DNA of 64,000 nt from positions 62,001 through 126,000 of the forward strand of contig CALDUT010000012.1 of the NCBI GenBank assembly GCA_937924775.1, in the 5' to 3' direction. A program made the position numbers and the translations under genes. Below the pieces are notes generated by a model. That model worked only from the letters and a program-made list of their open reading frames with translations, searched no databases and had not been told where the DNA came from. Positions 1-64,000 of the stretch are shown here, in pieces. Source of the DNA: an uncultured Gemmata sp. GTDB lineage: Bacteria > Planctomycetota > Planctomycetia > Gemmatales > Gemmataceae. The stretch's first letter is position 1; every line of letters begins with the position of its first letter.

Positions 1-237
1 GGGCGGATCGCCGCGGCGGGTCAGGCGGAGATCGGTCACAGCAATTCCGCCCAGAATCCGCAACCGCGCCGAGCCGACATGAATATCGACATCCTCAAAT
101 TGGGCCGCCAGGGTGCGAATCACCTGTTCGCGAACACGCTCAGGGCTGACCCACGAATTGGCGAACCACGCCAGCGCGACGATGGCCGCGACGCCGGCGA
201 GGATCCACCCGCGGATAAGCCAACTCCGAACGCGCAT
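1..237 (-). CDS. AsmA-like membrane-anchored protein, N-terminal 79 residues only
   Basis: An open frame starts with ATG at 237 on the minus strand and runs off the window without a stop. The visible 79 residues hold one membrane segment at about residues 6-26, then a periplasm-type stretch containing SPERVREQV and VGSARLRILGG. This order (anchor, SPERVRE, VGSARLRxLGG) is typical of the start of AsmA/TamB-like proteins of planctomycetes, which are thought to act in envelope lipid transport or outer-membrane assembly. The family call is from pattern memory; the rest of the protein lies outside the window. It is divergent from the DJ-1-like gene at 473, with a 235-bp gap in which I see nothing specific. 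Confidence 0.6.
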   Translation of the reverse strand, partial: MRVRSWLIRGWILAGVAAIVALAWFANSWVSPERVREQVIRTLAAQFEDVDIHVGSARLRILGGIAVTDLRLTRRGDPP

Positions 238-472
238 CCGTGCCGATTCCCGATGTAAAGGTGTCGGTGCTGCTAATCCCGTTCGCTTTGCCACGGCTTG
301 TCAGGCCACGAAAGCCGCGGGACAATACGCCGAGTTGCGGCTTTGGTCAATTCCGAGTGGATCCGCTGCGGCCCTGTCGCCGGGTGGCCCGTGCGGCGGT
401 CGGTCTTTCGGAAAGAGTCAGCCGTGGTTAAAATAGGATGACATCGCCAATGCCCCGGTGTGAGCCACTCGC

Positions 473-1018
473 ATGAAAGCTCTCATTCTGGTCGCCGATG
501 GATTTGAAGATTTAACACTCTTTGTGCCGTGGTACCGGCTCCGGGAAGAGGACGTGGCCGTCACCCTGGCCGCTCCGCTGTTGCACGCGGTCGGCGGAAC
601 GCATGGATATGTGGTTGAACCCGATGCAGTAATTCACGAAGTCAACCCCTCGGATTTCGACGTGCTGCTGATTCCTGATGGTCTGGCGGCCGAACGGCTG
701 CGGCTCCGGGAAGAAGCGGTGGATGTGGCCCGCACTTTTGTGGAAGATGGCATGAAAGTTGCTGCGATCGGCCACGGCCTGCAGGTCCTCATCAGCGCCG
801 GCGCTCTCGATGGCCGCCGCGTCACCTGTGCCCCCGGCATTCGCGACGATGTCCGCGCCGCGGGGGCCATCTACAGCGACGAAGCCACCGTTCTCGACAA
901 CACCCTACTGACCGGCCGCGGTCCCGACGATCTACCCGCCTTCGCCCAGGCCCTGATGGCCCACCTCGGCACTCCGCGCAAGGCGAGGGTAAAAAACGGG
1001 AATGCCCCCCGCAGTTAA
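473..1018 (+). CDS. DJ-1/PfpI superfamily protein lacking the nucleophile cysteine
   Basis: The 181-residue protein has the usual length and order of single-domain DJ-1/PfpI (ThiJ) proteins: MKALILVADGFED at the N-terminus with the conserved acidic residue E12, a central VLLIPDG strand, and the elbow region AAIGHGLQVL at residues 97-106. In active members the elbow is A-x-C-H-G; here the cysteine position is Gly100, so glyoxalase, deglycase or peptidase chemistry that depends on it is not expected. His101 and the surrounding fold are kept. A chaperone, binding or regulatory role is possible but is inference. The last four bases overlap the end of the convergent ClpS-like gene. Confidence 0.85.
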   Translation: MKALILVADGFEDLTLFVPWYRLREEDVAVTLAAPLLHAVGGTHGYVVEPDAVIHEVNPSDFDVLLIPDGLAAERLRLREEAVDVARTFVEDGMKVAAIGHGLQVLISAGALDGRRVTCAPGIRDDVRAAGAIYSDEATVLDNTLLTGRGPDDLPAFAQALMAHLGTPRKARVKNGNAPRS

Positions 1019-1314
1019 GCCGGTTCAATGCTCGCCGGCAATCCGCGGGCCGCGAATTGCTCAACAAACAGCTCCGCTCGCTCGAAATGCGTCACGACAA
1101 TCAGCGAGCGGCCCCGGTGGTACGCTTCCCACATGCGGTATTCGGCTTCCGCCGTGCCAAACCGAGTCAGTTCCATCACCACTCGGGCAACAAACATCAA
1201 ATCCTTGTCGACGGCTTTGTGCAAAACCACTTTGAACCGGCGGGGGGGAATAACAGGACCGCGAGCCGGAATGCTCCAACGGTCGTTCCGCCGGAATGGA
1301 GGGCGGATAGACAT
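1015..1314 (-). CDS. ClpS-like adaptor domain protein with altered N-degron pocket
   Basis: The 99-residue protein has an N-terminal tail of about 26 residues followed by a ClpS-like core (FKVVL at 27-31, through the C-terminal ASIEPA). ClpS delivers N-end-rule substrates to ClpAP/ClpCP. Aligned by eye with E. coli ClpS, the pocket residues Asn34-Asp35-Asp36 become Lys33-Ala34-Val35 and His66 becomes Tyr65, so classical recognition of N-terminal Leu/Phe/Tyr/Trp is doubtful. I chose ATG 1314 because GAGG stands six bases upstream; an in-frame extension to 1410 adds an unlikely proline-rich leader. It is convergent with the DJ-1-like gene. No clp ATPase is in the window. Confidence 0.72.
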   Translation of the reverse strand: MSIRPPFRRNDRWSIPARGPVIPPRRFKVVLHKAVDKDLMFVARVVMELTRFGTAEAEYRMWEAYHRGRSLIVVTHFERAELFVEQFAARGLPASIEPA

Positions 1315-1606
1315 GGCAGCCTCGTGTTGCACCGGCGTGCCCCAAACGGGGCCTTCGCAGGCAAGCGGGACTGGGGGAAGAGGCAACCCCAGCATCCACC
1401 ACTTTACCACACTCCACGTTACCGCGCCGCCGCCGGGGCGGTCAAATCCTAACCCAGCCGCTTATGAAGAGGGCAAGAAGACCTCGGTCCAATGTAACGA
1501 TTACGCAACCTGTGATGAGCCGGTAAAACGGCGAAAGGCAGAAAATGAGGAAAGGCTATGCACAGCCGATTCCTTCGGCCAACGATGTCAGAAATTCCCG
1601 GAAGAG

Positions 1607-2081
1607 GCGGTTGGCGGGCTTGTAAGCCGGGTTCTGTTCTCGCGTGCGCGAGCGACGGTCATTTCTCTAGCCCCGTTGTTACCAACGGGGTCTGGCGGTC
1701 TACCCGGGGATCATAACGGCCCGGGCCGAGCCTGTCCCCTGCTTGACCTTGCTTCCGGTGGGGTTTGCCGAGCCGGCGGGTCGCCCCGCCGCTGGTGCGC
1801 TCTTACATTAAGGGCTTGCGCCCCGCACCTTTTCACCCTTACCGGGAACCAGTCCATGCCGCTGCGGCGATCCGCCCCTCCCAGCCATAAGATCGCTGCA
1901 CCGGCGGGCACCGATTCCCGGCGGTATCCTTTCTGTTGCACTTTCCCGCCCGTTGGCGGTGCGAGCCGGGAATCTCGCGACCGTTACCGAGGGTGGACGT
2001 TATCCACCACCGCGCCCTAGGAAGCCCGGACTTTCCTCCCCCGGTTCAGCACCGGCGGCGACCGTCCGGCCCACCAACCGC
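1607..2081 (-). ncRNA. rnpB: RNase P RNA (bacterial type A-like)
   Basis: Read on the minus strand, the conserved 5' block GAGGAAAGTCCGGGCT lies at about 2024-2039, the 3' block ACAGAACCCGGCTTA at about 1622-1636, and an AGAGAAATGACCGTC block just before it. A perfect 13-bp P1 helix joins GCGGTTGGTGGGC (2069-2081) with GCCCGCCAACCGC (1607-1619), including one G-U pair, and sets the approximate ends. The length of about 475 nt is on the long side for RNase P RNA. The RNA is the catalytic subunit that matures tRNA 5' ends. Open reading frames that cross this block on either strand are accidental. Exact ends may differ by a few bases. Confidence 0.95.
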
Positions 2082-2266
2082 TTCCTAATACCATTGTACG
2101 CATCCAACCGGTTTCTCAAAAGTCATCCTCCCGCGAAAGGGAAGCATCGCGTGAGAGAATGAGGAGGCTCAAAGAGGTTCACTGCAATGGCTGGATGAGG
2201 GAAGAAACTGGCCGTGCCGTTCCCAGAATTCCTTCGTGTCGTCGTGGCGCCGTTTCCAAAAACTCA

Positions 2267-2752
2267 TCAGGCCGTGGGGCGACGCCGACGCAACATCAGC
2301 CAACTGACCAGCGACAAGCCAAGAAGAATCCCCACCCCCAACGCCAAGCGGACCCCGGCATCGACCCGCTCTTCTGTAAAGACCACTGGGACGCCATCCG
2401 ACGCCGCCGGGGCCGTGGGTGTTGCCCCCACCGGGCCTGGCACTTCGAAAGTCACCTTCGCGGTGTGGCCGATGCACCGGACGCGTAAGGTGTACGCCCC
2501 CGGGGCCGGCTTGGGAAACTGCAACATCCCGCGTTCGTCGGTTTGGCCCGTGAAAACCGTCTGGCCGGCCGCATCGGTCACGGTCACCTGCGCCAGCTCC
2601 GCCGGAACGTCTTCCTCAAAATAGGCCACCAGTTGAATGGTTTCGCCCACTTTCACGTCCGCGAACAACTTGTGGGCGAACGCCACGGAGGCCGTCAACG
2701 GAACGCCAACGACCGCGACAATTCCTACAACGAATCCACGCACCGACGCCAT
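2267..2752 (-). CDS. Secreted, membrane-anchored NikL/CbiL-like protein
   Basis: The 161-residue protein begins with a signal peptide ending in AFAHK, so the mature N-terminus would start with His. A beta-sandwich region of about 80 residues follows (VTVTDAAGQTVFTGQTDERG and similar), then a Pro/Ala linker, one C-terminal membrane segment and a basic tail RRRR. This plan resembles the extra component (NikL/CbiL, DUF4198-type) of nickel/cobalt ECF transporters, whose mature N-terminal His binds metal. No transporter genes are adjacent, so a metal role is only suggested. The start at 2752 is preceded by AAGGAG; the longer frame from 2779 lacks a ribosome site. It is divergent from uppP. Confidence 0.6.
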   Translation of the reverse strand: MASVRGFVVGIVAVVGVPLTASVAFAHKLFADVKVGETIQLVAYFEEDVPAELAQVTVTDAAGQTVFTGQTDERGMLQFPKPAPGAYTLRVRCIGHTAKVTFEVPGPVGATPTAPAASDGVPVVFTEERVDAGVRLALGVGILLGLSLVSWLMLRRRRPTA

Positions 2753-2800
2753 AACACGCTCCTTGAGCAACAGGATCATTGTAAGCGGCGAGGGAAGGGA

Positions 2801-3676
2801 ATGCCCATCTGGGAAGCGGCCTTACTTGGCATCATTCAGGGCTTGACGGAATTTTTGCCCATCAGCAGTACCGCGCATCTGTTGGTGGCTCGCGGGTTGC
2901 TCGGCCACCCTTATCCCGAAGATGCTTTCACCGTGGTCATCCAACTGGGAACTCTGGTGGCAGTGTTTGTGTATTTCCGCCCCGACCTGATTCGCCTGGC
3001 CCACGGGCTGGCGGTCGATCTGCGACAACGCCGCTTGGCCGCCACCGCCGATTCCCGGCTGGCGTGGCTGATCGGGCTGGGCACGTTACCGGCGATCCTG
3101 ACGGGGTATTTCCTCAAAAGCTGGCTGAAGGAGAACTTCTTCCACCCGCGGCCGATCGCGGTGGTCGCGATCGTTTTTGCTCTATTGATGGCCGCGGCGG
3201 AAGCCTGGGCGAAGTATCGGGCTCTCCGGGGCTACCGCAACCGCCACGAAGACGACATCCGCTGGTTCGATGCCCTCTGGGTCGGGGTCTGGCAAGCGTT
3301 GGCCCTGATGCCGGGGGGTTCACGCTCAGGAACAACGATCACCGGTGGCCTCTTCGCCGGGCTGGCGCGCCCGGTGGCGGCCCGTTTCTCGTTTCTCCTC
3401 TCGTTACCGACCATTTTGGGAGCCGGGCTCAAAGAACTGTATGACGAATACAAGAAACTCCACGCGGCGTTGCCCAGCGAGCCGGCCAGCCTGTTCGCCT
3501 CAGGAGAGGAGCTCACCGCGCTGGTGGTCGGGACGGTGGTTTCCGGGGTAGTCGGTTACTTCGCCATCGCGTTTCTGATGAATTACCTGAAGCGTTACAG
3601 CATGGCGGCCTTCGTGCTGTATCGTATCGGGTTGGGGCTGGTGATTTTCGCCCTCTTGGCCGAAGGGTTACTGTAA
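2801..3676 (+). CDS. uppP: Undecaprenyl-diphosphatase
   Basis: The 291-residue polytopic membrane protein dephosphorylates undecaprenyl pyrophosphate to recycle the lipid carrier of cell-wall and polysaccharide synthesis. Both BacA/UppP signatures are present: QGLTEFLPISSTAHL near residues 13-27, with the catalytic Glu17, and PGGSRSGTT in the second half with the phosphate-binding arginine. The length is slightly above the usual 270 or so because of a loop around GYRNRHEDDIRW. ATG 2801 follows GAGGGAAGGGA; the frame is open further upstream but that part overlaps the divergent gene. Planctomycetes lacking classical FtsZ-based division still need this enzyme for glycan synthesis. Confidence 0.93.
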   Translation: MPIWEAALLGIIQGLTEFLPISSTAHLLVARGLLGHPYPEDAFTVVIQLGTLVAVFVYFRPDLIRLAHGLAVDLRQRRLAATADSRLAWLIGLGTLPAILTGYFLKSWLKENFFHPRPIAVVAIVFALLMAAAEAWAKYRALRGYRNRHEDDIRWFDALWVGVWQALALMPGGSRSGTTITGGLFAGLARPVAARFSFLLSLPTILGAGLKELYDEYKKLHAALPSEPASLFASGEELTALVVGTVVSGVVGYFAIAFLMNYLKRYSMAAFVLYRIGLGLVIFALLAEGLL

Positions 3677-3872
3677 GGGTGCAAGATAGACTGACTGCAA
3701 GGCGATGGTTGGTGTGTGGGGCAAAATGGCGAAAGCAGCTTGCGGGGTCTGAGCATACGCTGCCGTCACTCTGATTGCCGGAAACGTGAAACCGGAGATG
3801 TATACGCAAAAGCACGCGCCGCTCGCATTGGGAAGGGTTCGGGGTGCGAGCCAACCCAGCGATGGATGGCCC

Positions 3873-3917
3873 GGAATTGCATCCCCGGTCGGGCGAGCCA
3901 GCCGGGGATGCAATTCC
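3873..3917. terminator. Perfect 16-bp hairpin between convergent genes
   Basis: GGAATTGCATCCCCGG (3873-3888) is the exact reverse complement of CCGGGGATGCAATTCC (3902-3917), with a 13-base loop. It sits between the end of uppP (3676) and the end of the alpha-toroid gene (3925), which converge. There is no long T tract, so it may act as a bidirectional transcript end or RNA-stabilising hairpin. The rest of the 248-bp gap shows nothing else. Confidence 0.65.
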
Positions 3918-3924
3918 TGAGCGA

Positions 3925-5562
3925 CTATTTATCTTCGAGAACCCGCACGTCGTTGCCGTTGGCCCCGCGCTTGTAGGTGGGCAGGTGCCGGTAGTAGACT
4001 TCGAGCGTCAGGGCGGCGATGGCGGTGGTGCCAAGCCGGCCGCAGCCGGTACCGAACCAGCCGTTTTCCGGGTTCCAACTGCCGCGGTTATTGGGGTCTT
4101 TCTTTTCTTGGGTTTGGATGAGCCAATCGCGCATACCGCCTTTGCGGGTGCCGTCGGGCTGTTTGGGGCCTTCGTTCCAGGTTTTCCACTCTTCTCCTTC
4201 GTAGAAGTGAACGACTTGCGTGGCGTAGTAGTAGTAGTACATGTTCCGCAGTTCACCCTGGCCGATGGGTGGATTTTTCATCAATCCAGCGACGCCCTCG
4301 ATCATTCCGGGGCTGCTCGGCCCCCAATTGGAGTCGATGTAATAGCGGCACAGCAAGCCCACAGCGGTCAGCGACGTGCCCGGACGAGCGCCGGTGTTAT
4401 CGCGGTAGCCATACATCGCCTTGCGGGAGCCGGCGGCGGCCAGGTCCAGGAAGTCGATCGCTTTTTTGATAACCCGGTCGTTGACGATGAGGTCTTTGGT
4501 GAGTTTCGCCGCTTGCAAGGCTTGAATCTGCCAACCGACGATGGAGGTATCCCCATTGGTGCCGGCGCTATAGCCCCAACTGCCGTTGGGGCCTTGGGCC
4601 TTTTGGATGTAGTTGATCGCGGCTTGGGCATAAGGCCGTAGGGCTGGGTCTTTGGTCATGCCGTAGGCTTCGCACAAGGCGATGGTGGCGATGCCTTGGG
4701 CATACATGTTACCGCTCATGCGTCCGGCGTTGGCTCCGCCCAGGGGGCAGATTTTGATAAGATACCCCAGGCCTTTGGCCACGGTTTGGGAGTAGTCTTT
4801 GACACGGTCTTTGGATTTCTTGTGGGTTTCGCCGGCGGCGAGGAAGGGCAGAAGGGCCAAACCGGTAGCGGCAGCCCGCTCTTCTTTGCGGCCTATGTCG
4901 AATTCCCAGCTGCCGTCGCTTTTTTGTTGCCGGGCCAGCCAGGCCAACGCCATGGCCACCGCCTGTTCGCTGGCTTCGTTACCACCGCCTTCACGCAGCA
5001 AGCGGGATTTGGTCGCCCCGCTGCGGCCATTGAGCCCGCCGTCGAAGCGGCCGCTGGCCCCGCCGTCGCCGAGTTTCATTGCGCCTTCCAAGCCGGTGGT
5101 GCCGGCGGTGTTGAAGTCGCTGGTCGCCAAACCCGGGGGGGCGTAAGTGGTGGGGTTTGGCTCGGTGACATCGGGGCGACCCAAAGCATCGTTGGTTTCG
5201 ATGAACTCCACGGTGCGTTCGGCCACTTCTTCGATGTGCGGCAAAGCCGCTTCAAAATTCGATTGCAGACCCAGATCGTCGTTGGTCAGATCGGGATCCG
5301 CAGGCTCATCGGTTTTGGCGGCGGTGGTGTTGAGGACTTTGTCGGAATTTCGTGCTTCGGTGCCGCGGGTGCCCAACACGAGAATCATCAGCGCGATGAT
5401 AACCACATGCATGGCCCCGCTAACCACCCACGCGGGAATGTGCTTTTTCAATAGCCGCTCTTGAGTGGTTTCTTCGGCGGCTTCAATGCGGCGAATGACG
5501 ACACCGGCCGCCGTCGGGGAGGCGGCGGGGAGAGGAACCGGCGAAGGGTTGGGAGTGGTCAT
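3925..5562 (-). CDS. Membrane-anchored alpha/alpha-toroid (prenyltransferase/squalene-oxidase repeat) protein with TonB-like anchor
   Basis: The 545-residue protein has a short cytoplasmic N-terminus, one membrane segment at about 44-64, a low-complexity periplasmic linker to about 190, and a C-terminal alpha/alpha-barrel region with repeated QxxDGSW-type motifs (QKSDGSWEF, QGPNGSWGY) typical of terpenoid-cyclase-like toroids. The DxDD acid motif of real cyclases is not seen, so it is probably not an enzyme of that type. The membrane segment carries S48-G-A-M-H52, which matches the S-x3-H motif by which TonB and TolA couple to ExbB/ExbD. It is the last gene of the exbB-exbD-exbD cluster. I infer a TonB/TolA-like energy-transducing protein whose periplasmic head is a toroid. 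Confidence 0.8.
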   Translation of the reverse strand: MTTPNPSPVPLPAASPTAAGVVIRRIEAAEETTQERLLKKHIPAWVVSGAMHVVIIALMILVLGTRGTEARNSDKVLNTTAAKTDEPADPDLTNDDLGLQSNFEAALPHIEEVAERTVEFIETNDALGRPDVTEPNPTTYAPPGLATSDFNTAGTTGLEGAMKLGDGGASGRFDGGLNGRSGATKSRLLREGGGNEASEQAVAMALAWLARQQKSDGSWEFDIGRKEERAAATGLALLPFLAAGETHKKSKDRVKDYSQTVAKGLGYLIKICPLGGANAGRMSGNMYAQGIATIALCEAYGMTKDPALRPYAQAAINYIQKAQGPNGSWGYSAGTNGDTSIVGWQIQALQAAKLTKDLIVNDRVIKKAIDFLDLAAAGSRKAMYGYRDNTGARPGTSLTAVGLLCRYYIDSNWGPSSPGMIEGVAGLMKNPPIGQGELRNMYYYYYATQVVHFYEGEEWKTWNEGPKQPDGTRKGGMRDWLIQTQEKKDPNNRGSWNPENGWFGTGCGRLGTTAIAALTLEVYYRHLPTYKRGANGNDVRVLEDK

Positions 5563-5717
5563 TTCGTGTCTCCAGGCTCATGAGATGGTTATTAGATTGT
5601 TGCACAGGATTCAGGATTCCGTCAATTCTCCTGATTTGAATCGCTGCCGGATTTTGTGGGTCGCCTCTCATTCGGATCGTTGTTCAGATTTCGCCACCGG
5701 CTCATCTCATACAGTGG

Positions 5718-7256
5718 TCATTGCCAGTCGGCCGAAGGGCTGACGGGGTTCTCAAAGGGGTTGCGGTTGCGGGCGTGTGTCATAGCCTCCTTCACCTGGC
5801 GGTCGCCACGGCGATACCACCACGCCAACCCACCCCCGGCGACAATCAGGACCGCCGCCACCAGTACCGTGGTATTCAAGAACGTGCCCCAGGTGAACGG
5901 CGATGTGTGGTTTGGATCACGTCGGGCGATCGGCCGTTTGCCAATCAACAGGGGCGCGTATTTGTCGAGCCGTCGTTCGGGGTTGTCGGGGTCGATTTCT
6001 GCGGATTCATAGCGGAGTTTCTTGAAGTAGTAGCCGGCGAACGTCACCCATTGGTTCACGCGACCGCTCGGTTGTAAGCCCTCCAGAGGTTCAGTGAAAA
6101 CAATGCACAGCGGGTAGCCCCCGTATTCATCTGCGGGGATCAGCCAGCCTTCGTAGTAGTGGGAAATCCCGGCGGCTTGCACTTCCGGACCGGTTTCAAA
6201 GCGGCGCAGGGAAATCAACCGCCCTTCGAATTTGATCAAATCCAGCCGATAACCGGGCGCAGAGCTATCCAGAAAGAGGTCCGCGTAGCGGATACCGGTT
6301 TGGGCGTATTTCTCCAATTCGTCCGCGGAGAACCGGGCCGCATGGAGCAGCACGCGGTCGTAGGCCGCAGCCTCTTCCCAGGGGGTGGTGAAGTCGTTGA
6401 GCTGGGGCCGGTTGGCAATCTTCAGTTTGTCGCGGATAAAACTGAAGATTTTCTTGTTTTTATCGATTCTGGTGGGGTCGTCGCCGGGGGCCACCGGTTC
6501 GTCGGCCAGCGGGGTAATGCTTCTGCCAGCCAACAGCGGCACGAGGATGTCCCCGGAGTGGCCCGGTACGGCCATGGTCTTGAAAAAATAGCCCGCGGCT
6601 TGAATCCACGCATCGGCTGGCATCCAGTCGCGGAAATGACGGTCACGCACAGCGGCCAACGCTTCAGGCAGATCGAGAAAGACGATGGATACCGGCGTCA
6701 GCGGCGACTCCCCCAAGGGCACGAACCGGGCTTCGTACACTTCAGAAACGTCGGTGAGAAACTGCGGGGCTTCCAGCCGACGCAGGCTAGTGAGCCGGCC
6801 ATCGAAGCGGATCAATTGTTTACGATAAACGCCGCGGAGGGGTTTGATCAAATCGATCGCGTACAGAGTCCGCAACCCCGCCTCTTCCAGTTCTGTCGCG
6901 GAGAATTGTTTGGCGTGCAGTAAAAATTCGCACCACGCCAGATACTCCAAGGCATTGTCGGCTTCCGACGCCACGGGTTTGAAGTCTTCGATCGCGGTGA
7001 ACAAGTGGCGATCCGAGTTGGGAATCGCGAAGCGTTCTCGGGCCGGCCTGTCGGGCGCATCGGCCGGGACCGGGCTTTTACGATCGACCACCGGAGGTTC
7101 GGGCATCGCCGTGGTCGCCGGCATCGGCGGTTGAGCCGTAACCGCCGATAGCGACGCCACCCCAAGGCCCACCCCCACCACCCAGCCCACAATCCCCCCC
7201 CTCGCGACGAGGCCGCCGCGAAGAAGCCAACCGGACTGTCGGCAGGGATTCCTCAT
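5718..7256 (-). CDS. Secreted, C-terminally anchored protein with an internally duplicated domain; function unknown
   Basis: The 512-residue protein starts at ATG 7256 after GGAGGAA and has a signal-like hydrophobic segment to about residue 41. Two homologous domains follow, marked by paired motifs: YLAWCEFLLHAKQFSATELE with YDRVLLHAARFSADELEKYA, IRFDGRLTSLRRLE with IKFEGRLISLRRFE, and AAGYFFKTM with FAGYYFKKL. A single membrane segment lies near 460-480, followed by a basic cytoplasmic tail of about 30 residues. I do not recognise the domain. Its place between the exbD pair and the toroid gene suggests it works in the same envelope complex. Confidence 0.8.
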   Translation of the reverse strand: MRNPCRQSGWLLRGGLVARGGIVGWVVGVGLGVASLSAVTAQPPMPATTAMPEPPVVDRKSPVPADAPDRPARERFAIPNSDRHLFTAIEDFKPVASEADNALEYLAWCEFLLHAKQFSATELEEAGLRTLYAIDLIKPLRGVYRKQLIRFDGRLTSLRRLEAPQFLTDVSEVYEARFVPLGESPLTPVSIVFLDLPEALAAVRDRHFRDWMPADAWIQAAGYFFKTMAVPGHSGDILVPLLAGRSITPLADEPVAPGDDPTRIDKNKKIFSFIRDKLKIANRPQLNDFTTPWEEAAAYDRVLLHAARFSADELEKYAQTGIRYADLFLDSSAPGYRLDLIKFEGRLISLRRFETGPEVQAAGISHYYEGWLIPADEYGGYPLCIVFTEPLEGLQPSGRVNQWVTFAGYYFKKLRYESAEIDPDNPERRLDKYAPLLIGKRPIARRDPNHTSPFTWGTFLNTTVLVAAVLIVAGGGLAWWYRRGDRQVKEAMTHARNRNPFENPVSPSADWQ

Positions 7257-7562
7257 GCCCGTTCCTCCAACACCTATTAGATGAGCCACCACCGCGGGAA
7301 GTTCCTCAGAAACGCCCCAGTTTCCTCACTTTTATTGTGGCCTATTGTGGCCGCTGTCCCGGCGCTGGTCAATCGAACGGATGTCCTTTTGTATTAATAA
7401 CTTAAGGCACTGATAGGAGCACAAAAGCCGTTCCCACCTCTGACCCCGGCTCCCGGAACCGTCCGCGGCCAGCCGCGGTTCCATCCCCACCCGGAGGCAC
7501 TCTTCAGCTCCCGGAGAAGTCCCATTCCAAGTGCCCGGGGCTTTGGCTTTAGGCGGGGCGAG

Positions 7563-8066
7563 TTAGCGTTTTTTGGGGTCGATTGGAACCGGCGAAATGT
7601 CGCTAAACCCAATCCGGATCGCCTGATCCACCAATTGAACCACGTAAGCTTGCACCAGTTTATCGTCGATTTCCAGCGTCAGTTTCCCGGTTTTGCCTTG
7701 TTGGGCAAGCTGTCGGGAGATTTGGGATAACCGATCGCTGAAGTTTTGTACATCGGCCTTGAGGTCTTGGGGCAGAGCCGCGGCGTTATCTTTTTCCATC
7801 AGGGTCATGCCGGCGATGCGACCATCCTCGGTGGCTTCCACCCGCACGATATATTCCAGCGGTTTGTTTTCGTCGATGGGACTGGGGCTGCTGATGCCCC
7901 CGCCTTCTTCCTTAGGCAACGCCAAAGCGATTTGCCCCTCGGTCGGGGCGGGTTTGAAGGTCATGATGAAGAAGGCCAACAGCTGGAAGGTCATGTCCAG
8001 CATGGGGACGATGGGCAGATCGGGATCGACGTGTTCGGGTATTTTTTTGCGTTTGTGGCTGAGCAT
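7563..8066 (-). CDS. ExbD/TolR family biopolymer transport protein (second copy)
   Basis: The 167-residue protein has a cytoplasmic N-terminus, one membrane helix with the essential aspartate in PMLDMTFQLLAFF (Asp24), and a periplasmic domain ending in a conserved-type helix. ExbD subunits form the core of the proton-driven ExbB5-ExbD2 motor that energises TonB or TolA. It follows another exbD with 31 bases between, so the motor here may be a heterodimer of two ExbD types. ATG 8066 is preceded at some distance by GAGGGAA. The periplasmic part contains a glycine/acid loop (KEEGGG) not usual in E. coli ExbD. Confidence 0.9.
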   Translation of the reverse strand: MLSHKRKKIPEHVDPDLPIVPMLDMTFQLLAFFIMTFKPAPTEGQIALALPKEEGGGISSPSPIDENKPLEYIVRVEATEDGRIAGMTLMEKDNAAALPQDLKADVQNFSDRLSQISRQLAQQGKTGKLTLEIDDKLVQAYVVQLVDQAIRIGFSDISPVPIDPKKR

Positions 8067-8097
8067 CAGTGCGTTTTCCCTCGTGCCCGGGTCGGAA

Positions 8098-8592
8098 TCA
8101 ATCAGGTTGCACAAGCAGGGCCCGCAGTTGTACGCGGAGATAACCGGCGCGGCGGCAAGCCTTCATGATCCCATACGTTTTCTCGAAGGGACAGTTTTTG
8201 TGAACCCGCAGAATGATGACCGAACGTAAGGGTTTGTCTTCGCCCCCGGGGCCGGCCGCGGCGATATCGTCGCGGGCCCGCCGTTTCAGGAACGTTTCGA
8301 CCTGATCCGGGTTATTCAACGTACTGATGACATTCCCTTGCGAATCGGTGTACTGATCACTAGGGGCCAACAGCACCACACCCTCGCTGTTGACATTCAA
8401 GTAAATCGCATACTCGATGCCCTTATCGAGCATTTTGGCCGCCGCCGCATGCGGCAGTTCGATCGTCACGTTGGCTTGTTCGATAACGAAGTTGGCGCAG
8501 AGCATGAAGAACATCACCAGCTGCAAGACCAAGTCGAGCAACGGGACGAAGTTCGGTTCACACTTTTCGGACGAAACTGCGCCGTGACTCAT
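8098..8592 (-). CDS. ExbD/TolR family biopolymer transport protein (first copy)
   Basis: The 164-residue protein shows the ExbD plan: short N-terminus, membrane helix NFVPLLDLVLQLVMFFMLCA with the proton-conducting Asp20, then a periplasmic domain. It is only distantly similar to the neighbouring exbD, so this is not a recent duplication. Its periplasmic part has a predicted loop (APSDQYTDSQGN) and a C-terminal CRRAGY region. It lies 90 bases downstream of exbB. A weak ribosome site (GGAA) precedes ATG 8592. Confidence 0.9.
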   Translation of the reverse strand: MSHGAVSSEKCEPNFVPLLDLVLQLVMFFMLCANFVIEQANVTIELPHAAAAKMLDKGIEYAIYLNVNSEGVVLLAPSDQYTDSQGNVISTLNNPDQVETFLKRRARDDIAAAGPGGEDKPLRSVIILRVHKNCPFEKTYGIMKACRRAGYLRVQLRALLVQPD

Positions 8593-8682
8593 AACAATTC
8601 CATCTTGGAAGCTGAACGATCACGCTTGCATTCGCGCCAGCAACGGCAGCACCACGCACTGGCGGGTTTGAGCTACGGAGAG

Positions 8683-9519
8683 CTAGCGGGGGCCGGGTTG
8701 CGGCGGGGGCGCAGGTACAGGTCCGGCTCCCGGCGGCGCCGCCGGTATCGGCGGGGCCGGTTTCTTCGAGTTGTGGTACATCTGCGTCAACAAATCGTCG
8801 GCGATGTGGCCTACATCCATACACACCCGCGTGATGCGGTTGCGATAGAAGGCATTGAAGAAAATCGCCGGTACCGAAATCGCTACCCCAAAGAGCGTCA
8901 CCACCAGGGCGTGAGCGATACCGTCGGCCAATTCGCTGGGGTTGACCTGCTTGGCCGTGGCCAGAACAGAGAAGGCCTTGATCATCCCATAGACGGTACC
9001 GACCAACCCGAACATCGGACCGAGCGTTGCGATCACCGCGGTGTAGTTGTTCTTTTGTTCTTTGTCGCTTTTGATGCTCTCCAGGGTGTTGGCCGCGGCC
9101 TCGCGGGCATCTTCCAGGCCGTATTGCAAGCGACTCATGCCCGCGGTGAGGACCTGCCCGAGGAAGGAGGGATCGTTGCGGGCCATATCAAACGCCTCTT
9201 TGAACTTCCGCTTGTTGACAATGTCGGTGAACTCGTCGACAAATCCCGGGGGGATCGCCGAGATCATCCGTAAATCCAAGGCCAATAAGACAATCAGCGC
9301 CAACAGGGTCACCGACACTGCCAACAGCAATGGGCCAAACACCCAGCCCAATGCCTCGAGCATGAAGACCACCAGATTGGTCCGCGCCGGTGCGGCTTCA
9401 TCGGGAGCCGTGTCCTGCGCGTGGGCCACATTGACGACGAGCAGCACAACTGCCATCGCCATAACGACTTGCGTCAAGAACCGGATGGCGGGAAGATACC
9501 GATACGGCGAAGGAGTCAT
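8683..9519 (-). CDS. ExbB/TolQ/MotA-family proton channel protein
   Basis: The 278-residue protein has a hydrophobic signal-like segment ending VAHAQ, then the ExbB plan: one membrane segment near 55-85, a cytoplasmic stretch with SRLQYGLEDAREAAANTLE, and two helices near the end containing LGPMFGLVGTVYGM and VVTLFGVAISVPAIFFN, which match the TolQ-ExbB channel helices. The C-terminus is a Pro-rich tail (PAPPIPAAPPGAGPVPAPP). It is the first gene of a minus-strand set with two exbD genes and a TonB-like toroid protein. The start at 9519 is uncertain, since no strong ribosome site is present; ATG 9549 is an alternative. Confidence 0.9.
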   Translation of the reverse strand: MTPSPYRYLPAIRFLTQVVMAMAVVLLVVNVAHAQDTAPDEAAPARTNLVVFMLEALGWVFGPLLLAVSVTLLALIVLLALDLRMISAIPPGFVDEFTDIVNKRKFKEAFDMARNDPSFLGQVLTAGMSRLQYGLEDAREAAANTLESIKSDKEQKNNYTAVIATLGPMFGLVGTVYGMIKAFSVLATAKQVNPSELADGIAHALVVTLFGVAISVPAIFFNAFYRNRITRVCMDVGHIADDLLTQMYHNSKKPAPPIPAAPPGAGPVPAPPPQPGPR

Positions 9520-9807
9520 ACAACGAATCCCAGAAGGGCGAATCCTCATTCGAGCGGCCGCAGCGCCCCGTGACGTGCTTTCACTTGGACGCGGCCCCTC
9601 ATCAGTTGGTTCCCGTAAATGTCGCAACGGTCGGCCACAAGCGCGTCAAAATTCTGCCAGCGGCCATGCCACCACCTATGGCCGGCTGACTATCTGCTAA
9701 CTAATAGGATGACACAGCGGCCTGCGCGTCAAGTCGGAAGTGGCGAAATTTTCGCCACCGCCGATGGGTCGATCATCTCCACCTGGTCGTTGCGTACCAG
9801 CCGTTTT

Positions 9808-10743
9808 TCATTTTCCTAATTTCCGCTTGAAATATTCGAGGGTCCGCCGCAACCCCTCCTCCCGGCGGACCACCGGCTCCCACCCCAACAGCTGCCGGGC
9901 CCTTGTGATGTCCGGCTGCCGGACTTTGGGATCGTCTTGCGGTAGCGGTTTGAACACAATGCCGCTTGTGCTGCCGGAGAGTCGCAAAATCTCGTGGGCG
10001 AATTCCAAAATGGTGATTTCTTCCGGATTGCCCAGATTGACTGGTTCGTGAAAGTCGGTGTGCAAGAGCCGCCACACCCCCTCCACCAAATCCGACACAT
10101 ATTGGAAGCTGCGGGTTTGCTGGCCATCGCCGTAAACCGTCAGCGGTTCGCCCCTGAGGGCTTGATACATGAAGTTGGGCAAGACGCGGCCATCGTTGAG
10201 CCGCATCCGTTCCCCATAGGTGTTGAAGATGCGAACAATGTGGGTATTGAGCCCATGAACCCGGTGGTAGGCCATGGTCAGCGATTCGGCGTAGCGTTTG
10301 GCTTCGTCGTAAACGCCCCGAACACCGATACAGTTGACGTTCCCCCAATACGTTTCCTTCTGCGGATGTTCGAGTGGGTCACCATACACTTCGCTGGTAC
10401 TGGCCAACAGGTAACGAGCCCCGTGGGCTTTGGCCAGCCCCAGCGTGTTGTGCGTGCCCAGCGCCCCCACTTTGAGAGTGGGGATCGGATGTTCGAGATA
10501 ATCCGCCGGGCTGGCCGGGCTGGCAAAATGCAGCACATTGTCGAGCTTGTCCTTGACTTTGAGCGGATTGGAAATGTCGTGACCGATGAAGCGGAAGCGG
10601 GGATTGTTGCGCAAATGATCGAGGTTGGCCAGATCGCCGGTGATCATGTTATCCACCGCGATGACCTCATGACCTTCCGCCAAAAACCGTTCGCACAGAT
10701 GCGAACCGATAAACCCCGCGCCGCCAGTGATGAGAGTGCGCAC
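9808..10743 (-). CDS. UDP-glucuronic acid decarboxylase (extended SDR)
   Basis: The 311-residue protein converts UDP-glucuronate to UDP-xylose using bound NAD, a step in extracellular polysaccharide and glycan precursor supply. It has the dinucleotide motif GGAGFIG at 7-13, STSEVYGDP around 115-123, the catalytic YDEAK at 145-149, and the family blocks [10 protein letters not shown] and [14 protein letters not shown] that distinguish UXS from other sugar-nucleotide SDRs. The start is GTG 10743 with no clear ribosome site. It is alone on the minus strand; the nearest gene downstream is exbB. Confidence 0.9.
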
Positions 10744-11198
10744 GTTGGAGGTCCCAGGCTAACGACAGAACGCCGACAGAATACTAAGCCACGTTCTCCA
10801 CGAAAATACTAGGTCACTTTCGCCCCGAAAACGACGACGGCTCCACAAATTCCGGCTCAGCCCAGCATCGGCCGCCGCGACGCATCGTGAACGCGACGCC
10901 GGTTCGAGCGTCGAGCGACCGCCACCCGCGGCACGGGCGAATTCTGAAAGCCCCCAACGGCTGATTCCTCAACAACTCATTGTTGGGTCATGGTGTTCTC
11001 ATCGTCTGTTGGCTACACTGTCCGCAGAACGGCGGCAAGGCGTCGCATCCCATTCTGCCTGAAGCCCGAAGTGGCCGATTCGTTGTCGCGGCCCGGTTTG
11101 GGCGGCGTTGAGTTGGAGTGTTCCCGGCTCGTCGTTGGTCGGAAGTGACCGAGGGGGCATCGCCCGTCATCCAACTTCTCTCATTTTTTGGAGCGATT
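10744..11198. other. Gap of 455 bp without a supported gene
   Basis: The sequence holds short imperfect direct repeats near 10778-10825 (AATACTAAGCCAC and AATACTAGGTCAC) and a weak hairpin CAACAA-CTCA-TTGTTG at 10970-10985. The first part must contain the promoter of the UDP-glucuronate decarboxylase. I see no coding region. Confidence 0.6.
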
Positions 11199-11330
11199 AT
11201 GGCTGCCACGTCCCCCGTCTGCGCCCCCAAAGGCTTTACTCTCATTGAACTGTTAGTGGTCATCGCGAGCATCGCCATTCTCATCGGGCTGTTGCTGCCT
11301 GCACCAGCAGTATGAACAACCTCAAACAAG
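11199..11330 (+). pseudogene. Truncated DUF1559 (pilin-like N-terminal motif) gene remnant
   Basis: An ATG at 11199 preceded by TTGGAG opens 38 codons ending at TGA 11315. The peptide contains GFTLIELLVV and AILIGLLLPA, the N-terminal methylation motif and helix found at the start of DUF1559 proteins. In intact copies LLLPAVQKVREAAAR follows and leads to QNNLKQ; here the text stops after LLLPAPAV, and NNLKQ reappears immediately afterwards in another frame (from 11312). This fits a deletion of about 15 codons plus a frameshift, leaving only the first part. Whether a short peptide is still made is unknown. An intact relative is at 62930. Confidence 0.75.
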
Positions 11331-11480
11331 CGGAGCGAGGGGAGGTCGCTGCCGAGGGATGGCCGGGGATTTCACCACATTTCTGAACGGCTTTCCGGTG
11401 GTTACCACTGTGGGCAACTTTCCGGTGAAATTGCTAAGACAATCGGAACTGTTATTTCCTTCGCCTCGAGGAGAATCGCC

Positions 11481-11966
11481 GTGAAAGGCCATCCGGACGT
11501 GATCGATGCTCTCAACCGCGCCCTGACCATCGAACTGACCGCCATCAACCAATACTTCTGCCAAGCCAAAATGTGCAAAAATTGGGGATTCCTCAAACTC
11601 GCCCAAAAACACTACGAAGAATCCATCGGCGAGATGAAGCACGCGGAGAAGCTCATCGACCGCATCTTATTCCTCGAAGGTGTTCCGGAAATTGCCCGTT
11701 ACGATGTGATCCGGGTCGGTACCGATGTCAAAGAGCAGTTCGAAAACGATCTGGCCCTCGAAACCAAAGGGGCTCAGGCATACAATGAACTGGTCAATCT
11801 GTGCATTCAACTCAAAGACAACGTCTCCCACAAACTGGCGTTAGAGATTCTGGAAGACGCCGAAGAACACATCGACTGGCTGGAGACGCAGTTGGGTTTG
11901 ATTCAAACCGTGGGTTTGGAACGCTATTTGGCCGAGCAAATGGCCGGCGACGAGGACGACGCATAA
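11481..11966 (+). CDS. bfr: Bacterioferritin
   Basis: The 161-residue protein is close to E. coli Bfr along its whole length. Ferroxidase ligands Glu18, Glu51 and His54 are present, as are the later EILEDAEEHIDWLE block with the second Glu/His pair and the haem ligand Met52 (GEMKHAE). It stores iron as a ferric core in a 24-mer with haem at the subunit interfaces. The start is GTG 11481 after GAGGAG. Its 3' end overlaps the end of the convergent bfd gene by 43 bases, which puts the iron-storage and iron-release genes tail to tail. Confidence 0.96.
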   Translation: MKGHPDVIDALNRALTIELTAINQYFCQAKMCKNWGFLKLAQKHYEESIGEMKHAEKLIDRILFLEGVPEIARYDVIRVGTDVKEQFENDLALETKGAQAYNELVNLCIQLKDNVSHKLALEILEDAEEHIDWLETQLGLIQTVGLERYLAEQMAGDEDDA

Positions 11967-12205
11967 ACGCTCAGATACGCGGCGATCTCGCGGTGGCAGC
12001 AGTTGCAACCCGTGCCGGCCGCGGTGGCCTGACGCACTTGGTTGACCGTGCGTAAGCCGAGCGAGACAATCGCGGAAATGACCGTTTCTTCGGTCACTTG
12101 TAAGCACCGGCAGACCAACCGGGTCGGGCAACTGCCCACCGCGGGGCACGTGGCACACGTCCCGGTACAGGCGGTGGTTTCCGGCAGGGTCGAAGGCAGG
12201 TCCAT
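11924..12205 (-). CDS. bfd: Bacterioferritin-associated ferredoxin-like [2Fe-2S] protein
   Basis: The 93-residue protein has the BFD iron-sulfur signature: Cys32-x-Cys34 in VCRCLQVTEE and Cys67-x2-Cys70 in TGCNCCHREI, with helix TVNQVRQATAAG before the second pair. Bfd docks on Bfr and reduces the haem to release stored iron. An extra N-terminal segment of about 28 residues has four more cysteines (13, 17, 20, 26), which E. coli Bfd lacks; it could bind a second metal. ATG 12205 was chosen because a Fur-like palindrome ends about 37 bases upstream. The frame is open further upstream but would run through that palindrome. Confidence 0.85.
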   Translation of the reverse strand: MDLPSTLPETTACTGTCATCPAVGSCPTRLVCRCLQVTEETVISAIVSLGLRTVNQVRQATAAGTGCNCCHREIAAYLSVYASSSSPAICSAK

Positions 12206-12241
12206 TGCAGTGCACCCAGTCCCGCGGGGCGAGGATGAATG

Positions 12242-12264
12242 ATATTGAGATTCAGTCTCAATAT
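12242..12264. promoter_or_regulatory. Fur-box-like palindrome upstream of bfd
   Basis: ATATTGAGA (12242-12250) and TCTCAATAT (12256-12264) are perfect inverted repeats separated by five bases. The TTGAGA/TCTCAA arms resemble Fur boxes of iron-regulated promoters. It lies 37 bases before the bfd start on the minus strand and 66 bases before the metallopeptidase gene on the plus strand, so it could control either or both. Fur binding is inferred; no Fur gene is in the window. Confidence 0.6.
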
Positions 12265-12329
12265 ATCCTAAGCGGCTCCGTTTCTCCCTGCAAGAGCCGA
12301 AGCGAAAATTCCTCCGGAGAGCAGAACCC

Positions 12330-13136
12330 ATGATGCTTCGCGTCCTGTGCGGCACACTCGCGGGGTTATTGGTCGTCGTGGGACTACTGGCGGCCGAACC
12401 CCCGCCGACCCTGGCGCCGGCGCCGCGAATCCTTGTGCAACCGATCGATCCCGACTTCCGGCGGGCTTTGAAACTCGACCCCTTTTACCAAAAACGCACC
12501 GAATACAAAGGGTTACCCATCCTGGCTTCTGAGAAAGTGTCCGACGAAGCCTTGGTGGAAGCCCGGTATCTGATCGGGCAGATGCTCGCCCGCCGCGACG
12601 ACATCACCGCGGCTTTGGTGCACAACCGCTGCCGCTTTGTCGTCATGGCCCCCCCGGAAATGACCACCGATGTTCCCGAACAACGGCACATGACGCCCAA
12701 AGACTACTGGGACAACCGCGCCCGCGGCTTGGGTGGCCGCATCACCTCCTGCGGGGAAGAAAACCTCCTCAATCTCAAAGGCGACCGCTACCGCAACGAA
12801 AACATCCTCATTCATGAATTCGCCCACTGCATTCACCAGTATGGCCTCAAAACTGTCGAACCGAAGTTCGACGCTCAACTGCGGGCCTGCTACGCCCGGG
12901 CCATGGACCAAGGTCTCTGGAAAGACACCTACGCCGCTACCAACCCCGGGGAATACTGGGCCGAAGGCGTCCAATCGTACTTCGATTGCAACGCCCCGCC
13001 CAACAAGGGTGTTCACAACGACATCAACACCCGCGAGAAGCTCGCCCGCTACGATCCAGAACTGTTTACACTGATCGATACCGTCTTCCGGCAGTCGCCC
13101 TTCCGCTATGTTCGCTACGATCGGCGGAAGCGCTAG
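12330..13136 (+). CDS. Secreted zinc metallopeptidase-like protein (HEXXH)
   Basis: The 268-residue protein has a signal peptide to about residue 22 and a gluzincin-type active site: His162-Glu163-Phe-Ala-His166 (IHEFAHCIHQ) with a downstream GEYWAEGVQSYF, where Glu212 is the likely third zinc ligand. A broader PFYQKRTEYKGLPILAS segment is common to secreted planctomycete proteins of this kind. The substrate is unknown. It is divergent from bfd across a Fur-like palindrome. Two adjacent ATG codons (12330 and 12333) can serve as the start; a GGAG lies 13 bases before the first. Confidence 0.8.
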   Translation: MMLRVLCGTLAGLLVVVGLLAAEPPPTLAPAPRILVQPIDPDFRRALKLDPFYQKRTEYKGLPILASEKVSDEALVEARYLIGQMLARRDDITAALVHNRCRFVVMAPPEMTTDVPEQRHMTPKDYWDNRARGLGGRITSCGEENLLNLKGDRYRNENILIHEFAHCIHQYGLKTVEPKFDAQLRACYARAMDQGLWKDTYAATNPGEYWAEGVQSYFDCNAPPNKGVHNDINTREKLARYDPELFTLIDTVFRQSPFRYVRYDRRKR

Positions 13137-13360
13137 ACCTCAGAAACCTGGATGCCACAGGACGTGAAAGCGATCCCGCGTGCCAGGAAGAACCCCTGGC
13201 CGCCGGGTGGCTCGACCGTCCGGCCTCTCGCGGAATGGTCCCACGGGCGAGCCGACACTGGCCCGTGCGCTGTCGGCCCGCGATCCGGTCTATACCTCAG
13301 GGCGGCTTCGATTGTTTCGGGCGGTGGGTGAAGCCCGCGGAGCGGCCCTGATGTTCCGGT

Positions 13361-15754
13361 TCACCGACTTGGCTTCACGCGCAGTTCTCCCGGCGGCAGG
13401 CAAACCCCTTTTTTGCAGGCACTGACGCGAACACGCACTTCCACATCCCCTGTTTTCTCAGGAATGGATCCTGTGATACTCACGGTGCCGGTGTAGATGG
13501 CGTACTCTTCCCCGGTGGATTCCTTGACGCTTTGGCCGGCAGGGTAGTTCACGGTTGTGTCCACTTTTTGGCCAGCGACATACACCCGCACCTCGGTTTG
13601 CGATTCCGCAAGCATCGGCCAGCCCACGGGGTTGGCGTACAGATACCACGGCTTGTGCACGGTGAGAGTCAGCGTGAAGCGGCGTTGGCCGTTGGGGAGA
13701 GCTTCGAGGGTCAATTGCGCCTCCACCACGTCCGCGGAGGTCTTCGGCTTTTGGGACGGAGCCGGGTCTTGGGGGCGGGGTTGGGCGTCGGCGGTGTCGA
13801 GCATTTCCAGAAGAGCCCGGAGCATGGCCGGCATGGCGGTGGGGCTGGTCCGCAGGGCGAGGGTGAAGGCTTGGATCGTGCGCTTCCCGCGCTCGCGGTA
13901 GGCTTCGTTCTTCAACTTGGCTCCCAAGCGAAGCAGATTGCGGGCCATCTGAGCGTTGCCCGACGGTTGAACACCGTCGTAACTGTCTTTGGGCCGGACG
14001 AAGAGCTTTTCGCCATCGCGCGGGGTGAAGTAGAAGCCGCCTTTGTCGCCATCGGCGAACCACTCAATGGCGACATCGGTGAGTTTTTGGGCGGCGTCGA
14101 GCCATCGGGCTGCGCCGGTGGCATCGTGCAAGTGCAAAAGGCCGTGGATGAGGTAGGCGTAGTCGTCGAGGAAGCCGGGGATGGTCGCGGTCGGCGATTG
14201 GCCGGGGACGGCTGCATAGATCCGGTAGAGCCGGCCAGTGTTGTCCCGCAGTTTCGTCAGAAGGAAATCCGCGGCTTTTGCCGCGGCGTCGGTGTAGGCT
14301 TTTTCCTGAAACACGGCCCCCGCTTGGGCATAGGCGGCGATCATCTGCCCGTTCCAGGCCGTGATGATTTTTGTATCCAGAAAGGGCCGTTCCCGCTTCT
14401 GGCGGTGGTCGAACAGTTTCTTTTTGAGGGGTTCGAGCTGGGCCAGAAGCTGGTCTTCGGTCAGTTTCAGGTCGCGGGCAATCTCCGCCAATGGTTTGGA
14501 CAGCCGGAGAATGTGAAATTTTTCTTCAAAGTTCGGGGGACCGATGCCATAGACGGTTTTGATCAGCTGGAAGTCGGCGTTGTTTCCCAGAACTTTTTTT
14601 AATTCCTTGGTGGTCCAGACGTAGAATTCGCCTTCGTTTTCGTTGCTGTCGGCATCCAGGGCGGAGTAGAAGGCCCCGTCCGGGGAGGTCATTTCCCGAC
14701 GGATGAAAGCCAAGGTTTCGGCCACCACACGACGGTATTCCGGCCGCGGATCCACCGCAAAGGCTTCGCTGTAAAGTTCAACCAATTGGGCATTGTCGTA
14801 CAGCATTTTCTCGAAATGCGGCACAGTCCACGTCCGTTCGGTGCTGTAGCGGTGGAAACCGCCGCCGAGGTGATCGTAGAGGCCGCCTTCAAGCATTTTC
14901 CCCAGGGTGAGTGCCACTTTTTTCTGCCAGGCGGCCTGCTCGGGCTTCTGGGCGCAGGCCAATAGAAAGCCCCACACCGGCGGGCGGGGGAATTTCGGGC
15001 CACGGTAACCGCGGGCTTTGCTGCCGGTGCCCCCGTATTCGGGGTCGATGTCGAACGCCTCCAGCGCATCGGTAATAAGGGTGCGGTCGAGCTGGGCCAG
15101 CGCGATGCCCCGGCTGTTGGCTTCCAACGCCTCGATGGTGAGTTTAGCAATGTGATCGGCTTGCTTTTCCAGATCGGCCCGGTCCTGGTCAAAGGCGATG
15201 ACTTTTTTGAGAGCCGATTTGAAGCCCACAATCGTGTCGCCGTCGATGGTTTTGTCGTCCGGGGGAAAGTAAGTACCGCCGAAGATGGGTTTGCCCGTGG
15301 GAGTCAGGAACATATTCAGCGGCCAGCCCCCGTGCTGCTGCGTGACCTGCAAGGCCGTCATGTAAATGTCGTCGATGTCGGGGCGTTCCTCGCGATCCAC
15401 TTTGATGCACACGAAATGGTCATTGAGAATCTTCGCTATCTCCGGGTTGGAGAAAGATTCCCGCTCCATGACATGACACCAATGGCAGGAGCTGTAGCCG
15501 ATCGACAAGAAGATGAGTTTCTTCTCTTTTTGGGCCCGTTCAAAGGCTTCCGGCCCCCACGGATACCAATCGACCGGATTATAAGCATGCTGTAGCAAAT
15601 ACGGGCTGCTCGATTGAGCCAACCGGTTGGCTTTGCCTTTGGGTTTTTCGCCCGCTTTCGGTGGCGATGCAGCCGCTGGGTCGGCCAACACAGCCGCCGC
15701 GACGGTCAGCCCGCCACTCACCAACAAGGCCAATGTACCAAAGCCGAGCCGCAT
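13361..15754 (-). CDS. YyaL/DUF255 thioredoxin-domain protein fused to a DsbD-like C-terminal domain
   Basis: The 797-residue protein has a signal peptide, then the DUF255 thioredoxin-like domain with [19 protein letters not shown] and [10 protein letters not shown] (the conserved CHWC), then a six-hairpin alpha-barrel of about 450 residues, as in YyaL/SPATA20 proteins. The last 120 or so residues form a separate beta-rich domain ending CKKGVCLPP, resembling the N-terminal domain of DsbD, which handles disulfide reduction. So one periplasmic protein joins a thioredoxin-like site, a glycan-binding type barrel and a disulfide-interchange-like domain. The precise reaction of DUF255 proteins is not known. 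ATG 15754 follows GGGAG. Confidence 0.88.
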
Positions 15755-15880
15755 GGTCAGAACTCCCACGAAAACGGGCCCTGACGATGATAAGCCACCC
15801 CACGGTCCACCGCCAGCGGCAAACCCGGAAAATAGCCCCACCGGGCGGTGGAACCGGTTTCCAGCCAGCCCCCCTCAGCT

Positions 15881-15950
15881 TCGCCACCCCGCATGTGCGG
15901 ATTTGACACAGGACATACCTTCACCACCCCGCATGTGCGGATTTGACACA
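15881..15950. repeat. Two copies of a 30-bp repeat with hairpin core
   Basis: The 30-mer at 15881-15910 recurs at 15921-15950 with one mismatch, period 40. Each copy contains CCGCA-TG-TGCGG, a perfect 5-bp hairpin, followed by ATTTGACACA. They lie upstream of the YyaL-like gene and 82 bases before the next gene's start. They may be a dispersed genomic repeat or paired protein-binding sites. Confidence 0.75.
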
Positions 15951-16031
15951 CTGGCTTCATCATTTCCCATGCAGTGAGAACTTTCGCTATAATCTTGTCG
16001 CTGCCGTTGTTGTACTTCTCCGGAGATTGCT

Positions 16032-16934
16032 ATGCCCCTCCGTGTTCGCGTCGTTTCGATCGTCTGGCTCGCGGTGGGCTTGGTTGGGCTCACGCACGCG
16101 CCCTCGGCGGTCGCCCAAAACCCGGCCGACATGGCGAAGAAGGCCAAAGCCATCGCGATCGAGAACATGAAGAAGCTCAAAATCGACAAACCCACTATCG
16201 TGGAAACCGACAATTTCCTGGTGGTTGGAACGATTCCGGAAGCCAAAGCGAAAACACTCGCCGAAACGCTGGAGAAAACCCTGAAAGTGGCCCGGGCCGC
16301 GGCGAAATTCGAAGCCACCGAGGCAGCCTGGAAAGGGAAATTGACAGTCTACTATCTGCCCGATGCCGACGATTACAAAGCCTTCATGCGGCGGGTGTTA
16401 CAACTTCAGCCGGAAACGATCCACACGAATTTTCGCGCCGAACCGCCGTTTGTCGTCGATCCAGCCGATTTGCCGGGTAAGCCCACGGAAACCGATCTGT
16501 ACGCCCATCTGGCCAGCCGCATCGCCGGGGAACTCCTCCGGGCCAAAGGCACCGGCACGCAGGTGATTCCTGAATGGCTCCGCGACGGCTTCGGCCGGGC
16601 CGCCGCGGTGCGGGCCGACGGCACCACCGCCGCCCGTTACAAAACCTACCGCACCCAAGCCCGTAGCGCGGTGCTGAATCCCAAAATCGGCCGTCCATCC
16701 ACCCTCGCGGATGTGATGAGCGGCGAAAAAGGCACAGAAATACTGGCCACCAGCTTTGCTGAATTCCTCGCCTTCGGCCCCAAAGCCGCCGAGTTTGGCA
16801 AATTCCTCGATGCGCTGCGACCCAGCGAGGAAAACCCCAACCCGACACCGCAAGTCGGTTTCACCGCCCTGGGCTGGAAGGACGATATGACCGTGGAACT
16901 GGCCTGGAAACGCTGGGTGCAAACCGGCAAATAG
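16032..16934 (+). CDS. Secreted MA-clan peptidase-like protein without the zinc motif
   Basis: The 300-residue protein has a signal peptide ending VAQNP. The central part follows the layout of secreted MA-like peptidases (LTVYYLPDADDYKAFMRRV, then a helix before PEWLRDGFGRAAA), but where HEXXH is expected the sequence is HLASRIAGELL, which keeps only one His and one later Glu. The WLRDGFGR block corresponds to the usual WLxEGLA third-ligand region, with Glu changed to Asp. It is therefore probably inactive as a zinc peptidase. It is alone on the plus strand, downstream of the two 30-bp repeats. Confidence 0.7.
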   Translation: MPLRVRVVSIVWLAVGLVGLTHAPSAVAQNPADMAKKAKAIAIENMKKLKIDKPTIVETDNFLVVGTIPEAKAKTLAETLEKTLKVARAAAKFEATEAAWKGKLTVYYLPDADDYKAFMRRVLQLQPETIHTNFRAEPPFVVDPADLPGKPTETDLYAHLASRIAGELLRAKGTGTQVIPEWLRDGFGRAAAVRADGTTAARYKTYRTQARSAVLNPKIGRPSTLADVMSGEKGTEILATSFAEFLAFGPKAAEFGKFLDALRPSEENPNPTPQVGFTALGWKDDMTVELAWKRWVQTGK

Positions 16935-17047
16935 CCGGTCGCAGACCGTACCGCGATGACAGACAGGTCACGAACGCCGCGAATGCGTTGCTAACTGCCG
17001 GCTTGATCCCGCCGGTCGCAACTGGTCGGAAGCCGTACCGCATTGAA

Positions 17048-17102
17048 GCGTCCCGAACGGCGAATTCCCCCCCGCGGGAGGCCGATACGCCGTTCGGGAC
17101 GC
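17048..17102. repeat. Perfect 15-bp inverted repeat in a 329-bp gap
   Basis: GCGTCCCGAACGGCG (17048-17062) is exactly repeated in reverse complement at 17088-17102, with a 25-base loop containing CGCGGG. It lies in the convergent gap 16935-17263. The same gap has two direct copies of GCCGGTCGCA (about 16933 and 17011), each followed by CCGTACCGC. I see no gene. A transcript-end hairpin or a small repetitive element is possible. Confidence 0.7.
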
Positions 17103-17263
17103 GTTCTGGTCAACGCCGTTGTTGAAGAAGTTGTTGGAGAATCAGGCGACCTTGGCACCGGAAACGCCAAGCTGGGATTCGCGACCCGTCGTCGTTTCCG
17201 GCTGCAACCCCCCCAGCGTCAGACGCGGACCCCACGGGAAATCGCTGCTTCAGTTGGCTGATC

Positions 17264-17674
17264 CTAGGATTTCTTCTTCTTTTTCTTCTTCGTTGCCGAC
17301 AGGGTCAGGGGTTTGCCCGCGCTGGTGGGTTCTGCGACCGGTGGTGTGTCGTCGCGGGCCTCGACAACCGCCGCGAGCAGGTCGGCTCGTTGTTTTTTCT
17401 TCTTTTTCTTTTTCTTCTTGTCCTTCTTGGACTTACGCGAAAACAGGCCATCGGGCGGCGGCACCAGATCATCGATCAGTTGGCCCGGTCGGACCCCGAG
17501 CGCCTCGGCCAGCGCAATCAAGGTGCTGGCTCGCGGATCGGCTTTGCGGGCTTGTTCGATTTTCGTGATCAGCGACAAACTCAAATCCGCTCGATCCGCG
17601 ACTTCCTGCTGCGATAAGCCCGCCGCTTCCCGCAAGGTCCGCAACCGGTACGCAATATTTTTCGACAGCCCCAT
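17264..17674 (-). CDS. XRE-family helix-turn-helix regulator with lysine-rich C-terminus
   Basis: The 136-residue protein opens with a Cro/CI-type helix-turn-helix at about 5-62 (RLRTLREAAGLSQQEVADRA, LSLITKIEQARKADPRASTL, LAEALGV). The remainder is low complexity with two lysine runs, one of nine lysines around residues 83-91 and one of seven at the C-terminal end. These runs could bind nucleic acid non-specifically, similar to lysine tails of bacterial histone-like proteins. ATG 17674 follows GGAGG. The 515 bases upstream contain repeated palindromes that may be its operators. Confidence 0.88.
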   Translation of the reverse strand: MGLSKNIAYRLRTLREAAGLSQQEVADRADLSLSLITKIEQARKADPRASTLIALAEALGVRPGQLIDDLVPPPDGLFSRKSKKDKKKKKKKKKQRADLLAAVVEARDDTPPVAEPTSAGKPLTLSATKKKKKKKS

Positions 17675-17772
17675 TGGCCGCCTCCATCCCCGTGGGACAT
17701 GGAACATGTAGATTGTGTGTGGATATGATGATAGCTTTTCATCAATGGCACTCAAGTGCTACTGCTTACGAA

Positions 17773-18111
17773 TGGAGAAAACTTCACAATTCGCGAACTT
17801 TTTGGACCCAGCAGGTCACCGGACCAGACATGTGACACATTTCACAAACTTTTCTTTACAAACTTTTTGCTCCGGCCGCGGTTGGCGGGGGTCGATTGTC
17901 GCAGTTGCTGCCTCGCCGCCCCCTCAGGATGGGGCGGACCATCTCCAGCTGCGGCGTTGTGAAAAACTTCACAAACTCCAGGGCTACCGGCGGCCGAACT
18001 GCCTTCCCCGCGATGGTGGCTGAAACGCCTCCAACCCGCCGATCATTAATGAGGCCCTCTTTTTTCCCTCCCGAGGACGGTTTTCCCTGCGGCTTTGTGA
18101 AAAATCTCACA
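17773..18111. promoter_or_regulatory. Cluster of TGTGA-N6-TCACA palindromes
   Basis: Three perfect TGTGA-N6-TCACA sites occur at 17831-17846, 17958-17973 and 18096-18111, and a degenerate fourth (TGGAG-N6-TCACA) at 17773-17788. Two of them share AAAACT as part of the centre. This is the classical CRP/FNR-family site layout. They fill the gene-free gap 17675-18189 between the XRE regulator and the PEBP-like gene, both on the minus strand. The binding protein may be a CRP-like factor or the XRE protein itself; the gap contains no convincing coding region. Confidence 0.6.
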
Positions 18112-18189
18112 AAAGCTGGGCGAATACCGATGCCCGATCGCGAACCGGCGACGGATTGAGGTTCTTTGAAAGCGCGAGCTTTCCGCGGT

Positions 18190-18669
18190 TTAGGGTTTCT
18201 TTTTCTGATAGGTTCCCATCAGTTGCGTTTGTGCCAGAATGTGGCCGGTCATGGCATTCTCCAGCTCGGCTTTGGTGGGTTGGTGCAGATCGGGCAGCTC
18301 GCAATCCAGCGCGTAAAGTTTGAAGAAGTAACGGTGACGGCCAATCGGCGGGCAGGGGCCGCCGTAGCCTGTCCGTTTCCAATCATTGGTGCCTTCGCGG
18401 GTCCCCGGGGGAAGCGCTGCGGAGGCGACCGCCGCGGGCAACTGCGTGGTAGTCGCCGGGATGTTGTAGAGTACCCAGTGAACCCACGTCATTTTCGGTT
18501 TCGCCGGATCAGGCGCGTCGGGATCATCGACGATCAACGCGAAGCTCTTAGTGCCCGCGGGAGCCTCCGACCACGCCAACGGCGGCGAAGTATCCGCCCC
18601 TTCGCAGGTGTGAACTTGGGGAATTTCGCTGCCTTGCGTGAAAGCCGACGAAGTGAGCGTGAACGCCAT
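18190..18669 (-). CDS. YbhB/YbcL family (PEBP, Raf kinase inhibitor-like) protein
   Basis: The 159-residue protein has the PEBP ligand-pocket motifs VDDPDAPDP near 47-55 and PPIGRHRYFFKLYALD in the second half, with length and order as in E. coli YbhB. Members bind small anionic ligands; the cellular role in bacteria is not settled. No signal peptide is seen, so it is probably cytoplasmic. ATG 18669 is preceded by GGGAGG six bases away. It faces nhaA divergently over 245 bases. Confidence 0.92.
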   Translation of the reverse strand: MAFTLTSSAFTQGSEIPQVHTCEGADTSPPLAWSEAPAGTKSFALIVDDPDAPDPAKPKMTWVHWVLYNIPATTTQLPAAVASAALPPGTREGTNDWKRTGYGGPCPPIGRHRYFFKLYALDCELPDLHQPTKAELENAMTGHILAQTQLMGTYQKKKP

Positions 18670-18914
18670 AACTACCTCCCGATGCCAACGTATACGCTGG
18701 AACCGATCCACGCGGCCTCACGCGGAAGACCAGGAACCGTCCAGCAGGCGAGCGGCTGGCCAGCCGTCGCTTCGCTCCCTATTGTCGTTTCTTGTCTCCG
18801 CGTTGCAACCGGGGCCGGGGAGCCGTCCCGCTGCGACCCCGAAGGCCATATGCTCCCGGGAGCGACCGTTTGCTCCCTCTTTTTTCTGACGGCCAATCCT
18901 GTATCGTTGTGTCC

Positions 18915-20267
18915 ATGAAAAACAATAAAGACACGGATTTATCCCAGAAAGTTCTTCCACCCCAGCCGATCAAGCGGTTCACCCGCCCACTGGTGCTGTT
19001 TTTAGAAGTCGAATCGGCCAGCGGCGTGGTGCTGATATTTTGCACGGCCATCGCCCTGATCTTGGCGAACACGCCAGCCACGGAACAGGCTTACCACGAT
19101 TTCTGGCACACACCGATTTACCTTCAACTGGGCGATTACAAACTCGGTGGCGATCTGGCCCATTTTCTCATCAACGATGTGTTGATGACGATTTTCTTTT
19201 TCGTGGTCGGTTTGGAAATCAAGCGGGAACTGGTCGCGGGGGAACTGCGGGACCCGCGGAAGGCCGCCCTGCCCATCGCCGCGGCGCTAGGCGGGATGAT
19301 TCTTCCGGCGATGATTTACATGGGCCTGCAAGCCCAACACTGGGGCGAACCGGAGTTCCGCGGCTGGGGCGTGCCGATGGCTACCGACATTGCCTTTGTC
19401 GTCGGTGTAATGGCCCTTTTGGGCAAGCGTGTGCCCTTTGGTCTGAAGATCATGCTGCTGTCGCTGGCGATTGCCGACGACATCGGAGCGGTGGTGGTGA
19501 TTGCCGCGTTCTATAGCTCTGGGTTGGATTGGCTGATGCTGGCCCTGGCCGGCGGCGGCTTTGGCATCACCTACACGCTCAACCGGCTGGGGGTGCGTGC
19601 AGTCCCGGTGTATATCGTGGTGGGGGCGTTCATTTGGCTGGCGGTGTACAAATCCGGGGTTCACCCGACCGTCGCCGGCGTCCTCCTCGGCCTCCTGACA
19701 CCCTCCAGCGCCTGGATTGGCGATAAAACCCTCATCGAAGTACTGACCGAGGCCCTGCAACGGGCCCCCGGCGAAGGCCCCGAACGCCGGGAAGTGCTGA
19801 AAACCGTCGAATTCACTGCCCGCGAGGGCATTTCGCCCCTCGAACGCCTGGAAGTCGGACTGCACCCGTGGGTCGGCTTCCTCATCATGCCGCTTTTTGC
19901 TCTGGCCAACGCTGGTGTGCATATCGAACCGGCCGCGATTGCCGAACCGGTTTCGGTCGCGGTCGCGGTGGGGCTGTTTGTGGGCAAACCGCTGGGGGTG
20001 TTGCTCTTCAGCTATCTGGCGGTCAGCCTCGGGTGGGCGAAACTCCCTGAAGGCGTCAGTTGGCCGGTGCTGCTGGGTGGCGGTTGTCTGGCTGGGATTG
20101 GCTTCACTATGTCGCTGTTTGTGGCCGGCTTGGCCTTTGCCGACCACGAACGGCTGCTGATCGATGCGAAAATCGGGGTCTTCACCGGTTCATTGCTCAG
20201 CGCGATCTCCGGAATCGTCATTCTCCTGCTATCGCTGCGGCGGAAACCCCCCGCGGAGAATGATTGA
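18915..20267 (+). CDS. nhaA: Na+/H+ antiporter NhaA
   Basis: The 450-residue protein exchanges sodium for protons at the inner membrane. It has the NhaA core: FFFVVGLEIKRELVAGEL, ATDIAFVVGVMALLGKR (with the Asp equivalent to E. coli Asp133) and LAIADDIGAVVVIA with the adjacent ion-binding aspartates (163/164 type). The C-terminal half keeps FALANAGV and GKPLGV. It is longer than E. coli NhaA because of an N-terminal extension of about 20 residues and a loop near TEALQRAPGEGPERRE. ATG 18915 lacks an obvious ribosome site; the open frame upstream is not coding-like. Confidence 0.95.
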   Translation: MKNNKDTDLSQKVLPPQPIKRFTRPLVLFLEVESASGVVLIFCTAIALILANTPATEQAYHDFWHTPIYLQLGDYKLGGDLAHFLINDVLMTIFFFVVGLEIKRELVAGELRDPRKAALPIAAALGGMILPAMIYMGLQAQHWGEPEFRGWGVPMATDIAFVVGVMALLGKRVPFGLKIMLLSLAIADDIGAVVVIAAFYSSGLDWLMLALAGGGFGITYTLNRLGVRAVPVYIVVGAFIWLAVYKSGVHPTVAGVLLGLLTPSSAWIGDKTLIEVLTEALQRAPGEGPERREVLKTVEFTAREGISPLERLEVGLHPWVGFLIMPLFALANAGVHIEPAAIAEPVSVAVAVGLFVGKPLGVLLFSYLAVSLGWAKLPEGVSWPVLLGGGCLAGIGFTMSLFVAGLAFADHERLLIDAKIGVFTGSLLSAISGIVILLLSLRRKPPAEND

Positions 20268-20292
20268 TCCTCAGCCTCTCCCAGAAGCCAAT

Positions 20293-20313
20293 CCCCCCGG
20301 GCCCGCCGGGGGG
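20293..20313. terminator. GC hairpin after nhaA
   Basis: CCCCCCGG (20293-20300) and CCGGGGGG (20306-20313) form an 8-bp stem with loop GCCCG in the gap between the convergent nhaA and S9 peptidase genes. There is no T tract. A second small inverted repeat, TTTCAG/CTGAAA, lies near 20363-20381. Confidence 0.5.
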
Positions 20314-20382
20314 GGGCGACGGTGCCGCCCGGATGGATGAACGTCTTGGCGATCGTAAAATTTTCAGATGCTAGCTGAAACG

Positions 20383-22407
20383 TCACTTGTTGAGATACTT
20401 GGCAAACCACGCGAGGTCCCATTCCATTTTGGCTGTGCGGAAGGTGAGGGTGCCCAGCCCGTGGGGTTGGTTGGGGTATTCGCACAATTCGGTGGGCACG
20501 TTGAGGTATTCCTTCAGCGCCCGGTAGAGCATGCGGCTGTGGCCTGGCGGACAGCGGACGTCATTGGCTCCGACATGGATGATGGTGGGCGTGGTGACGT
20601 TACCCAGCCCGTAAGTCGGTGAGGTTTTCCGGTAAATCTCCGGTTGTTCCCACGGTAGGCCCTTTTTGAAGACGATCGGATACGCCGGTTCGTCGTTGAA
20701 CCCCCACTCGGCAACTGTGTCGAGAATGCCCGCTCCACTCGAGGCGGCTTTGATCTTCACCGGTGGGTTCTTGAGCGTGATGAGGCAGTTGGTCAGATAG
20801 CCGCCGTTGCTCCAGCCCATGACTGCGATCCGCTCCGGATCAGCGATTCCTTCTTGGATCAGATGCTGAATTCCGGCGAGAATGTCCTTCACTTCAAGAT
20901 CGTTCTCCTGGCCAACCAGATCGGTGAGGAATCGGTCGCCATAGCCGGTGGAACCACGGTAGTTGGGGCACAGCACCGCATAGCCGGCCGCGGCGAAATA
21001 GAGCCGGCCGTTGTGCGGGTCGAAGCGGAGATCGTTATAGCTGGCGGTGGTGGGTCCGCCGTGGATCGCGACGACCAAGGGCAGCGGCTTGTCGCCTTTT
21101 TTCCAGCCAAACGGCAATTCCAGCGGCCCGCCGACGCTGACACCATCCGGGGCTTTCCAGGTGATGTGCTGGATCCGAGGCAGTTTCCACGTCTTGGTGT
21201 GCGGGTTGACATCGGTGAGGTCGATGAACCGATCGGGGTAGTGGTACAGGCACAGATTGGGGAAGGCCTCGGCACGGCCGCGGACCATGGCGATGGGTAG
21301 CGTGTCCGCGGCTTTCTCGGCTACGGGAACATCGAACGCATAGATCACGTTGCTGGTGCTACGCAGGGATTTGCGGTCGCCCGTGACGACGTCGGCGGCG
21401 GCGAAGTTGACGCAGCCCCGTTCGTCGGTCAGGTAACAGAGTATCTGGGGAGAATGCCATTTGAGTGGCGAACCGTAGCCGCGAATGTGCTGGCCCTGGC
21501 GATCGAGCCGGGTGGTGGTCCATTGGCCGTCGGCGAATTGGCCGAGGATGATTTCCGCCGGGTACGCATCGTGAACGCAGCAGAAGGCGAAGCGGGTGCC
21601 ATCGGGATTCCACGCGAGGTTGTCGAGCCAGGCATAGGGGCTGGCGGCCTTGGCCCGGTAAATGTCCGTCGGCGGGGTGATGATCCGGCCGTTGTCCCAC
21701 ACATCCACGCGGCTTTCCCCCTCGGATTTCACCACCGAATCATCCAGCGCGGTGATCATCGCGATGCGTTTCCCGTCTGGTGTGACAGCGAATTCGCGGA
21801 TATAACGCTTGTCGGCCAGCACTTTTTTCGGCTGGTCGCCGCGGGGGATCGCGTACAACTCGCTGACAGTCCGGCGGCCGTGGCCGTAGTCGATGGTCGG
21901 GTACTTGTCCCGGAGGGGGGTGAAGTGGTCTGAGTCTGTCACTTTGGTGTCGATGGTGTAGAAAATCGCATCGGCCTGGGGGGCGTAATCGAAGTGAACG
22001 ACACCATCTTTGGCGTCGGTTATGGCCTCCGGTTTGCCGTTGAGGGGAATCTTCCACACCTGCGGTTTGGCTTTGTCTCCGCCGCGTTTGGCGAGGGTGT
22101 AAATCGATTGGCCGTCAGCACTCCATTTCGGGTGGCTGTCGCCGGCATGGTCGTTGGTCAGTTGCTGGGGCGGGGTTTGGCCGTCGGTCGCGACAACCCA
22201 CAGTTGCATGTCGCGGCGGTCGGTCTTCGGGTTCCAGGTGGCCAGAATATAGGCCACATGCTGACCCGAGGGTGACAGGGCCACTTCCGTAATCAGCTTG
22301 ACGCTGGCGTAATCGGCGGGGGTGATGCTATGGGTGCGTTCGGGAGGGGCCGCCGTCAGAGGGGCCACCACCCCGACGAGAAGACCAATCGCGAAGGTTC
22401 GATACAT
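20383..22407 (-). CDS. S9-family (prolyl oligopeptidase-like) serine peptidase, secreted
   Basis: The 674-residue protein has a signal peptide, an N-terminal beta-propeller region with WD40-like repeats (ALSPSGQHVAYI, SADGQSIYTLAKRGG), and a C-terminal alpha/beta-hydrolase domain. The catalytic triad is visible as Ser in MGWSNGGYLT, Asp in GANDVRCPPGHS and His in PNQPHGLG. The closest type is dipeptidyl aminopeptidase/acylaminoacyl peptidase, which cleaves short peptides. ATG 22407 follows AAAGGAG, and the upstream part of the open frame is unlikely to be translated. Confidence 0.92.
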   Translation of the reverse strand: MYRTFAIGLLVGVVAPLTAAPPERTHSITPADYASVKLITEVALSPSGQHVAYILATWNPKTDRRDMQLWVVATDGQTPPQQLTNDHAGDSHPKWSADGQSIYTLAKRGGDKAKPQVWKIPLNGKPEAITDAKDGVVHFDYAPQADAIFYTIDTKVTDSDHFTPLRDKYPTIDYGHGRRTVSELYAIPRGDQPKKVLADKRYIREFAVTPDGKRIAMITALDDSVVKSEGESRVDVWDNGRIITPPTDIYRAKAASPYAWLDNLAWNPDGTRFAFCCVHDAYPAEIILGQFADGQWTTTRLDRQGQHIRGYGSPLKWHSPQILCYLTDERGCVNFAAADVVTGDRKSLRSTSNVIYAFDVPVAEKAADTLPIAMVRGRAEAFPNLCLYHYPDRFIDLTDVNPHTKTWKLPRIQHITWKAPDGVSVGGPLELPFGWKKGDKPLPLVVAIHGGPTTASYNDLRFDPHNGRLYFAAAGYAVLCPNYRGSTGYGDRFLTDLVGQENDLEVKDILAGIQHLIQEGIADPERIAVMGWSNGGYLTNCLITLKNPPVKIKAASSGAGILDTVAEWGFNDEPAYPIVFKKGLPWEQPEIYRKTSPTYGLGNVTTPTIIHVGANDVRCPPGHSRMLYRALKEYLNVPTELCEYPNQPHGLGTLTFRTAKMEWDLAWFAKYLNK

Positions 22408-22628
22408 GGCCCACGCTCCTTTCCCAAAAGCGGATGGAGCCAGTATAGCAACGATTTCCGGCGACGAGGAAATTCCTCCAGGCGCTCGCGTGGACCACGT
22501 CCAGTCCAGTACGGCACGCCAGACAGGGGGGGGCGCAGGGCCGCCATCGGGGGAGCCGGCTTCTCCCCCGCCGCCAAAAGCGGGATTCATCCGCACCAGC
22601 TGTGGCAGGCGTCACCGGGGCGACAGCC

Positions 22629-24107
22629 TCAATCCTCGCCGTCGGGTTCCGCGCTCTCGGGGTGATATTTCCGAATGAGCTTGCGGACGGTGGCCCGGGC
22701 CAGGCCCAGCCAACGCCCAGCGACCAAGCGGTTATCGCCCACTTGCCGCAAGACTTCATCAAGGAGGGCCGGTTCGATCGCTTCAATGAGCCTTTGATGC
22801 AATTCGATCGGTTCTCGGCCGGCATGGGCTTGCACCTGTTCGCGCACCCACTCCACCACCAGCGACCGCAGCCGCTCCACGGTGGACGCTGCCCCGGTAG
22901 CGGTGGTAGGCTCGGGGAAATGCTCGGGCCGCAGCGGGCCGCCGCGTGCTTCGATGGCCGCATGCTCCAGCGCGTTGCGGAGTTCGCGAACGTTGCCCGG
23001 CCATGGCCGCGTTTGCAGAAATGCCAGGGTTTCCGCTGGCAGCATCGCGGCCGGATTCCTGAGGCCGAACTTGCGGAGGAAATGTTCTGCCAAAAGCGGA
23101 ATATCGTCGACACGGTCCCGGAGGGGGGGCAAGTGGATGGGGTAGACGTTAAGCCGAAAGAACAGATCCTGCCGGAACTGGCCCTCTCGCACCGCGGCCG
23201 ACAGATCCGCATGGGTCGCGGAGACGATCCGCACATCGACCGTATGTGTTTCATTGGTGCCCACCGGTTGCACCTCCTGCCGTTCTAACACGCGTAAGAG
23301 TTTGGCCTGCACCGGCAGCGGAATATCCGCCAGCTCATCGAGGAACACCGTGCCGCCGTCGGCCAGTTTCAGCAAGCCGACGCGGGCTTTCTCTGCTCCG
23401 GTGAACGCCCCGCGGACATGGCCGAAAAGTTCACTTTCCACCAGATTTTCGTTGTACGCTGCGATATGCGCCACCACGAACGGCAGCTGCCGCCGCAGGC
23501 TATTGGCGTGAATGGCACGGGCCACCAACTCTTTGCCGGTACCGCTTTCGCCGGTGATGAGAACGCAGGCATTCGACGGGGCCACCAAGGCAATGCGTTT
23601 GAAGACGGTTTGCATCGCTGGGCTGCGGCCCACGAGGGCATCGGGACCGTGTTCGTCATCCGCCGCCAGAGTGGGCTTTCGCTCCGCCCCGTGATCCTGG
23701 GCTTCGCGATGGGCCACGGCTCGCTGGGCGGTCGCGATCGCCTGGGCCAGATCGAAGGGCTTGGCCAAATAGTCGAACGCCCCGCCTTCGACCGCTTTGA
23801 CCGCGGTGTTCAGGTTCCCATGGGCCGTGATGACCACCACGGCCGTTTGCGGGGCCGCCTTCTTCAGTTCCCGCAACGCGGCCAGGCCGTCCATTCCGGG
23901 CAGGCGAACGTCGAGAAACACCACCTCTGGCTGTTCCCGATGGGCTTTGGCCAGGCCGTCTTCCGCCGTGGCCGCCACCCCCACGCGAAATCCCTCCCGC
24001 TCGAAGGCCCGCCGCAACGCCCAGGCAATCGGTTCTTCATCGTCGATAATCAGCACAGACGCTGGTCGCGACAACTTCCTTCCCCCCACCCGATGACAAC
24101 AACACAT
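22629..24107 (-). CDS. Sigma-54-dependent response regulator (NtrC type)
   Basis: The protein has a receiver domain with acidic pocket IIDDEEP and phosphorylation site VVFLDVRLPGMDG, a sigma-54 AAA+ domain with Walker A GESGTGKE, the sigma-54-contact loop GAFTGAEKA, Walker B TVFLDELADIP and arginine finger region FRQDLFFRLN, and a C-terminal Fis-type helix-turn-helix (GDNRLVAGRWLGLARATVRKLI). No sensor kinase is adjacent, so the partner is encoded elsewhere. The start is uncertain: ATG 24107 lacks a ribosome site, while TTG 24074, just after GGAAGGAAG, would give the more typical N-terminus SRPASVLIIDDE. Confidence 0.92.
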   Translation of the reverse strand: MCCCHRVGGRKLSRPASVLIIDDEEPIAWALRRAFEREGFRVGVAATAEDGLAKAHREQPEVVFLDVRLPGMDGLAALRELKKAAPQTAVVVITAHGNLNTAVKAVEGGAFDYLAKPFDLAQAIATAQRAVAHREAQDHGAERKPTLAADDEHGPDALVGRSPAMQTVFKRIALVAPSNACVLITGESGTGKELVARAIHANSLRRQLPFVVAHIAAYNENLVESELFGHVRGAFTGAEKARVGLLKLADGGTVFLDELADIPLPVQAKLLRVLERQEVQPVGTNETHTVDVRIVSATHADLSAAVREGQFRQDLFFRLNVYPIHLPPLRDRVDDIPLLAEHFLRKFGLRNPAAMLPAETLAFLQTRPWPGNVRELRNALEHAAIEARGGPLRPEHFPEPTTATGAASTVERLRSLVVEWVREQVQAHAGREPIELHQRLIEAIEPALLDEVLRQVGDNRLVAGRWLGLARATVRKLIRKYHPESAEPDGED

Positions 24108-24202
24108 CCGAGTTTCATGAATCTTACACCAAACCCCCGCAGACACCGACACAGCGGGCTGATACTACAACGAACGTTCTTCTCTCGAATAACGGAGCTG
24201 CC

Positions 24203-25009
24203 ATGATGCGCACGGCCATCAGCCTGATGTTAACCCTCGCCCCCCTGTCGGCCTTGGCCGCGGAACCGCAGGTCGAGATTGTGGCTCACCGCGGCGCTTC
24301 GTTCGATGCCCCGGAAAATACCCTCGCGGCGATCAAACTGGCGTGGGAACAAAACGCCGATGCCTCGGAATTCGATATTTTTCTGACCAAAGACGGCAAA
24401 ATCGTCGTCATCCACGATCCCACAACCAACCGCACCGCCGGGGTCGCCGGCAAGGTCGCGGAAATGACGCTCGACGAACTGCGGAAGCTTGACGTCGGCA
24501 AGTGGAAAGGGGCCCGGTTCGCCGGGGAGAAAATTCCCACGCTGGACGAAATGCTCGCCACCGTGCCTGCGGGCAAACGGGTGTTCATCGAAGTCAAATG
24601 CGGACCCGAGATTATCTCGGAGTTGGACCGGGTGCTGAAAGCCAGCGGCTTGAAACCCGAGCAAACCGCGATCATCAGCTTCCACGCCGAGGTCATCGCG
24701 GCAGTCAAGAAGGTTCGTCCCGACTTGCCCTGCTACTGGGTCGTTAGCCTGGCTCCCCGAGGCCAAAAACCGCGAACCGCCGAAGAACTGATCAAGAAAG
24801 CCAAGGAAATTCAGGCCGACGGGCTCGACCTGTCCGCCAATGCCGAGATTCTGGACAAAACCTTCGGTGATAAAGTGAAGCAAGCCGGATTAAAACTGTA
24901 CGTTTGGACCGTCAATGACGTAGAACTGGCCAAGAAGATGATCGCCGCCGGGGTCGAAAGCATCACGACCGACAAACCGGGCTGGCTCCGCGAACAGTTG
25001 GCGAAATAA
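24203..25009 (+). CDS. Secreted glycerophosphodiester phosphodiesterase
   Basis: The 268-residue protein has a signal peptide ending ALAAE and the GDPD active site: HRGASFDAPENT, SEFDIFLTKDGKIVVIHD (metal-binding Glu and Asp plus catalytic His) and FIEVKCG. It splits glycerophosphodiesters into glycerol-3-phosphate and an alcohol, so it could supply phosphate or glycerol from lipid debris. The C-terminal block YVWTVNDVELAKKMIAAGVESITTD is typical. Two adjacent ATG codons follow a GGAG. It stands alone, divergent from the NtrC-type gene. Confidence 0.94.
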   Translation: MMRTAISLMLTLAPLSALAAEPQVEIVAHRGASFDAPENTLAAIKLAWEQNADASEFDIFLTKDGKIVVIHDPTTNRTAGVAGKVAEMTLDELRKLDVGKWKGARFAGEKIPTLDEMLATVPAGKRVFIEVKCGPEIISELDRVLKASGLKPEQTAIISFHAEVIAAVKKVRPDLPCYWVVSLAPRGQKPRTAEELIKKAKEIQADGLDLSANAEILDKTFGDKVKQAGLKLYVWTVNDVELAKKMIAAGVESITTDKPGWLREQLAK

Positions 25010-25104
25010 TGGCTGTTCTTCGTGACCGCGGGGGGGCTGTGCCCCAAATACTGCCGCTACAATGAGTTCTGGTGAGCCGCAGACAAAGTCAGCGGGACCT
25101 GGCG

Positions 25105-25326
25105 TCAGCGGTTCGAGCAATAGTTGCCTACCGCCACATGCCGCCAGTGCAAACTTTGGCTGTGGCGGTAACGGGCCTCGGCTTCGTCGTGGTTCCCTTC
25201 GCCGTCGGCCTGTTCCGCGGATATCGGCTCGATGGTGGTCGCCGCGGAACTCAGCGACCGAGCAAAGCCCCATGCACTCAACGAACTCACCAGCGCCAAT
25301 CCGACCAGCAGCCGCCGCAGTGTCAT
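25105..25326 (-). CDS. Small secreted protein of unknown function
   Basis: A 73-residue frame starts at ATG 25326 after GAGGGCGGGG and begins with a good signal peptide (MTLRRLLVGLALVSSLSAWG). The remainder is polar with an acidic stretch (EQADGEGNHDEAEARYR) and ends shortly after. I do not recognise it. It fills the 392-bp gap between the glycerophosphodiesterase and the Nif3-like gene; the latter ends upstream on the same strand, so the two could be cotranscribed. Support is the signal peptide and ribosome site only. Confidence 0.45.
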   Translation of the reverse strand: MTLRRLLVGLALVSSLSAWGFARSLSSAATTIEPISAEQADGEGNHDEAEARYRHSQSLHWRHVAVGNYCSNR

Positions 25327-25401
25327 TGCCCCGCCCTCACGCGTCCATGCATCGCGGCAGGGCCATACCATGGGCGGAGCGGTAAGTCAACAGTCTGTGT
25401 T

Positions 25402-26514
25402 TCAAATTCGGGTCAGTGGGTCGCCTTCGACACGACTGGGCCAGGCGTTCAGACCGGGAAATTCGACAGCCAACTGCGCGGCCAGTTCCTCCACGGCAGG
25501 CCGCTCGGTCGCGTAGTGCCCCGGCAGGATCAACCCGATTCCGGCGCTCCGGGCTGCTAAGGCCTCGTGAAAACGCACTTCTCCGGTGAGGAAAACGTCA
25601 GCGTGTTGCTCGATGGCGTCACGGAGAAATTCCCCGGCGGCCCCGCACGCTACGGCGACTGTGCGCACCCGGCGGGAAAGTTCACCCACCACCTGAACCG
25701 TGTTCGCGGAAAGCGCCTGTTGCGCCCGCTGCGCCAGTTCGCCGAGTGTCGTTGGTTGTTCCAATTCGCCCATTCGCCCTTGGCCACCAGAAGGCATCGG
25801 CCGCAACGGGTAAACGTCGAACGCGGGTTCTTCGTAGCTGTGGGCCTGCCGCATAGCCGCAACGACTGATGCCACAAGCCTTTCGGGCACAACGACTTCC
25901 AACCGCCATTCAGGAACGGCTTCGCGCCGCCCTTTCTGCCCCACCACCGGGTGAGCAGCTTCGGTGCCAAAAAATGTACCGGTCCCCGCGATGCGGAAAC
26001 TGCATTCGTTGTATTCGCCAATCACCCCGGCCCCGGCGGCGAAGACCGCATCAGAAACTTTCTGCAAGTCCGAATCGGGTACAAACACCACCAGCTTGCA
26101 TTGCCGCGGGCCTGCGCGCGGCCGCAGCGGTACCGTGCGGGTGATGCCCAACCGCTGGCAGAGCCGATCGTTGATTCCACCACGGCAATTATCGAACGCC
26201 GTGTGCGGGGAATACACGGCCACACCGGCACGCACCAAGGGCAGCACCACCCGGCCATCCGGAGTGGTGGTGGTCAGTTTCTTGACGGCGCGAAACAGAA
26301 CCGGGTGATGGGTGACAATCAGATTCGCCCCATCGCGGACTGCTTCATCGACGACGTCGGGCGTGAGCGTCAGGCATGTGAGGAGCCGCTGCACCGTAGC
26401 GGCCGGGTCGCCCACCAGCAGGCCGACGTTGTCCCACTCGGCCGCCGTGGCACACGGGGCGAAACCATCCAGATACGCGGCAATGTCGGATACCGTTGGC
26501 ATGGGAAGTGGCAT
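25402..26514 (-). CDS. Nif3-like dinuclear metal centre protein (YqfO type)
   Basis: The 370-residue protein has the two Nif3 halves (WDNVGLLVG, IVTHHPVLF with paired metal-binding His, SPHTAFDN, and near the C-terminus FLTGEVRFHEALAA and GHYATERP) separated by an inserted domain of about 120 residues, as in the B. subtilis YqfO group, whose insert resembles CutA/PII proteins. Nif3 proteins form hexameric rings with two metals per subunit and are annotated as GTP cyclohydrolase 1 type 2 homologs, but the physiological reaction is not established. The start is chosen among nearby ATG codons (26514 or 26502); neither has a strong ribosome site. Confidence 0.9.
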   Translation of the reverse strand: MPLPMPTVSDIAAYLDGFAPCATAAEWDNVGLLVGDPAATVQRLLTCLTLTPDVVDEAVRDGANLIVTHHPVLFRAVKKLTTTTPDGRVVLPLVRAGVAVYSPHTAFDNCRGGINDRLCQRLGITRTVPLRPRAGPRQCKLVVFVPDSDLQKVSDAVFAAGAGVIGEYNECSFRIAGTGTFFGTEAAHPVVGQKGRREAVPEWRLEVVVPERLVASVVAAMRQAHSYEEPAFDVYPLRPMPSGGQGRMGELEQPTTLGELAQRAQQALSANTVQVVGELSRRVRTVAVACGAAGEFLRDAIEQHADVFLTGEVRFHEALAARSAGIGLILPGHYATERPAVEELAAQLAVEFPGLNAWPSRVEGDPLTRI

Positions 26515-26630
26515 TCGTTCGCAGGAAAGGTCCCCGCCGCTCGGGGGCAGAGACCCCAGGTTCTCCACAACACGGTCTCTCCATCAGAGTATGGAGACAA
26601 GGCCACAGCCGAGTATGGGAAAAAGAAGAC

Positions 26631-26658
26631 TTGTCGGGAACAGAAGTTGAGTTACAAT
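26631..26658 (+). promoter_or_regulatory. Sigma-70-type promoter of tRNA-Gly
   Basis: TTGTCG at 26631-26636 and TACAAT at 26653-26658 are separated by 16 bases. The tRNA begins 11 bases after the -10 box, which fits a very short 5' leader. The element agrees with the vegetative promoter consensus at most positions. Confidence 0.65.
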
Positions 26659-26668
26659 GCGCATGGTC

Positions 26669-26739
26669 GCGGGATTGGTATATCGGCTGTGCCCAGCCTT
26701 CCCAAGGCTGTGAGACGGGTTCGACTCCCGTATCCCGCT
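26669..26739 (+). tRNA. tRNA-Gly (anticodon CCC)
   Basis: A full cloverleaf can be drawn: acceptor GCGGGAT with ATCCCGC, D-arm with a 7-base loop, anticodon stem CAGCC/GGCTG with loop TTCCCAA giving anticodon CCC, variable region of four bases, T-arm ACGGG/CCCGT with loop TTCGACT, and discriminator T. The 3' CCA is not encoded. It reads the GGG codon. It has its own promoter and a Rho-independent terminator 34 bases downstream, so it is a single-gene unit. Confidence 0.95.
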
Positions 26740-26772
26740 TCTGCGAATCTCGCCCACTTCCCCTCAGACAGT

Positions 26773-26802
26773 GACGGTGGTACACACCGTCTTTTTTTTT
26801 TT
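26773..26802 (+). terminator. Rho-independent terminator of tRNA-Gly
   Basis: GACGGTG (26773-26779) pairs with CACCGTC (26785-26791) around a 5-base loop and is followed by eleven T residues (26792-26802). This is the clearest intrinsic terminator in the window and separates the tRNA from the downstream three-gene set. Confidence 0.92.
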
Positions 26803-26960
26803 GCCCCGGTTTCCCCCCTGTTCTTGAACCACGCCCCACCGGTGAGAAAAAAACCGGAATTTTTTTGCCCCGGGATTTGACTCGTCCCCACCGATTGCGC
26901 ACAATCGTTCATATAGGAACAGATTTACATTATTTTTCCATTGCGGGAGAGGTACGAATC

Positions 26961-27683
26961 ATGCGCGGGTTGATCGGTGGTTTGTTGGTCCTGGGGGCGG
27001 GGCTGGGGGCAACGGCCGCGCCGCCGTCGGCCGTATTACGAGTTCCCTCCGAAGTAACAGCCGCCCCAGCGACGATTACTGAAATTCGCGCCGAAACCAC
27101 TGCGCTTGTGGTGAAGTGGGTGGTGCTAACGCCGGGATTGTCGATTCGTCCGATTGATTCAGGCCGGGGCCTGTTGGTCAGCGGGCCACCGGGGCGTTAT
27201 GAATTGTTGGCCTACACCGCGGCGGGCGATGTGCCTTCGGAGCCGGTTCGCTGTGTGGTGGTGATTCGTGCCACACCACCTGAGCCGCCCTTACCGGAAC
27301 CGCGTCCCCCCCCGCCACCTGATCCACCTCAACCGCGGCCTCCTGACCCTCTACAAGCCAGGTTATCGGCGGCTTACACCGCCGATGCAGCTGCACCCGA
27401 CGTCAAACGCGAACACGCCAAGGACCTCGCGGCTCTCTATCGCGCGGCGGCTAAACTCGCCGACGATCCCACGATCGCCACGTCCGGTGAACTGTTGCGG
27501 CGTGTTCGCGATGCCGCCGGCCTTCTGATTGGCCCGCAGGCTCTGCGAGATATTCGCCAGATCGTCGCTTCAGAACTTGCATCGTTATTACCGACGGATG
27601 CCCCCCTGACCGCGTCGCAGCGTGCGTCCGCGGCGCAACTGTTCCGGAAATTGGCAGGTTATTTGGAGGAATTGGCACAATGA
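26961..27683 (+). CDS. Secreted protein with proline-rich linker; function unknown
   Basis: The 240-residue protein has a signal peptide to about residue 20, an N-terminal beta-sandwich-like region (VVKWVVLTPGLSIRP, GPPGRYELLAYTAAGDVPSE), a Pro-rich linker at about 106-134, and an alanine-rich helical C-terminal domain (AKDLAALYRAAAKLADDP, RRVRDAAGLLIG). I do not recognise it as a known family. GAGAGG precedes ATG 26961. Its stop codon overlaps the next gene's ATG (27680), so it is translationally coupled to a papain-like protein. Confidence 0.75.
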   Translation: MRGLIGGLLVLGAGLGATAAPPSAVLRVPSEVTAAPATITEIRAETTALVVKWVVLTPGLSIRPIDSGRGLLVSGPPGRYELLAYTAAGDVPSEPVRCVVVIRATPPEPPLPEPRPPPPPDPPQPRPPDPLQARLSAAYTADAAAPDVKREHAKDLAALYRAAAKLADDPTIATSGELLRRVRDAAGLLIGPQALRDIRQIVASELASLLPTDAPLTASQRASAAQLFRKLAGYLEELAQ

Positions 27684-28831
27684 AGGCTTGGCTCGTAATG
27701 ACGAAAGGAACCGCGTGGGCGGTTCGCATCGCGGTGATTATCGCCGCGGCTGTCGTTGGCGCGGTATTGCACTGGTGGGGAGCAGAACCGCACGTTTCCC
27801 AAATTCCTGAACCATCGCCCCCGGGCGAATATACTCCCACCTTCGGTTGGCATCCGGATGCGGAAGCTCTTGCGATCAACCGTGATCGCACACGCACGCT
27901 GCATTTCGATGCCACCCCCGCGGGGCAAGCGGTGTTGGGCGATACCGATGTGTTCTTGTGGCGTTACGTTCGCAAAGCCGCAGGCTACGATGTTGCGGAG
28001 GCATGGTATCCGAACATCAATCAACAGAATGTCGGCTGTTGTGTCGGCTGCGGCTGGAAGCACTGTGCGGATGTCTGCCAGGCCACAGCGATTGCCAACG
28101 GGCAAGCCTTCGCGTGGCAGCCGGTCAGTGCGGAAGTGATCTACGGCGGTTCGCGGGTGGAAGTGGGTGGTGGGCGGCTGTCTGGAGATGGTTCGGTCGG
28201 GGCGTGGGCCAAGGAGTACGTTTCGTCGCGCGGGGGCATCGTACCGATGCAGAAGTTCGCCAGTGCCGACTTATCGTACTTCAGCCCCACGCGAGCGCGG
28301 GAGTTTGGCCGCCGGGGGATCCCCGTTGATATTGCCGCCGTTGCTCGTCGCCATCCGATTCAGTCATGCGCTCTGGTCACCAGTTGGCAGCAGGCCAAGC
28401 GGGCCATTCAGCAGGGCTATCCAGTCGCGATCTGCTCCAGTCAGGGTTTCACATTGGAACGCGACGCTACTGGGCGCTGTCGGCCGCAGGGAGTGTGGTA
28501 TCACTGTCTAGCCTTGATCGGGCTTCGCACCACGCCCCCCGAAGGCGGTTTCTTGCTGAACAGTTGGGGCGACGCCGCCCACAGTGGGCCGTTATGGCCG
28601 CCGGATATGCCCCGTGCCGGCTTCTGGGCCGATGCGTCGATTGTTGATCAGATGCTCCAACAAGGCGATTCCTTCGCCTTGGCCGATGTCGCTGGCTTCC
28701 CCCAACGCCGGCTCGATTGGTTCGTCCTTCAACCGCAAGCGTCACGAGGCCATGCGAACGTCGTTCCGCCTCCGCGGCTGGCGGCAGGTCTTATGGCTTT
28801 CGCGATCCACAACCCGGAGGTACTTCGATGA
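27680..28831 (+). CDS. Membrane-anchored papain-like (C1-type) cysteine peptidase candidate
   Basis: The 383-residue protein has one N-terminal membrane helix (about 12-33). Papain-like sites appear in the correct order: a Gln followed by cysteines in NQQNVGCCVGCGW (Gln115/116, Cys120/121), His275 in VWYHCLALIG, and Asn294 in LLNSWGD, the NSWG of C1 peptidases. An ICSSQGFTLE block before the His also fits. The short Cys-rich active-site region is not standard papain, so activity is likely but not certain. It overlaps both neighbours by four bases (ATGA), making a tight three-gene unit next to the tRNA. Confidence 0.78.
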   Translation: MKAWLVMTKGTAWAVRIAVIIAAAVVGAVLHWWGAEPHVSQIPEPSPPGEYTPTFGWHPDAEALAINRDRTRTLHFDATPAGQAVLGDTDVFLWRYVRKAAGYDVAEAWYPNINQQNVGCCVGCGWKHCADVCQATAIANGQAFAWQPVSAEVIYGGSRVEVGGGRLSGDGSVGAWAKEYVSSRGGIVPMQKFASADLSYFSPTRAREFGRRGIPVDIAAVARRHPIQSCALVTSWQQAKRAIQQGYPVAICSSQGFTLERDATGRCRPQGVWYHCLALIGLRTTPPEGGFLLNSWGDAAHSGPLWPPDMPRAGFWADASIVDQMLQQGDSFALADVAGFPQRRLDWFVLQPQASRGHANVVPPPRLAAGLMAFAIHNPEVLR

Positions 28832-29310
28832 TAGGGAATTCTCGTTTCGTCGTCGTGATGGCGTTGCTGAGCCTGGCGGGGTTAGCTCCGGCCGACGATT
28901 CTGACCGCCAGCGACAACGGCACGTTCGCGCCGCTTTGGCGCTAGCGGCGACAGAAGCATGCCCGCTCACTTACTCCGCGGCCTACCGGCTAGCCGTCGC
29001 CCGTGAACAGCCTTTGGTGGTCTTTGTGGACTGTCAACCGTCGCTGCGGCCCGAGCGGCTCGGGAAGGCCGTTGTTGTGGCGACGAAGGAACTGACTGGC
29101 TACAAACGTGGAACCGTAGTGGTGAGTTATCCGCAGGGCCATACATTGTATGTTCACGCGATCCTGCGGGAACCGCAGTCTGAGGCCGCTCTTGTGGAAG
29201 CCGTGGAGGCCGCCCGCCGCAAGATCGCGGCCACTGCTTCAAACTGCTGGCCACTATGCGATCGACCGAAGGGCTCGCCTACGGCCCAGCTGGCTAGTCC
29301 ACAACCCTGA
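28828..29310 (+). CDS. Small secreted protein, third gene of the papain-like cassette
   Basis: The 160-residue protein has a signal peptide ending LAPADD and a domain with AREQPLVVFVDC, which is reminiscent of the first strand of thioredoxin-like folds but carries a single cysteine and no CxxC. I do not assign a function. GGAGG lies seven bases before ATG 28828, and the ATG overlaps the preceding stop codon. The three genes are probably made together and exported, with the peptidase tethered to the membrane. Confidence 0.75.
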   Translation: MIGNSRFVVVMALLSLAGLAPADDSDRQRQRHVRAALALAATEACPLTYSAAYRLAVAREQPLVVFVDCQPSLRPERLGKAVVVATKELTGYKRGTVVVSYPQGHTLYVHAILREPQSEAALVEAVEAARRKIAATASNCWPLCDRPKGSPTAQLASPQP

Positions 29311-29522
29311 TGGCCGCAGAGGCTCCCCGCCGTTGTGAGCTTTGTCACGCTAGAGAACCGCGGCAAGCTTGCAGACAACACTGCCGCGGACGATTCGTCG
29401 GTCCGCGATTGGCCGGTTGTCTTCTGGAAGAGTCTTGGGCCGCGGTGCTTTTCCCTGAGGTGGCGAATTGCTACAACGGCACACACGGAACGATCCCTTC
29501 TTCAGCTTATGGAGCGGTTGTC

Positions 29523-30293
29523 ATGTCCACGGACGCGACTTCACCAGCACTGTCTTCGGTAACCTCAGCCCCCCCAGCAGCGACGGCCAGGGCGTGGGAG
29601 CCGTTGTCGGCCATTGAGCGACGGATTCTCGGTACCCTGGTGGAAAAGCAGAAGACGTCGAAAACTGCGGACGCCTACCCGCTGACTCTCAATGCTCTGG
29701 TGACTGGCTGCAATCAGAAGTCGAACCGCGACCCGGTCATGGAGTTGGACGAAATTGAAGTGGAAGAAGCGATCGAGGGCTTGCAGCGGCGGGGATTGGT
29801 TTCGCGTATTACCGGGGGGCGTGTCGATCGCTTCCGGCACGAATTGTATCAGCGGTGGACCAGTGATGGCCCGCAACTGGCAGTCCTGGCTGAACTGCTT
29901 TTGCGTGGACCGCAAACCAAAGGGGATCTGCGCATTCGGGCCAGCCGTATGGCTCCGATCGATTCGCTCGAGCAATTGGATGAAGTTCTTCAACCCCTCC
30001 TCGAACGGCACTTGGTTGTGTATCTTACAGAACCAGAGCGACGCGGCGCGGTTGTGACCCACGGTTTCCACCTTCCTGATGAACTGACGCGCTTAAAAGC
30101 CCACCACTCCCACGCCCCGGTTTCGCCCGCCGCTGAGTTGGATGCTTCGGCTCCTCGGTCTATGGCTTCCCCTTGGGAAGCGCGCCTCACCGCGGCTTTG
30201 ACGGAAATCGACGCGCTCAAAACTCGTGTTGCGATGCTGGAATCGCAACTGGCCGATGTGCGGAAGCAATTGGATGTACTTTCCGCCGGCTAA
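29523..30293 (+). CDS. YceH/DUF480 family protein
   Basis: The 256-residue protein matches YceH-type proteins: LSAIERRILGTLVEKQKTSKTADAYPLTLNALVTGCNQKSNRDPVM is nearly invariant in the family (shown here only as landmark, spanning about residues 28-73), followed by two winged-helix-like domains (EEAIEGLQRRGLV, AELLLRGPQTKGDLRIRASRM). The C-terminus is a coiled coil (LTEIDALKTRVAMLESQLADVRKQL). The function is unknown; the fold suggests DNA or protein binding. ATG 29523 follows GGAG; the upstream open frame is unlikely to be coding. Confidence 0.9.
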   Translation: MSTDATSPALSSVTSAPPAATARAWEPLSAIERRILGTLVEKQKTSKTADAYPLTLNALVTGCNQKSNRDPVMELDEIEVEEAIEGLQRRGLVSRITGGRVDRFRHELYQRWTSDGPQLAVLAELLLRGPQTKGDLRIRASRMAPIDSLEQLDEVLQPLLERHLVVYLTEPERRGAVVTHGFHLPDELTRLKAHHSHAPVSPAAELDASAPRSMASPWEARLTAALTEIDALKTRVAMLESQLADVRKQLDVLSAG

Positions 30294-30327
30294 GCTAACT
30301 GGTAGTAGTCCTCGACCTTCTGCGCGC

Positions 30328-30623
30328 ATGGATGAAGCTTTCGGTCTCAGTTGCACGGACCCCGCGGCCCTGCTCAACTTGCGCGAAGTCTTCGGCAATC
30401 CGTATCAGCCACTGACGATCAACGCCCACTGGAACAGCCCCAGGGTGCAAACACTGGCCCGCAGATGTACGACGCGCGGAATTTCGAAGCGATGCCGATT
30501 CTGGCCGATGCTCTGCCGGAAGCCGGCTGCCCGCACGAACGGATGCTCGCCCACTGCCGTGTCCGGCGGATCACGCATGTTCGCGGCTGCTGGGTATTGG
30601 ATGCGTTGGTGCAGCTCCGCTGA
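30328..30623 (+). pseudogene. Frameshifted remnant with the Gemmata-type C-terminal block
   Basis: From ATG 30328 one frame reads LREVFGNPYQPLTINAHW and on to VQTLAR (to about 30456); the next frame continues MYDARNFEAMPILADALPEAGC and ends HVRGCWVLDALVQLR at 30623. In Gemmata-group proteins these two blocks form one continuous C-terminal segment (DIFGNPFRP, then LPILADALEDAGC and HVRGCWVVD). The join at about 30457-30463 lacks one base, so this is a single-base frameshift. Only this C-terminal part remains; no upstream body is seen. A sequencing error cannot be excluded. Confidence 0.7.
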
Positions 30624-30719
30624 GTTTGCGTTCTCGGCCCCGGTGCGGAGGCCGCGGCGTCTGTGCTATAATGACAGTTCGTTCATCGCAACTAGGATCT
30701 CCAGCCAGCCGTTGACCAT

Positions 30720-31274
30720 ATGAAAATCCTCCAGTACCCCCACCCGGCCCTCCGGGTGAAAGCCCGGCCCGTGACGATCATCGATGCGGACATCCACAAA
30801 GCCGCCCACGAAATGCTCGAAACGATGTACCGCTACGAAGGGTTGGGCCTGGCCGCCCCCCAGGTGGGTCTCGACTTTCAACTGCTCGTCATGAACTTCG
30901 CCGGCGACCCGGAGCGCAAGGAGATGGAACACATCGCCATCAATCCGGTCCTCGTGGAAACCAAAGGTGGGACGATCAGCGATCGCGAAGGCTGCTTGAG
31001 CTTCCCCGGCTTGTATCAGAATGTTCGCCGTTTCAAAACGGTGAAGGTCCAAGCCTACAATCTCCAGGGTGAGAAGTACGAAATGGAATGTCACGACTTG
31101 CCCGCCCGCGTCTGGCAGCACGAAATCGACCATCTCGCCGGAACTCTGTTCATCGACCGGATGGGCTCGCTCGGCTTGCACCGCAGCCAGAAAGATTTGG
31201 AGAAGTTCATTGCCGAATTCGAGAAAGCCAAAAAACGCGGTGAACTCCCCCCGGGGCTGGAAGCCAAACTGTAG
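30720..31274 (+). CDS. def: Peptide deformylase
   Basis: The 184-residue metalloenzyme removes the formyl group from nascent peptides. All three PDF motifs are present: GLGLAAPQVG (motif 1), EGCLSFPG (motif 2, metal-binding Cys) and HEIDHLAG (motif 3, two His and catalytic Glu). The C-terminus is extended by a basic helix. It is the first gene of def-fmt-rsmB, a common bacterial translation operon; fmt begins about 67 bases downstream. ATG 30720 has no strong ribosome site. Confidence 0.96.
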   Translation: MKILQYPHPALRVKARPVTIIDADIHKAAHEMLETMYRYEGLGLAAPQVGLDFQLLVMNFAGDPERKEMEHIAINPVLVETKGGTISDREGCLSFPGLYQNVRRFKTVKVQAYNLQGEKYEMECHDLPARVWQHEIDHLAGTLFIDRMGSLGLHRSQKDLEKFIAEFEKAKKRGELPPGLEAKL

Positions 31275-31340
31275 ACCCCACCCGGTCATGAACGGCAACC
31301 GCGTTCCACCATCGACCATCGCCAACAGAAAGTGCAGCGC

Positions 31341-32336
31341 ATGCGTATTGTGATGATGGGTACTGGAACGTTCGCCGAACCGACGTTCCAAGCCCTGATC
31401 GCGGAGTTCGGCGCCGATGTGGTCGGCTTGGTCACACAACCCCAGCGCGAGCGGGGCAACAAGCGGGGCAGTACCCGGCAAACCGGCCAAGGCATGGCGA
31501 ATATCGCGCAGGCCGCCGGTATTCCTGTGGCCCAACCCGAGAGCATCAATGCGCCTGAGGGGCTTGCCCAGCTGCAGGCCTGGCAACCGGATTTGCTCGT
31601 CGTGGCCGCGTATGGGCAGATGCTTTCGCCGGAAGTTCTGCGGATACCCACCCGCGGCACGATCAACGTTCACGCGTCGCTATTGCCAAAGTACCGCGGC
31701 GCGGCCCCGGTCGCCTATGCCCTCTTGCATGGAGAACGACAAACCGGTGTCACAATTATTCAAGTGACGCCCGGACTCGATAGCGGCGACATGCTGGCTC
31801 AAGAAGCCCTCGATATTCAGCCCGACGATACCACCGGATCGCTGGAAGCGCGCTTGGCGCAACTCGGTGCCCGCCTCGCGGTGAACGTCGCCCGCCGTTA
31901 TGCCGCCGGGGAACCCCTGGTGGGCGTTCCGCAAGACCCCCGCCAAGTGACGAAAGCCCCGAAAATTCGCAAGGAATTCGGCCTGATCCGTTGGAATCAG
32001 CCGGCGGAGTATCTCGAACGTTTCGTCCGCGCGATGCAACCGTGGCCGACAGCGTATACATTCCTGCACCGGCCTGGCAAAGAACCGCTACGGGTGATCG
32101 TCACCAAAGCCGCCGTCGTGCCACGGCCTGCTCCGGGCCCGGCCATGGCCGCCCCGGGCACGCCCTGGGTGGTATCGGCCCCCGCGCCGGGGCTGGTGGT
32201 GATCACCGGCGATGACCACGCCTTGCTTCTTCACGAACTTCAGCCGGCGGGAAAAAAACGCCTCAGCGCTGAGGAATTCCTCCGCGGTTATCCGGTGGTT
32301 GCTGGCGCGATCTTCGGCCCGGAAGGACTGACATGA
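31341..32336 (+). CDS. fmt: Methionyl-tRNA formyltransferase
   Basis: The 331-residue enzyme formylates the initiator Met-tRNA. The formyl-transfer core shows INVHASLLPKYRGAAP (catalytic Asn and His) and TPGLDSGDML with the third catalytic residue Asp, and a C-terminal tRNA-binding barrel follows. Start ATG 31341 is used; GTG 31332 in the same frame is an alternative. The stop codon overlaps the rsmB start (ATGA), so the two are translationally coupled. The C-terminal domain contains a small Pro/Ala-rich loop (PRPAPGPAMAAPGTP). Confidence 0.96.
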   Translation: MRIVMMGTGTFAEPTFQALIAEFGADVVGLVTQPQRERGNKRGSTRQTGQGMANIAQAAGIPVAQPESINAPEGLAQLQAWQPDLLVVAAYGQMLSPEVLRIPTRGTINVHASLLPKYRGAAPVAYALLHGERQTGVTIIQVTPGLDSGDMLAQEALDIQPDDTTGSLEARLAQLGARLAVNVARRYAAGEPLVGVPQDPRQVTKAPKIRKEFGLIRWNQPAEYLERFVRAMQPWPTAYTFLHRPGKEPLRVIVTKAAVVPRPAPGPAMAAPGTPWVVSAPAPGLVVITGDDHALLLHELQPAGKKRLSAEEFLRGYPVVAGAIFGPEGLT

Positions 32337-33748
32337 CGACCGCGCGACAAGTGGCCCTGGAGGTGTTGAACCGATCGCGAGCGCGGGCCGGTTTTGCCGC
32401 GGAGTTGGTAGACGAAGCCCTCACGCAGCGGCCTTTGTCGCCACCGGATCGTCGTTTCGTCACACAATTGGTGTGCGGGGTGATCCGCCGTCGCGGCACG
32501 CTCGATGCCCTGCTGAAGCCGTTTATCCAGCGGCCGCCGCATACCGTGGAAGACCGCGTGTGGGATATCCTCCGGCTGGGCGTATTCCAACTGGCTTTCT
32601 TAACGCATATTCCCCCGCATGCCGCCGTGTATGAGAGCGTGGAACTGGCGGCCTGCGCCGGTGTACCCAAAGCCAAAGGCTTCATCAACGGTGTGCTGCG
32701 ACGTGTCGCGGAGCTGATTACAGCCGATTTTTGTGATACCGCTGCGGCCAACGCGGTCCCGATGGACGTAACAAACGACGTTCCATCGGCGCTCGGCCGT
32801 CGGCCCGACGTCGCCACGACTACTTGCCCCCCGAGGCGTTATCGCGTGCTGGCGGAACCCATACTGCCCAACCCCATCAGCGATTTCGCCGCTTACTATG
32901 CCACGGCGTTCTCGTTTCCGCGCTGGCTGGCCCAGCGCTGGCTCAACCGCTGGGGCGCCGACGAATGCACACGCTTGGGCTTTTGGTTCAATAGCCCGCC
33001 ACCATTGTGGATTCGCGTGAACAAACTTCGCAGCCGGCGCGAGAATTACCGCCTGCAACTGGCCGCCAGCGGCATCGACGCTGAACCGGGCCATCATCCG
33101 CAATCCCTGCGGCTGTGCGAGCATGTTCCCATTCGCGACCTGCCCGGTTTCGCCGACGGCGAGTTCACCGTGCAGGATCATTCGTCGATGTTGGTCGCCA
33201 GCGCCCTGGGGGTTCAACCGGGCCAGCACGTTCTCGATCTGTGTGCGGCCCCCGGCAGCAAAACCACGCATCTGGCCGAACTGATGGATAACCGCGGCCA
33301 CATCACCGCCTGCGACATCGACGCCAAACGCCTGCACCATCTGACAACGCTCTGTCAGCGGCTGGGTGTTCGTCCGGTTGAAACGGTCCTACTCACGGAC
33401 ACCAGAGAGATTCCGCCGGGGCCGTTCGATGCGGCTTTGGTCGATGTGCCGTGCAGCAACACGGGGGTGATGAACCGGCGGCCCGAAGTCCGCTGGCGGC
33501 TGAAACCCCGTGAATTCGAGCATCTGATACGCTTGCAAACCCGCCTTCTGATCGAAGCGCTCACGCGGGTCCGGCCCGGCGGCGCGGTCGTCTATTCGAC
33601 CTGCAGCATCGAACCGCAAGAGAATCAAGGGGTCGTGAAAGCGGTGTGCCAGGCCTTCCCCGGTGTGAGATGCGAAGCGGAGCATGACGCCGTGCCTGGT
33701 CGGCCTTCGGACGGTGGCTATTGGGCCCGGTTGCGTCGTGCAACTTAA
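32333..33748 (+). CDS. rsmB: 16S rRNA m5C967 methyltransferase
   Basis: The 471-residue protein has an N-terminal NusB-like RNA-binding domain (RQVALEVLNRSRARAGFA, RRFVTQLVCGVIRRRGTLDALL) and a C-terminal SAM-dependent domain with CAAPGSKTTH, DVPCSNTGVM (motif IV cysteine) and STCSIEPQEN (motif VI catalytic cysteine). It methylates C967 of 16S rRNA. The linker around residues 130-185 is longer than in E. coli. It closes the def-fmt-rsmB operon and is followed after 30 bases by a convergent lipoprotein gene. Confidence 0.94.
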   Translation: MTTARQVALEVLNRSRARAGFAAELVDEALTQRPLSPPDRRFVTQLVCGVIRRRGTLDALLKPFIQRPPHTVEDRVWDILRLGVFQLAFLTHIPPHAAVYESVELAACAGVPKAKGFINGVLRRVAELITADFCDTAAANAVPMDVTNDVPSALGRRPDVATTTCPPRRYRVLAEPILPNPISDFAAYYATAFSFPRWLAQRWLNRWGADECTRLGFWFNSPPPLWIRVNKLRSRRENYRLQLAASGIDAEPGHHPQSLRLCEHVPIRDLPGFADGEFTVQDHSSMLVASALGVQPGQHVLDLCAAPGSKTTHLAELMDNRGHITACDIDAKRLHHLTTLCQRLGVRPVETVLLTDTREIPPGPFDAALVDVPCSNTGVMNRRPEVRWRLKPREFEHLIRLQTRLLIEALTRVRPGGAVVYSTCSIEPQENQGVVKAVCQAFPGVRCEAEHDAVPGRPSDGGYWARLRRAT

Positions 33749-33778
33749 GCCACGTGCGAGAGAAAGCGGTCGTAAAGA

Positions 33779-34543
33779 TTACTTCATAAGAGTTCCCGGC
33801 AGCATTCCCGCGGCTTGAAGGAGTTTGCTGAATGGCCACCAATCCTCTGGCAGTAACCCGGTGACACGGCGGTAGATTGTATCGAGCCAATCGGGCAACA
33901 CGCGAGAGAGCCGGGATTGCAGCGTTTCGCCGATGAAGATTTGGTCGTCGGCCTGGAGAACGATATTGCTGGGATGATCCCCGTATTCCAAAGCCGCCGC
34001 GACATCAATACGAAACACCTGGGGCCGCATTCCCAACGCGACATTGGGACGAATGACATACACCTGTCGCAAGTTTGATCCGGGTGGCAATCCGCCAATG
34101 CGCTGCAGGAAATCGGTGACGGTTTCAGGGCCCTGATAGGGCACGGCCCGGGCCCGCCCCCGGATGGGACCATATATCACAATGCGTGCCCGCCGGGCAG
34201 CCACCAACGACACCGTCACCCGTTCGGCCGGGCATTGGGCTAATTCCGCCAACTGCGTGCGAATGTCGTCGAGAGTTTGCCCTTCCACCCGTGGATTGCC
34301 CGGTTGACCAAGAGGCAACCGTCCATCGACATCAACCACCACCACCGCATCCCAGTGGGGATAATCGGCGAAGCTCACGGCCAGCACGTCGGGACAACCC
34401 ACGGAATACTCGGGCGAGGGTGTGGGTATTTCCGCGGCATTGGGCCAGTTCGAAGAGGGTAGACAATGCTGACGCAGCAAACGGTTCTGCGCGCAGCCTG
34501 CAGCCAATGTCGCCGCGCAGGCGACCACCAGCGCGGAGCGCAT
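33779..34543 (-). CDS. Polysaccharide export lipoprotein (Wza/SLBB type)
   Basis: The protein has a lipoprotein signal (lipobox LAAGC) followed by a polysaccharide-export domain (EYSVGCPDVLAVSF, VDVDGRLPLGQPGNPRVEGQTLDDIRTQL) and an SLBB-like domain (ARIVIYGPIRGRARAVPYQGPETVTDFLQRIGGLPPGSNLRQVYV). Such proteins form or line the outer-membrane channel for exopolysaccharide. Start ATG 34543 gives a normal lipoprotein signal; GTG 34588 is an in-frame alternative. No Wzc or glycosyltransferase gene is next to it. It shares the strand with the kinase gene upstream, with 115 bases between. Confidence 0.87.
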   Translation of the reverse strand: MRSALVVACAATLAAGCAQNRLLRQHCLPSSNWPNAAEIPTPSPEYSVGCPDVLAVSFADYPHWDAVVVVDVDGRLPLGQPGNPRVEGQTLDDIRTQLAELAQCPAERVTVSLVAARRARIVIYGPIRGRARAVPYQGPETVTDFLQRIGGLPPGSNLRQVYVIRPNVALGMRPQVFRIDVAAALEYGDHPSNIVLQADDQIFIGETLQSRLSRVLPDWLDTIYRRVTGLLPEDWWPFSKLLQAAGMLPGTLMK

Positions 34544-34658
34544 CCATCCGCGACACCGCCACTCGACTTTCGCGGTGCGAAGTTCCACACATCCGTTATC
34601 GTCGGTCGGCCTGTCACGGCTTCACAGAAATTACCGAACCTACTGCCGACCGCAGCCG

Positions 34659-37181
34659 CTACGAAGCCCCGACACGGGCTTTCTCCGGACCGGCGGTGGG
34701 CGCAGCCGACGGCGGGAAGCGTAAAAAGGTGGCGTCGTCGTTGGGGTTGGGCGGCGGCAGGGTCGGTTCGTTCAACAGTGTCGCGGTGAACGACGGGTGC
34801 CCCACCTGAGTCGCAGCATCGTGAAAATTGTTCGTGGTTGTCAGGCCGTTGACCGGTTCGGGCGTGGCCAGAATCGCAGCGGTGCGGGCAAAGTAATTGA
34901 GCTGAATCGTCCACTCGACGCGGCCTTTTCCAGGATTCTCGAAATGCCAGGCGTTTTGCACCTGATAGATCGTATTGTTGGTGAACTGCCCGCGACACGC
35001 CCGGCCATTGAGCGGGGTGAACGACAGGACGGCGTTCAAATTGTAAAACCGGTTGTTGCGGATGTCGCAATCGGTGATCGCCCCGTCGACGCGAATCGCG
35101 GCTTTTCCCGGGCCTTCCCAGCGGCTATTTTTGATGACGATGTGCCGGCTGGCTGTCTGGCTGGATGCAAATAGCACGATGCCCGCTTCCATCTCGGGGT
35201 TCACGAGTATGCGCAAGCCGTCGAAGGTCACCGGGCGGCTGGGTTCGCCAGCCGTATTGATGAGGTACAAGCTACGGTGATGAACATTGCGAATGAGGAC
35301 ATTCTCCAGGGTGACTCCCGATGCCGGGCCGCCCATCTGCACGCCGATTTCCGCCTGACCTTTGCCATCCAATTCCACGTTTTTCAGGCGGACCCCTTCG
35401 ACATCAGACAGTGTCAGCATCGTACCGCCTTTGAGGCCCACGTACTCGATGATGGCCGGCTTGCCATCGGGGGTTGCCGATTCGATCGTCAGGTCTTTGT
35501 GTTTGTTCTTCAGAAGAGTGAGTGCGACTTCGCTGAGGCGCGGCTCGGTGATGACGATGGTATCGCCGGGTGTGGCTCTGAGCAGGGCCTCGCGTAACGT
35601 GGCCACCGTGCTCTCGCCCTCGGTTTTGGCAACGGTGATCGTGCGGTTGGCAGCAGCCGCTGGCGGCGGCGGCGCAGGAGCCGGTGGAACACTTTTGTTA
35701 GCGAACACGAAGTAGATAGCGATTCCCACCACGACCAGCCCCACGGTGGCCGCGATCCCCACGATCAGCCACGATCGGGAGGGCGGTTCCGCAGGAGCCG
35801 TTCGCCGCGGCGAACGCAGGGGTCGACCGGGCCGAGCGTCGTCCCCGGGGCGGGGAGTTTGTGTGTCGCCGCGGGCCACGCTTTGGGTGTCGATATCGAG
35901 ATTGGCCCACACCGTCGCGGTTTCGGCGGTGGCTGCGGGCGGTGGTGTGGTTACGGTGGCCACCGCGGGAGCTGGAGCGACGGTAGGAATGGTGGTGTAT
36001 GTGGAACTGGATGCGGTCGCGACGGTCCGCGGAGCCGTCACCACTGGGGCGACACTGGCCAGGGGCTGGGCCGCGGGCCGTGTCGTGGTCAGAGTACTGG
36101 CGACCAGCGGCGAGAGCGTGGGCATTTCCCGTTCCGCCGGCGGTGGAATGGGTGTGGCCACCCACGGAGCCAGCGCGGCCATCACCTCGGCGGGCGTTTG
36201 GAACCGCTGCGCCGGGTCTTTGGCCATCATACGTTCCACAATCGCCACAATTTCATCAGGGACTTCCGGGCGGATCGACTGGATCGACCGCGGCATGCGG
36301 TTCTGGTGCCAGATCAGCTTCTGCGCCACCGAACCTTCTGGGAATGGTGGGCTGCCGGTGAGCAAGTAGTAGAAGGTGGCCCCCAGCGAGTAAATATCTG
36401 CACGAATATCCACCGTGTGGCTATCAAGCGCTTGTTCGGGGGCCAGATAGTCGGCGGTTCCAAGAACGTTCTCGTCGTTTTGCCGCGTCAGGTTGTCGTC
36501 GGTATCGTGGGTGAGGCGGGCCAACCCCAAATCGAGGATCTTCACCACTCCGGAGCGATCGACGAGGATGTTGCCGGGTTTGATGTCGCGGTGCAGAAGG
36601 CCGATTTCGTGGGCGTGCTGTAACCCGACGGCGGCCCCGTAAATGTAGTGGCAAGCCCGCAACGGATCGAGCGGCCCGAACTTTTTGACCAGATCGTGCA
36701 GATTGGTGCCATCGACCCATTCCATGACGATGAAATGCAAGTGTTCGTCCTGGTCGATGTCGTAAGCACGAACGATGTTGGGGTGATCGACAGCGGCGAC
36801 AGCCCGGGCTTCCCGGTAGAAGCGTTTGAGGCTGGCCTCGTCTTGAACTTTCTGCAGCGGCAGCACTTTGACAGCCACGCGGCGGCGCATCAGTTTATGC
36901 TCGCACAAAAACACCGTGCCCATGCCGCCAGAACCGAGCCGTTCGAGGACTTTGTACTTGCCGAGGCTGAAGCGTTTGTATTTGCCCTGCAGCAGTTGCT
37001 CGGCCTGGAAGTAGGTGAGTAGCGCGTCGCGGACCATCAGGGCCGCGAGTTTCTGAGGTTCGCTGGGCAGGGTTTGGGTATCGCGCAATTTTTGGATGTA
37101 GGCGCGTAACCGCTCGTCGTCGAGCAATTGGCTTTTGTGGATCAGGTCGATCAGTTCGTCCGCGGTTGTCGGTGCGGGCAT
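34659..37181 (-). CDS. Receptor-like serine/threonine protein kinase with beta-helix sensor
   Basis: The 840-residue protein has a helical N-terminal region, a Hanks-type kinase domain with GSGGMG (83-88), Lys105, HRD at 197-199 and a DLG in place of DFG at 217-219, then a Pro/Thr-rich juxtamembrane stretch, one membrane helix (SWLIVGIAATVGLVVVGIAI) and an extracytoplasmic right-handed parallel beta-helix of roughly 300 residues (repeats such as VRLKNVELDGKGQAEIG, VTLENVLIRNVHH, DCDIRNNRFYNLNAV). The beta-helix probably senses a carbohydrate or wall ligand, by analogy with pectate-lyase-like folds. ATG 37181 is preceded by GGAG at ten bases. Confidence 0.93.
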   Translation of the reverse strand: MPAPTTADELIDLIHKSQLLDDERLRAYIQKLRDTQTLPSEPQKLAALMVRDALLTYFQAEQLLQGKYKRFSLGKYKVLERLGSGGMGTVFLCEHKLMRRRVAVKVLPLQKVQDEASLKRFYREARAVAAVDHPNIVRAYDIDQDEHLHFIVMEWVDGTNLHDLVKKFGPLDPLRACHYIYGAAVGLQHAHEIGLLHRDIKPGNILVDRSGVVKILDLGLARLTHDTDDNLTRQNDENVLGTADYLAPEQALDSHTVDIRADIYSLGATFYYLLTGSPPFPEGSVAQKLIWHQNRMPRSIQSIRPEVPDEIVAIVERMMAKDPAQRFQTPAEVMAALAPWVATPIPPPAEREMPTLSPLVASTLTTTRPAAQPLASVAPVVTAPRTVATASSSTYTTIPTVAPAPAVATVTTPPPAATAETATVWANLDIDTQSVARGDTQTPRPGDDARPGRPLRSPRRTAPAEPPSRSWLIVGIAATVGLVVVGIAIYFVFANKSVPPAPAPPPPAAAANRTITVAKTEGESTVATLREALLRATPGDTIVITEPRLSEVALTLLKNKHKDLTIESATPDGKPAIIEYVGLKGGTMLTLSDVEGVRLKNVELDGKGQAEIGVQMGGPASGVTLENVLIRNVHHRSLYLINTAGEPSRPVTFDGLRILVNPEMEAGIVLFASSQTASRHIVIKNSRWEGPGKAAIRVDGAITDCDIRNNRFYNLNAVLSFTPLNGRACRGQFTNNTIYQVQNAWHFENPGKGRVEWTIQLNYFARTAAILATPEPVNGLTTTNNFHDAATQVGHPSFTATLLNEPTLPPPNPNDDATFLRFPPSAAPTAGPEKARVGAS

Positions 37182-37353
37182 GAAAACGATCTCCGGTGCA
37201 CGGGGGAACCCGCGAGCGAATCTAGCAACAGGTCCGATTTTCTCGACGGCCCGAAACCGCCCCAAGTATAGTTTACAGCCTCGGGTCTGGCGGGAGATTC
37301 ATACCCTGGCAGAATCCAGCCACCACGCGACGAGCCAGACGTGGCTGCAACCT

Positions 37354-37734
37354 TCAATTGGTCATCGTCAGTTTCACTTCGGTTTTCTGCGAAACCCCGC
37401 GAACCAGGACCCGGAGGGGCGTTTGGGCCGCGACATCCACAACCAAAGTTCCAGACTTCCCGTTCTTTGACGTCAAAATTTTCTCCTTCGGCGGTATTTC
37501 ATGGACACCATCATCCCCCTGACAATCCTTTAGCACATACACATAGGCATCGCCATGCGAGGAACTGAAGTCGACAGTAATCGTCTGCGATTTGGAGATC
37601 GGGTCGAGGTCGAAGTATTTCACATCGCCCGCTTCCATGGTGAAGGTGTGGTTTTCCCGGAGTTTGGCCGGTCCGCATCCGAGACAGAACCATCCGATCA
37701 GGGCCACCAGCGAGCCGGCAATGGACCAGCGCAT
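37354..37734 (-). CDS. Small lipoprotein of unknown function
   Basis: The 126-residue protein begins with a lipoprotein signal (WFCLGCGP) and has a compact beta-rich domain (KYFDLDPISKSQTITVDFSSS, VYVLKDCQGD, TLVVDVAAQTPLRVLVRGVSQKTEVKLT). It resembles small secreted binding proteins with a carbohydrate-binding-like fold, but I cannot name the family. ATG 37734 follows TGGAG. It sits between the kinase and the diadenylate cyclase on the same strand, 98 bases from the latter; function by context is not inferred. Confidence 0.7.
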   Translation of the reverse strand: MRWSIAGSLVALIGWFCLGCGPAKLRENHTFTMEAGDVKYFDLDPISKSQTITVDFSSSHGDAYVYVLKDCQGDDGVHEIPPKEKILTSKNGKSGTLVVDVAAQTPLRVLVRGVSQKTEVKLTMTN

Positions 37735-37832
37735 ACAGCAACTCCATGGTAAAGGTTTCGTTTCCGCTACTGCCAAGCTGGATTTGATGATAACGGCTGC
37801 CACGCCCAACAGGCATGGGAATTTTGGCCCGA

Positions 37833-38795
37833 TCAATCCCGGCGTGGCCCGCCGGTATCCGCTTCATATGTTTCGAGCTTGAACGGTTGCCAGACGTGCG
37901 GCCGGGCTAACGGCTCAATGTGCAGAACTTCTTCACCCTTCTGGAAAACTCGAACACTGCCACTGGATTGGCTGACGGCAAAGGCGATGGCGTTGGTCTG
38001 TTTGCTGATGCCGGCAGCCGCGATGTGCCGGCTGCCGAAGCCTTTGCGGAGGTTGATCCCTTCACCCCGGGCCCCCAAGTGCAGGCACGCGGCTTCGGCA
38101 ATGCCATCGCGACTGATGAGAATCGCCCCATCGAGTTTGGCGATTTCCTTGATTTGCTCGCGAACATCACGTTTGCGGACATCGCGTTCGGCCCGGGAAT
38201 AGCCGCGGAAAGGATTGAAATTCTGAAACCGGGACAAACTCAGGACCTTGCGGGTATCACCAACCACCAGGATCGTGCCGATAGGCTGGCCTTCGCGACC
38301 CTCACGACCAATCTCGGTGGCCAGCTCCACCACCGCCCGGAGCACATCCAGCGGTGCCGCGTTGGCCAGCACCCGCAAATCCTGGGCGGTCATCCGTTCG
38401 AGGTGTTCCCCCAGGTGAATGATACTGAGGCTATCAATCGGTTCGGGGGCGTCGTCCTCGGAGCTGGCGATCCCGTTATAGAGAGCGACAATGTGAGCCC
38501 CAGGTTGCAAGACCTCCAGGGTGACCGCTTTCAACAGGGCATTGTTCATGCGGTCCTGAGTCGGCAGGGGTTCGGCATCAAGATCAATCACCGTCCAATC
38601 GGGGTTGTCGCGCAGTGGGCGTGTTAACGCGGGATTGATCGCCGCCACAAACAGTTTGCAACCGGCCAGCGAACGCCCGACTTCCTCCCAATCGAGCGAA
38701 GTTTCCGTCAACAGTAGAACGGCATCCGCCGGCAGACTTTTGACAAGGTCGCGGGCAGCTTGGAGCAACGCCACCGTTTGGCTGGGTAAACTCAT
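37833..38795 (-). CDS. Diadenylate cyclase (DisA-N/CdaA-type domain protein)
   Basis: The 320-residue protein has an N-terminal domain of about 210 residues and a C-terminal diadenylate cyclase domain with DGA at 222-224 (LDGAILISRDGI) and a SRH motif at 255-257 (GFGSRHIAAAGISKQTNAIAFAVSQSSGSVRVF). It would make c-di-AMP from two ATP. In characterised enzymes the second motif is RHR; here the third position is Ile, so the catalytic set is altered at one residue. There is no DisA DNA-binding part and no membrane helix. The role in this organism is unknown. Confidence 0.85.
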   Translation of the reverse strand: MSLPSQTVALLQAARDLVKSLPADAVLLLTETSLDWEEVGRSLAGCKLFVAAINPALTRPLRDNPDWTVIDLDAEPLPTQDRMNNALLKAVTLEVLQPGAHIVALYNGIASSEDDAPEPIDSLSIIHLGEHLERMTAQDLRVLANAAPLDVLRAVVELATEIGREGREGQPIGTILVVGDTRKVLSLSRFQNFNPFRGYSRAERDVRKRDVREQIKEIAKLDGAILISRDGIAEAACLHLGARGEGINLRKGFGSRHIAAAGISKQTNAIAFAVSQSSGSVRVFQKGEEVLHIEPLARPHVWQPFKLETYEADTGGPRRD

Positions 38796-38850
38796 TCCGG
38801 CCCCATGAGGTACAATGACTTGTGCGAAATTCGTAGTCGAAAGGACTTCA

Positions 38851-38872
38851 TCACAAATTTATCGCTTTGTGA
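38851..38872. promoter_or_regulatory. Inverted repeat TCACAAA-N8-TTTGTGA upstream of the cbs gene
   Basis: TCACAAA at 38851-38857 and TTTGTGA at 38866-38872 are exact inverted repeats with eight bases between. It lies between the divergent cyclase and cystathionine beta-synthase genes, about 90 bases before the latter. The half-site matches the outward orientation of the palindromes near 17.8-18.1 kb. Confidence 0.5.
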
Positions 38873-38961
38873 ACTCATGAGGACAGGGCTTACGGAATTG
38901 TGTCCGATTTTTTTCCCGCGATCCACCCTGACAACCACAACCAGCCCCAGGAGATGTTCCC

Positions 38962-40314
38962 ATGTTCGAAACCATTCTCGACACCATCGGCCACACACCG
39001 TTGGTGCAACTGAACCGGCTGACCAAAGGGCTGGCCGCGAAGGTGGCCGTGAAAGTGGAGTTCACCAATCCCGGAGGGAGTGTCAAGGATCGGGTGGCCT
39101 GGGCGATGATCAACGAAGCCGAACAAAAAGGCTTGTTGCGCCCCGGCGGAACCATCATCGAAGCGACCGCCGGCAATACCGGGGTGGGGCTGGCGATGGT
39201 TGCCGCGGTCAAAGGCTACCGGTGCATCTTCGTTTTGCCGGACAAGATGAGCCAGGAAAAGATTCTGTTGCTGAAAGCCTATGGGGCCGAAGTGGTTATC
39301 ACGCCCACCGCGGTCGCCCCGGACTCACCAGAAAGCTACAACGGTGTCGCCGATCGGCTGGCCCGGGAAATTCCCGGGGCGTGGCGGCCCAATCAATTCA
39401 CCAACGAGGCCAACCCCGAGATTCACTACCGCACCACCGGTCCGGAGATTTGGGAGCAAACACGCGGCAAGATCACCGCCTTCGTCGCCGGGGTGGGCAC
39501 TGGCGGCACCATCAGCGGTGTCGGTCGCTATCTGAAGGAAATGAATCCGAACATCAAGATCATCGGGGCCGATCCTGAAGGTTCTGTGCTGTCGGGGGGC
39601 ACGCCCAAGCCGTGGAAAGTCGAAGGGATTGGCGAAGATTTCGTGCCCAAAACATTCTCCAGTAAGTATGTGGATGAGTGGATTCGCATCAGCGACGCCG
39701 AATCGTTCCATGTGGCCCGGGAACTGGCCCGGCGCGAGGGTATGCTGCTGGGCGGCAGCACAGGTACTAACGTCGCGGCAGCACTGCGGTACGCCCGCCG
39801 ACTGGGGCCGGGGCATCTGGTTGTGGCCCTGGGCTGCGATACCGGCCGCAACTATCTCAGCAAGTTCTTCGACGACAACTGGCTGGCGGCCAATCACCTC
39901 ACCTTCACCGAGGTGCCCGCGCACTCTGTCGGCGATTTGCTCCAAAAACGAGGGGAACGCAAATTGGTCACCATTGCCCCCCAAGCCACCGCCGAAGATG
40001 CCATTCAACTGATGGAAGCCACCGGTATTTCTCAACTGCCGGTGATGGAAGGCGATAAGCCTGTCGGCAGCGTGCAGGAGGTTTCGCTGGCCCGGATCCT
40101 GCACGACGGCAAAGACCCCCGGCAGGTCACCATCAGCGAATTGATGGCCCGCCCACTGCCGACGCTCGATGTCCGCACGCATCTGGATGAAGCCTACCGC
40201 CTGCTCTTGGCCGGCCACACGGGCGTGCTGGCCACCCAGGATGGCCAAGTCGTCGGCATTATCACCCGCATCGATCTCATTCACTATTGGGACGTAACCC
40301 GCACCAACCGCTGA
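38962..40314 (+). CDS. cbs: Cystathionine beta-synthase with C-terminal CBS-domain pair
   Basis: The 450-residue protein has a PLP-dependent synthase domain (PLP lysine Lys42 in GGSVKDR, phosphate loop GVGTGGTISGVGRY, TAGNTGVG) and two C-terminal CBS domains (APQATAEDAIQLMEATGISQLPV; LPTLDVRTHLDEAYRLLLAGHTGVL). It condenses serine and homocysteine in the transsulfuration route; the CBS pair in related enzymes binds a regulatory nucleotide. No N-terminal haem-binding extension is present. AGGAG lies eleven bases before ATG 38962. Confidence 0.92.
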   Translation: MFETILDTIGHTPLVQLNRLTKGLAAKVAVKVEFTNPGGSVKDRVAWAMINEAEQKGLLRPGGTIIEATAGNTGVGLAMVAAVKGYRCIFVLPDKMSQEKILLLKAYGAEVVITPTAVAPDSPESYNGVADRLAREIPGAWRPNQFTNEANPEIHYRTTGPEIWEQTRGKITAFVAGVGTGGTISGVGRYLKEMNPNIKIIGADPEGSVLSGGTPKPWKVEGIGEDFVPKTFSSKYVDEWIRISDAESFHVARELARREGMLLGGSTGTNVAAALRYARRLGPGHLVVALGCDTGRNYLSKFFDDNWLAANHLTFTEVPAHSVGDLLQKRGERKLVTIAPQATAEDAIQLMEATGISQLPVMEGDKPVGSVQEVSLARILHDGKDPRQVTISELMARPLPTLDVRTHLDEAYRLLLAGHTGVLATQDGQVVGIITRIDLIHYWDVTRTNR

Positions 40315-40450
40315 GACCCGCTGGGCCTCATCCGCCCAGGGGATTGAACCCCAGCGTTTCTGACTCCGCCGCCGCTAGCAACTCGCTTTCCGACCAGCGG
40401 CGGATACACTGACTGTTCTTCCCGATTCACTGGCCCCTGACAGTTAGACA

Positions 40451-41845
40451 ATGAACATTCTCATTATCGGCAAAGGCGGACGTGAACACGCTTTGGCCTG
40501 GCGACTCAAACAATCCCCGCGGGCCGGCAAAGTCTTCTGCGCCCCGGGCAACGCTGGAACGGCCCGCGACGGCATCCTCAACGTGCCCATCGAGCATTAC
40601 GAAACCGATAAACTCCAACGCTTCTGCGCCAAAGAGAAGATCGAGTTCACCGTGATCGGCCCCGAAGACCCCCTCGCTGCCGGATTGGCCGACTTTCTCC
40701 GCAGCAAACGCATCAAAGTGTATGGCCCGTCCAAAGAGGCCGCCCGGATCGAAGCCAGCAAAGTTTTCGCCAAGCAACTGATGCGACATGCCGACGTGCC
40801 CACCGCAGAATTCCAGATTTTCGACCACCCGCAACCGGCCCGCGACTACATCAGCACCCGCGACTATCCTGTGGTGGTCAAGGCTGACGGCCTGGCGGCG
40901 GGCAAAGGCGTTGTCGTCTGCAAAACCACTGAGGAAGCGCTTCGCGCCGTAGAACGGATCATGACGCGGGAAGAATTCGGCAAAGCCGGCCGGCAAATCG
41001 TTGTGGAAAAACGGCTCGAAGGCGAAGAACTCTCGGTTCTGGCTCTGGTCAGCGGGCGAACGTTTCTGCCGCTGCCGGCCTGCCAGGATCACAAGGCCGT
41101 CTTCGATGGCGACACCGGACCCAACACCGGCGGCATGGGGGCGTACTGCCCGGCTCCCGTCGCCACGCCGGAGTTGATGAAGGACCTCGAAAAGAGCGTG
41201 TTCTTCCCCATCATTCACGCCATGAAACGCGGACGATTCCCCTTCCAAGGCACGCTCTTCGCCGGGCTTATCCTCACCTCGCAAGGGCCGCGGGTATTAG
41301 AGTTCAACTGCCGTTTCGGCGACCCGGAAACCCAAGTCCTGATGATGCGGCTGAAAACCGATCTGCTCGATCTGCTCGAAGCGGTGGCCGATGAGCGGCT
41401 CCACGAGTTGGAAGATCGCGTGGAATGGGACCCGCGACCGGCCGTCTGCGTGGTGATGTGTTCCGGCGGCTATCCGGGCAAGTACGACACCGGCAAAATC
41501 ATCAGCGGACTGGCCGAAGCCGAACAACTGCCGGATGTCAAAGTCTTCCACGCCGGAACGAAATTCGATGAACACCATCGCGTGGTCACTGACGGCGGCC
41601 GGGTACTGGGTGTGACTGCGTTGGGCGAAACCCTCGCCGATGCCAAGGCCCGAGCTTACGACGCCGTCAAGCTCATCACCTTCGCCGGCGCGCACTACCG
41701 CACCGACATCGCCGACAAAGCCCTCAAACCAAAACCGGTCGCCCCACCACCAGAGGCCCCCAAACTGCCCGCGAAATTCCGCAAGCCGGGCAGCAGTGGC
41801 AGCGGCAACAGCAGCCCCCCCAGTAGCTCAAGTACCGCGGAGTAG
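40451..41845 (+). CDS. purD: Phosphoribosylamine-glycine ligase
   Basis: The 464-residue protein has the ATP-grasp GARS fold: KGGREHALAWRL at the N-terminus, PVVVKADGLAAGKGVVV, GDTGPNTGGMGAYCPAP and VLEFNCRFGDPETQ. It joins 5-phosphoribosylamine and glycine in purine synthesis. The C-terminal tail of about 50 residues is rich in Pro, Ser and Gly and is not part of the usual enzyme. The start at 40451 has no clear ribosome site. It ends at 41845 and faces a convergent HAD gene across a 518-bp gap. Confidence 0.96.
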   Translation: MNILIIGKGGREHALAWRLKQSPRAGKVFCAPGNAGTARDGILNVPIEHYETDKLQRFCAKEKIEFTVIGPEDPLAAGLADFLRSKRIKVYGPSKEAARIEASKVFAKQLMRHADVPTAEFQIFDHPQPARDYISTRDYPVVVKADGLAAGKGVVVCKTTEEALRAVERIMTREEFGKAGRQIVVEKRLEGEELSVLALVSGRTFLPLPACQDHKAVFDGDTGPNTGGMGAYCPAPVATPELMKDLEKSVFFPIIHAMKRGRFPFQGTLFAGLILTSQGPRVLEFNCRFGDPETQVLMMRLKTDLLDLLEAVADERLHELEDRVEWDPRPAVCVVMCSGGYPGKYDTGKIISGLAEAEQLPDVKVFHAGTKFDEHHRVVTDGGRVLGVTALGETLADAKARAYDAVKLITFAGAHYRTDIADKALKPKPVAPPPEAPKLPAKFRKPGSSGSGNSSPPSSSSTAE

Positions 41846-41902
41846 CCACGAGGAATGGGGCGTCATCGTCATTGGGAATGCCCGGCCCCCAACAGAGTAG
41901 TT

Positions 41903-41922
41903 CCACTACCGCGGAGTAGTGG
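41903..41922. terminator. 7-bp hairpin after purD
   Basis: CCACTAC (41903-41909) and GTAGTGG (41916-41922) flank CGCGGA. A 12-base direct repeat, ACCGCGGAGTAG, occurs at the purD end (41836) and again inside this hairpin (41908). There is no T tract. It lies in the convergent gap 41846-42363, in which I see no gene. Confidence 0.5.
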
Positions 41923-41976
41923 ACGCCGGCCCACCGGCTCGCGGGGGCGTTGTCGTCTTAAGTCCACCCCGAACGT

Positions 41977-42159
41977 GGATGTCTATTTTTGGTGAAATGT
42001 TCCACGTGGAACGTCGGCAAATGTTAGAGTGTCGCACCGAAGTGCTAGCTGAAATTGAACATACGGATATTTTTGGTATTTTCTCAATTTTCTGCTGCGA
42101 TAGGAGTATGCAATAAAAAATCAACAAAATTAGACATAACTAGACAAAAATAGACATCC
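41977..42159. repeat. 183-bp segment bounded by 15-bp inverted repeats, AT-rich
   Basis: GGATGTCTATTTTTG (41977-41991) is exactly matched in reverse complement at 42145-42159. Inside are a parS-like palindrome (41998-42013), a direct repeat TATTTTTGGT (41984 and 42068), an AT-rich run, and three TAGACA motifs spaced exactly ten bases apart (42131, 42141, 42151). No target-site duplication flanks it and no transposase is near. It may be a small mobile element, a replication- or segregation-related site, or a regulatory array. Confidence 0.65.
41998..42013. promoter_or_regulatory. parS-like ParB binding site
   Basis: TGTTCCACGTGGAACG matches the bacterial parS consensus TGTT-nCACGTGn-AACA in 15 of 16 positions, the last base differing. 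Such sites mark centromere-like regions loaded with ParB and are usually near the replication origin. No parA or parB gene is in the window. A chance match is possible but unlikely for a 15/16 palindrome placed inside a gene-free convergent gap. Confidence 0.65.
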
Positions 42160-42363
42160 TCGGGATTCTCACCGCTGCGCTGGAACTCGGCCCCAACCAC
42201 GGGGCCTCCACCCCATCTCCGGGTTCCCATCTGGGATTGGCTGTGCGGGGGTTGTTGGCCGGTGAAGGCAGGCCATGCCCGCACCCAGCATCCGCTGCGT
42301 GAGACCCGACAGCCAATGCGATGCGGTGCCAGTCTCGAGAACGATCCGGCCGTGTTCGGATGG

Positions 42364-43038
42364 CTAAAAGTTCAGCTCGTTGCGGAGCCACCGATCGATG
42401 AATTCCGCAACGCCGGCTCCGCGTGCCCCGGTGGTGACGTGATGGACCGCCTGTTTGAGTTCCGGTAAGGCATTGGCGACAGCCACCGAGTAGCCGCAGC
42501 GGCGGAGGAACGTGGCATCGTTTTCCGCATCGCCAATACCGATCACGGCTTCCGCAGGCAGTTGCAATTGGGCCAAGGCTGCGTTCAGACCATAGGCTTT
42601 GTCGATTCCCCGGGGCAGCACCATGACCGCGTCTTTGTTCATAATCAGTTCGAGCGGCAGGCCGGATTCGGCAATGGTGGCAGCGACCGTTTTCTCGTGG
42701 GGCACGAATGTGGCGACGATAACATAGCCGGTGCCGATCGGGGCTACACCGCGCTCGTGCAAGCGGGTGGCGAAGCTGGGCGGGGGCGGTTCGGCCAGAA
42801 CGCGCGTGGCGCGGGTCGCCGGAGTATACAGGACCGCCCCATTTTCGATAACGGCCATATCGAACAGATCGACCCGCGGGCAGACGTCGAGCAATTCGGG
42901 CAGCACGCGGCCAGTGACCAACACGAGTTTGTACCCGGCGGTTTTCACGCGTTCCAACGCGGCGATGGTGTCGTCGTCCACAACGCCATCGTGGGCGATG
43001 GTGCCATCGTAATCGGTCGCGAGAGCCTGAAAACGCAT
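42364..43038 (-). CDS. HAD-IIB family phosphatase (Cof-type)
   Basis: The 224-residue protein has the HAD motifs: ATDYDGTIA (motif I with nucleophile Asp), VLVTGR (motif II), Lys in the DKAYGLNAAL region and IGIGDAENDATFL (motif IV). The cap domain around 85-150 is the C2-type of Cof/sucrose-phosphatase-like enzymes. The substrate is unknown. GGAGG precedes ATG 43038. Its end converges with purD over the unusual 518-bp gap. Confidence 0.92.
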   Translation of the reverse strand: MRFQALATDYDGTIAHDGVVDDDTIAALERVKTAGYKLVLVTGRVLPELLDVCPRVDLFDMAVIENGAVLYTPATRATRVLAEPPPPSFATRLHERGVAPIGTGYVIVATFVPHEKTVAATIAESGLPLELIMNKDAVMVLPRGIDKAYGLNAALAQLQLPAEAVIGIGDAENDATFLRRCGYSVAVANALPELKQAVHHVTTGARGAGVAEFIDRWLRNELNF

Positions 43039-43083
43039 CGTTCACCTCCGGGTGCAATCGGCTGACTCTCCTATTGTACGCCG

Positions 43084-43977
43084 CTAGCGGGCCGGCGGGT
43101 CGAGCCAGCCGCGGGACTTCATCCACTCCACCGCGCGATCGGGCCAACTGGCGCAGGGATGCGGGACTTTGCGCAGACCATAGCCGTGGCCGCCACTGGC
43201 GTACAAGTGCATCTCGGCGGGCACTTTGTTCTTCTTGAGCGCCAGGTAAAGAGCGATGCTATTTTCGCTACTGACATTGTCATCCGAAGAGTGCGCGAAG
43301 AACATCGGTGGGGATTGGTGGGTCACGACGAAGTCGGGTTTCAAGTTCCCGTCTTTGTCGATCAACCCTCCGGGGTAGATGAGCAGGGCGAAGTTCGGTT
43401 GATGACCGAACTTTTCGTCTGCGGCGTCGATTGTGTCATACATCCGCTGGGTGGTCAGGCTGGCCCACGCGGTCAAGTTGCCACCGGCGGAGAAGCCGAG
43501 CATGCCAATCCGGTTGGGGTCGATGCCGTACTTTGGGGCCATACTGCGAACAAGGGTGATAGCCCGCTGGGCATCTTGAATCATGGCGCGGTTGTCGGGG
43601 TTCTGCATTTCGCGGCGCGGCACACGGTACTTCAACAGCACCGCGGTGATGCCGTGCTTGTTCAGCCATTCACAAACATCCGTACCTTCATGTTCAATCG
43701 CCAGAATGTTGTACCCCCCGCCGGGGGCGACAATCACCACCGTCCCGGTGTTCTTGTCGTGCGGCACCGGATAAATGGTGATCGTTGGCTCGGTGACGTT
43801 GGTGAGACGTTTGACGTCGATTTGGCCCTTCTTGGCCTCGAGGTATTTCTCGGGGCCAAGGTCTTGGGTCTCCCCCGGGGCTTTCCCCGGCCAGAGTTTG
43901 ATCACGACCGGCTCGGCCCCCGGGGCTGATAACGCCCCCGCAAGCAGGCAGACGAATACGCTAGCTGTACGCCGCAT
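43084..43977 (-). CDS. Secreted alpha/beta-hydrolase (esterase/acetylxylan esterase-like)
   Basis: The 297-residue protein has a signal peptide and an alpha/beta-hydrolase fold with oxyanion motif APGGGYN, nucleophile Ser163 in GFSAGGN, acid in HSSDDNV and His in ASGGHGYGL. This set resembles the BD-FAE type of acetylxylan or feruloyl esterases that deacylate plant polysaccharides. A long insert near PNFALLIYPGGLIDKDGNLKP is characteristic. It lies next to a sulfatase and a DUF1080 gene, supporting a role in polysaccharide breakdown. AGGAG precedes the start. Confidence 0.9.
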   Translation of the reverse strand: MRRTASVFVCLLAGALSAPGAEPVVIKLWPGKAPGETQDLGPEKYLEAKKGQIDVKRLTNVTEPTITIYPVPHDKNTGTVVIVAPGGGYNILAIEHEGTDVCEWLNKHGITAVLLKYRVPRREMQNPDNRAMIQDAQRAITLVRSMAPKYGIDPNRIGMLGFSAGGNLTAWASLTTQRMYDTIDAADEKFGHQPNFALLIYPGGLIDKDGNLKPDFVVTHQSPPMFFAHSSDDNVSSENSIALYLALKKNKVPAEMHLYASGGHGYGLRKVPHPCASWPDRAVEWMKSRGWLDPPAR

Positions 43978-44140
43978 AGCGAACTCCTAGAGGAAAAGCG
44001 CCCCCCCCGGTACCACGAGGAGGCCATCCTCGCACCAATACAAAACGCCACCGGAAACTGCAACCATTCTCGGGAAGCCCCGCAGTGTGACCGGACGGTG
44101 GATTTTCCCCCGAGGTTTCCTCGGCGTTCACTCCCCCTGC

Positions 44141-45604
44141 TCACTTCTCGGGGAAGGGATCGTTGGGTTTGATTTCCTGGCCTTCCCACACGGGAAGGCC
44201 GTTGTCGAAGGTGAGGATGCGATGGGCGCTGCCGGGCATGGGCGGGGCGCTTTTCGCCGGGGCCCACCGGGCCAATTCCTTTTTCACGTGGGCGAATTCC
44301 GGTTTGTTGGCCAGATTCGTCCATTCGTGGGGGTCGTTTTCCATATCGTAGAGTTCTTCGCTGCCATCGGCGTAGACGATGTACCGCCATTTCTCGGTAC
44401 GAATCCCGTGGTTGCCGGGGTTGTGCGTGGTGATGGCGGGGCGTTCGCGGGGGGCTTTCGCGTCCTTCAGTTGCGGAACGAGGCTGATTCCTTCGTTCCG
44501 CTGATTGGCCGGCAGGCCGCACAGTTCGAGCAGAGTCGGGTACACATCGAGCAATTCCGCCGGGCGGTGGCACTTGGCATTGGCGGCGATACCCGGGCCG
44601 GCGAAGATCAGGGGTACCCGTGTGGAGCGATCCCAGAGCGAATTCTTGCCCGTGATGCCTTTTTCCCCCAAATGCCAGCCGTGATCGCTCCAGAGAACCA
44701 CAATGGTGTTCTTCTCGTACCCGTGGTCCTGAAGGGCTTGCAGCACGCGGCCCACCTGGGCATCCACAAAACTGATGCTGGCCAGATATGCCCGCACCAG
44801 CGGTTTCCACTGCTTGGCTTCTTGCAGCCACTTCAGCCGCGGTTCGGGTAACTTCCAGTGCAAGTACGAGGCGAAGCGCGGCAGATCGTCGCGGTCGTCC
44901 TCCTTGACCTGGGGCAGAATCAGTTGATCGGCCGGGTAAAGGTCGAACCACTTCTGCGGGGCATAACACGGCACATGCGGATGCTGGAAGCCGACCGCGA
45001 AAAACCATGGCCCCGAGGGTTTCTCTCGGAGCGTTTGCACCGCCCATGTCGCGATGTCGTAATCGAAGCAATCTTCATCCTTCTCCGGGAATACGCCCCA
45101 ATCCACCAAGGGGTGATTGTCGGGGGTTTTCACGAACTTCTGCTGAGGCCGCGGTTGGATGACACCCGGTGGGCCGAAAACATCCACCTCCGCCGGGCGT
45201 TCCCCCTTGGGAGGATAGCCGCCGTGGAAGATTTTCCCCGTAGTGAGGGTGTGATAGCCGTTTTTCTTGAACCACTGGAACAGGGTGGTCAGGTCTTTGT
45301 ACCGCGGATCGGTGCGGAACCACGGCGCCAGACCGTAAACGCCGGTGGTACTGGGCCGCAGGCCAGTCAGCAGGCTGGTCCGGCTGGGATTGCACAGCGG
45401 GCTTTGGCAGTGAGCGTTGGTGAACGTGGTCCCGCGAGCGGCCAAGGCATCCATGTGTGGGGTTTTCACCTGCGGGTGACCCCCCAGAGGCCCCACCCAA
45501 TCGTTCAGATCGTCGATGGCGATGAACAAGACGTTCGGTTTATCCGCCGCGGGAGCCATCGCGGCCACAACAAGACTGGTAACCAGAGAGATCAGGCAGC
45601 GCAT
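44141..45604 (-). CDS. Secreted sulfatase (type I, iduronate-2-sulfatase-like)
   Basis: The 487-residue protein has a signal peptide, the metal-binding DDLNDW near residue 31, and the formylglycine site Cys71-N-P-S-R75 (LCNPSRTSLLTG), which is converted to formylglycine in active sulfatases. TGKIFHGG and SDHGWHLGEKG are further conserved blocks. The closest kind is iduronate-2-sulfatase/choline-sulfatase-like of sulfatase family S1. It would remove sulfate esters from glycans. ATG 45604 follows AGGAAA. It is divergent from a DUF1080 gene at 45764. Confidence 0.94.
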   Translation of the reverse strand: MRCLISLVTSLVVAAMAPAADKPNVLFIAIDDLNDWVGPLGGHPQVKTPHMDALAARGTTFTNAHCQSPLCNPSRTSLLTGLRPSTTGVYGLAPWFRTDPRYKDLTTLFQWFKKNGYHTLTTGKIFHGGYPPKGERPAEVDVFGPPGVIQPRPQQKFVKTPDNHPLVDWGVFPEKDEDCFDYDIATWAVQTLREKPSGPWFFAVGFQHPHVPCYAPQKWFDLYPADQLILPQVKEDDRDDLPRFASYLHWKLPEPRLKWLQEAKQWKPLVRAYLASISFVDAQVGRVLQALQDHGYEKNTIVVLWSDHGWHLGEKGITGKNSLWDRSTRVPLIFAGPGIAANAKCHRPAELLDVYPTLLELCGLPANQRNEGISLVPQLKDAKAPRERPAITTHNPGNHGIRTEKWRYIVYADGSEELYDMENDPHEWTNLANKPEFAHVKKELARWAPAKSAPPMPGSAHRILTFDNGLPVWEGQEIKPNDPFPEK

Positions 45605-45763
45605 GGGATTTCCTGCGTGAAATGGGGAGTGCGTTTCGGGTAGAATACCGATCACTATTGTGTACCTAACTGCCGGTCCTAACAACTGTCTTTCGTGATT
45701 ACGAACCACGGCTTCGTAATACGACGCGGGCCGCAACCCATCCCGGTCACGTGAGGAGTCGTT

Positions 45764-46861
45764 ATGTCGCACTGTTACCGCTGGTTCGCTGGGGCCGTCG
45801 TGATCGCCAGCACTGCTGTGTTTGCAACCGCCGATCGGCCGGCGGTCGCCCAGGAGGATGGCTTTCGACCATTGTTTAATGGTCAGAATTTAGATGGCTG
45901 GGTGAACGTTAACTGCCATCCCACAACGTTTTATGTCAAAAACGGCACGATCATCACCACGGGTCAACCCACGGGCTTTCTCCGCACCCAGCGGCAGTAT
46001 GAAAACTTCATCCTGGAAATGGAGTGGATGCATGTGAACAAAACCGAGGTCGGCAACTCGGGATTATTCGTCTGGGGCGATCCCCTTCCGGCGGTGGGCA
46101 GCCCCTACACCCGCGGCATCGAAGTACAGATTCTGGTCAACCTGGAATACAAGGACAAGCAAGGCCGGGTGACGGCGACCAGCCACGGGGATGTGTTTTC
46201 CATTTGGGGGGCCCGATGCAAGCCCGACCGGCCGCACCCCACCGGGTGGCTCCGCTGCTTGCCGAGCGAATACCGCGCCAAAGGCGGCGGGGAATGGAAC
46301 CATTACAAGGTGATCGCCAATAACGGCGTCATCAAGCTCGAAGTCAACGGCAAGGAAGTCTCGGGGGTTAGCGAGTGTATCCCGCGGAAAGGCTATTTGG
46401 CGCTAGAAAGTGAAGGGGCGGAGTGCCACTTCCGGAATATCCGGATCAAAGAGTTGCCCAGCACTCACCCCCAGTCGGAAGAGATTGCCGACGAGTGGCA
46501 GGGTGAGGTCAGCCGGTTCAATGGCCTGGACCTCGACGGGTGGAAAACTGAGGAGAACTCGTGGAAAGTGTCAGGGGGCAAGTTGGTTGCGACTGGGAAA
46601 GCCGCGCTGGTCGGTGAACCGATCCCGCCGAGGGGGGGCGTTCTCCTCTTCGATTGGCGGGTTCCGGCGAAATCGGCCGGCGAGTTGTCGGTCGCGCTGG
46701 GTGATAAAGACGTCAAATTCACAGCGAAAAAACCGAATGCTTGGCAGCGGGAGAGCCTTCTGGTCGCACCGCAACCGGGCGGAACACCGATCGCCTTTCG
46801 GCCGCTGGAGGGTTTGGAGATTATGAACGTCTTTGTTCGGGTATTACCCGAGAAGAAGTGA
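45764..46861 (+). CDS. Secreted DUF1080 (concanavalin-like, 3-keto-disaccharide hydrolase type) protein
   Basis: The 365-residue protein has a signal peptide and a DUF1080 jelly roll from about 31 to 231 (FRPLFNGQNLDGWVNV, FILEMEWMHVNKTEVGNSGLFVWGD, GYLALESEGAECHFRNIRIKEL). A second, shorter domain beginning RFNGLDLDGWKTEENSWKVSGG repeats the entry motif of the first but is truncated, so the protein has one and a half domains. DUF1080 proteins include 3-keto-glycoside hydrolases and sugar-binding modules. GAGGAG lies before ATG 45764. Divergent pairing with the sulfatase suggests shared control of glycan degradation. Confidence 0.9.
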   Translation: MSHCYRWFAGAVVIASTAVFATADRPAVAQEDGFRPLFNGQNLDGWVNVNCHPTTFYVKNGTIITTGQPTGFLRTQRQYENFILEMEWMHVNKTEVGNSGLFVWGDPLPAVGSPYTRGIEVQILVNLEYKDKQGRVTATSHGDVFSIWGARCKPDRPHPTGWLRCLPSEYRAKGGGEWNHYKVIANNGVIKLEVNGKEVSGVSECIPRKGYLALESEGAECHFRNIRIKELPSTHPQSEEIADEWQGEVSRFNGLDLDGWKTEENSWKVSGGKLVATGKAALVGEPIPPRGGVLLFDWRVPAKSAGELSVALGDKDVKFTAKKPNAWQRESLLVAPQPGGTPIAFRPLEGLEIMNVFVRVLPEKK

Positions 46862-47012
46862 GGGGCGGAAGCCCCGAACAGCCGCGGCCAGGGGGCTTGG
46901 CGGCTTCACCGCCCCCCCCGCCGCGAATCACCCAGCGGCCGCTAGGCTCGGAATCGCCTCCCCAGGTCGGTCACCCTCTGGGGAACCCCTGGGCCGAGTG
47001 ACCCCGCGACGG

Positions 47013-49376
47013 TCACGACAGGATCCCCGCTTTGCGGGCTTCCCATTCCTCGGGGCTGATAAGTACGTGCCGGGCATTGCTGCCGTTGTAGCCGCCGACA
47101 ATCCCATCTTCGGCCATGTAGTCGATGAAGCGGCTGGCCTTGCCGTAGCCAATCCCCAGTGCCCGCTGCAGAAGCGACGTGCTGCCGCGTTGCTCGCGAA
47201 TGATAATCTCGACGGCTTGTTCGTAGAGCGGGTCGCGTTCGCGGAGTTTGGCGCCCAGCTCGCCCCCGGAAACGTTCTCCAGTTGGTCGCGGGTCTTGAG
47301 GTTGAGGAGTTCGGTATCGTAATTCGGCGTGTCGGTGGCGATGGCGTTGACCACCCGTTCGATTTCCTCGTTGGCGACATAAGCCCCTTGCGCCCGGGTG
47401 AGTTGACCGGTTTGCAGAAAGAGCATGTCGCCTTCCCCCAGGAGGCGTTCGCCGCCTTTTTCATCGAGAACAACCGCACTATCGGAACGGTTGGTAACGC
47501 GGAAACAAATCCGTGCGGGCAGGTTCGATTTGATCAGCCCCGTAACGACATCGACCGTCGGTTTTTGGGTCGCCAGAACTAAGTGAATGCCTGCCGCCCG
47601 AGACTTCTGCGCCAGCAGAATGATGTTGCCTTCGATTTCCTTTTTCATTTTCATCATGAGGTCGCCGACTTCGTCGATGATGATGACGATGTAAGGCATT
47701 TTGCGGGGAATCGCTCGCCGTTCTTCGTCGCTATCAGGGTTGACGCGGCGGACGATCTCCTCGTAAGGAAGTTCGTTGTAGCTGGCAATATTCCGCACCC
47801 GGGCGCGGTGCAGCCACTCGTAGCGCTCCTCCATCTTCTCGACAGCCCAGGCCAGAATCGCATCAGCTTTTTTGTCTTCTTTGACCACCGGTGTCATCAG
47901 ATGCGGGATTTGGGCATAGTCGCTCAGTTCGACTTTCTTGGGGTCGATCAGGATCATGCGGCATTCGTCGGGCCGGCGGGTTAGCAGCAGAGAAACAATG
48001 ATAGTGTTCAGACAAACACTCTTGCCGGTGCCGGTGCTGCCCGCGATCAGCAAGTGCGGCATGGTGGCCAAATCGTAGGCCAGCGGCCGTCCTTCAACAT
48101 CTTTGCCAATGAACAACGGGAGCTTGAATTTCGCGACTTTGGGCGTGTGGGCCAGGGCCGCGACCAGCTCTTTGAGGTGAACTGTCTGGCGAATCTCGTT
48201 GGGTACTTCGATACCCACCGTATTGCGACCCGGCAGCGGCGCGACCACGCGAACGCTGGCCACTCGCAGGTTCAAGGCGAGATCGTCGGCCAGATTGGTC
48301 ACTTTGTTGAGGCGCAAGCCGGTTTCCAAGGCGATTTCGTACTGGGTGACCACCGGGCCGGTATGAATACCGACCACTTTGACGTGCAAACCAAAATCCT
48401 GAAAGGTCTTCTCCAACAGAACGGCCATCTCACGGAGCTTCTGCTCGTGATCGGCAATGGGAAACGGTTTCGGATCGTTCAATAGCGAAAGTGGCGGCAA
48501 CTGATAATCGCTGGGGGGCAGCTGTTCCTCGGTGGGCGGAACCGTCCGGGTGGTGGGGAGAAGTTTCGGCGCAGTGTGCCGGTGGATGGGAATATCCTCC
48601 GGTTTTACTTCCGGTAATGACGAACAGGCGTCCTCCGGCTCTTCCTCTGCCAACGCCAGTGGAGTCTCGTCGGCCGGTGTTGTGACCGCAGGCGGAAGGG
48701 CCGAGGAAGGATTCGCAGGCAAAGAATGGGCGGTTCTCCGCCTGCGTACAAATACCCGCGCTAGTGCCTTCAGGGCCGCGATGAGGGCCAGGATGACCGC
48801 TTCCATCGCGTCGGCGATCCGATCATTGAGCCAAGCCGCGGCATACCCGCTTTGGCGGATGGTATAGCCCAGCATGTGGGCCAGGCCGAGGACCACGCGG
48901 GGCATCGCCAACCCCGCCCCGGCGGCACCGGCTAGGGCCAACGTCGCGCCCAGCCACGGCGACTGAAGCGTATCTTCAAGCCAGAAAAGAAGATACGCAC
49001 CGATCGATCCGCCCCGCCCCGCCACCGAAGGCGACGGTAACCCGCGGCCCAAGGCCTCGACCGCCACCGCGGCCACCACGGTGAGAATCCACCACCCGGC
49101 GCTCCGCAACGCCAAGTGGACCCCCGACCGGCGAACAATCAATTCCCCTGCAAGAGCGAACCCACTGACCAAAAAGACGACAGCGCCCCAACCGAGCGGC
49201 TCCAGCAGCTGTTGCGCGGCTACATCCCCCCACGCCCCCAGCAGATTCGGCCCCCCTGACACGACCCGCGACGAAGCGACGGCCGCAGTCAATGCTGCCG
49301 CGGCCATCACCAAGGCGAGAACAACCCCATCACATCGCCACCGCGGCGGAGGCGGAGTTGACTTCTTTTCCGGCAT
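47013..49376 (-). CDS. ftsK: DNA translocase FtsK/SpoIIIE
   Basis: The 787-residue protein has four membrane helices in its first 200 residues, a short linker, and a C-terminal motor of FtsK type: KDVEGRPLAYDLATMPHLLIAG, Walker A GSTGTGKSVCLN, Walker B region IVIIIDEVGDLMM, and a C-terminal gamma winged helix (LLQRALGIGYGKASRFIDYMAEDGIVG) that recognises KOPS-like DNA. It pumps chromosomal DNA and activates dimer resolution. ATG 49376 was chosen by the short hydrophilic N-terminus; the few codons upstream would add nothing. Gene context gives no cell-division partner, consistent with planctomycetes lacking FtsZ. Confidence 0.95.
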   Translation of the reverse strand: MPEKKSTPPPPRWRCDGVVLALVMAAAALTAAVASSRVVSGGPNLLGAWGDVAAQQLLEPLGWGAVVFLVSGFALAGELIVRRSGVHLALRSAGWWILTVVAAVAVEALGRGLPSPSVAGRGGSIGAYLLFWLEDTLQSPWLGATLALAGAAGAGLAMPRVVLGLAHMLGYTIRQSGYAAAWLNDRIADAMEAVILALIAALKALARVFVRRRRTAHSLPANPSSALPPAVTTPADETPLALAEEEPEDACSSLPEVKPEDIPIHRHTAPKLLPTTRTVPPTEEQLPPSDYQLPPLSLLNDPKPFPIADHEQKLREMAVLLEKTFQDFGLHVKVVGIHTGPVVTQYEIALETGLRLNKVTNLADDLALNLRVASVRVVAPLPGRNTVGIEVPNEIRQTVHLKELVAALAHTPKVAKFKLPLFIGKDVEGRPLAYDLATMPHLLIAGSTGTGKSVCLNTIIVSLLLTRRPDECRMILIDPKKVELSDYAQIPHLMTPVVKEDKKADAILAWAVEKMEERYEWLHRARVRNIASYNELPYEEIVRRVNPDSDEERRAIPRKMPYIVIIIDEVGDLMMKMKKEIEGNIILLAQKSRAAGIHLVLATQKPTVDVVTGLIKSNLPARICFRVTNRSDSAVVLDEKGGERLLGEGDMLFLQTGQLTRAQGAYVANEEIERVVNAIATDTPNYDTELLNLKTRDQLENVSGGELGAKLRERDPLYEQAVEIIIREQRGSTSLLQRALGIGYGKASRFIDYMAEDGIVGGYNGSNARHVLISPEEWEARKAGILS

Positions 49377-49663
49377 TTGTTTCACCCTAACATCGTGCGC
49401 CTCGCACAATCCCTATTGTCTTTCGCGAAACGCGCCGACTGAACCCAACTCCCCCCGCCCAGGGAATCGTTTTGGCAAATTTTCCACGAAAGTTTCGCTA
49501 CAACACGCGCACGCAGAAAAGGCGGTACAGTATTCCGTCCGCGGTGCCGATATTTCTCCGCCGGCGGTTGGTCGGGCTACCCGGGACAGCGGCAGTGGCT
49601 CCATCGGGTTGTTGCTGGACCCGGCTGCGACGGAGAGATAGCCCTAACATCAGGATTGGCAAC

Positions 49664-50122
49664 ATGTTACACGTCGCATTATGGGAACCGGAGATTCCCC
49701 CCAACACCGGGAATATCGCCCGGTTGTGTGCCGCCACCGGAACACGCTTGCATCTGATAGGCCGCCTCGGCTTCCGGCTCGATAACCGCTCCTTGCGCCG
49801 AGCCGGTTTGGACTATTGGCCTGCGGTCGATTGGGTGCGGCACATCAGTTTCGACGATTTTCTGCACGCCTATGGTCACCAAACCCGCATTTGGTGCGTG
49901 GAAACCCCTTATGAGAAACGCTACACCCAAGCCGCCATCGCCGACGGCGACTGTCTGCTGTTTGGTAACGAATCCAGCGGCTTGCCGCCGTCGATCCGCG
50001 AACACTTCGCCGAACGGCTCATCGGCATTCCCATGCTCACTGGAGCCGTTCGCAGCCTCAATCTGGCCACCGCGGTCGGTATCGTCCTTTACGACGCCCT
50101 GCGCCGACTGCACGGTTGGTAG
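49664..50122 (+). CDS. trmL: tRNA (cytidine/uridine-34 2'-O)-methyltransferase
   Basis: The 152-residue SPOUT protein methylates the wobble ribose of leucine tRNAs. Family motifs are EPEIPPNTGNIARLCAATGT, LLFGNESSGLP and IPMLTGAVRSLNLATAVGIVLYD, the last forming the trefoil-knot cofactor loop. The length is normal for TrmL. AGGA is ten bases before ATG 49664. The next short gene starts 50 bases later on the same strand. Confidence 0.94.
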   Translation: MLHVALWEPEIPPNTGNIARLCAATGTRLHLIGRLGFRLDNRSLRRAGLDYWPAVDWVRHISFDDFLHAYGHQTRIWCVETPYEKRYTQAAIADGDCLLFGNESSGLPPSIREHFAERLIGIPMLTGAVRSLNLATAVGIVLYDALRRLHGW

Positions 50123-50171
50123 AACTGGAACAGTTTCGCCGAATTCCCACGACGATGACCCGGGCCAGGTG

Positions 50172-50522
50172 GTGACAGCGCGGGCAAAAATCGCTTCCAT
50201 AGCAGAAGCGGGGGAATTGCAGGCGTGGCTTGAGGTGTCGATGTCGCAGGTGGTCGCTTTCTCGGCCGTGGAGCAATTGGCCGAGTACGTTCATGAGGTG
50301 TTATGTACCAAGGATTCGCTCGACCCGGCGCAAGCGCCGTTGTTCCACACCCCGTTGCGGCGGGGTAACCGCGTCTGCGGAGTCATTTTCCACGTCGAAG
50401 GGCCCCGCCTGCTGCGCACCAGTGCCGTCTGGTCGAGCGATGAGAACCGCATCATCTTTTACGATTCGTCCGGGCTGCGTTTCCGCGAGGTGAACCTCAG
50501 CGAATCGCCGATGGCCGACTGA
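50172..50522 (+). CDS. Small protein of unknown function downstream of trmL
   Basis: A 116-residue frame begins at GTG 50172 with AGGTG close upstream. The protein has a helical N-terminal half (IASIAEAGELQAWLEVSMSQVVAFSAVEQLAEYVHEVL) and a beta-rich C-terminal half (RVCGVIFHVEGPRLLRTSAVWSSDENRIIFYDSSGLRFREVNLSE), of the sort seen in small conserved planctomycete proteins. I do not recognise the family. It converges with the redoxin gene, 16 bases away. The start is uncertain. Confidence 0.6.
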   Translation: MTARAKIASIAEAGELQAWLEVSMSQVVAFSAVEQLAEYVHEVLCTKDSLDPAQAPLFHTPLRRGNRVCGVIFHVEGPRLLRTSAVWSSDENRIIFYDSSGLRFREVNLSESPMAD

Positions 50523-50538
50523 CAGCTTCTTCCCAGCT

Positions 50539-51165
50539 TTAGTCATCATCGTTACTTGTCTTATGGAACGGGATTTTGCAGCCGGCGGCGGCATTGGTTT
50601 CGGCTACTGGTGCCGCACGCCCCGCTAGAGCCGCTTTGACCGCGTCGGCCACATAATGCCGTTGTGGGTTGACGATTTTGTCGTCGAAGGCCCCCATGTA
50701 AACCACTTTGCGGTCTTTGTTCAACACAAAGCACTCCGGGGTGAACAGGGCCCCGTAGTCGATGGCGGTTTTCTGCGAAGGATCGTACAGATAGGGAAAG
50801 TTGAACTTCTTGCGTGCGGCTCGTTCCTTCATCGCCGGTAACGCGTCGGCTTTGCTCGTATTGACGTTGATGGCCACAAACCCTACGCGGCTATCGGGTT
50901 GGTTGCATTCGGCCGCGAAGGCGATCAACCGATCTTCATAATTTTCGGCCACGATGCAACTGTTGCAGGTGAACACGACGACGAGAACGTCTTTGTCCTT
51001 CCAATCGCTAAACGAATAACGCCGGCCATCGGTGGCTTCGAGCTTCTCCCATGTTGGGGCCGGGTCGCCGATGTTGAGCTTTTTGTTGAACTTCCCTGCG
51101 CTCAGGGGAGTGGCGGCGAGCGTGGCCAGCAGCATCGCACTCAGAAAACGGATACACGATGTCAT
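50539..51165 (-). CDS. Secreted redoxin (thioredoxin-fold, AhpC/TSA type)
   Basis: The 208-residue protein has a signal peptide to about residue 23 and a thioredoxin fold: LNIGDPAPTWEKLEATDGRRYSFSDWKDKDVLVVVFTCNSCIV, with a CNSC active site at about residues 67-70, then YEDRLIAFAAE and VGFVAINVNTSKADALPAM. This secreted redoxin type is common in planctomycetes and probably reduces or oxidises disulfides outside the cytoplasm. It overlaps the upstream GNAT gene by four bases, so the two are coupled. The C-terminal tail is acidic. Confidence 0.9.
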   Translation of the reverse strand: MTSCIRFLSAMLLATLAATPLSAGKFNKKLNIGDPAPTWEKLEATDGRRYSFSDWKDKDVLVVVFTCNSCIVAENYEDRLIAFAAECNQPDSRVGFVAINVNTSKADALPAMKERAARKKFNFPYLYDPSQKTAIDYGALFTPECFVLNKDRKVVYMGAFDDKIVNPQRHYVADAVKAALAGRAAPVAETNAAAGCKIPFHKTSNDDD

Positions 51166-52178
51166 GATGACAACACCTGGGCTGAATCGGTGACCGGAGG
51201 CGGCGATGAGGTTGTTACGCTTTTCAAATACGTCGTACCGGTATCCACATGGTCCATGCCCGCCGCGCGGCACAGACCGACCAAAGCCACATCGGTGGAA
51301 GCGGCCTGCACTTCACAGATACCAAAGAACTGATCCTGCAAAAAGCGGAGAATTTGCGATAACAGCAGTTTGGCCAAGCCTTGGCGGCGGAGGTCTTCGC
51401 GAACTTGAATATCGAGAATGCCCGCGGAGGGGAACCCCCAGCGCCAACCGTAACCTTCGAGTTCCCAGACTATGGCCCGGGCGGCGAGAAAACCGCTGGC
51501 CAGTTTATCCACCATACGGAATTCCACCGGATCCAGCATGCCCCAGACGCATTCATGCCACCACGTCGGCACGCTCGCGGCCCGCAGCACTTGGGTTTCG
51601 TAGCGGCGGCGCAGCATCGTGAAGCGGGGATCGGGAATCGAGAACGGGGCGTCGAGCTTCTTTTGGAAAACGAGGGTGGTTCCGGCGGGTTGGTAACCCA
51701 GCGCGCGGAAAAACGGATCGGCGGCAGCATCGGACGCGAGAAACCCCGGGCAGTTGGTGCCGCCATACAGTCCAAAGCCATAGGGGCAATACGGCCACAC
51801 TGGCCCCGCCCGCAACGTGGTGGCCCCCTGGCGGATCAGATAGGCTTCGCACCGGCGCACCAATTCTGAACCGATATGCTGCCGCGTATAACCGCTGCGA
51901 ACGGCCACCAGGCAAATCACCCCGTGGGAATAATCCAGACCAGACAACTCCGCATTTGGCCCAAACCCGCACAACCCGTAGCCAATGACGCGGTTGTTGT
52001 CCTGGTCATCCACCGCGACAATCAAACTTTCCGGATCAAAATAAGGCTTGGAGAATACCCACCGTTCCAGCAACGCTGGCGTGCGCAGCGGGAAGCTGCC
52101 ACGGGCCGTGTGCGATTCGTTCCACACATCGGCCAACGCCGGGGGATCGGTATTCAGGAAGCGGCGATAAACAACCAC
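51162..52178 (-). CDS. Tandem GNAT N-acetyltransferase
   Basis: The 338-residue protein contains two GNAT domains. The first has IGYGLCGFGPN, VICLVAVRSGYTRQHIGSELVRRCEAYL (the acetyl-CoA loop); the second has IVWELEGYGWRWGFPSAGILDIQVREDLRRQGLAKLLLSQILRFL, again with a CoA-binding RRQGLAK loop. Tandem GNATs of this kind include mycothiol synthase-like enzymes, but the acceptor here is not known. Start GTG 52178 gives VVYRRFL. It is coupled to the redoxin gene by ATGA overlap, which hints that the product may concern a thiol or small-molecule redox step; that link is inference. Confidence 0.88.
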   Translation of the reverse strand: MVVYRRFLNTDPPALADVWNESHTARGSFPLRTPALLERWVFSKPYFDPESLIVAVDDQDNNRVIGYGLCGFGPNAELSGLDYSHGVICLVAVRSGYTRQHIGSELVRRCEAYLIRQGATTLRAGPVWPYCPYGFGLYGGTNCPGFLASDAAADPFFRALGYQPAGTTLVFQKKLDAPFSIPDPRFTMLRRRYETQVLRAASVPTWWHECVWGMLDPVEFRMVDKLASGFLAARAIVWELEGYGWRWGFPSAGILDIQVREDLRRQGLAKLLLSQILRFLQDQFFGICEVQAASTDVALVGLCRAAGMDHVDTGTTYLKSVTTSSPPPVTDSAQVLSS

Positions 52179-52498
52179 AACCGGCTCTCACCCCGCCGGA
52201 AAACCAGGCGGCGACACACGCGCAAACGCCAAATACTATAGGCGAAGCCTACCAGCCGTGGAAACCTCTGGCCACTGCTGGCAGAAACTATCACCGAAAA
52301 TCCCGCACACCGGCGGCGGTTCCGGGAGTGCGGACCCACCAGCCACGGTGGGCCGAAACTCGTAATGAAAATCCCCAGGGAGATACAACCCACAACCGCG
52401 AAGGTCCCTTGTCCGGGCTTCCCCCCCGCGACTTCGGCTCAGCCGATTCCTGGCTGTGCGATGCAATCGCCCCGTCCGACGGTCTCTCGGAGTTCCCC
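52179..52498. other. Divergent intergenic region, 320 bp
   Basis: The region separates the GNAT gene (minus) and the PQQ-like gene (plus). It holds a 6-bp hairpin CCCACC/GGTGGG at 52335-52352 and otherwise no clear element; AT-rich blocks near 52230 may hold the GNAT promoter. No coding region is supported. Confidence 0.5.
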
Positions 52499-53722
52499 AT
52501 GACCCGACTGTTGCTGAGTTTCGCTTGCTTTCTGAGCATTACCACCGGGAGTGTCGCCGCCGATTGGCCACAATTTCTCGGCCCCCACCGCGACGGCCAC
52601 TCGTCCGAAACCCAACTGAACTGGAATTGGCCCCCCACCGGTCCGAAGGTGCTGTGGACGTTCAAGGCCGGCAGCGGCTGGGCGGGGCCCGCCGTCACAG
52701 GACAGCGACTGATCTTCTTCCACCGGGTGGGCGATGAGGAAATCGTGGCTTGTCTGGACCCGACCACCGGCCAGGAGCAGTGGAAATACCGCTACGCCAC
52801 GAACTACCAAGACGATTTCGGCTTCGACAACGGCCCCCGGGCCACCCCCACCATAGCCGGCCACACCGTCTACACGCTCGGGGCCGCCGGTGAGCTGACC
52901 GCGTTGGAATTGGCCACCGGCAAAAAGATTTGGGCACGAAATTTGCTCGTCGATTACAAAGCCCCCAAAGGCTTCTTCGGGGTCGCCTGCTCCCCTCTGG
53001 TCGTCGATGGCCAAGTCCTGGTCAACGTCGGAGCCACCGGGGCGGGCATTGTCGCCTTCGATAGCGCTACCGGCAAAGAACTCTGGAAATCCACCGACGA
53101 CGGCGCCAGTTACTCCTCACCCACCACCGCCACGCTCGACGGCCAAACAGTCGCGGTCTTCTTCACCCGCCGGGGGCTGCGGGTTCTTCATCCGGCCACA
53201 GGTCGCTCGCTTTACGACATCGAATGGAAGCCCCGCGACGTCAATAGCGTCCAGGCGGCCACCCCGTTGGTGTGGAAGGATGAAATTTTCCTGAGTGCCT
53301 CCTATGCCACTGGGGCGTTATTGGTGCGTGCCCAAAATGGGAAACTGACCGAAATTTGGTCCAACGACAAATCGCTCTCCAGTCAGTACACCACCGCGGT
53401 GCGGGTCGGGGAGTACCTCTATGGGACCGACGGCCGCTCGGACTACGGTAACGCGCAGATGCGATGTGTGGAGTGGAAAACCGGAAAGGTGAGGTGGAGC
53501 GAAGCGAAGTATGGTGTCGCTGCGGTCCTCGCGGTCGATGGCGGCATTCTGGCTCTCACCGAACACGGTGATTTGGTTCGCTTCGAGGCCTCCCCGGACG
53601 GCTACAAAGAGCGGGCCCGGGCCACGATTCTGGGCAAACCGACCCGGGCCATGCCGGCGCTGGCCGACGGCCGCCTGTTCGCCCGCGACGGAAAACAGTT
53701 GATCGCCATCAGTTTGAAATGA
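52499..53722 (+). CDS. Secreted PQQ-like beta-propeller protein
   Basis: The 407-residue protein has a signal peptide and an eight-bladed-type beta-propeller with the tryptophan-docking repeats of the PQQ/BamB class (WPQFLGPHRDG, GQEQWKYRYA, GKKIWARNLL, GKELWKSTDDG, GKVRWSEAKYG). It lacks the dehydrogenase residues, so it is an outer-membrane-assembly or generic binding propeller rather than an enzyme. CGGAG precedes ATG 52499. Its 3' end overlaps a strong hairpin. Confidence 0.9.
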   Translation: MTRLLLSFACFLSITTGSVAADWPQFLGPHRDGHSSETQLNWNWPPTGPKVLWTFKAGSGWAGPAVTGQRLIFFHRVGDEEIVACLDPTTGQEQWKYRYATNYQDDFGFDNGPRATPTIAGHTVYTLGAAGELTALELATGKKIWARNLLVDYKAPKGFFGVACSPLVVDGQVLVNVGATGAGIVAFDSATGKELWKSTDDGASYSSPTTATLDGQTVAVFFTRRGLRVLHPATGRSLYDIEWKPRDVNSVQAATPLVWKDEIFLSASYATGALLVRAQNGKLTEIWSNDKSLSSQYTTAVRVGEYLYGTDGRSDYGNAQMRCVEWKTGKVRWSEAKYGVAAVLAVDGGILALTEHGDLVRFEASPDGYKERARATILGKPTRAMPALADGRLFARDGKQLIAISLK

Positions 53723-53749
53723 AACGATGGCCACCGTTTCATTTCAAAC
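53712..53749. terminator. 15-bp hairpin at the end of the propeller gene
   Basis: GTTTGAAATGAAACG (53712-53726) and CGTTTCATTTCAAAC (53735-53749) are exact inverted repeats around an 8-base loop, and the stem includes the stop codon (53720-53722). A second hairpin, GGGTTCC/GGAACCC, follows at 53754-53776. Both lie between the convergent propeller and copper-protein genes. Confidence 0.75.
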
Positions 53750-53784
53750 GGGCGGGTTCCCAGGAGCCAGGAACCCGGCCACGG

Positions 53785-54183
53785 TCACTTCGCCGGGGTG
53801 CAAACAGCGGCACACTTGTTACAAGCGGCCGCGCACTTTTGGCACGTTTCATCAGAGCTTTTTTGGCATTCCACAGCGCATTGCCGGCAGACTTTCGCGC
53901 ACAACCGGCGAGCCTCGGCGATCAACTCCCGGTCGGAAGTGCCCTCCTCGACCGTGGCACACGCCAAACAGACCTGCTGGCACACCAGACACAGCGTGGC
54001 GCACTGCGTCCGGCCTTCTTTCTTACAGTCGGCCGCACAGGTCGCACACGCGGCCGCACACGCACGGCACGCCGCCACGCAGGCATCCTCGGCTTTCTTC
54101 TCCTGGGTCAGGGCCCGCGGGAAAGCCCCGCCCGCGGTGAATAACCCCACCACAACCGCAACAAACCCCACCCATCGGCGCAC
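53785..54183 (-). CDS. Secreted Cys-rich four-helix copper-storage-like protein (Csp type)
   Basis: The 132-residue protein has a signal-like N-terminal segment and then 20 cysteines in helical CxxC/CxxxC arrays (CVAACRACAAACATCAADC, CATLCLVCQQVCLAC, CAKVCRQCAVEC, CQKCAAACNKCAAVC). This matches Csp/four-helix-bundle copper storage proteins that hold many Cu(I) ions inside a helix bundle. Start GTG 54183 is used because GGGAGGG lies seven bases upstream. An ArsR-family regulator starts just upstream on the same strand, 23 bases away, so expression is probably metal controlled. Confidence 0.9.
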   Translation of the reverse strand: MRRWVGFVAVVVGLFTAGGAFPRALTQEKKAEDACVAACRACAAACATCAADCKKEGRTQCATLCLVCQQVCLACATVEEGTSDRELIAEARRLCAKVCRQCAVECQKSSDETCQKCAAACNKCAAVCTPAK

Positions 54184-54206
54184 GACAAACCCTCCCTTCG
54201 TTGGAA

Positions 54207-54611
54207 TTACGCCGAGGGGGAGGCGTCCGCACCCCCATGGCGCTGGTCGATTTCCTCCGTCAGACACCATCCGCGTTCCAGCAACACCGGCACGCAACGA
54301 TCGGCGATCCGGTACAACAGCCGGTTGCCCTCTCGGGTGGACGCGACAATGCCGCGGTCGGCCAGCCGTTGCAGTTGGTTGGACACAGCCTGCGGCTTCA
54401 GACCCAATTCCCCGGCCAAATCCCCGACACTGACCGCGCCGCCCCGGATCAGAGCATGGAGCAGCCGCAACCGGGTATCGTTGGCCAACACTTTAAATAG
54501 CGCTGCCAGTTTCTGGGCTTCGAGAAGGCCCAACAGGGGCCGCTGTGCAACCCCCGGCTTCACCGGACAGGGGGCTTTGACGATCGCAGATGGTGACAGC
54601 AACGGATTCAT
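54207..54611 (-). CDS. ArsR/SmtB-family metalloregulator
   Basis: The 134-residue protein has an N-terminal extension and a winged helix typical of ArsR/SmtB: LAALFKVLANDTRLRLLHALIRGGAVSVGDLAGELGLKPQAVSNQLQRLADRGIVASTREGNRLLYRIA. The classical ELCVCDL metal site is absent; Cys residues lie in the N-terminal tail and near the C-terminus (CVPVLLERGWCL), so the sensing site may be there. ATG 54611 has no ribosome site and abuts a palindrome, which could mean a leaderless message. It precedes the copper-protein gene and probably represses that operon. Confidence 0.9.
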   Translation of the reverse strand: MNPLLSPSAIVKAPCPVKPGVAQRPLLGLLEAQKLAALFKVLANDTRLRLLHALIRGGAVSVGDLAGELGLKPQAVSNQLQRLADRGIVASTREGNRLLYRIADRCVPVLLERGWCLTEEIDQRHGGADASPSA

Positions 54612-54641
54612 CAACAATTACACTACTTTGTGAAATAGTTG
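54612..54641. promoter_or_regulatory. 12-6-12 imperfect palindrome, probable ArsR operator
   Basis: CAACAATTACAC (54612-54623) and GTGAAATAGTTG (54630-54641) are inverted repeats with 10 of 12 matches around a 6-base centre. The element abuts the ATG of the ArsR gene and would cover its promoter. SmtB/ArsR operators are typically 12-bp arms with a short centre, so it fits self-control of the regulator and the copper protein. Confidence 0.65.
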
Positions 54642-54759
54642 ACGTCAAGAGCATCCGCGAGGTCGAACGCTTGGGCCTGAAAAGCGCCACCGCGAGCGCC
54701 CCGGGGCGTCGCGGCGGCGAGATTGTGTTTGGCCGGGGTTGGGGGGAGTGCGGACGGGG

Positions 54760-56049
54760 TTAGAGCAGTTCTTCGACTTTGTTGCGGTCGTCGAGAATGT
54801 GCATGGGCCGGCCGCTGCCGTTGGGGAAGGTGTAGGCCGGGTCGATCCCCATGGCATGGTAGATGGTCGCCAAGAGGTTCTGCACCTTGTAGGGTCGGTC
54901 TTTGGGGTATTCGCCTTTGGCGGAGCTACTGCCGATGGCTTGGCCCATTTTCAGTCCGCCGCCGGCGACCAGCGCGCTCATCACGGGGGCCCAGTGGTCG
55001 CGGCCGGCATCGGAATTGTTGATCTTGGGCGTGCGGCCAAATTCGCCCCACACCACCGTGACGACGTCATTGTCCATGCCACGATCATGTAGATCCTGGA
55101 TCAGGTTGGCAATGCCGCGGTCGAGGTGGGGCAGTTGCCGGCGCAGTTCCTTGAAGTTGCTACTGTGGGTATCCCAACCGCCGTAGCTGAGGGTGACACA
55201 GCCCACCCCGGCTTCGACCAGCCGCCGCGCGGTGAGGAATTGTTCAATACCGCGGTAGCGGTCGCGGGTTTTGGGGTCTTCGTGGCGCAGATCGAGGGCT
55301 TTGCGAACCACGCCGGAGGCAATCATGTCGAAGGCGCGGCCGGTGAAGGAATCCATGCCCTTCATGGTGCCGCTGGCGTCGATTTCGCGGCGGATGGTGT
55401 CGAATTTCGTCAGCAGGTCTTTGCGGTCGTCGAGGCGTTGGGCGGTGAGGCCGTTGGCCAGCCGCAGGTTTTCGAGGCCGGCGCCGCTGGGAGTGAACGG
55501 TCGATGGGCCACGCCGAGGTAGCCGGGTTCGGTCCCAGGACTGCCCCCCCCGCGCAGCGAGACGAACGGCGGCACATCGTTGGCTTCGCCACTGCGGAGT
55601 TTCGAGATGACCGAGCCGAACGAGGGATGCGCTGCGGTGCGGTTAACGTTCTCCGTGTAGCCCGTCATCACCAGGGAGTCGGAGTGTTCGTCCACCGAGA
55701 TGAGAGAGCGGACCACGGCGAGTTTATCCCACATCCGGGCTTGCAAAGGCATATGCTCGCAGATGTGTACCCCGGGGACATTCGTGGGAATCGGGCGGAA
55801 TTCGCCCCGGTATTCGGCGGGGGCGTCGGGTTTCAGGTCCCACATGTCCAGGTGCGACGGCCCCCCCGGCAGGAAGATCATGATCGCGGATTTGGTCGGA
55901 GTCGGCCGGAGGGCGTGGGGGTCTTGGGCGGCGCGGAGGCGGAGCATGTCGGCCAGAGTCAGACCCGCCCCGAAGGCCCCGATTTGTAGGAAGTTCCGAC
56001 GGCTGATACCGTCGCAGTAGCGTTGGCGTTGGCCCCAGAAGGTGAGCAT
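54760..56049 (-). CDS. DUF1501 family secreted protein (twin-arginine signal)
   Basis: The 429-residue protein begins with a twin-arginine signal (SRRNFLQIG) and has the DUF1501 blocks FLPGGPSHLDMWDLKPDAPAEYRGEF, RSLISVDEHSDSLVMTGY and VTLSYGGWDTHSSNFKELRRQLPHLDRGIANLIQDL and ends in a sulfatase-like region. The family is abundant in planctomycetes, is related to the alkaline phosphatase/sulfatase superfamily and is exported folded. Its exact reaction is not known. DUF1501 genes are often paired with DUF1549/DUF1553 genes; here it stands alone. GGAG precedes the start. Confidence 0.93.
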   Translation of the reverse strand: MLTFWGQRQRYCDGISRRNFLQIGAFGAGLTLADMLRLRAAQDPHALRPTPTKSAIMIFLPGGPSHLDMWDLKPDAPAEYRGEFRPIPTNVPGVHICEHMPLQARMWDKLAVVRSLISVDEHSDSLVMTGYTENVNRTAAHPSFGSVISKLRSGEANDVPPFVSLRGGGSPGTEPGYLGVAHRPFTPSGAGLENLRLANGLTAQRLDDRKDLLTKFDTIRREIDASGTMKGMDSFTGRAFDMIASGVVRKALDLRHEDPKTRDRYRGIEQFLTARRLVEAGVGCVTLSYGGWDTHSSNFKELRRQLPHLDRGIANLIQDLHDRGMDNDVVTVVWGEFGRTPKINNSDAGRDHWAPVMSALVAGGGLKMGQAIGSSSAKGEYPKDRPYKVQNLLATIYHAMGIDPAYTFPNGSGRPMHILDDRNKVEELL

Positions 56050-56298
56050 AACGGTACGCTCCGAAGGGAGGAAAGTTTGGGTGGGAAATACTGGCAGCGC
56101 TGAGAATCAATGCGGGGTTCGATCGTTGAAGCGATCTTAGCTCGATTCGCCCCCGGTCGCAATCGAAAAATGGAAAAGGGGGTCCGTCCTTGGTCCCCCG
56201 ATCCCCCGGCCGCGGCCGGGTGTCTCATCGTCGGGGGTTAGAATCGGTAAAATGGGTTACGGGAGCCGTTTCTGAAGACCTACCCCTGAGGGCTACTG

Positions 56299-57324
56299 GT
56301 GTCCGCTACTGATAAATTCACGGAATACCTGAATCAATTCGCGGCCGATCGCGTGGCGATGCTGGAGCAGTTGCGCAAGGTCGTTGTGGGCCAAAGTGAG
56401 GTGATCGAGCAAGTTCTGGCGGCCATTTTCACCCGCGGGCACTGCTTGCTTGTGGGGGTTCCGGGATTGGCGAAAACGCTGTTGGTCAGCTCGATGGCCC
56501 AGATTCTCAACGTCAGCTTCCGCCGCATCCAATTCACCCCAGACTTGATGCCCTCGGACATCACCGGCACCACGGTCCTGGAAGAAACCCCCAGCGGCCA
56601 ACGTGTCTTCCGGTTCATTCAAGGCCCGATCTTCGCCAATATCGTGCTAGCCGACGAAATCAACCGCACGCCACCCAAAACCCAAGCGGCGCTTTTGGAA
56701 GCCATGCAAGAACGGCAGGTCACCGCCGGTTCCGACACGATGAAGCTCCCTGAGCCGTTTTTCGTGATCGCCACGCAAAACCCCATCGAACAAGAAGGGA
56801 CCTATCCCCTGCCCGAAGCCCAACTCGACCGCTTCATGTTCAATGTGAAGGTCGATTATCCCTCCCTGGAAGACGAACAGCAGATTGTGATGATGAGTAC
56901 CCGCCCGGAGAGGGCCGAATTGACGAAAGTTCTCAGTGCGGAGCGGATTATTGCCTGGCAGAAATTGGTCAAGAAGGTGGAAGTGCCGAAGTTCGTCAAC
57001 GAATTCATCGTGCGGCTGGTGCGGGCCACGCGGCCCCGCGACCCCAGCGCCCCGGAGCTGATCAAACGGCTGGTCGATTGGGGGGCGGGTCCGCGGGCCG
57101 GAATCTTCCTGGCCCAGGCCGGGCAAGCCTTCGCCGCCATGGACGGACGGCCCAGCGTCGCCCTCGACGACATCAAAAAAGCCGCGATTCCCGTATTGCG
57201 TCACCGTGTCAGTGCCAACTTCCAAGCCCAGGCCGAAGGCCGCACCAGTGACGATATCGTCGCCGAGTTGCTCAAAATCATCAGCGAACCGGAACCGAAA
57301 AAATATGTGGAGCGACGCAGGTAA
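56299..57324 (+). CDS. MoxR-family AAA+ ATPase
   Basis: The 341-residue protein has the MoxR AAA+ motifs: Walker A GVPGLAKT (53-60), Walker B LADEINRTPPKTQAALLEAM, sensor 1 IATQNPIEQEGTYPLPEAQLDRF and arginine-finger region. MoxR ATPases are chaperone-like enzymes that assist assembly or activation of complexes and are usually coupled with a DUF58/VWA protein, as here. GTG 56299 is the likely start after CTGAGGG. The three genes from 56299 to 58867 look like one transcript. Confidence 0.95.
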   Translation: MSATDKFTEYLNQFAADRVAMLEQLRKVVVGQSEVIEQVLAAIFTRGHCLLVGVPGLAKTLLVSSMAQILNVSFRRIQFTPDLMPSDITGTTVLEETPSGQRVFRFIQGPIFANIVLADEINRTPPKTQAALLEAMQERQVTAGSDTMKLPEPFFVIATQNPIEQEGTYPLPEAQLDRFMFNVKVDYPSLEDEQQIVMMSTRPERAELTKVLSAERIIAWQKLVKKVEVPKFVNEFIVRLVRATRPRDPSAPELIKRLVDWGAGPRAGIFLAQAGQAFAAMDGRPSVALDDIKKAAIPVLRHRVSANFQAQAEGRTSDDIVAELLKIISEPEPKKYVERRR

Positions 57325-57406
57325 AACGTCTGTTGGAAGAAGGATCTGCCATACCAGTGGCGGATCGCTTGCGGAGAATCCGCACGGCCTGTGACGGTGA
57401 CTGGCG

Positions 57407-57862
57407 ATGTGGTATCGCGTCTTCAGTTTGAGTGAAAAGGAACCGGCTCCGGCGGAATTGGCCGAGCATCTGCACGCTCGCGGGCTGGCCGTGGAGCCCC
57501 ATTTCAAAGGCGATGATCTGGGCTGGACCGAAGGCGAATTGCGGCTGCCCACCGGCGCGCCGGTCCTCCTGGCCCGCTATCTGACCGACGAAGACGACCT
57601 GCGCGACGACCTCAACGCCCACGCCGCCGAACTCGAGACGCTCACCTACAGCCCGCACAGCCTGCCGCTGATGGAACGGGTGATCCAAACGCGGCAGCTA
57701 TTCACCCTCCGCCACCCGGTCGACATCCGCGACGAAGTCTTTGTCACCACACTCCTCGAGGAAGCCTGCCGCTATTTGGCGGCCACCACCGAGGGAGTGT
57801 ACCAGATCGATGGCCGCGGTTGGTTTGCGGCCAACGGTGAACTTCTCGTGCCGGAGTATTGA
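57407..57862 (+). CDS. Protein of unknown function between moxR and DUF58 genes
   Basis: The 151-residue protein (MWYRVFSLSEKEPAPAELAEHL at the start) has a two-part structure: an N-terminal alpha/beta part and a C-terminal helical part (LPLMERVIQTRQLFTLRH, LLEEACRYLAATTEGVYQIDGRGWF). No membrane segment or signal is seen. I do not recognise a family, but a protein at the same place occurs beside MoxR/DUF58 genes in related organisms. It is probably a small adaptor of the MoxR-DUF58 system; that is inference from position only. Confidence 0.75.
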   Translation: MWYRVFSLSEKEPAPAELAEHLHARGLAVEPHFKGDDLGWTEGELRLPTGAPVLLARYLTDEDDLRDDLNAHAAELETLTYSPHSLPLMERVIQTRQLFTLRHPVDIRDEVFVTTLLEEACRYLAATTEGVYQIDGRGWFAANGELLVPEY

Positions 57863-57889
57863 CGGCACGTTTTCTGAGAATCATTCCCT

Positions 57890-58867
57890 ATGGCCACCGC
57901 CGAGAAGTACCTTCGCCCGGAAGTGATTCGCCAGGTCGCCCGGCTCGACTTGCGGGCGAAGTTCATCGTGCAAGGCTTCCTCAGCGGCCTGCACGCCAGC
58001 CCCTACCATGGGTTTTCCGTCGAATTCTCGGAACACCGCAAGTACAACCCCGGCGACGACCTCAAGACCCTCGATTGGAAGGTGTATGCCCGCACAGGCA
58101 GGTATTTCGTCAAAAAATATCAGGCCGAGACGAACATGACGGGTTATCTCGTCATGGATTTATCGAAGTCGATGGATTGGAACGGTCCGGCCGCGGCCCG
58201 CCAGGCAGGGGTGAAGGTCGATTGGTCCACCCTCGGCGCCGCGGACGAGACGCTGACGAAATTCGACTACGCCATCTGCCTGGCCGCGGCCCTTGGTTAT
58301 CTGATGATCTACCAGCAAGACCCGGTCGGCCTGGTTGCCTTCGACACTCAACTGCGCACGGTGGTGGCGCCTAAGAGCAAGCGAACGCAATTGGGCACCA
58401 TTCTTTCGGTTCTGGCCAATCTTCGGCCCACCGGCGAAACAAACATCCCGGAGAGCCTGTTCCAGCTCGCCTCGATGATCAAAGGCAAAAGTCTGGTGAT
58501 GCTGTTCAGCGATTTGCTGCCCACCACCGACGATTGGAAGGCCGAAGCCGACGCCCTGATCCGCAGCCTCTACCGTTTGCGTTACGCCGGGCATGAAGTG
58601 ATTGTTTTTCACATCCTCGATGTCCTAGAAGCCAAGTTTCCGCTGAGCGGGTTGGTCGATTTTGAAGATGTCGAATCCCCCGAACACCAAGAGATCGACG
58701 CCCAAGGCATCCGCGACGACTATTTGGCGTTTGTGGAGGAATTCCGCGGCTACATCCGCCGTGAATGCGCCGCGGCCAACGTCGATTATGTGGGCATGGA
58801 CACCTCCGTCGGCTTCGATAAGGCCTTGCTGGAATACTTGGTGCAGCGGCAGCGGCGGTTCAGTTGA
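57890..58867 (+). CDS. DUF58 domain protein with VWA-like fold
   Basis: The 325-residue protein has the DUF58 signature (SVEFSEHRKYNPGDDLKTLDWKVYARTGRYFVKKYQAETN) and a VWA-like domain with the metal site DLSKSMDW and TGETNI and the acid SDLLPTTDDW. It lacks the usual two N-terminal membrane helices of BatA-type DUF58 proteins, so it may act in the cytoplasm. Partnered with MoxR, it is thought to hold a metal-dependent binding site for a client. It ends at 58867; a 238-bp gap follows. Confidence 0.92.
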   Translation: MATAEKYLRPEVIRQVARLDLRAKFIVQGFLSGLHASPYHGFSVEFSEHRKYNPGDDLKTLDWKVYARTGRYFVKKYQAETNMTGYLVMDLSKSMDWNGPAAARQAGVKVDWSTLGAADETLTKFDYAICLAAALGYLMIYQQDPVGLVAFDTQLRTVVAPKSKRTQLGTILSVLANLRPTGETNIPESLFQLASMIKGKSLVMLFSDLLPTTDDWKAEADALIRSLYRLRYAGHEVIVFHILDVLEAKFPLSGLVDFEDVESPEHQEIDAQGIRDDYLAFVEEFRGYIRRECAAANVDYVGMDTSVGFDKALLEYLVQRQRRFS

Positions 58868-59105
58868 GGCGATCGCGCTCCGTTTCGCGGCGGGCCCTGT
58901 GCGGGCGCAAGCGGGCCGCGGCCGTCTTGTTCGTTCGTCCCGTCCGCAGTTGGGGCCCATCATGCGGCCGGTAATACTTGGAGAAAATTGCGTAACATTG
59001 CCTCGCTGTGGCGTATTCGCGGACCTGTACAATACAGGAAATTGCCGTGGACGGGGGCTTCCACCGCTTGCATACTGAGGCCCATACCAATGGAGGGGGA
59101 ATGCG

Positions 59106-59975
59106 ATGCGGTTCTTCGCTTTCAGCCTGCTGGGTCTGCTGGTCGGGGCTTCGGTGTCGGCTCAACCCGGGCCGCGGCAACCCGATCGGGAGCCGGAACC
59201 CCTACCGCTGCCACCGCCGCTGGTTCAACCCCTGCCCCTGAAGGCCCCCAAGGCCGTGCCCCAACCCAGTGCCGAGGAAGTCGCGGCAATCAGTAAACTA
59301 TTACGCGACATGGCTTTAGAGAAAATGCCCGACCCACTTCTGAAAGCCCACGACGGCTGGGGCCAGCAGAAGGAATTCGCGGTCGGCCGCCTCCTGCTCC
59401 GCAATCCGCAACGGGTCCCGGATTTCCCCCGGGAGCTGTTCAACGATGGGTTGTGGCGGCGATTCACTGTCAGTCCACGGCAGCCGGAGAAGACCTTCGC
59501 TCTGGGCATCACCGATGTCGTCAAACCGGCCCCGGACACCATGCATCTGACGATCAACGTCGCCATGGACATCAACTTCAAGATGGAACAACAACTGTGG
59601 AAACGCGGGATCCGCTTGTACAGTGGCGAAACCCGCGGCCACTGCCAGGGCGCGGTGCAGCTGAAAGTCACCGTGGTTTCCAAAACTGTCCCCAAGCCAG
59701 GCTCGTTTTTCCCCGATGTTCTGCTGACCATCACCACCCACGAGGCCAAAATCTTCTACGACAAAATCGTGATCGACCACACCGCCGGCCTCGACGGCCA
59801 ACCGGCTCAGGCGATTGGCGAGCTGGTGGTGGATTTGATCAAAACGGTGAAGCCAGACCTCGAACGCCAACTGCTCGAAAAAGGCAACGCCGCGATTGTG
59901 AAAGCTGCGGGCACCAAGGAAGTGAAAGTGGAACTCGACAAACTCATGAAAACCGGAGTGGTGCCGAAAAAGTAA
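59106..59975 (+). CDS. Secreted protein of unknown function
   Basis: The 289-residue protein has a signal peptide ending SVSAQ, a Pro-rich stretch (about 24-55) and a compact domain with FTVSPRQPEKTFALGITDVVKPAPDTMHLTINVAMDINFKMEQQLWKRG (shown as landmark, spanning about 118-167), then beta-rich LKVTVVSKTVPKPGSFFPDVLLTITTHEAKIFYDKIVIDHT and an amphipathic C-terminal helix. The beta segments resemble a lipid-binding-type barrel, but no family is recognised. GGAGGGGG precedes ATG 59106. Confidence 0.72.
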   Translation: MRFFAFSLLGLLVGASVSAQPGPRQPDREPEPLPLPPPLVQPLPLKAPKAVPQPSAEEVAAISKLLRDMALEKMPDPLLKAHDGWGQQKEFAVGRLLLRNPQRVPDFPRELFNDGLWRRFTVSPRQPEKTFALGITDVVKPAPDTMHLTINVAMDINFKMEQQLWKRGIRLYSGETRGHCQGAVQLKVTVVSKTVPKPGSFFPDVLLTITTHEAKIFYDKIVIDHTAGLDGQPAQAIGELVVDLIKTVKPDLERQLLEKGNAAIVKAAGTKEVKVELDKLMKTGVVPKK

Positions 59976-60076
59976 CGCGGTTCGCGGCTCGGCCATGCCG
60001 GTTTTTTGCTCTTGCGTCACCGGTCGCGTCGTGTTCTAATCATGCTAGTGCGGCCATGAACAAGGAGGTTCCGGCC

Positions 60077-60301
60077 ATGATCGTGACCAATCCTTCAGCT
60101 CTGTTGACCGAAGCGCCGGCCATCGACATCTCCGAAGCCCGGTGGGCTATCGAGTATTTGTCATTGATGATCGACCAATTGGGCCCCGAATCCTCGGTCA
60201 GTCTGGTCCTGATGCAGGCCCGACGCGAGTTGAAAAGCCTCACAGAGAGTGCGGAGAACGTTCCACCGGTCGTTTGCGGGCCGATTCGCATCGCTGCCTG
60301 A
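60077..60301 (+). CDS. Small protein of 74 residues with an optimal ribosome site
   Basis: ATG 60077 is preceded by AAGGAGGTT, the best Shine-Dalgarno in the window, nine bases away. The 74-residue protein is rich in small and acidic residues (TNPSALLTEAPAIDISEARWAIEYLSLMIDQLGPESSVSLVLMQARRELKSLTES, landmark only) and is predicted to be largely helical and cytoplasmic. Its family is unknown. It ends at 60301, six bases before the convergent dehydrogenase gene ends. Confidence 0.75.
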   Translation: MIVTNPSALLTEAPAIDISEARWAIEYLSLMIDQLGPESSVSLVLMQARRELKSLTESAENVPPVVCGPIRIAA

Positions 60302-60307
60302 AACGGA

Positions 60308-61387
60308 TCAACCGCTGCCGGCGACAGCCACCCGCAGCGGCTGTTCCTTTTCCGCAAAGGCCAGCGCCTCATTAACTTGCGTCAAGGGGAAGGTCCGAGC
60401 CACAAGCTCAGCGAACGGATAGTGGCGATGATTGGCGGCCAGAAACGCCACCGCGGTAGCCAAATCGCGGGGAGCATAATTGTGAACGCCGGTGATGGTT
60501 AAGCAACGGCGGACAAGCTGCTCAGGCACAAGGGCTACCGGCGGCGTCGGGAACACCGCACCGACCCACACCGCAACACCGCCGATGCGAAGCTGTTCAA
60601 CAGTTGAACAGGCCCCTTCGGGGGAACCACTCAGTTCCAAGGCGAAATCGGCCCCGCGACCCTGGGTGATTTCTTTCACAAGCTCCGGGAGTTGCTCGGG
60701 CTTGGTCCGATGGTGGGCTCCGAACCGCGCTGCTTCGTCGAGGCGATGGTCGCTGATGTCACAAGCGATCACCGTCAGACCAGTGGAATCGGCCCATGCA
60801 CACGCGGTCAGGCCCAGCATTCCCAAACCGAAGACGACCATAAACCCGCCATCCCGCTGGGGAACGATTCGCCCAGCAGCGCGCAAGGCCGCGGCGATCG
60901 TCGCCGTCGCACAGCCGGCCGGGGCCGCGACCTCATTTGGCAAGCCGTCAGGAACTTTCACCAGCGCGGTGCCGCGGAGTAAGTGGCAATGCGTGGCCAG
61001 CCCGCCCCACGGGCCGCCATGGGGCTGAAGCCGTTGGTGCCCGTATTTCTTCAACGATTCACACTTTTGCGGCCAATGGCGCTGGCAGAAGTAACATACC
61101 CCGCACGCGACCGCCACCGCCCACACCACGCGATCACCCACGCCCACCGGCTCGCCATCCACATCGAATAGTTCACCGTGGATGTCTTCCACAATCCCCA
61201 CCGGTTCATGCCCCAGTACGCTGGGTGTCGGCTCCTGACGCCGCCCCGTGACGGTGTGCCGATCGCTGCCGCAGATCGTACACAGGGCTACGCGGACCAG
61301 GGCTTCCCCGGGCTGAAGAACCGGCCGGGGCAGGGTTTCCAAGCGTAGGGGGGTCCCGGGAGCGTCGAAAATCGCGGCGCGAATCAT
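60308..61387 (-). CDS. Zinc-dependent alcohol dehydrogenase, phosphonate-catabolism-associated type
   Basis: The 359-residue MDR protein has CTICGSDRHT and GHEPVGI (catalytic zinc ligands), the structural zinc loop CGVCYFCQRHWPQKC, and the nucleotide motif VFGLGMLGL. The block SLKKYGHQ and AAPAGCATATIAAALRAAG are typical of the dehydrogenase found beside phosphonate (2-aminoethylphosphonate) catabolism genes. The stop-start overlap with the next gene (ATGA at 61384-61387) shows coupling to a DUF5690-type transporter. The substrate is likely a small aldehyde or alcohol from phosphonate breakdown; this is inferred. Confidence 0.88.
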   Translation of the reverse strand: MIRAAIFDAPGTPLRLETLPRPVLQPGEALVRVALCTICGSDRHTVTGRRQEPTPSVLGHEPVGIVEDIHGELFDVDGEPVGVGDRVVWAVAVACGVCYFCQRHWPQKCESLKKYGHQRLQPHGGPWGGLATHCHLLRGTALVKVPDGLPNEVAAPAGCATATIAAALRAAGRIVPQRDGGFMVVFGLGMLGLTACAWADSTGLTVIACDISDHRLDEAARFGAHHRTKPEQLPELVKEITQGRGADFALELSGSPEGACSTVEQLRIGGVAVWVGAVFPTPPVALVPEQLVRRCLTITGVHNYAPRDLATAVAFLAANHRHYPFAELVARTFPLTQVNEALAFAEKEQPLRVAVAGSG

Positions 61388-62838
61388 ACGGCCTCCGCTA
61401 GGGTGTGCGGCCGCGTCGCGGTGCGAATCACCAAAACCCCGCTCATTGTCATCAACACTACACCCACTATAGAAACCGTGATAGCGTAGGGAACGAAGAA
61501 ATCCAGGCGGTTGAAGTGACCGAAGGCGAGATCGCGGAACAACTGAAACAGCACGGAACCCGTATAGCCGATCCCGTCGGCCAACATGATAGCAAACACC
61601 GCAGTGCCGTTGAAACGGCTGGCGGCCATCATCCGTTCAAAGAGTACTGCGCCGAAGGGGACGTACGCCAGGTACATGCCCAATCCCACCGCGGCCATCC
61701 ACCAATACGGGCGCATCGCCCCGGCTTGGAAAGCCACCGTCGCGGTGCCAATCAGGGCAAAGCCGCCGACAATCACGCCATAGACGGTGATCAGCGCCCC
61801 GCGGTGGTTGCGAATCAGGTTCATCGCCGCCAGCGTGAGAATCACCCCGAACATCGCCCACAGTTCGGTGCGCGTGAAGATCGCCCGCTGATCCCCCAAA
61901 CCAATGGCATCGAAGATTTCGGCCCCGTAGTGGTCGCGGAAATCCCGCAGGGCGGTGAGGAAAAAATACGCGGCCAACAGCATCCCAAAGCCAATGCCGA
62001 AGTGGGCCAGAAAGGCCCGCCGCTGCGCCCCATCCATACTGACCCGCTCCGAGCGGGCAGCGATGTCGGCGGCGGACGGCGGCGGCAATTGATTGAGGAG
62101 CCACACCGCCAGCACAAACGGCCCCAAGAACAGTAAACCGGTCACCGCGGGCATCCACGATTCAGATACGCCCCACTGCCCCATCACCCAATCCCGGGCA
62201 ATGTCGCGGGTGGCCGCCCCGGCGATGATATATGAACAACTCAGGCCGGCCACCATCACTTCGCTGGCTCGCCGACCCTCCAAATACCGCACACACAAGC
62301 CCCACACCATGCCCAACGGCAAACCATTGAAGAACATCGCCACCGGTTTGAACGCGGGTGGTACGATGGCAAAAACCAGCAACGCTCCCTCGGCCCACAG
62401 GATGAAACTGATGAGCAAATACGCACGGCGGTGGCCCGACGCTTCCGAACAGACTTTCGTTCCCAGATATTTCGACAAACAGTAACCAATGACCTGCGCG
62501 ATCACACAGATGGTTTTAAGGTCGATGCGGGTGCCGAGATATTTCTCCGCCACCGGGTTGGTCTTGGGCACAAGCCGTTCAACGCCCATTTCATCTTTTT
62601 TCATTTCCATCACGGGGCGGCCTTCGGCATCGAAAACCAGCGCGCGCAGAACGTTGCCGTCGGCATCGGTGGCGTAGAATTTGGCCGCGTCGAACGGCTT
62701 GCGGAAGGCGTACATGCAAAAGTAGGTGCTGAACGCCACCCCAATGGCGTACACCACCAAAACCCCCAGTGGGGCCCGAGCCAGACGGGCCGACAATCCG
62801 CGATCGCGAGTGGCTGGAGAAGCAGGCGGAGCAGTCAC
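61384..62838 (-). CDS. MFS-type transporter of the DUF5690 family
   Basis: The 484-residue protein has about twelve membrane helices; landmarks are VAFSTYFCMYAFRKPFDAAKFY, GYCLSKYLGTKVCSEASGHRRAY and PVGLGMYLAYVPFGAVLFERMMAASRF-type segments. DUF5690 proteins resemble major-facilitator transporters and occur next to phosphonate-utilisation genes in several bacterial phyla. Its coupling with the dehydrogenase supports a transport step for the same substrate. Residues about 50-120 include an unusually long soluble loop with KEDEMG-type acidic sequence (VMEMKKDEMGVERLVPKTNP), not typical of MFS proteins. The start at 62838 is uncertain. Confidence 0.82.
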   Translation of the reverse strand: MTAPPASPATRDRGLSARLARAPLGVLVVYAIGVAFSTYFCMYAFRKPFDAAKFYATDADGNVLRALVFDAEGRPVMEMKKDEMGVERLVPKTNPVAEKYLGTRIDLKTICVIAQVIGYCLSKYLGTKVCSEASGHRRAYLLISFILWAEGALLVFAIVPPAFKPVAMFFNGLPLGMVWGLCVRYLEGRRASEVMVAGLSCSYIIAGAATRDIARDWVMGQWGVSESWMPAVTGLLFLGPFVLAVWLLNQLPPPSAADIAARSERVSMDGAQRRAFLAHFGIGFGMLLAAYFFLTALRDFRDHYGAEIFDAIGLGDQRAIFTRTELWAMFGVILTLAAMNLIRNHRGALITVYGVIVGGFALIGTATVAFQAGAMRPYWWMAAVGLGMYLAYVPFGAVLFERMMAASRFNGTAVFAIMLADGIGYTGSVLFQLFRDLAFGHFNRLDFFVPYAITVSIVGVVLMTMSGVLVIRTATRPHTLAEAV

Positions 62839-62929
62839 GGAAAATTCCTAGCGGCCATTCTCCCGACACAATAGCAACCATCAGTCCCCGCAAATGAGTA
62901 TTTCTGATGAAGCTATGAGAAAGTAGAAA

Positions 62930-63934
62930 ATGCCACAACATTTGTTTTACTTTGAACTACAGACGGTACAATATTTTCACCCAGAGCAACTTTGTAGTGG
63001 AGTTTATACGGTGGTTGGTGCGCCGAATCGTTGTCGGTCCGCGGGATTCACCCTCATTGAGCTTTTGGTGGTGATTGCCATCCTCGCCCTTCTCATCGGC
63101 TTGCTTTTACCAGCGGTGCAGAAGGTGCGAGCGGCCGCGGCCCGGCTGAAGTGCCAGAACAACCTCAAGCAAATCGGTTTCGCCCTGCACAACTATCACG
63201 ACCGCCTTGGCCAGTTGCCTCCGGGTTACATTTCTGCGGTCAATTCCGCCGGGGCCGACCTGGGACCGGGTTGGGGTTGGGCGGCTCATCTGCTGCCCGA
63301 TCTGGAGCAAGACAACCTCTTCCGGCAAATTCAGTTCAACGTCGCGATCGGCAATCCGGCCCACACGACGGCACGCACGCAAGTTCTCAAGGTGTTTCTG
63401 TGCCCCGCGGATGATGACATCGGCATCTTCACCCCAGAAAAAACCGGGGTGAGCGTAGCGCAAGCCAACTATGTCGGCGTGTTTGGCACCAATGACATCG
63501 GGTCCAATCCCGGGGCCGGCAATGGGCTGTTCTTCCGCAACAGCCGGATTCGCTTCTCGGATATCACCGATGGCCTCAGCCAGACCTTCGCCATCGGCGA
63601 GCGCAGTAGCGATGTGGCCCTGGTCACCTGGGTGGGGGCGATTCCGGGAGCCGAAGTGCCCTTGCGCCGACTCTCCGCGGATCACGATGACGACGATCAC
63701 GATCATGATCACGATCATCACGCCAGTCACTTCCTGCTGGTGCTGGGTCGGGGGGACCATCAACCGAATGCCCCCGAATCCCACGCGGACGATTTCTACA
63801 GCCGGCACGCCCTAGGGTTGAATTGTTTGTTTGCCGATGGTTCTGTTCACAGTATCGGCAATAGCATCGACCCCACGGTTTGGTACGCCATTCAGACACG
63901 CAGCCGCGGTGAAGTGTTCACCGCGGCGTGGTGA
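62930..63934 (+). CDS. DUF1559 protein with pilin-like N-terminus and His/Asp-rich loop
   Basis: The 334-residue protein has the type IV pilin-like motif GFTLIELLVV at about 39-48, a hydrophobic helix, then QNNLKQIGFALHNYHDRLGQLPPGYI and the DUF1559 beta-rich domain with SDITDGLSQTFAIGERS and the C-terminal LNCLFADGSVH. A loop at about residues 244-262 is made almost entirely of His and Asp (ADHDDDDHDHDHDHHASH), a likely divalent-metal-binding insertion. The start may be ATG 62930 or GTG 63011; the second gives a shorter, more usual leader. These proteins are secreted or assembled through pilin-type machinery, with unknown function. Confidence 0.9.
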   Translation: MPQHLFYFELQTVQYFHPEQLCSGVYTVVGAPNRCRSAGFTLIELLVVIAILALLIGLLLPAVQKVRAAAARLKCQNNLKQIGFALHNYHDRLGQLPPGYISAVNSAGADLGPGWGWAAHLLPDLEQDNLFRQIQFNVAIGNPAHTTARTQVLKVFLCPADDDIGIFTPEKTGVSVAQANYVGVFGTNDIGSNPGAGNGLFFRNSRIRFSDITDGLSQTFAIGERSSDVALVTWVGAIPGAEVPLRRLSADHDDDDHDHDHDHHASHFLLVLGRGDHQPNAPESHADDFYSRHALGLNCLFADGSVHSIGNSIDPTVWYAIQTRSRGEVFTAAW

Positions 63935-64000
63935 GCCGCCGCCGGAAACACCCCCCCACGGCGGGCCAAATGCCCCAACGGTCGGCTATACTATGTGCAT

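Follow-up and report, generated by a model that had tools for sequence, protein, structure and literature searches.

A gene cluster of Gemmata for a putative Ton/Tol-like energy transducer with a toroid head

The exbB-exbD-exbD cluster and its toroid protein

The DNA analysed here (the window) is a 64,000-nucleotide stretch of a contig of an uncultured Gemmata species (CALDUT010000012.1, positions 62,001 to 126,000). On its minus strand, between positions 3925 and 9627, five genes are arranged in the transcription order exbB, exbD1, exbD2, a gene for a 524-aa OB-like protein, and a gene for a 545-aa toroid protein. An earlier note on this DNA had named five minus-strand genes here, with ExbB, two ExbDs, and a 545-residue protein among the products; all of the ORFs are present, and the Pfam matches agree. 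The exbB/tolQ-type motor subunit gene (ORF 8683..9627, minus strand) more likely starts at the ATG at 9519, and its product has a MotA_ExbB match of 6.7e-24 (84.5 bits). The exbD1 gene (ORF 8098..8592, minus strand) and the exbD2 gene (ORF 7563..8114, minus strand, with the ATG at 8066 as the more likely start) encode products that share 13% identity and match the ExbD family at 8.7e-15 (55.4 bits) and 9.8e-12 (45.5 bits). Asp20 in the helix of the exbD1 product aligns with the conserved Asp of ExbD/TolR, and the exbD2 product has the same residue; this membrane-helix Asp is invariant across 12 aligned ExbD/TolR sequences, both window ExbDs included. In the window ExbB, Ser105, Thr211, Thr244, and Pro253 align with Ser34, Thr148, Thr181, and Pro190 of E. 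coli ExbB, and a Leu residue stands at the position of E. coli Trp38. The pore residues Thr211 and Thr244 are invariant across 12 aligned ExbB/TolQ sequences.

The gene for the 524-aa protein (5718..7292, minus strand; the start is possibly the ATG at 7256) has no Pfam family in the scan. Its model is of medium confidence (pLDDT 70) and has two OB-like domains in tandem, spanning roughly residues 114-262 and 305-451 and flanked by helices at the N terminus (26-51) and the C terminus (468-508); the fold matches are SSB-type OB folds. The protein had been described as duplicated-domain and secreted. The duplication stands in the form of the two OB-like domains, while the modelled terminal helices suggest that the protein is probably attached to the membrane rather than secreted.

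The last gene (3925..5562, minus strand), as found by the ORF call, Pfam, and a model, encodes the 545-aa anchored toroid protein. The cluster scan gave this protein a SQHop_cyclase_C match of 4e-7 and neither TonB_C nor VWA. Its nearest named relative found is the toroid protein of a Gemmata sp. metagenome contig, with 91% identity. An AlphaFold2 model was built from an input alignment of 49 sequences. It has a membrane helix at residues 44-64 (5371..5433, minus strand; mean pLDDT 85 for residues 41-50 and 94 for 51-60), a disordered linker of about 105 residues at 68-173 (5044..5361, minus strand; pLDDT below 50 in 68-94 and 96-173), and a confident alpha/alpha toroid at 182-525 (3988..5019, minus strand). 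The TonB/TolA-type Ser-x3-His motif S48-G-A-M-H52 lies at 5407..5421 (minus strand). The earlier note had placed it in a single membrane helix, and it does fall inside the predicted one. Likewise, a terpenoid-cyclase-like toroid is modelled where TonB and TolA have their C-terminal domain, as had been claimed.

Is the toroid an enzyme? Among the matches listed, the closest solved fold is squalene-hopene cyclase 2sqc (Z 26.0, rmsd 3.0, 281 residues aligned); related cyclases come next, along with (alpha/alpha)6 enzymes that act on sugars, among them cellobiose 2-epimerase and GH76. The best solved sequence by profile search is squalene-hopene cyclase too (E 2e-17). Thus, the squalene cyclase annotation could be literal, with an active terpenoid cyclase standing beside exbBD by chance. 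Class II terpene cyclases carry the acid motif DXDD. The pattern D.DD was found in 15 of 119 toroids (counted from the core start), at scattered positions, and was absent from the window toroid core. Since DXDD is not conserved, a literal terpene cyclase was rejected; an active cyclase is highly improbable also because the head comes after a membrane anchor and a flexible linker. Does the cluster then encode a Ton/Tol-like transducer that pulls with a toroid?

The membrane anchor and its proposed counterpart in the motor

The anchor was assessed in 125 toroid ORFs (fetched loci and the window). The helix columns are covered in 93 of them, with Ser in 84 and His in 87. In the 92 rows with a complete helix, the entropy is 0.51 bits at the Ser column and 0.47 bits at the His column, against 1.75-3.85 bits in the other 26 columns printed, and both residues occur together in 80. 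Both are present in 29 of 33 non-redundant rows (less than 50% of core residues in common). The conservation of the two residues exceeds chance, and the pattern that the earlier note saw in one protein is shared by most of its homologs; the absence of S-x3-H from homologs, which would have told against the note's reading, is clearly not what they show. The 32 rows lacking the helix columns comprise fragments, paralogs without an anchor, and proteins that have additional helices upstream; several of the last group do have S-x3-H, which the profile alignment missed. A crude motif rule, applied to 127 toroid ORFs among which were fragments and paralogs without an anchor, was positive for 86 of them (85 without one lipoprotein judged to be a false call), versus 7 among 290 ORFs that have one N-terminal helix but no toroid. 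Three of these seven are themselves pieces of transducers: two vWA proteins and one split toroid.

Outside the Ser-His pair, the likeness to TonB and TolA weakens. In the window protein, the other two SHLS positions hold Met at His+7 and Leu at His+11 instead of Leu and Ser. In the family, Leu is found at His+7 in 49 of 93 rows, and Ser is not among the common residues at His+11. These two positions are less conserved in Ton as well, according to PMC12215075. The D-box, a strand of the TonB/TolA family that binds ExbD (PMC10907165), was sought as a pentamer of alternating hydrophobic and polar residues after the helix. It occurs in 15 of 91 linkers, whereas shuffled sequences give 9.1 and the following 35 residues give 9, and is thus not enriched; the window toroid linker has none. 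A less strict strand pattern, present in 18 of the 91 linkers versus 3.8 in shuffles, was devised after the sequences had been viewed and carries no weight.

A profile built from the 125 toroid ORFs alone, with no TonB inside, was searched against 12,591 ORFs. It matches E. coli TonB with Ser and His in register (E 2.2e-4), with an alignment that extends into the low-complexity linker, which raises part of the score. The TonB of another genome (G021) is matched at 1.5e-4 and three vWA proteins at 0.001-0.007; neither TolA of E. coli nor the TonB of genome G012 came up among the matches of this search. The same ORFs were searched at E<=0.5 with an anchor-only profile of 34 columns, which never contained TonB. 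Besides one split toroid piece, seven distinct non-toroid ORFs were found: the TonBs of G021 and G012 (TonB_C is present at those places), three proteins with vWA heads by Pfam, each less than 5 kb from exbB, a PD40 protein adjoining exbD, and a 70-aa chance ORF. Neither TonB nor TolA of E. coli reaches this threshold with the short profile. These matches express a resemblance and not a rate, because the ORF collection is enriched in exbB/exbD neighbourhoods.

What does the motor offer to such an anchor? In E. coli, TonB Ser16 and His20 touch ExbB Ser34 and Trp38, and Trp38 touches Pro190 (PMC12215075). The 110 ExbB-like ORFs compared include some redundant or MotA-like ones; 10 of them have Trp at position 38 and 45 have Leu. 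Since Leu also occurs beside one TonB, Trp38 is no marker for the use of a TonB-type anchor. At position 34, Ser is found in 67 of the 110. All 13 ExbBs with an S/A-x3-H partner beside them have this Ser, versus 0 of 3 beside a motif-less toroid (Fisher 0.0018, on related sequences with kinship ignored).

Alternatively, the toroid could act in the periplasm as an enzyme or bind carbohydrates, with the motor complex serving as no more than its tether. No force would then pass through it, and the motor would sense or recruit it. Terpene cyclases have this fold, and so do (alpha/alpha)6 enzymes acting on sugars, and anchor-less toroid paralogs exist that are secreted proteins or lipoproteins by their N-termini. 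Moreover, strongly kept polar and aromatic toroid residues, including Y287, E298, D338, S340, Y442, W459, N463, R509, and E521, make a functional pocket likely. Against this, mere tethering would not require so strict an S-x3-H, and the long disordered linker is the layout of a force transducer. A purely tethered enzyme or binder is thus judged unlikely, and force transmission by the toroid protein likely, on these sequence features. The two functions are compatible, since ligand binding is conceivable for a head that is being pulled.

Gene order and spread in Planctomycetota

A profile of the 524-aa protein has matches in all but one of the 19 genus genomes, hence in 18; the exception (G309) is 68% complete. 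In the DNA read from these 18 genomes, the order exbB-exbD-exbD-OB-toroid is present at 15 of 15 untruncated loci. Some of the 15 clusters have an extra exbD-like ORF and two have a split toroid gene. Three further clusters end at contig ends and agree with the order as far as they are readable. All 17 toroids that could be read at the genus loci carry S-x3-H. Thus, the order exbB-exbD-exbD-toroid that the earlier note proposed for comparison among planctomycetes is constant at the genus loci read, with the OB gene placed before the toroid gene. This tight linkage of the 524-aa protein to the toroid gene suggests that it belongs to the same complex.

Outside the genus, the arrangement varies. 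One locus from another genus of the family (L237) has exbB-exbD-exbD-OB-toroid-toroid with S-x3-H in both toroids. Four more relatives have OB-toroid pairs with no exbBD within the fetched stretch, and the His is replaced by Asn in two of them. An exbD-toroid pair with S-x3-H was found in one Planctomycetia family (L089, L105, L123, L125, and L205). Elsewhere, exbB-exbD is followed by toroids with a PD40 propeller, with an S/A-x3-H helix in L069, L073, and one of two in L093, while L107 and L108 have exbB-exbD-toroid without the motif. In a tree of toroid cores, the motor-adjacent toroids of other lineages fall in at least three places.

How common is adjacency to the motor? The phylum loci are the best-listed matches to the window protein, mostly one per genome, and in this non-random sample exbB or exbD lies within 6 kb of 13 of 87 S-x3-H toroids, contig-end cases counted; with at least 3 kb of upstream sequence it is 13 of 73. 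For this count, 15 ORFs were reclassified by reading their helices (three to S-x3-H, seven to A-x3-H, and five to anchored without His). One ORF labeled S-x3-H by the script (L040 3-1580) reads as a lipoprotein signal and was excluded, which changed 14/88 to 13/87. The earlier note had expected the homologs to lie near exbB/exbD in most genomes, and phylum-wide this expectation failed. Adjacency is a weak criterion, because E. coli tonB also sits away from exbBD.

These counts bear on another possibility, that the S-x3-H helix packs on a membrane partner other than ExbB and that the adjoining exbBDD genes serve another client. The facts that most anchored toroids read are away from exbB/exbD, that Trp38 of ExbB is Leu, and that the D-box is not enriched fit this possibility and count against a Ton/Tol-like transducer. 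On the other hand, the gene order is constant at the genus loci, motor adjacency recurs in other lineages, and the anchor profile matches TonB and vWA transducers. Few other clients are visible in the own genome either, as the searches found no TonB C-domain and no vWA match that covers the anchor there. A partner other than ExbB is therefore considered quite improbable, and a toroid transducer working on ExbB is preferred.

Toroids are widespread. A protein search found matches in 256 of 294 genomes of the phylum, and the profile found them in 40 of 40 genomes, where each genome has 1-33, with or without an anchor. Of the nine toroid matches in the own genome, the window copy alone covers the anchor columns. 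A single ExbB match was found in 9 of 59 genomes (G001, G013, G020, G022, G023, G042, G047, G052, and G053); in the five of these nine that the toroid profile search covered, toroid matches, anchored or not, number 25 in G001, 33 in G013, 15 in G020, 20 in G022, and 8 in G023. With so many toroid matches and one ExbB match per genome, it is plausible that one motor is shared by many toroid clients.

Searches for TonB C-domains gave matches in 42 of 59 genomes and those for TonB-receptor plugs in 28 of 40 genomes, and neither was found in the own genome. Classical TonB-dependent receptors are thus improbable clients of the toroid protein there. The search for a vWA transducer in the own genome gave one match at profile positions 164-284 alone, with the anchor not covered. 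Near a second exbB-exbD-exbD set of this genome (C10), no S/A-x3-H helix was found within the 17 kb fetched.

Proposed mechanism and comparison with known systems

Taken together, these results make it quite probable that the cluster encodes a Ton/Tol-like transducer driven by the proton motive force, with a toroid head and with docking to ExbB via Ser48 and His52. ExbB pentamers with ExbD1 and ExbD2 would harness the proton motive force, and the two ExbDs, probably as a heterodimer, may form the rotor. The N-terminal helix of the toroid protein would dock outside the ExbB ring through Ser48 and His52, in the manner of TonB and TolA. The flexible linker may extend into the periplasm and transmit force, and the toroid head may grip a partner on which the motor would pull. 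The OB-fold protein would be an accessory component of the same complex. Proteins of this anchor-linker-toroid build are widespread across Planctomycetota, often in several copies; most of those read are encoded away from exbBD and would presumably share motors. The family is real and conserved, is much wider than the earlier note could tell, and is probably functional, with a coupling to the motor that its sequence patterns suggest.

A broader proposal is that toroid-headed transducers powered by the proton motive force are phylum-wide, with several to many copies in many planctomycete genomes and one or a few shared ExbBD motors. They would be the main Ton/Tol-type clients in lineages where no TonB C-domains and no TonB-dependent receptors are seen, and would pull novel partners in the periplasm or the outer membrane. 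I lean slightly toward this proposal. Ton and Tol motors are among the few routes by which the energy of the inner membrane reaches the outer membrane. If the proposal is true, planctomycetes, whose envelope biology is unusual, have evolved their own powered periplasmic tools by joining a motor-docking helix to an unrelated head. It would also assign a role to many proteins known from family searches only as squalene-cyclase-like. Ser48 and His52 provide a two-residue test of the role of each toroid copy.

How does the toroid protein compare with known systems? It shares with TonB and TolA the single N-terminal Ser-x3-His helix, the disordered linker, and the globular periplasmic head, and its gene is accompanied by ExbB/ExbD-type motor genes as in the Ton and Tol-Pal systems. 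It differs in that its head is an alpha/alpha toroid and not a TonB or TolA C-terminal domain, and in that the family has neither the conserved last Ser of SHLS nor an enrichment of the D-box. The tests for the TonB/TolA C-terminal domain, for the complete SHLS motif, and for the D-box were all negative, which places the protein outside the TonB/TolA family. Class II terpene cyclases (2sqc, 8pak, and MstE 6sbd) have the same toroid fold as the head, whereas the 545-aa protein has no conserved DXDD, a single toroid domain, and a membrane anchor with a linker.

The closest parallel is found in the vWA-headed transducers. Williams-Jones et al. (2025) described in the PVC group (PMC12204202) transducers with a vWA head and an SHLS helix beside a tolQ-like gene and two tolR-like genes. 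As they are portrayed there, the toroid proteins resemble them in the anchor, the flexible linker, the non-TonB head, and often the accompaniment by a tolQ-like gene and two unlike tolR-like genes. The three vWA proteins matched by the anchor-only toroid profile have this layout. The head is a toroid and not a vWA domain, and the partner gene encodes a tandem OB protein and not a TPR protein as in PMC12204202. The main text of that paper does not mention toroids, cyclases, prenyltransferases, or hopene, squalene, or terpene proteins, and no treatment of toroid transducers was found by title or abstract among the matches listed from the open-access literature. The claim of a new type of effector was thus right in kind, while non-TonB heads on an S-x3-H helix are already published for vWA proteins (PMC12204202). 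The toroid proteins most likely form a class parallel to the vWA transducers.

PD40 propellers and anchorless toroids at motor genes

PD40 beta-propeller repeats were detected with Pfam in five ORFs among the stretches fetched from planctomycete genomes (L-numbers, with coordinates within each stretch). In all five, the repeats precede the helix and exbB/exbD adjoins the ORF. The repeats are combined with an S/A-x3-H helix and an alpha/alpha-toroid head in L069 (4156-8403), L073 (4636-8640), and L093 (3-3947), while a second ORF of L093 (3785-6193) has the toroid without the motif and that of L149 (1891-3360) has S-x3-H without a toroid.

The N-termini of two toroid paralogs, in L038 (557-3835) and L040 (3-1580), resemble those of secreted proteins or lipoproteins. 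Since each lies immediately upstream of exbB within its cluster, the soluble and anchored toroids may act jointly.

Altered and split toroid genes

S-x3-N replaces S-x3-H in the helix of the OB-toroid pairs (tandem OB-fold-like protein and toroid) at L238 1771 and L239 1998, around which exbBD was not found within the fetched stretches. Other anchored toroids (L102 6510-9844, L085, L121, and L046) have T, V, I, or N in place of the His; these are candidates for uncoupled paralogs. In two genus members (L037 6939-8579 and L042 7938-9562), an in-frame stop or frame shift divides the toroid gene, due to either assembly error or decay.

A further exbB-exbD-exbD cluster

L193 to L212 (e.g., L193 2267-8990 and L203) have a widespread cluster encoding a protein of ~1000-1350 residues, another of ~400-480 residues, ExbB, and two ExbDs. 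The sole ExbB match of several genomes lies inside such a cluster. Pfam revealed TPR repeats in two of the three large proteins scanned, the third (L197) having no Pfam match. The cluster resembles the TPR-tolQ-tolR-tolR module of Williams-Jones et al. 2025 (PMC12204202).
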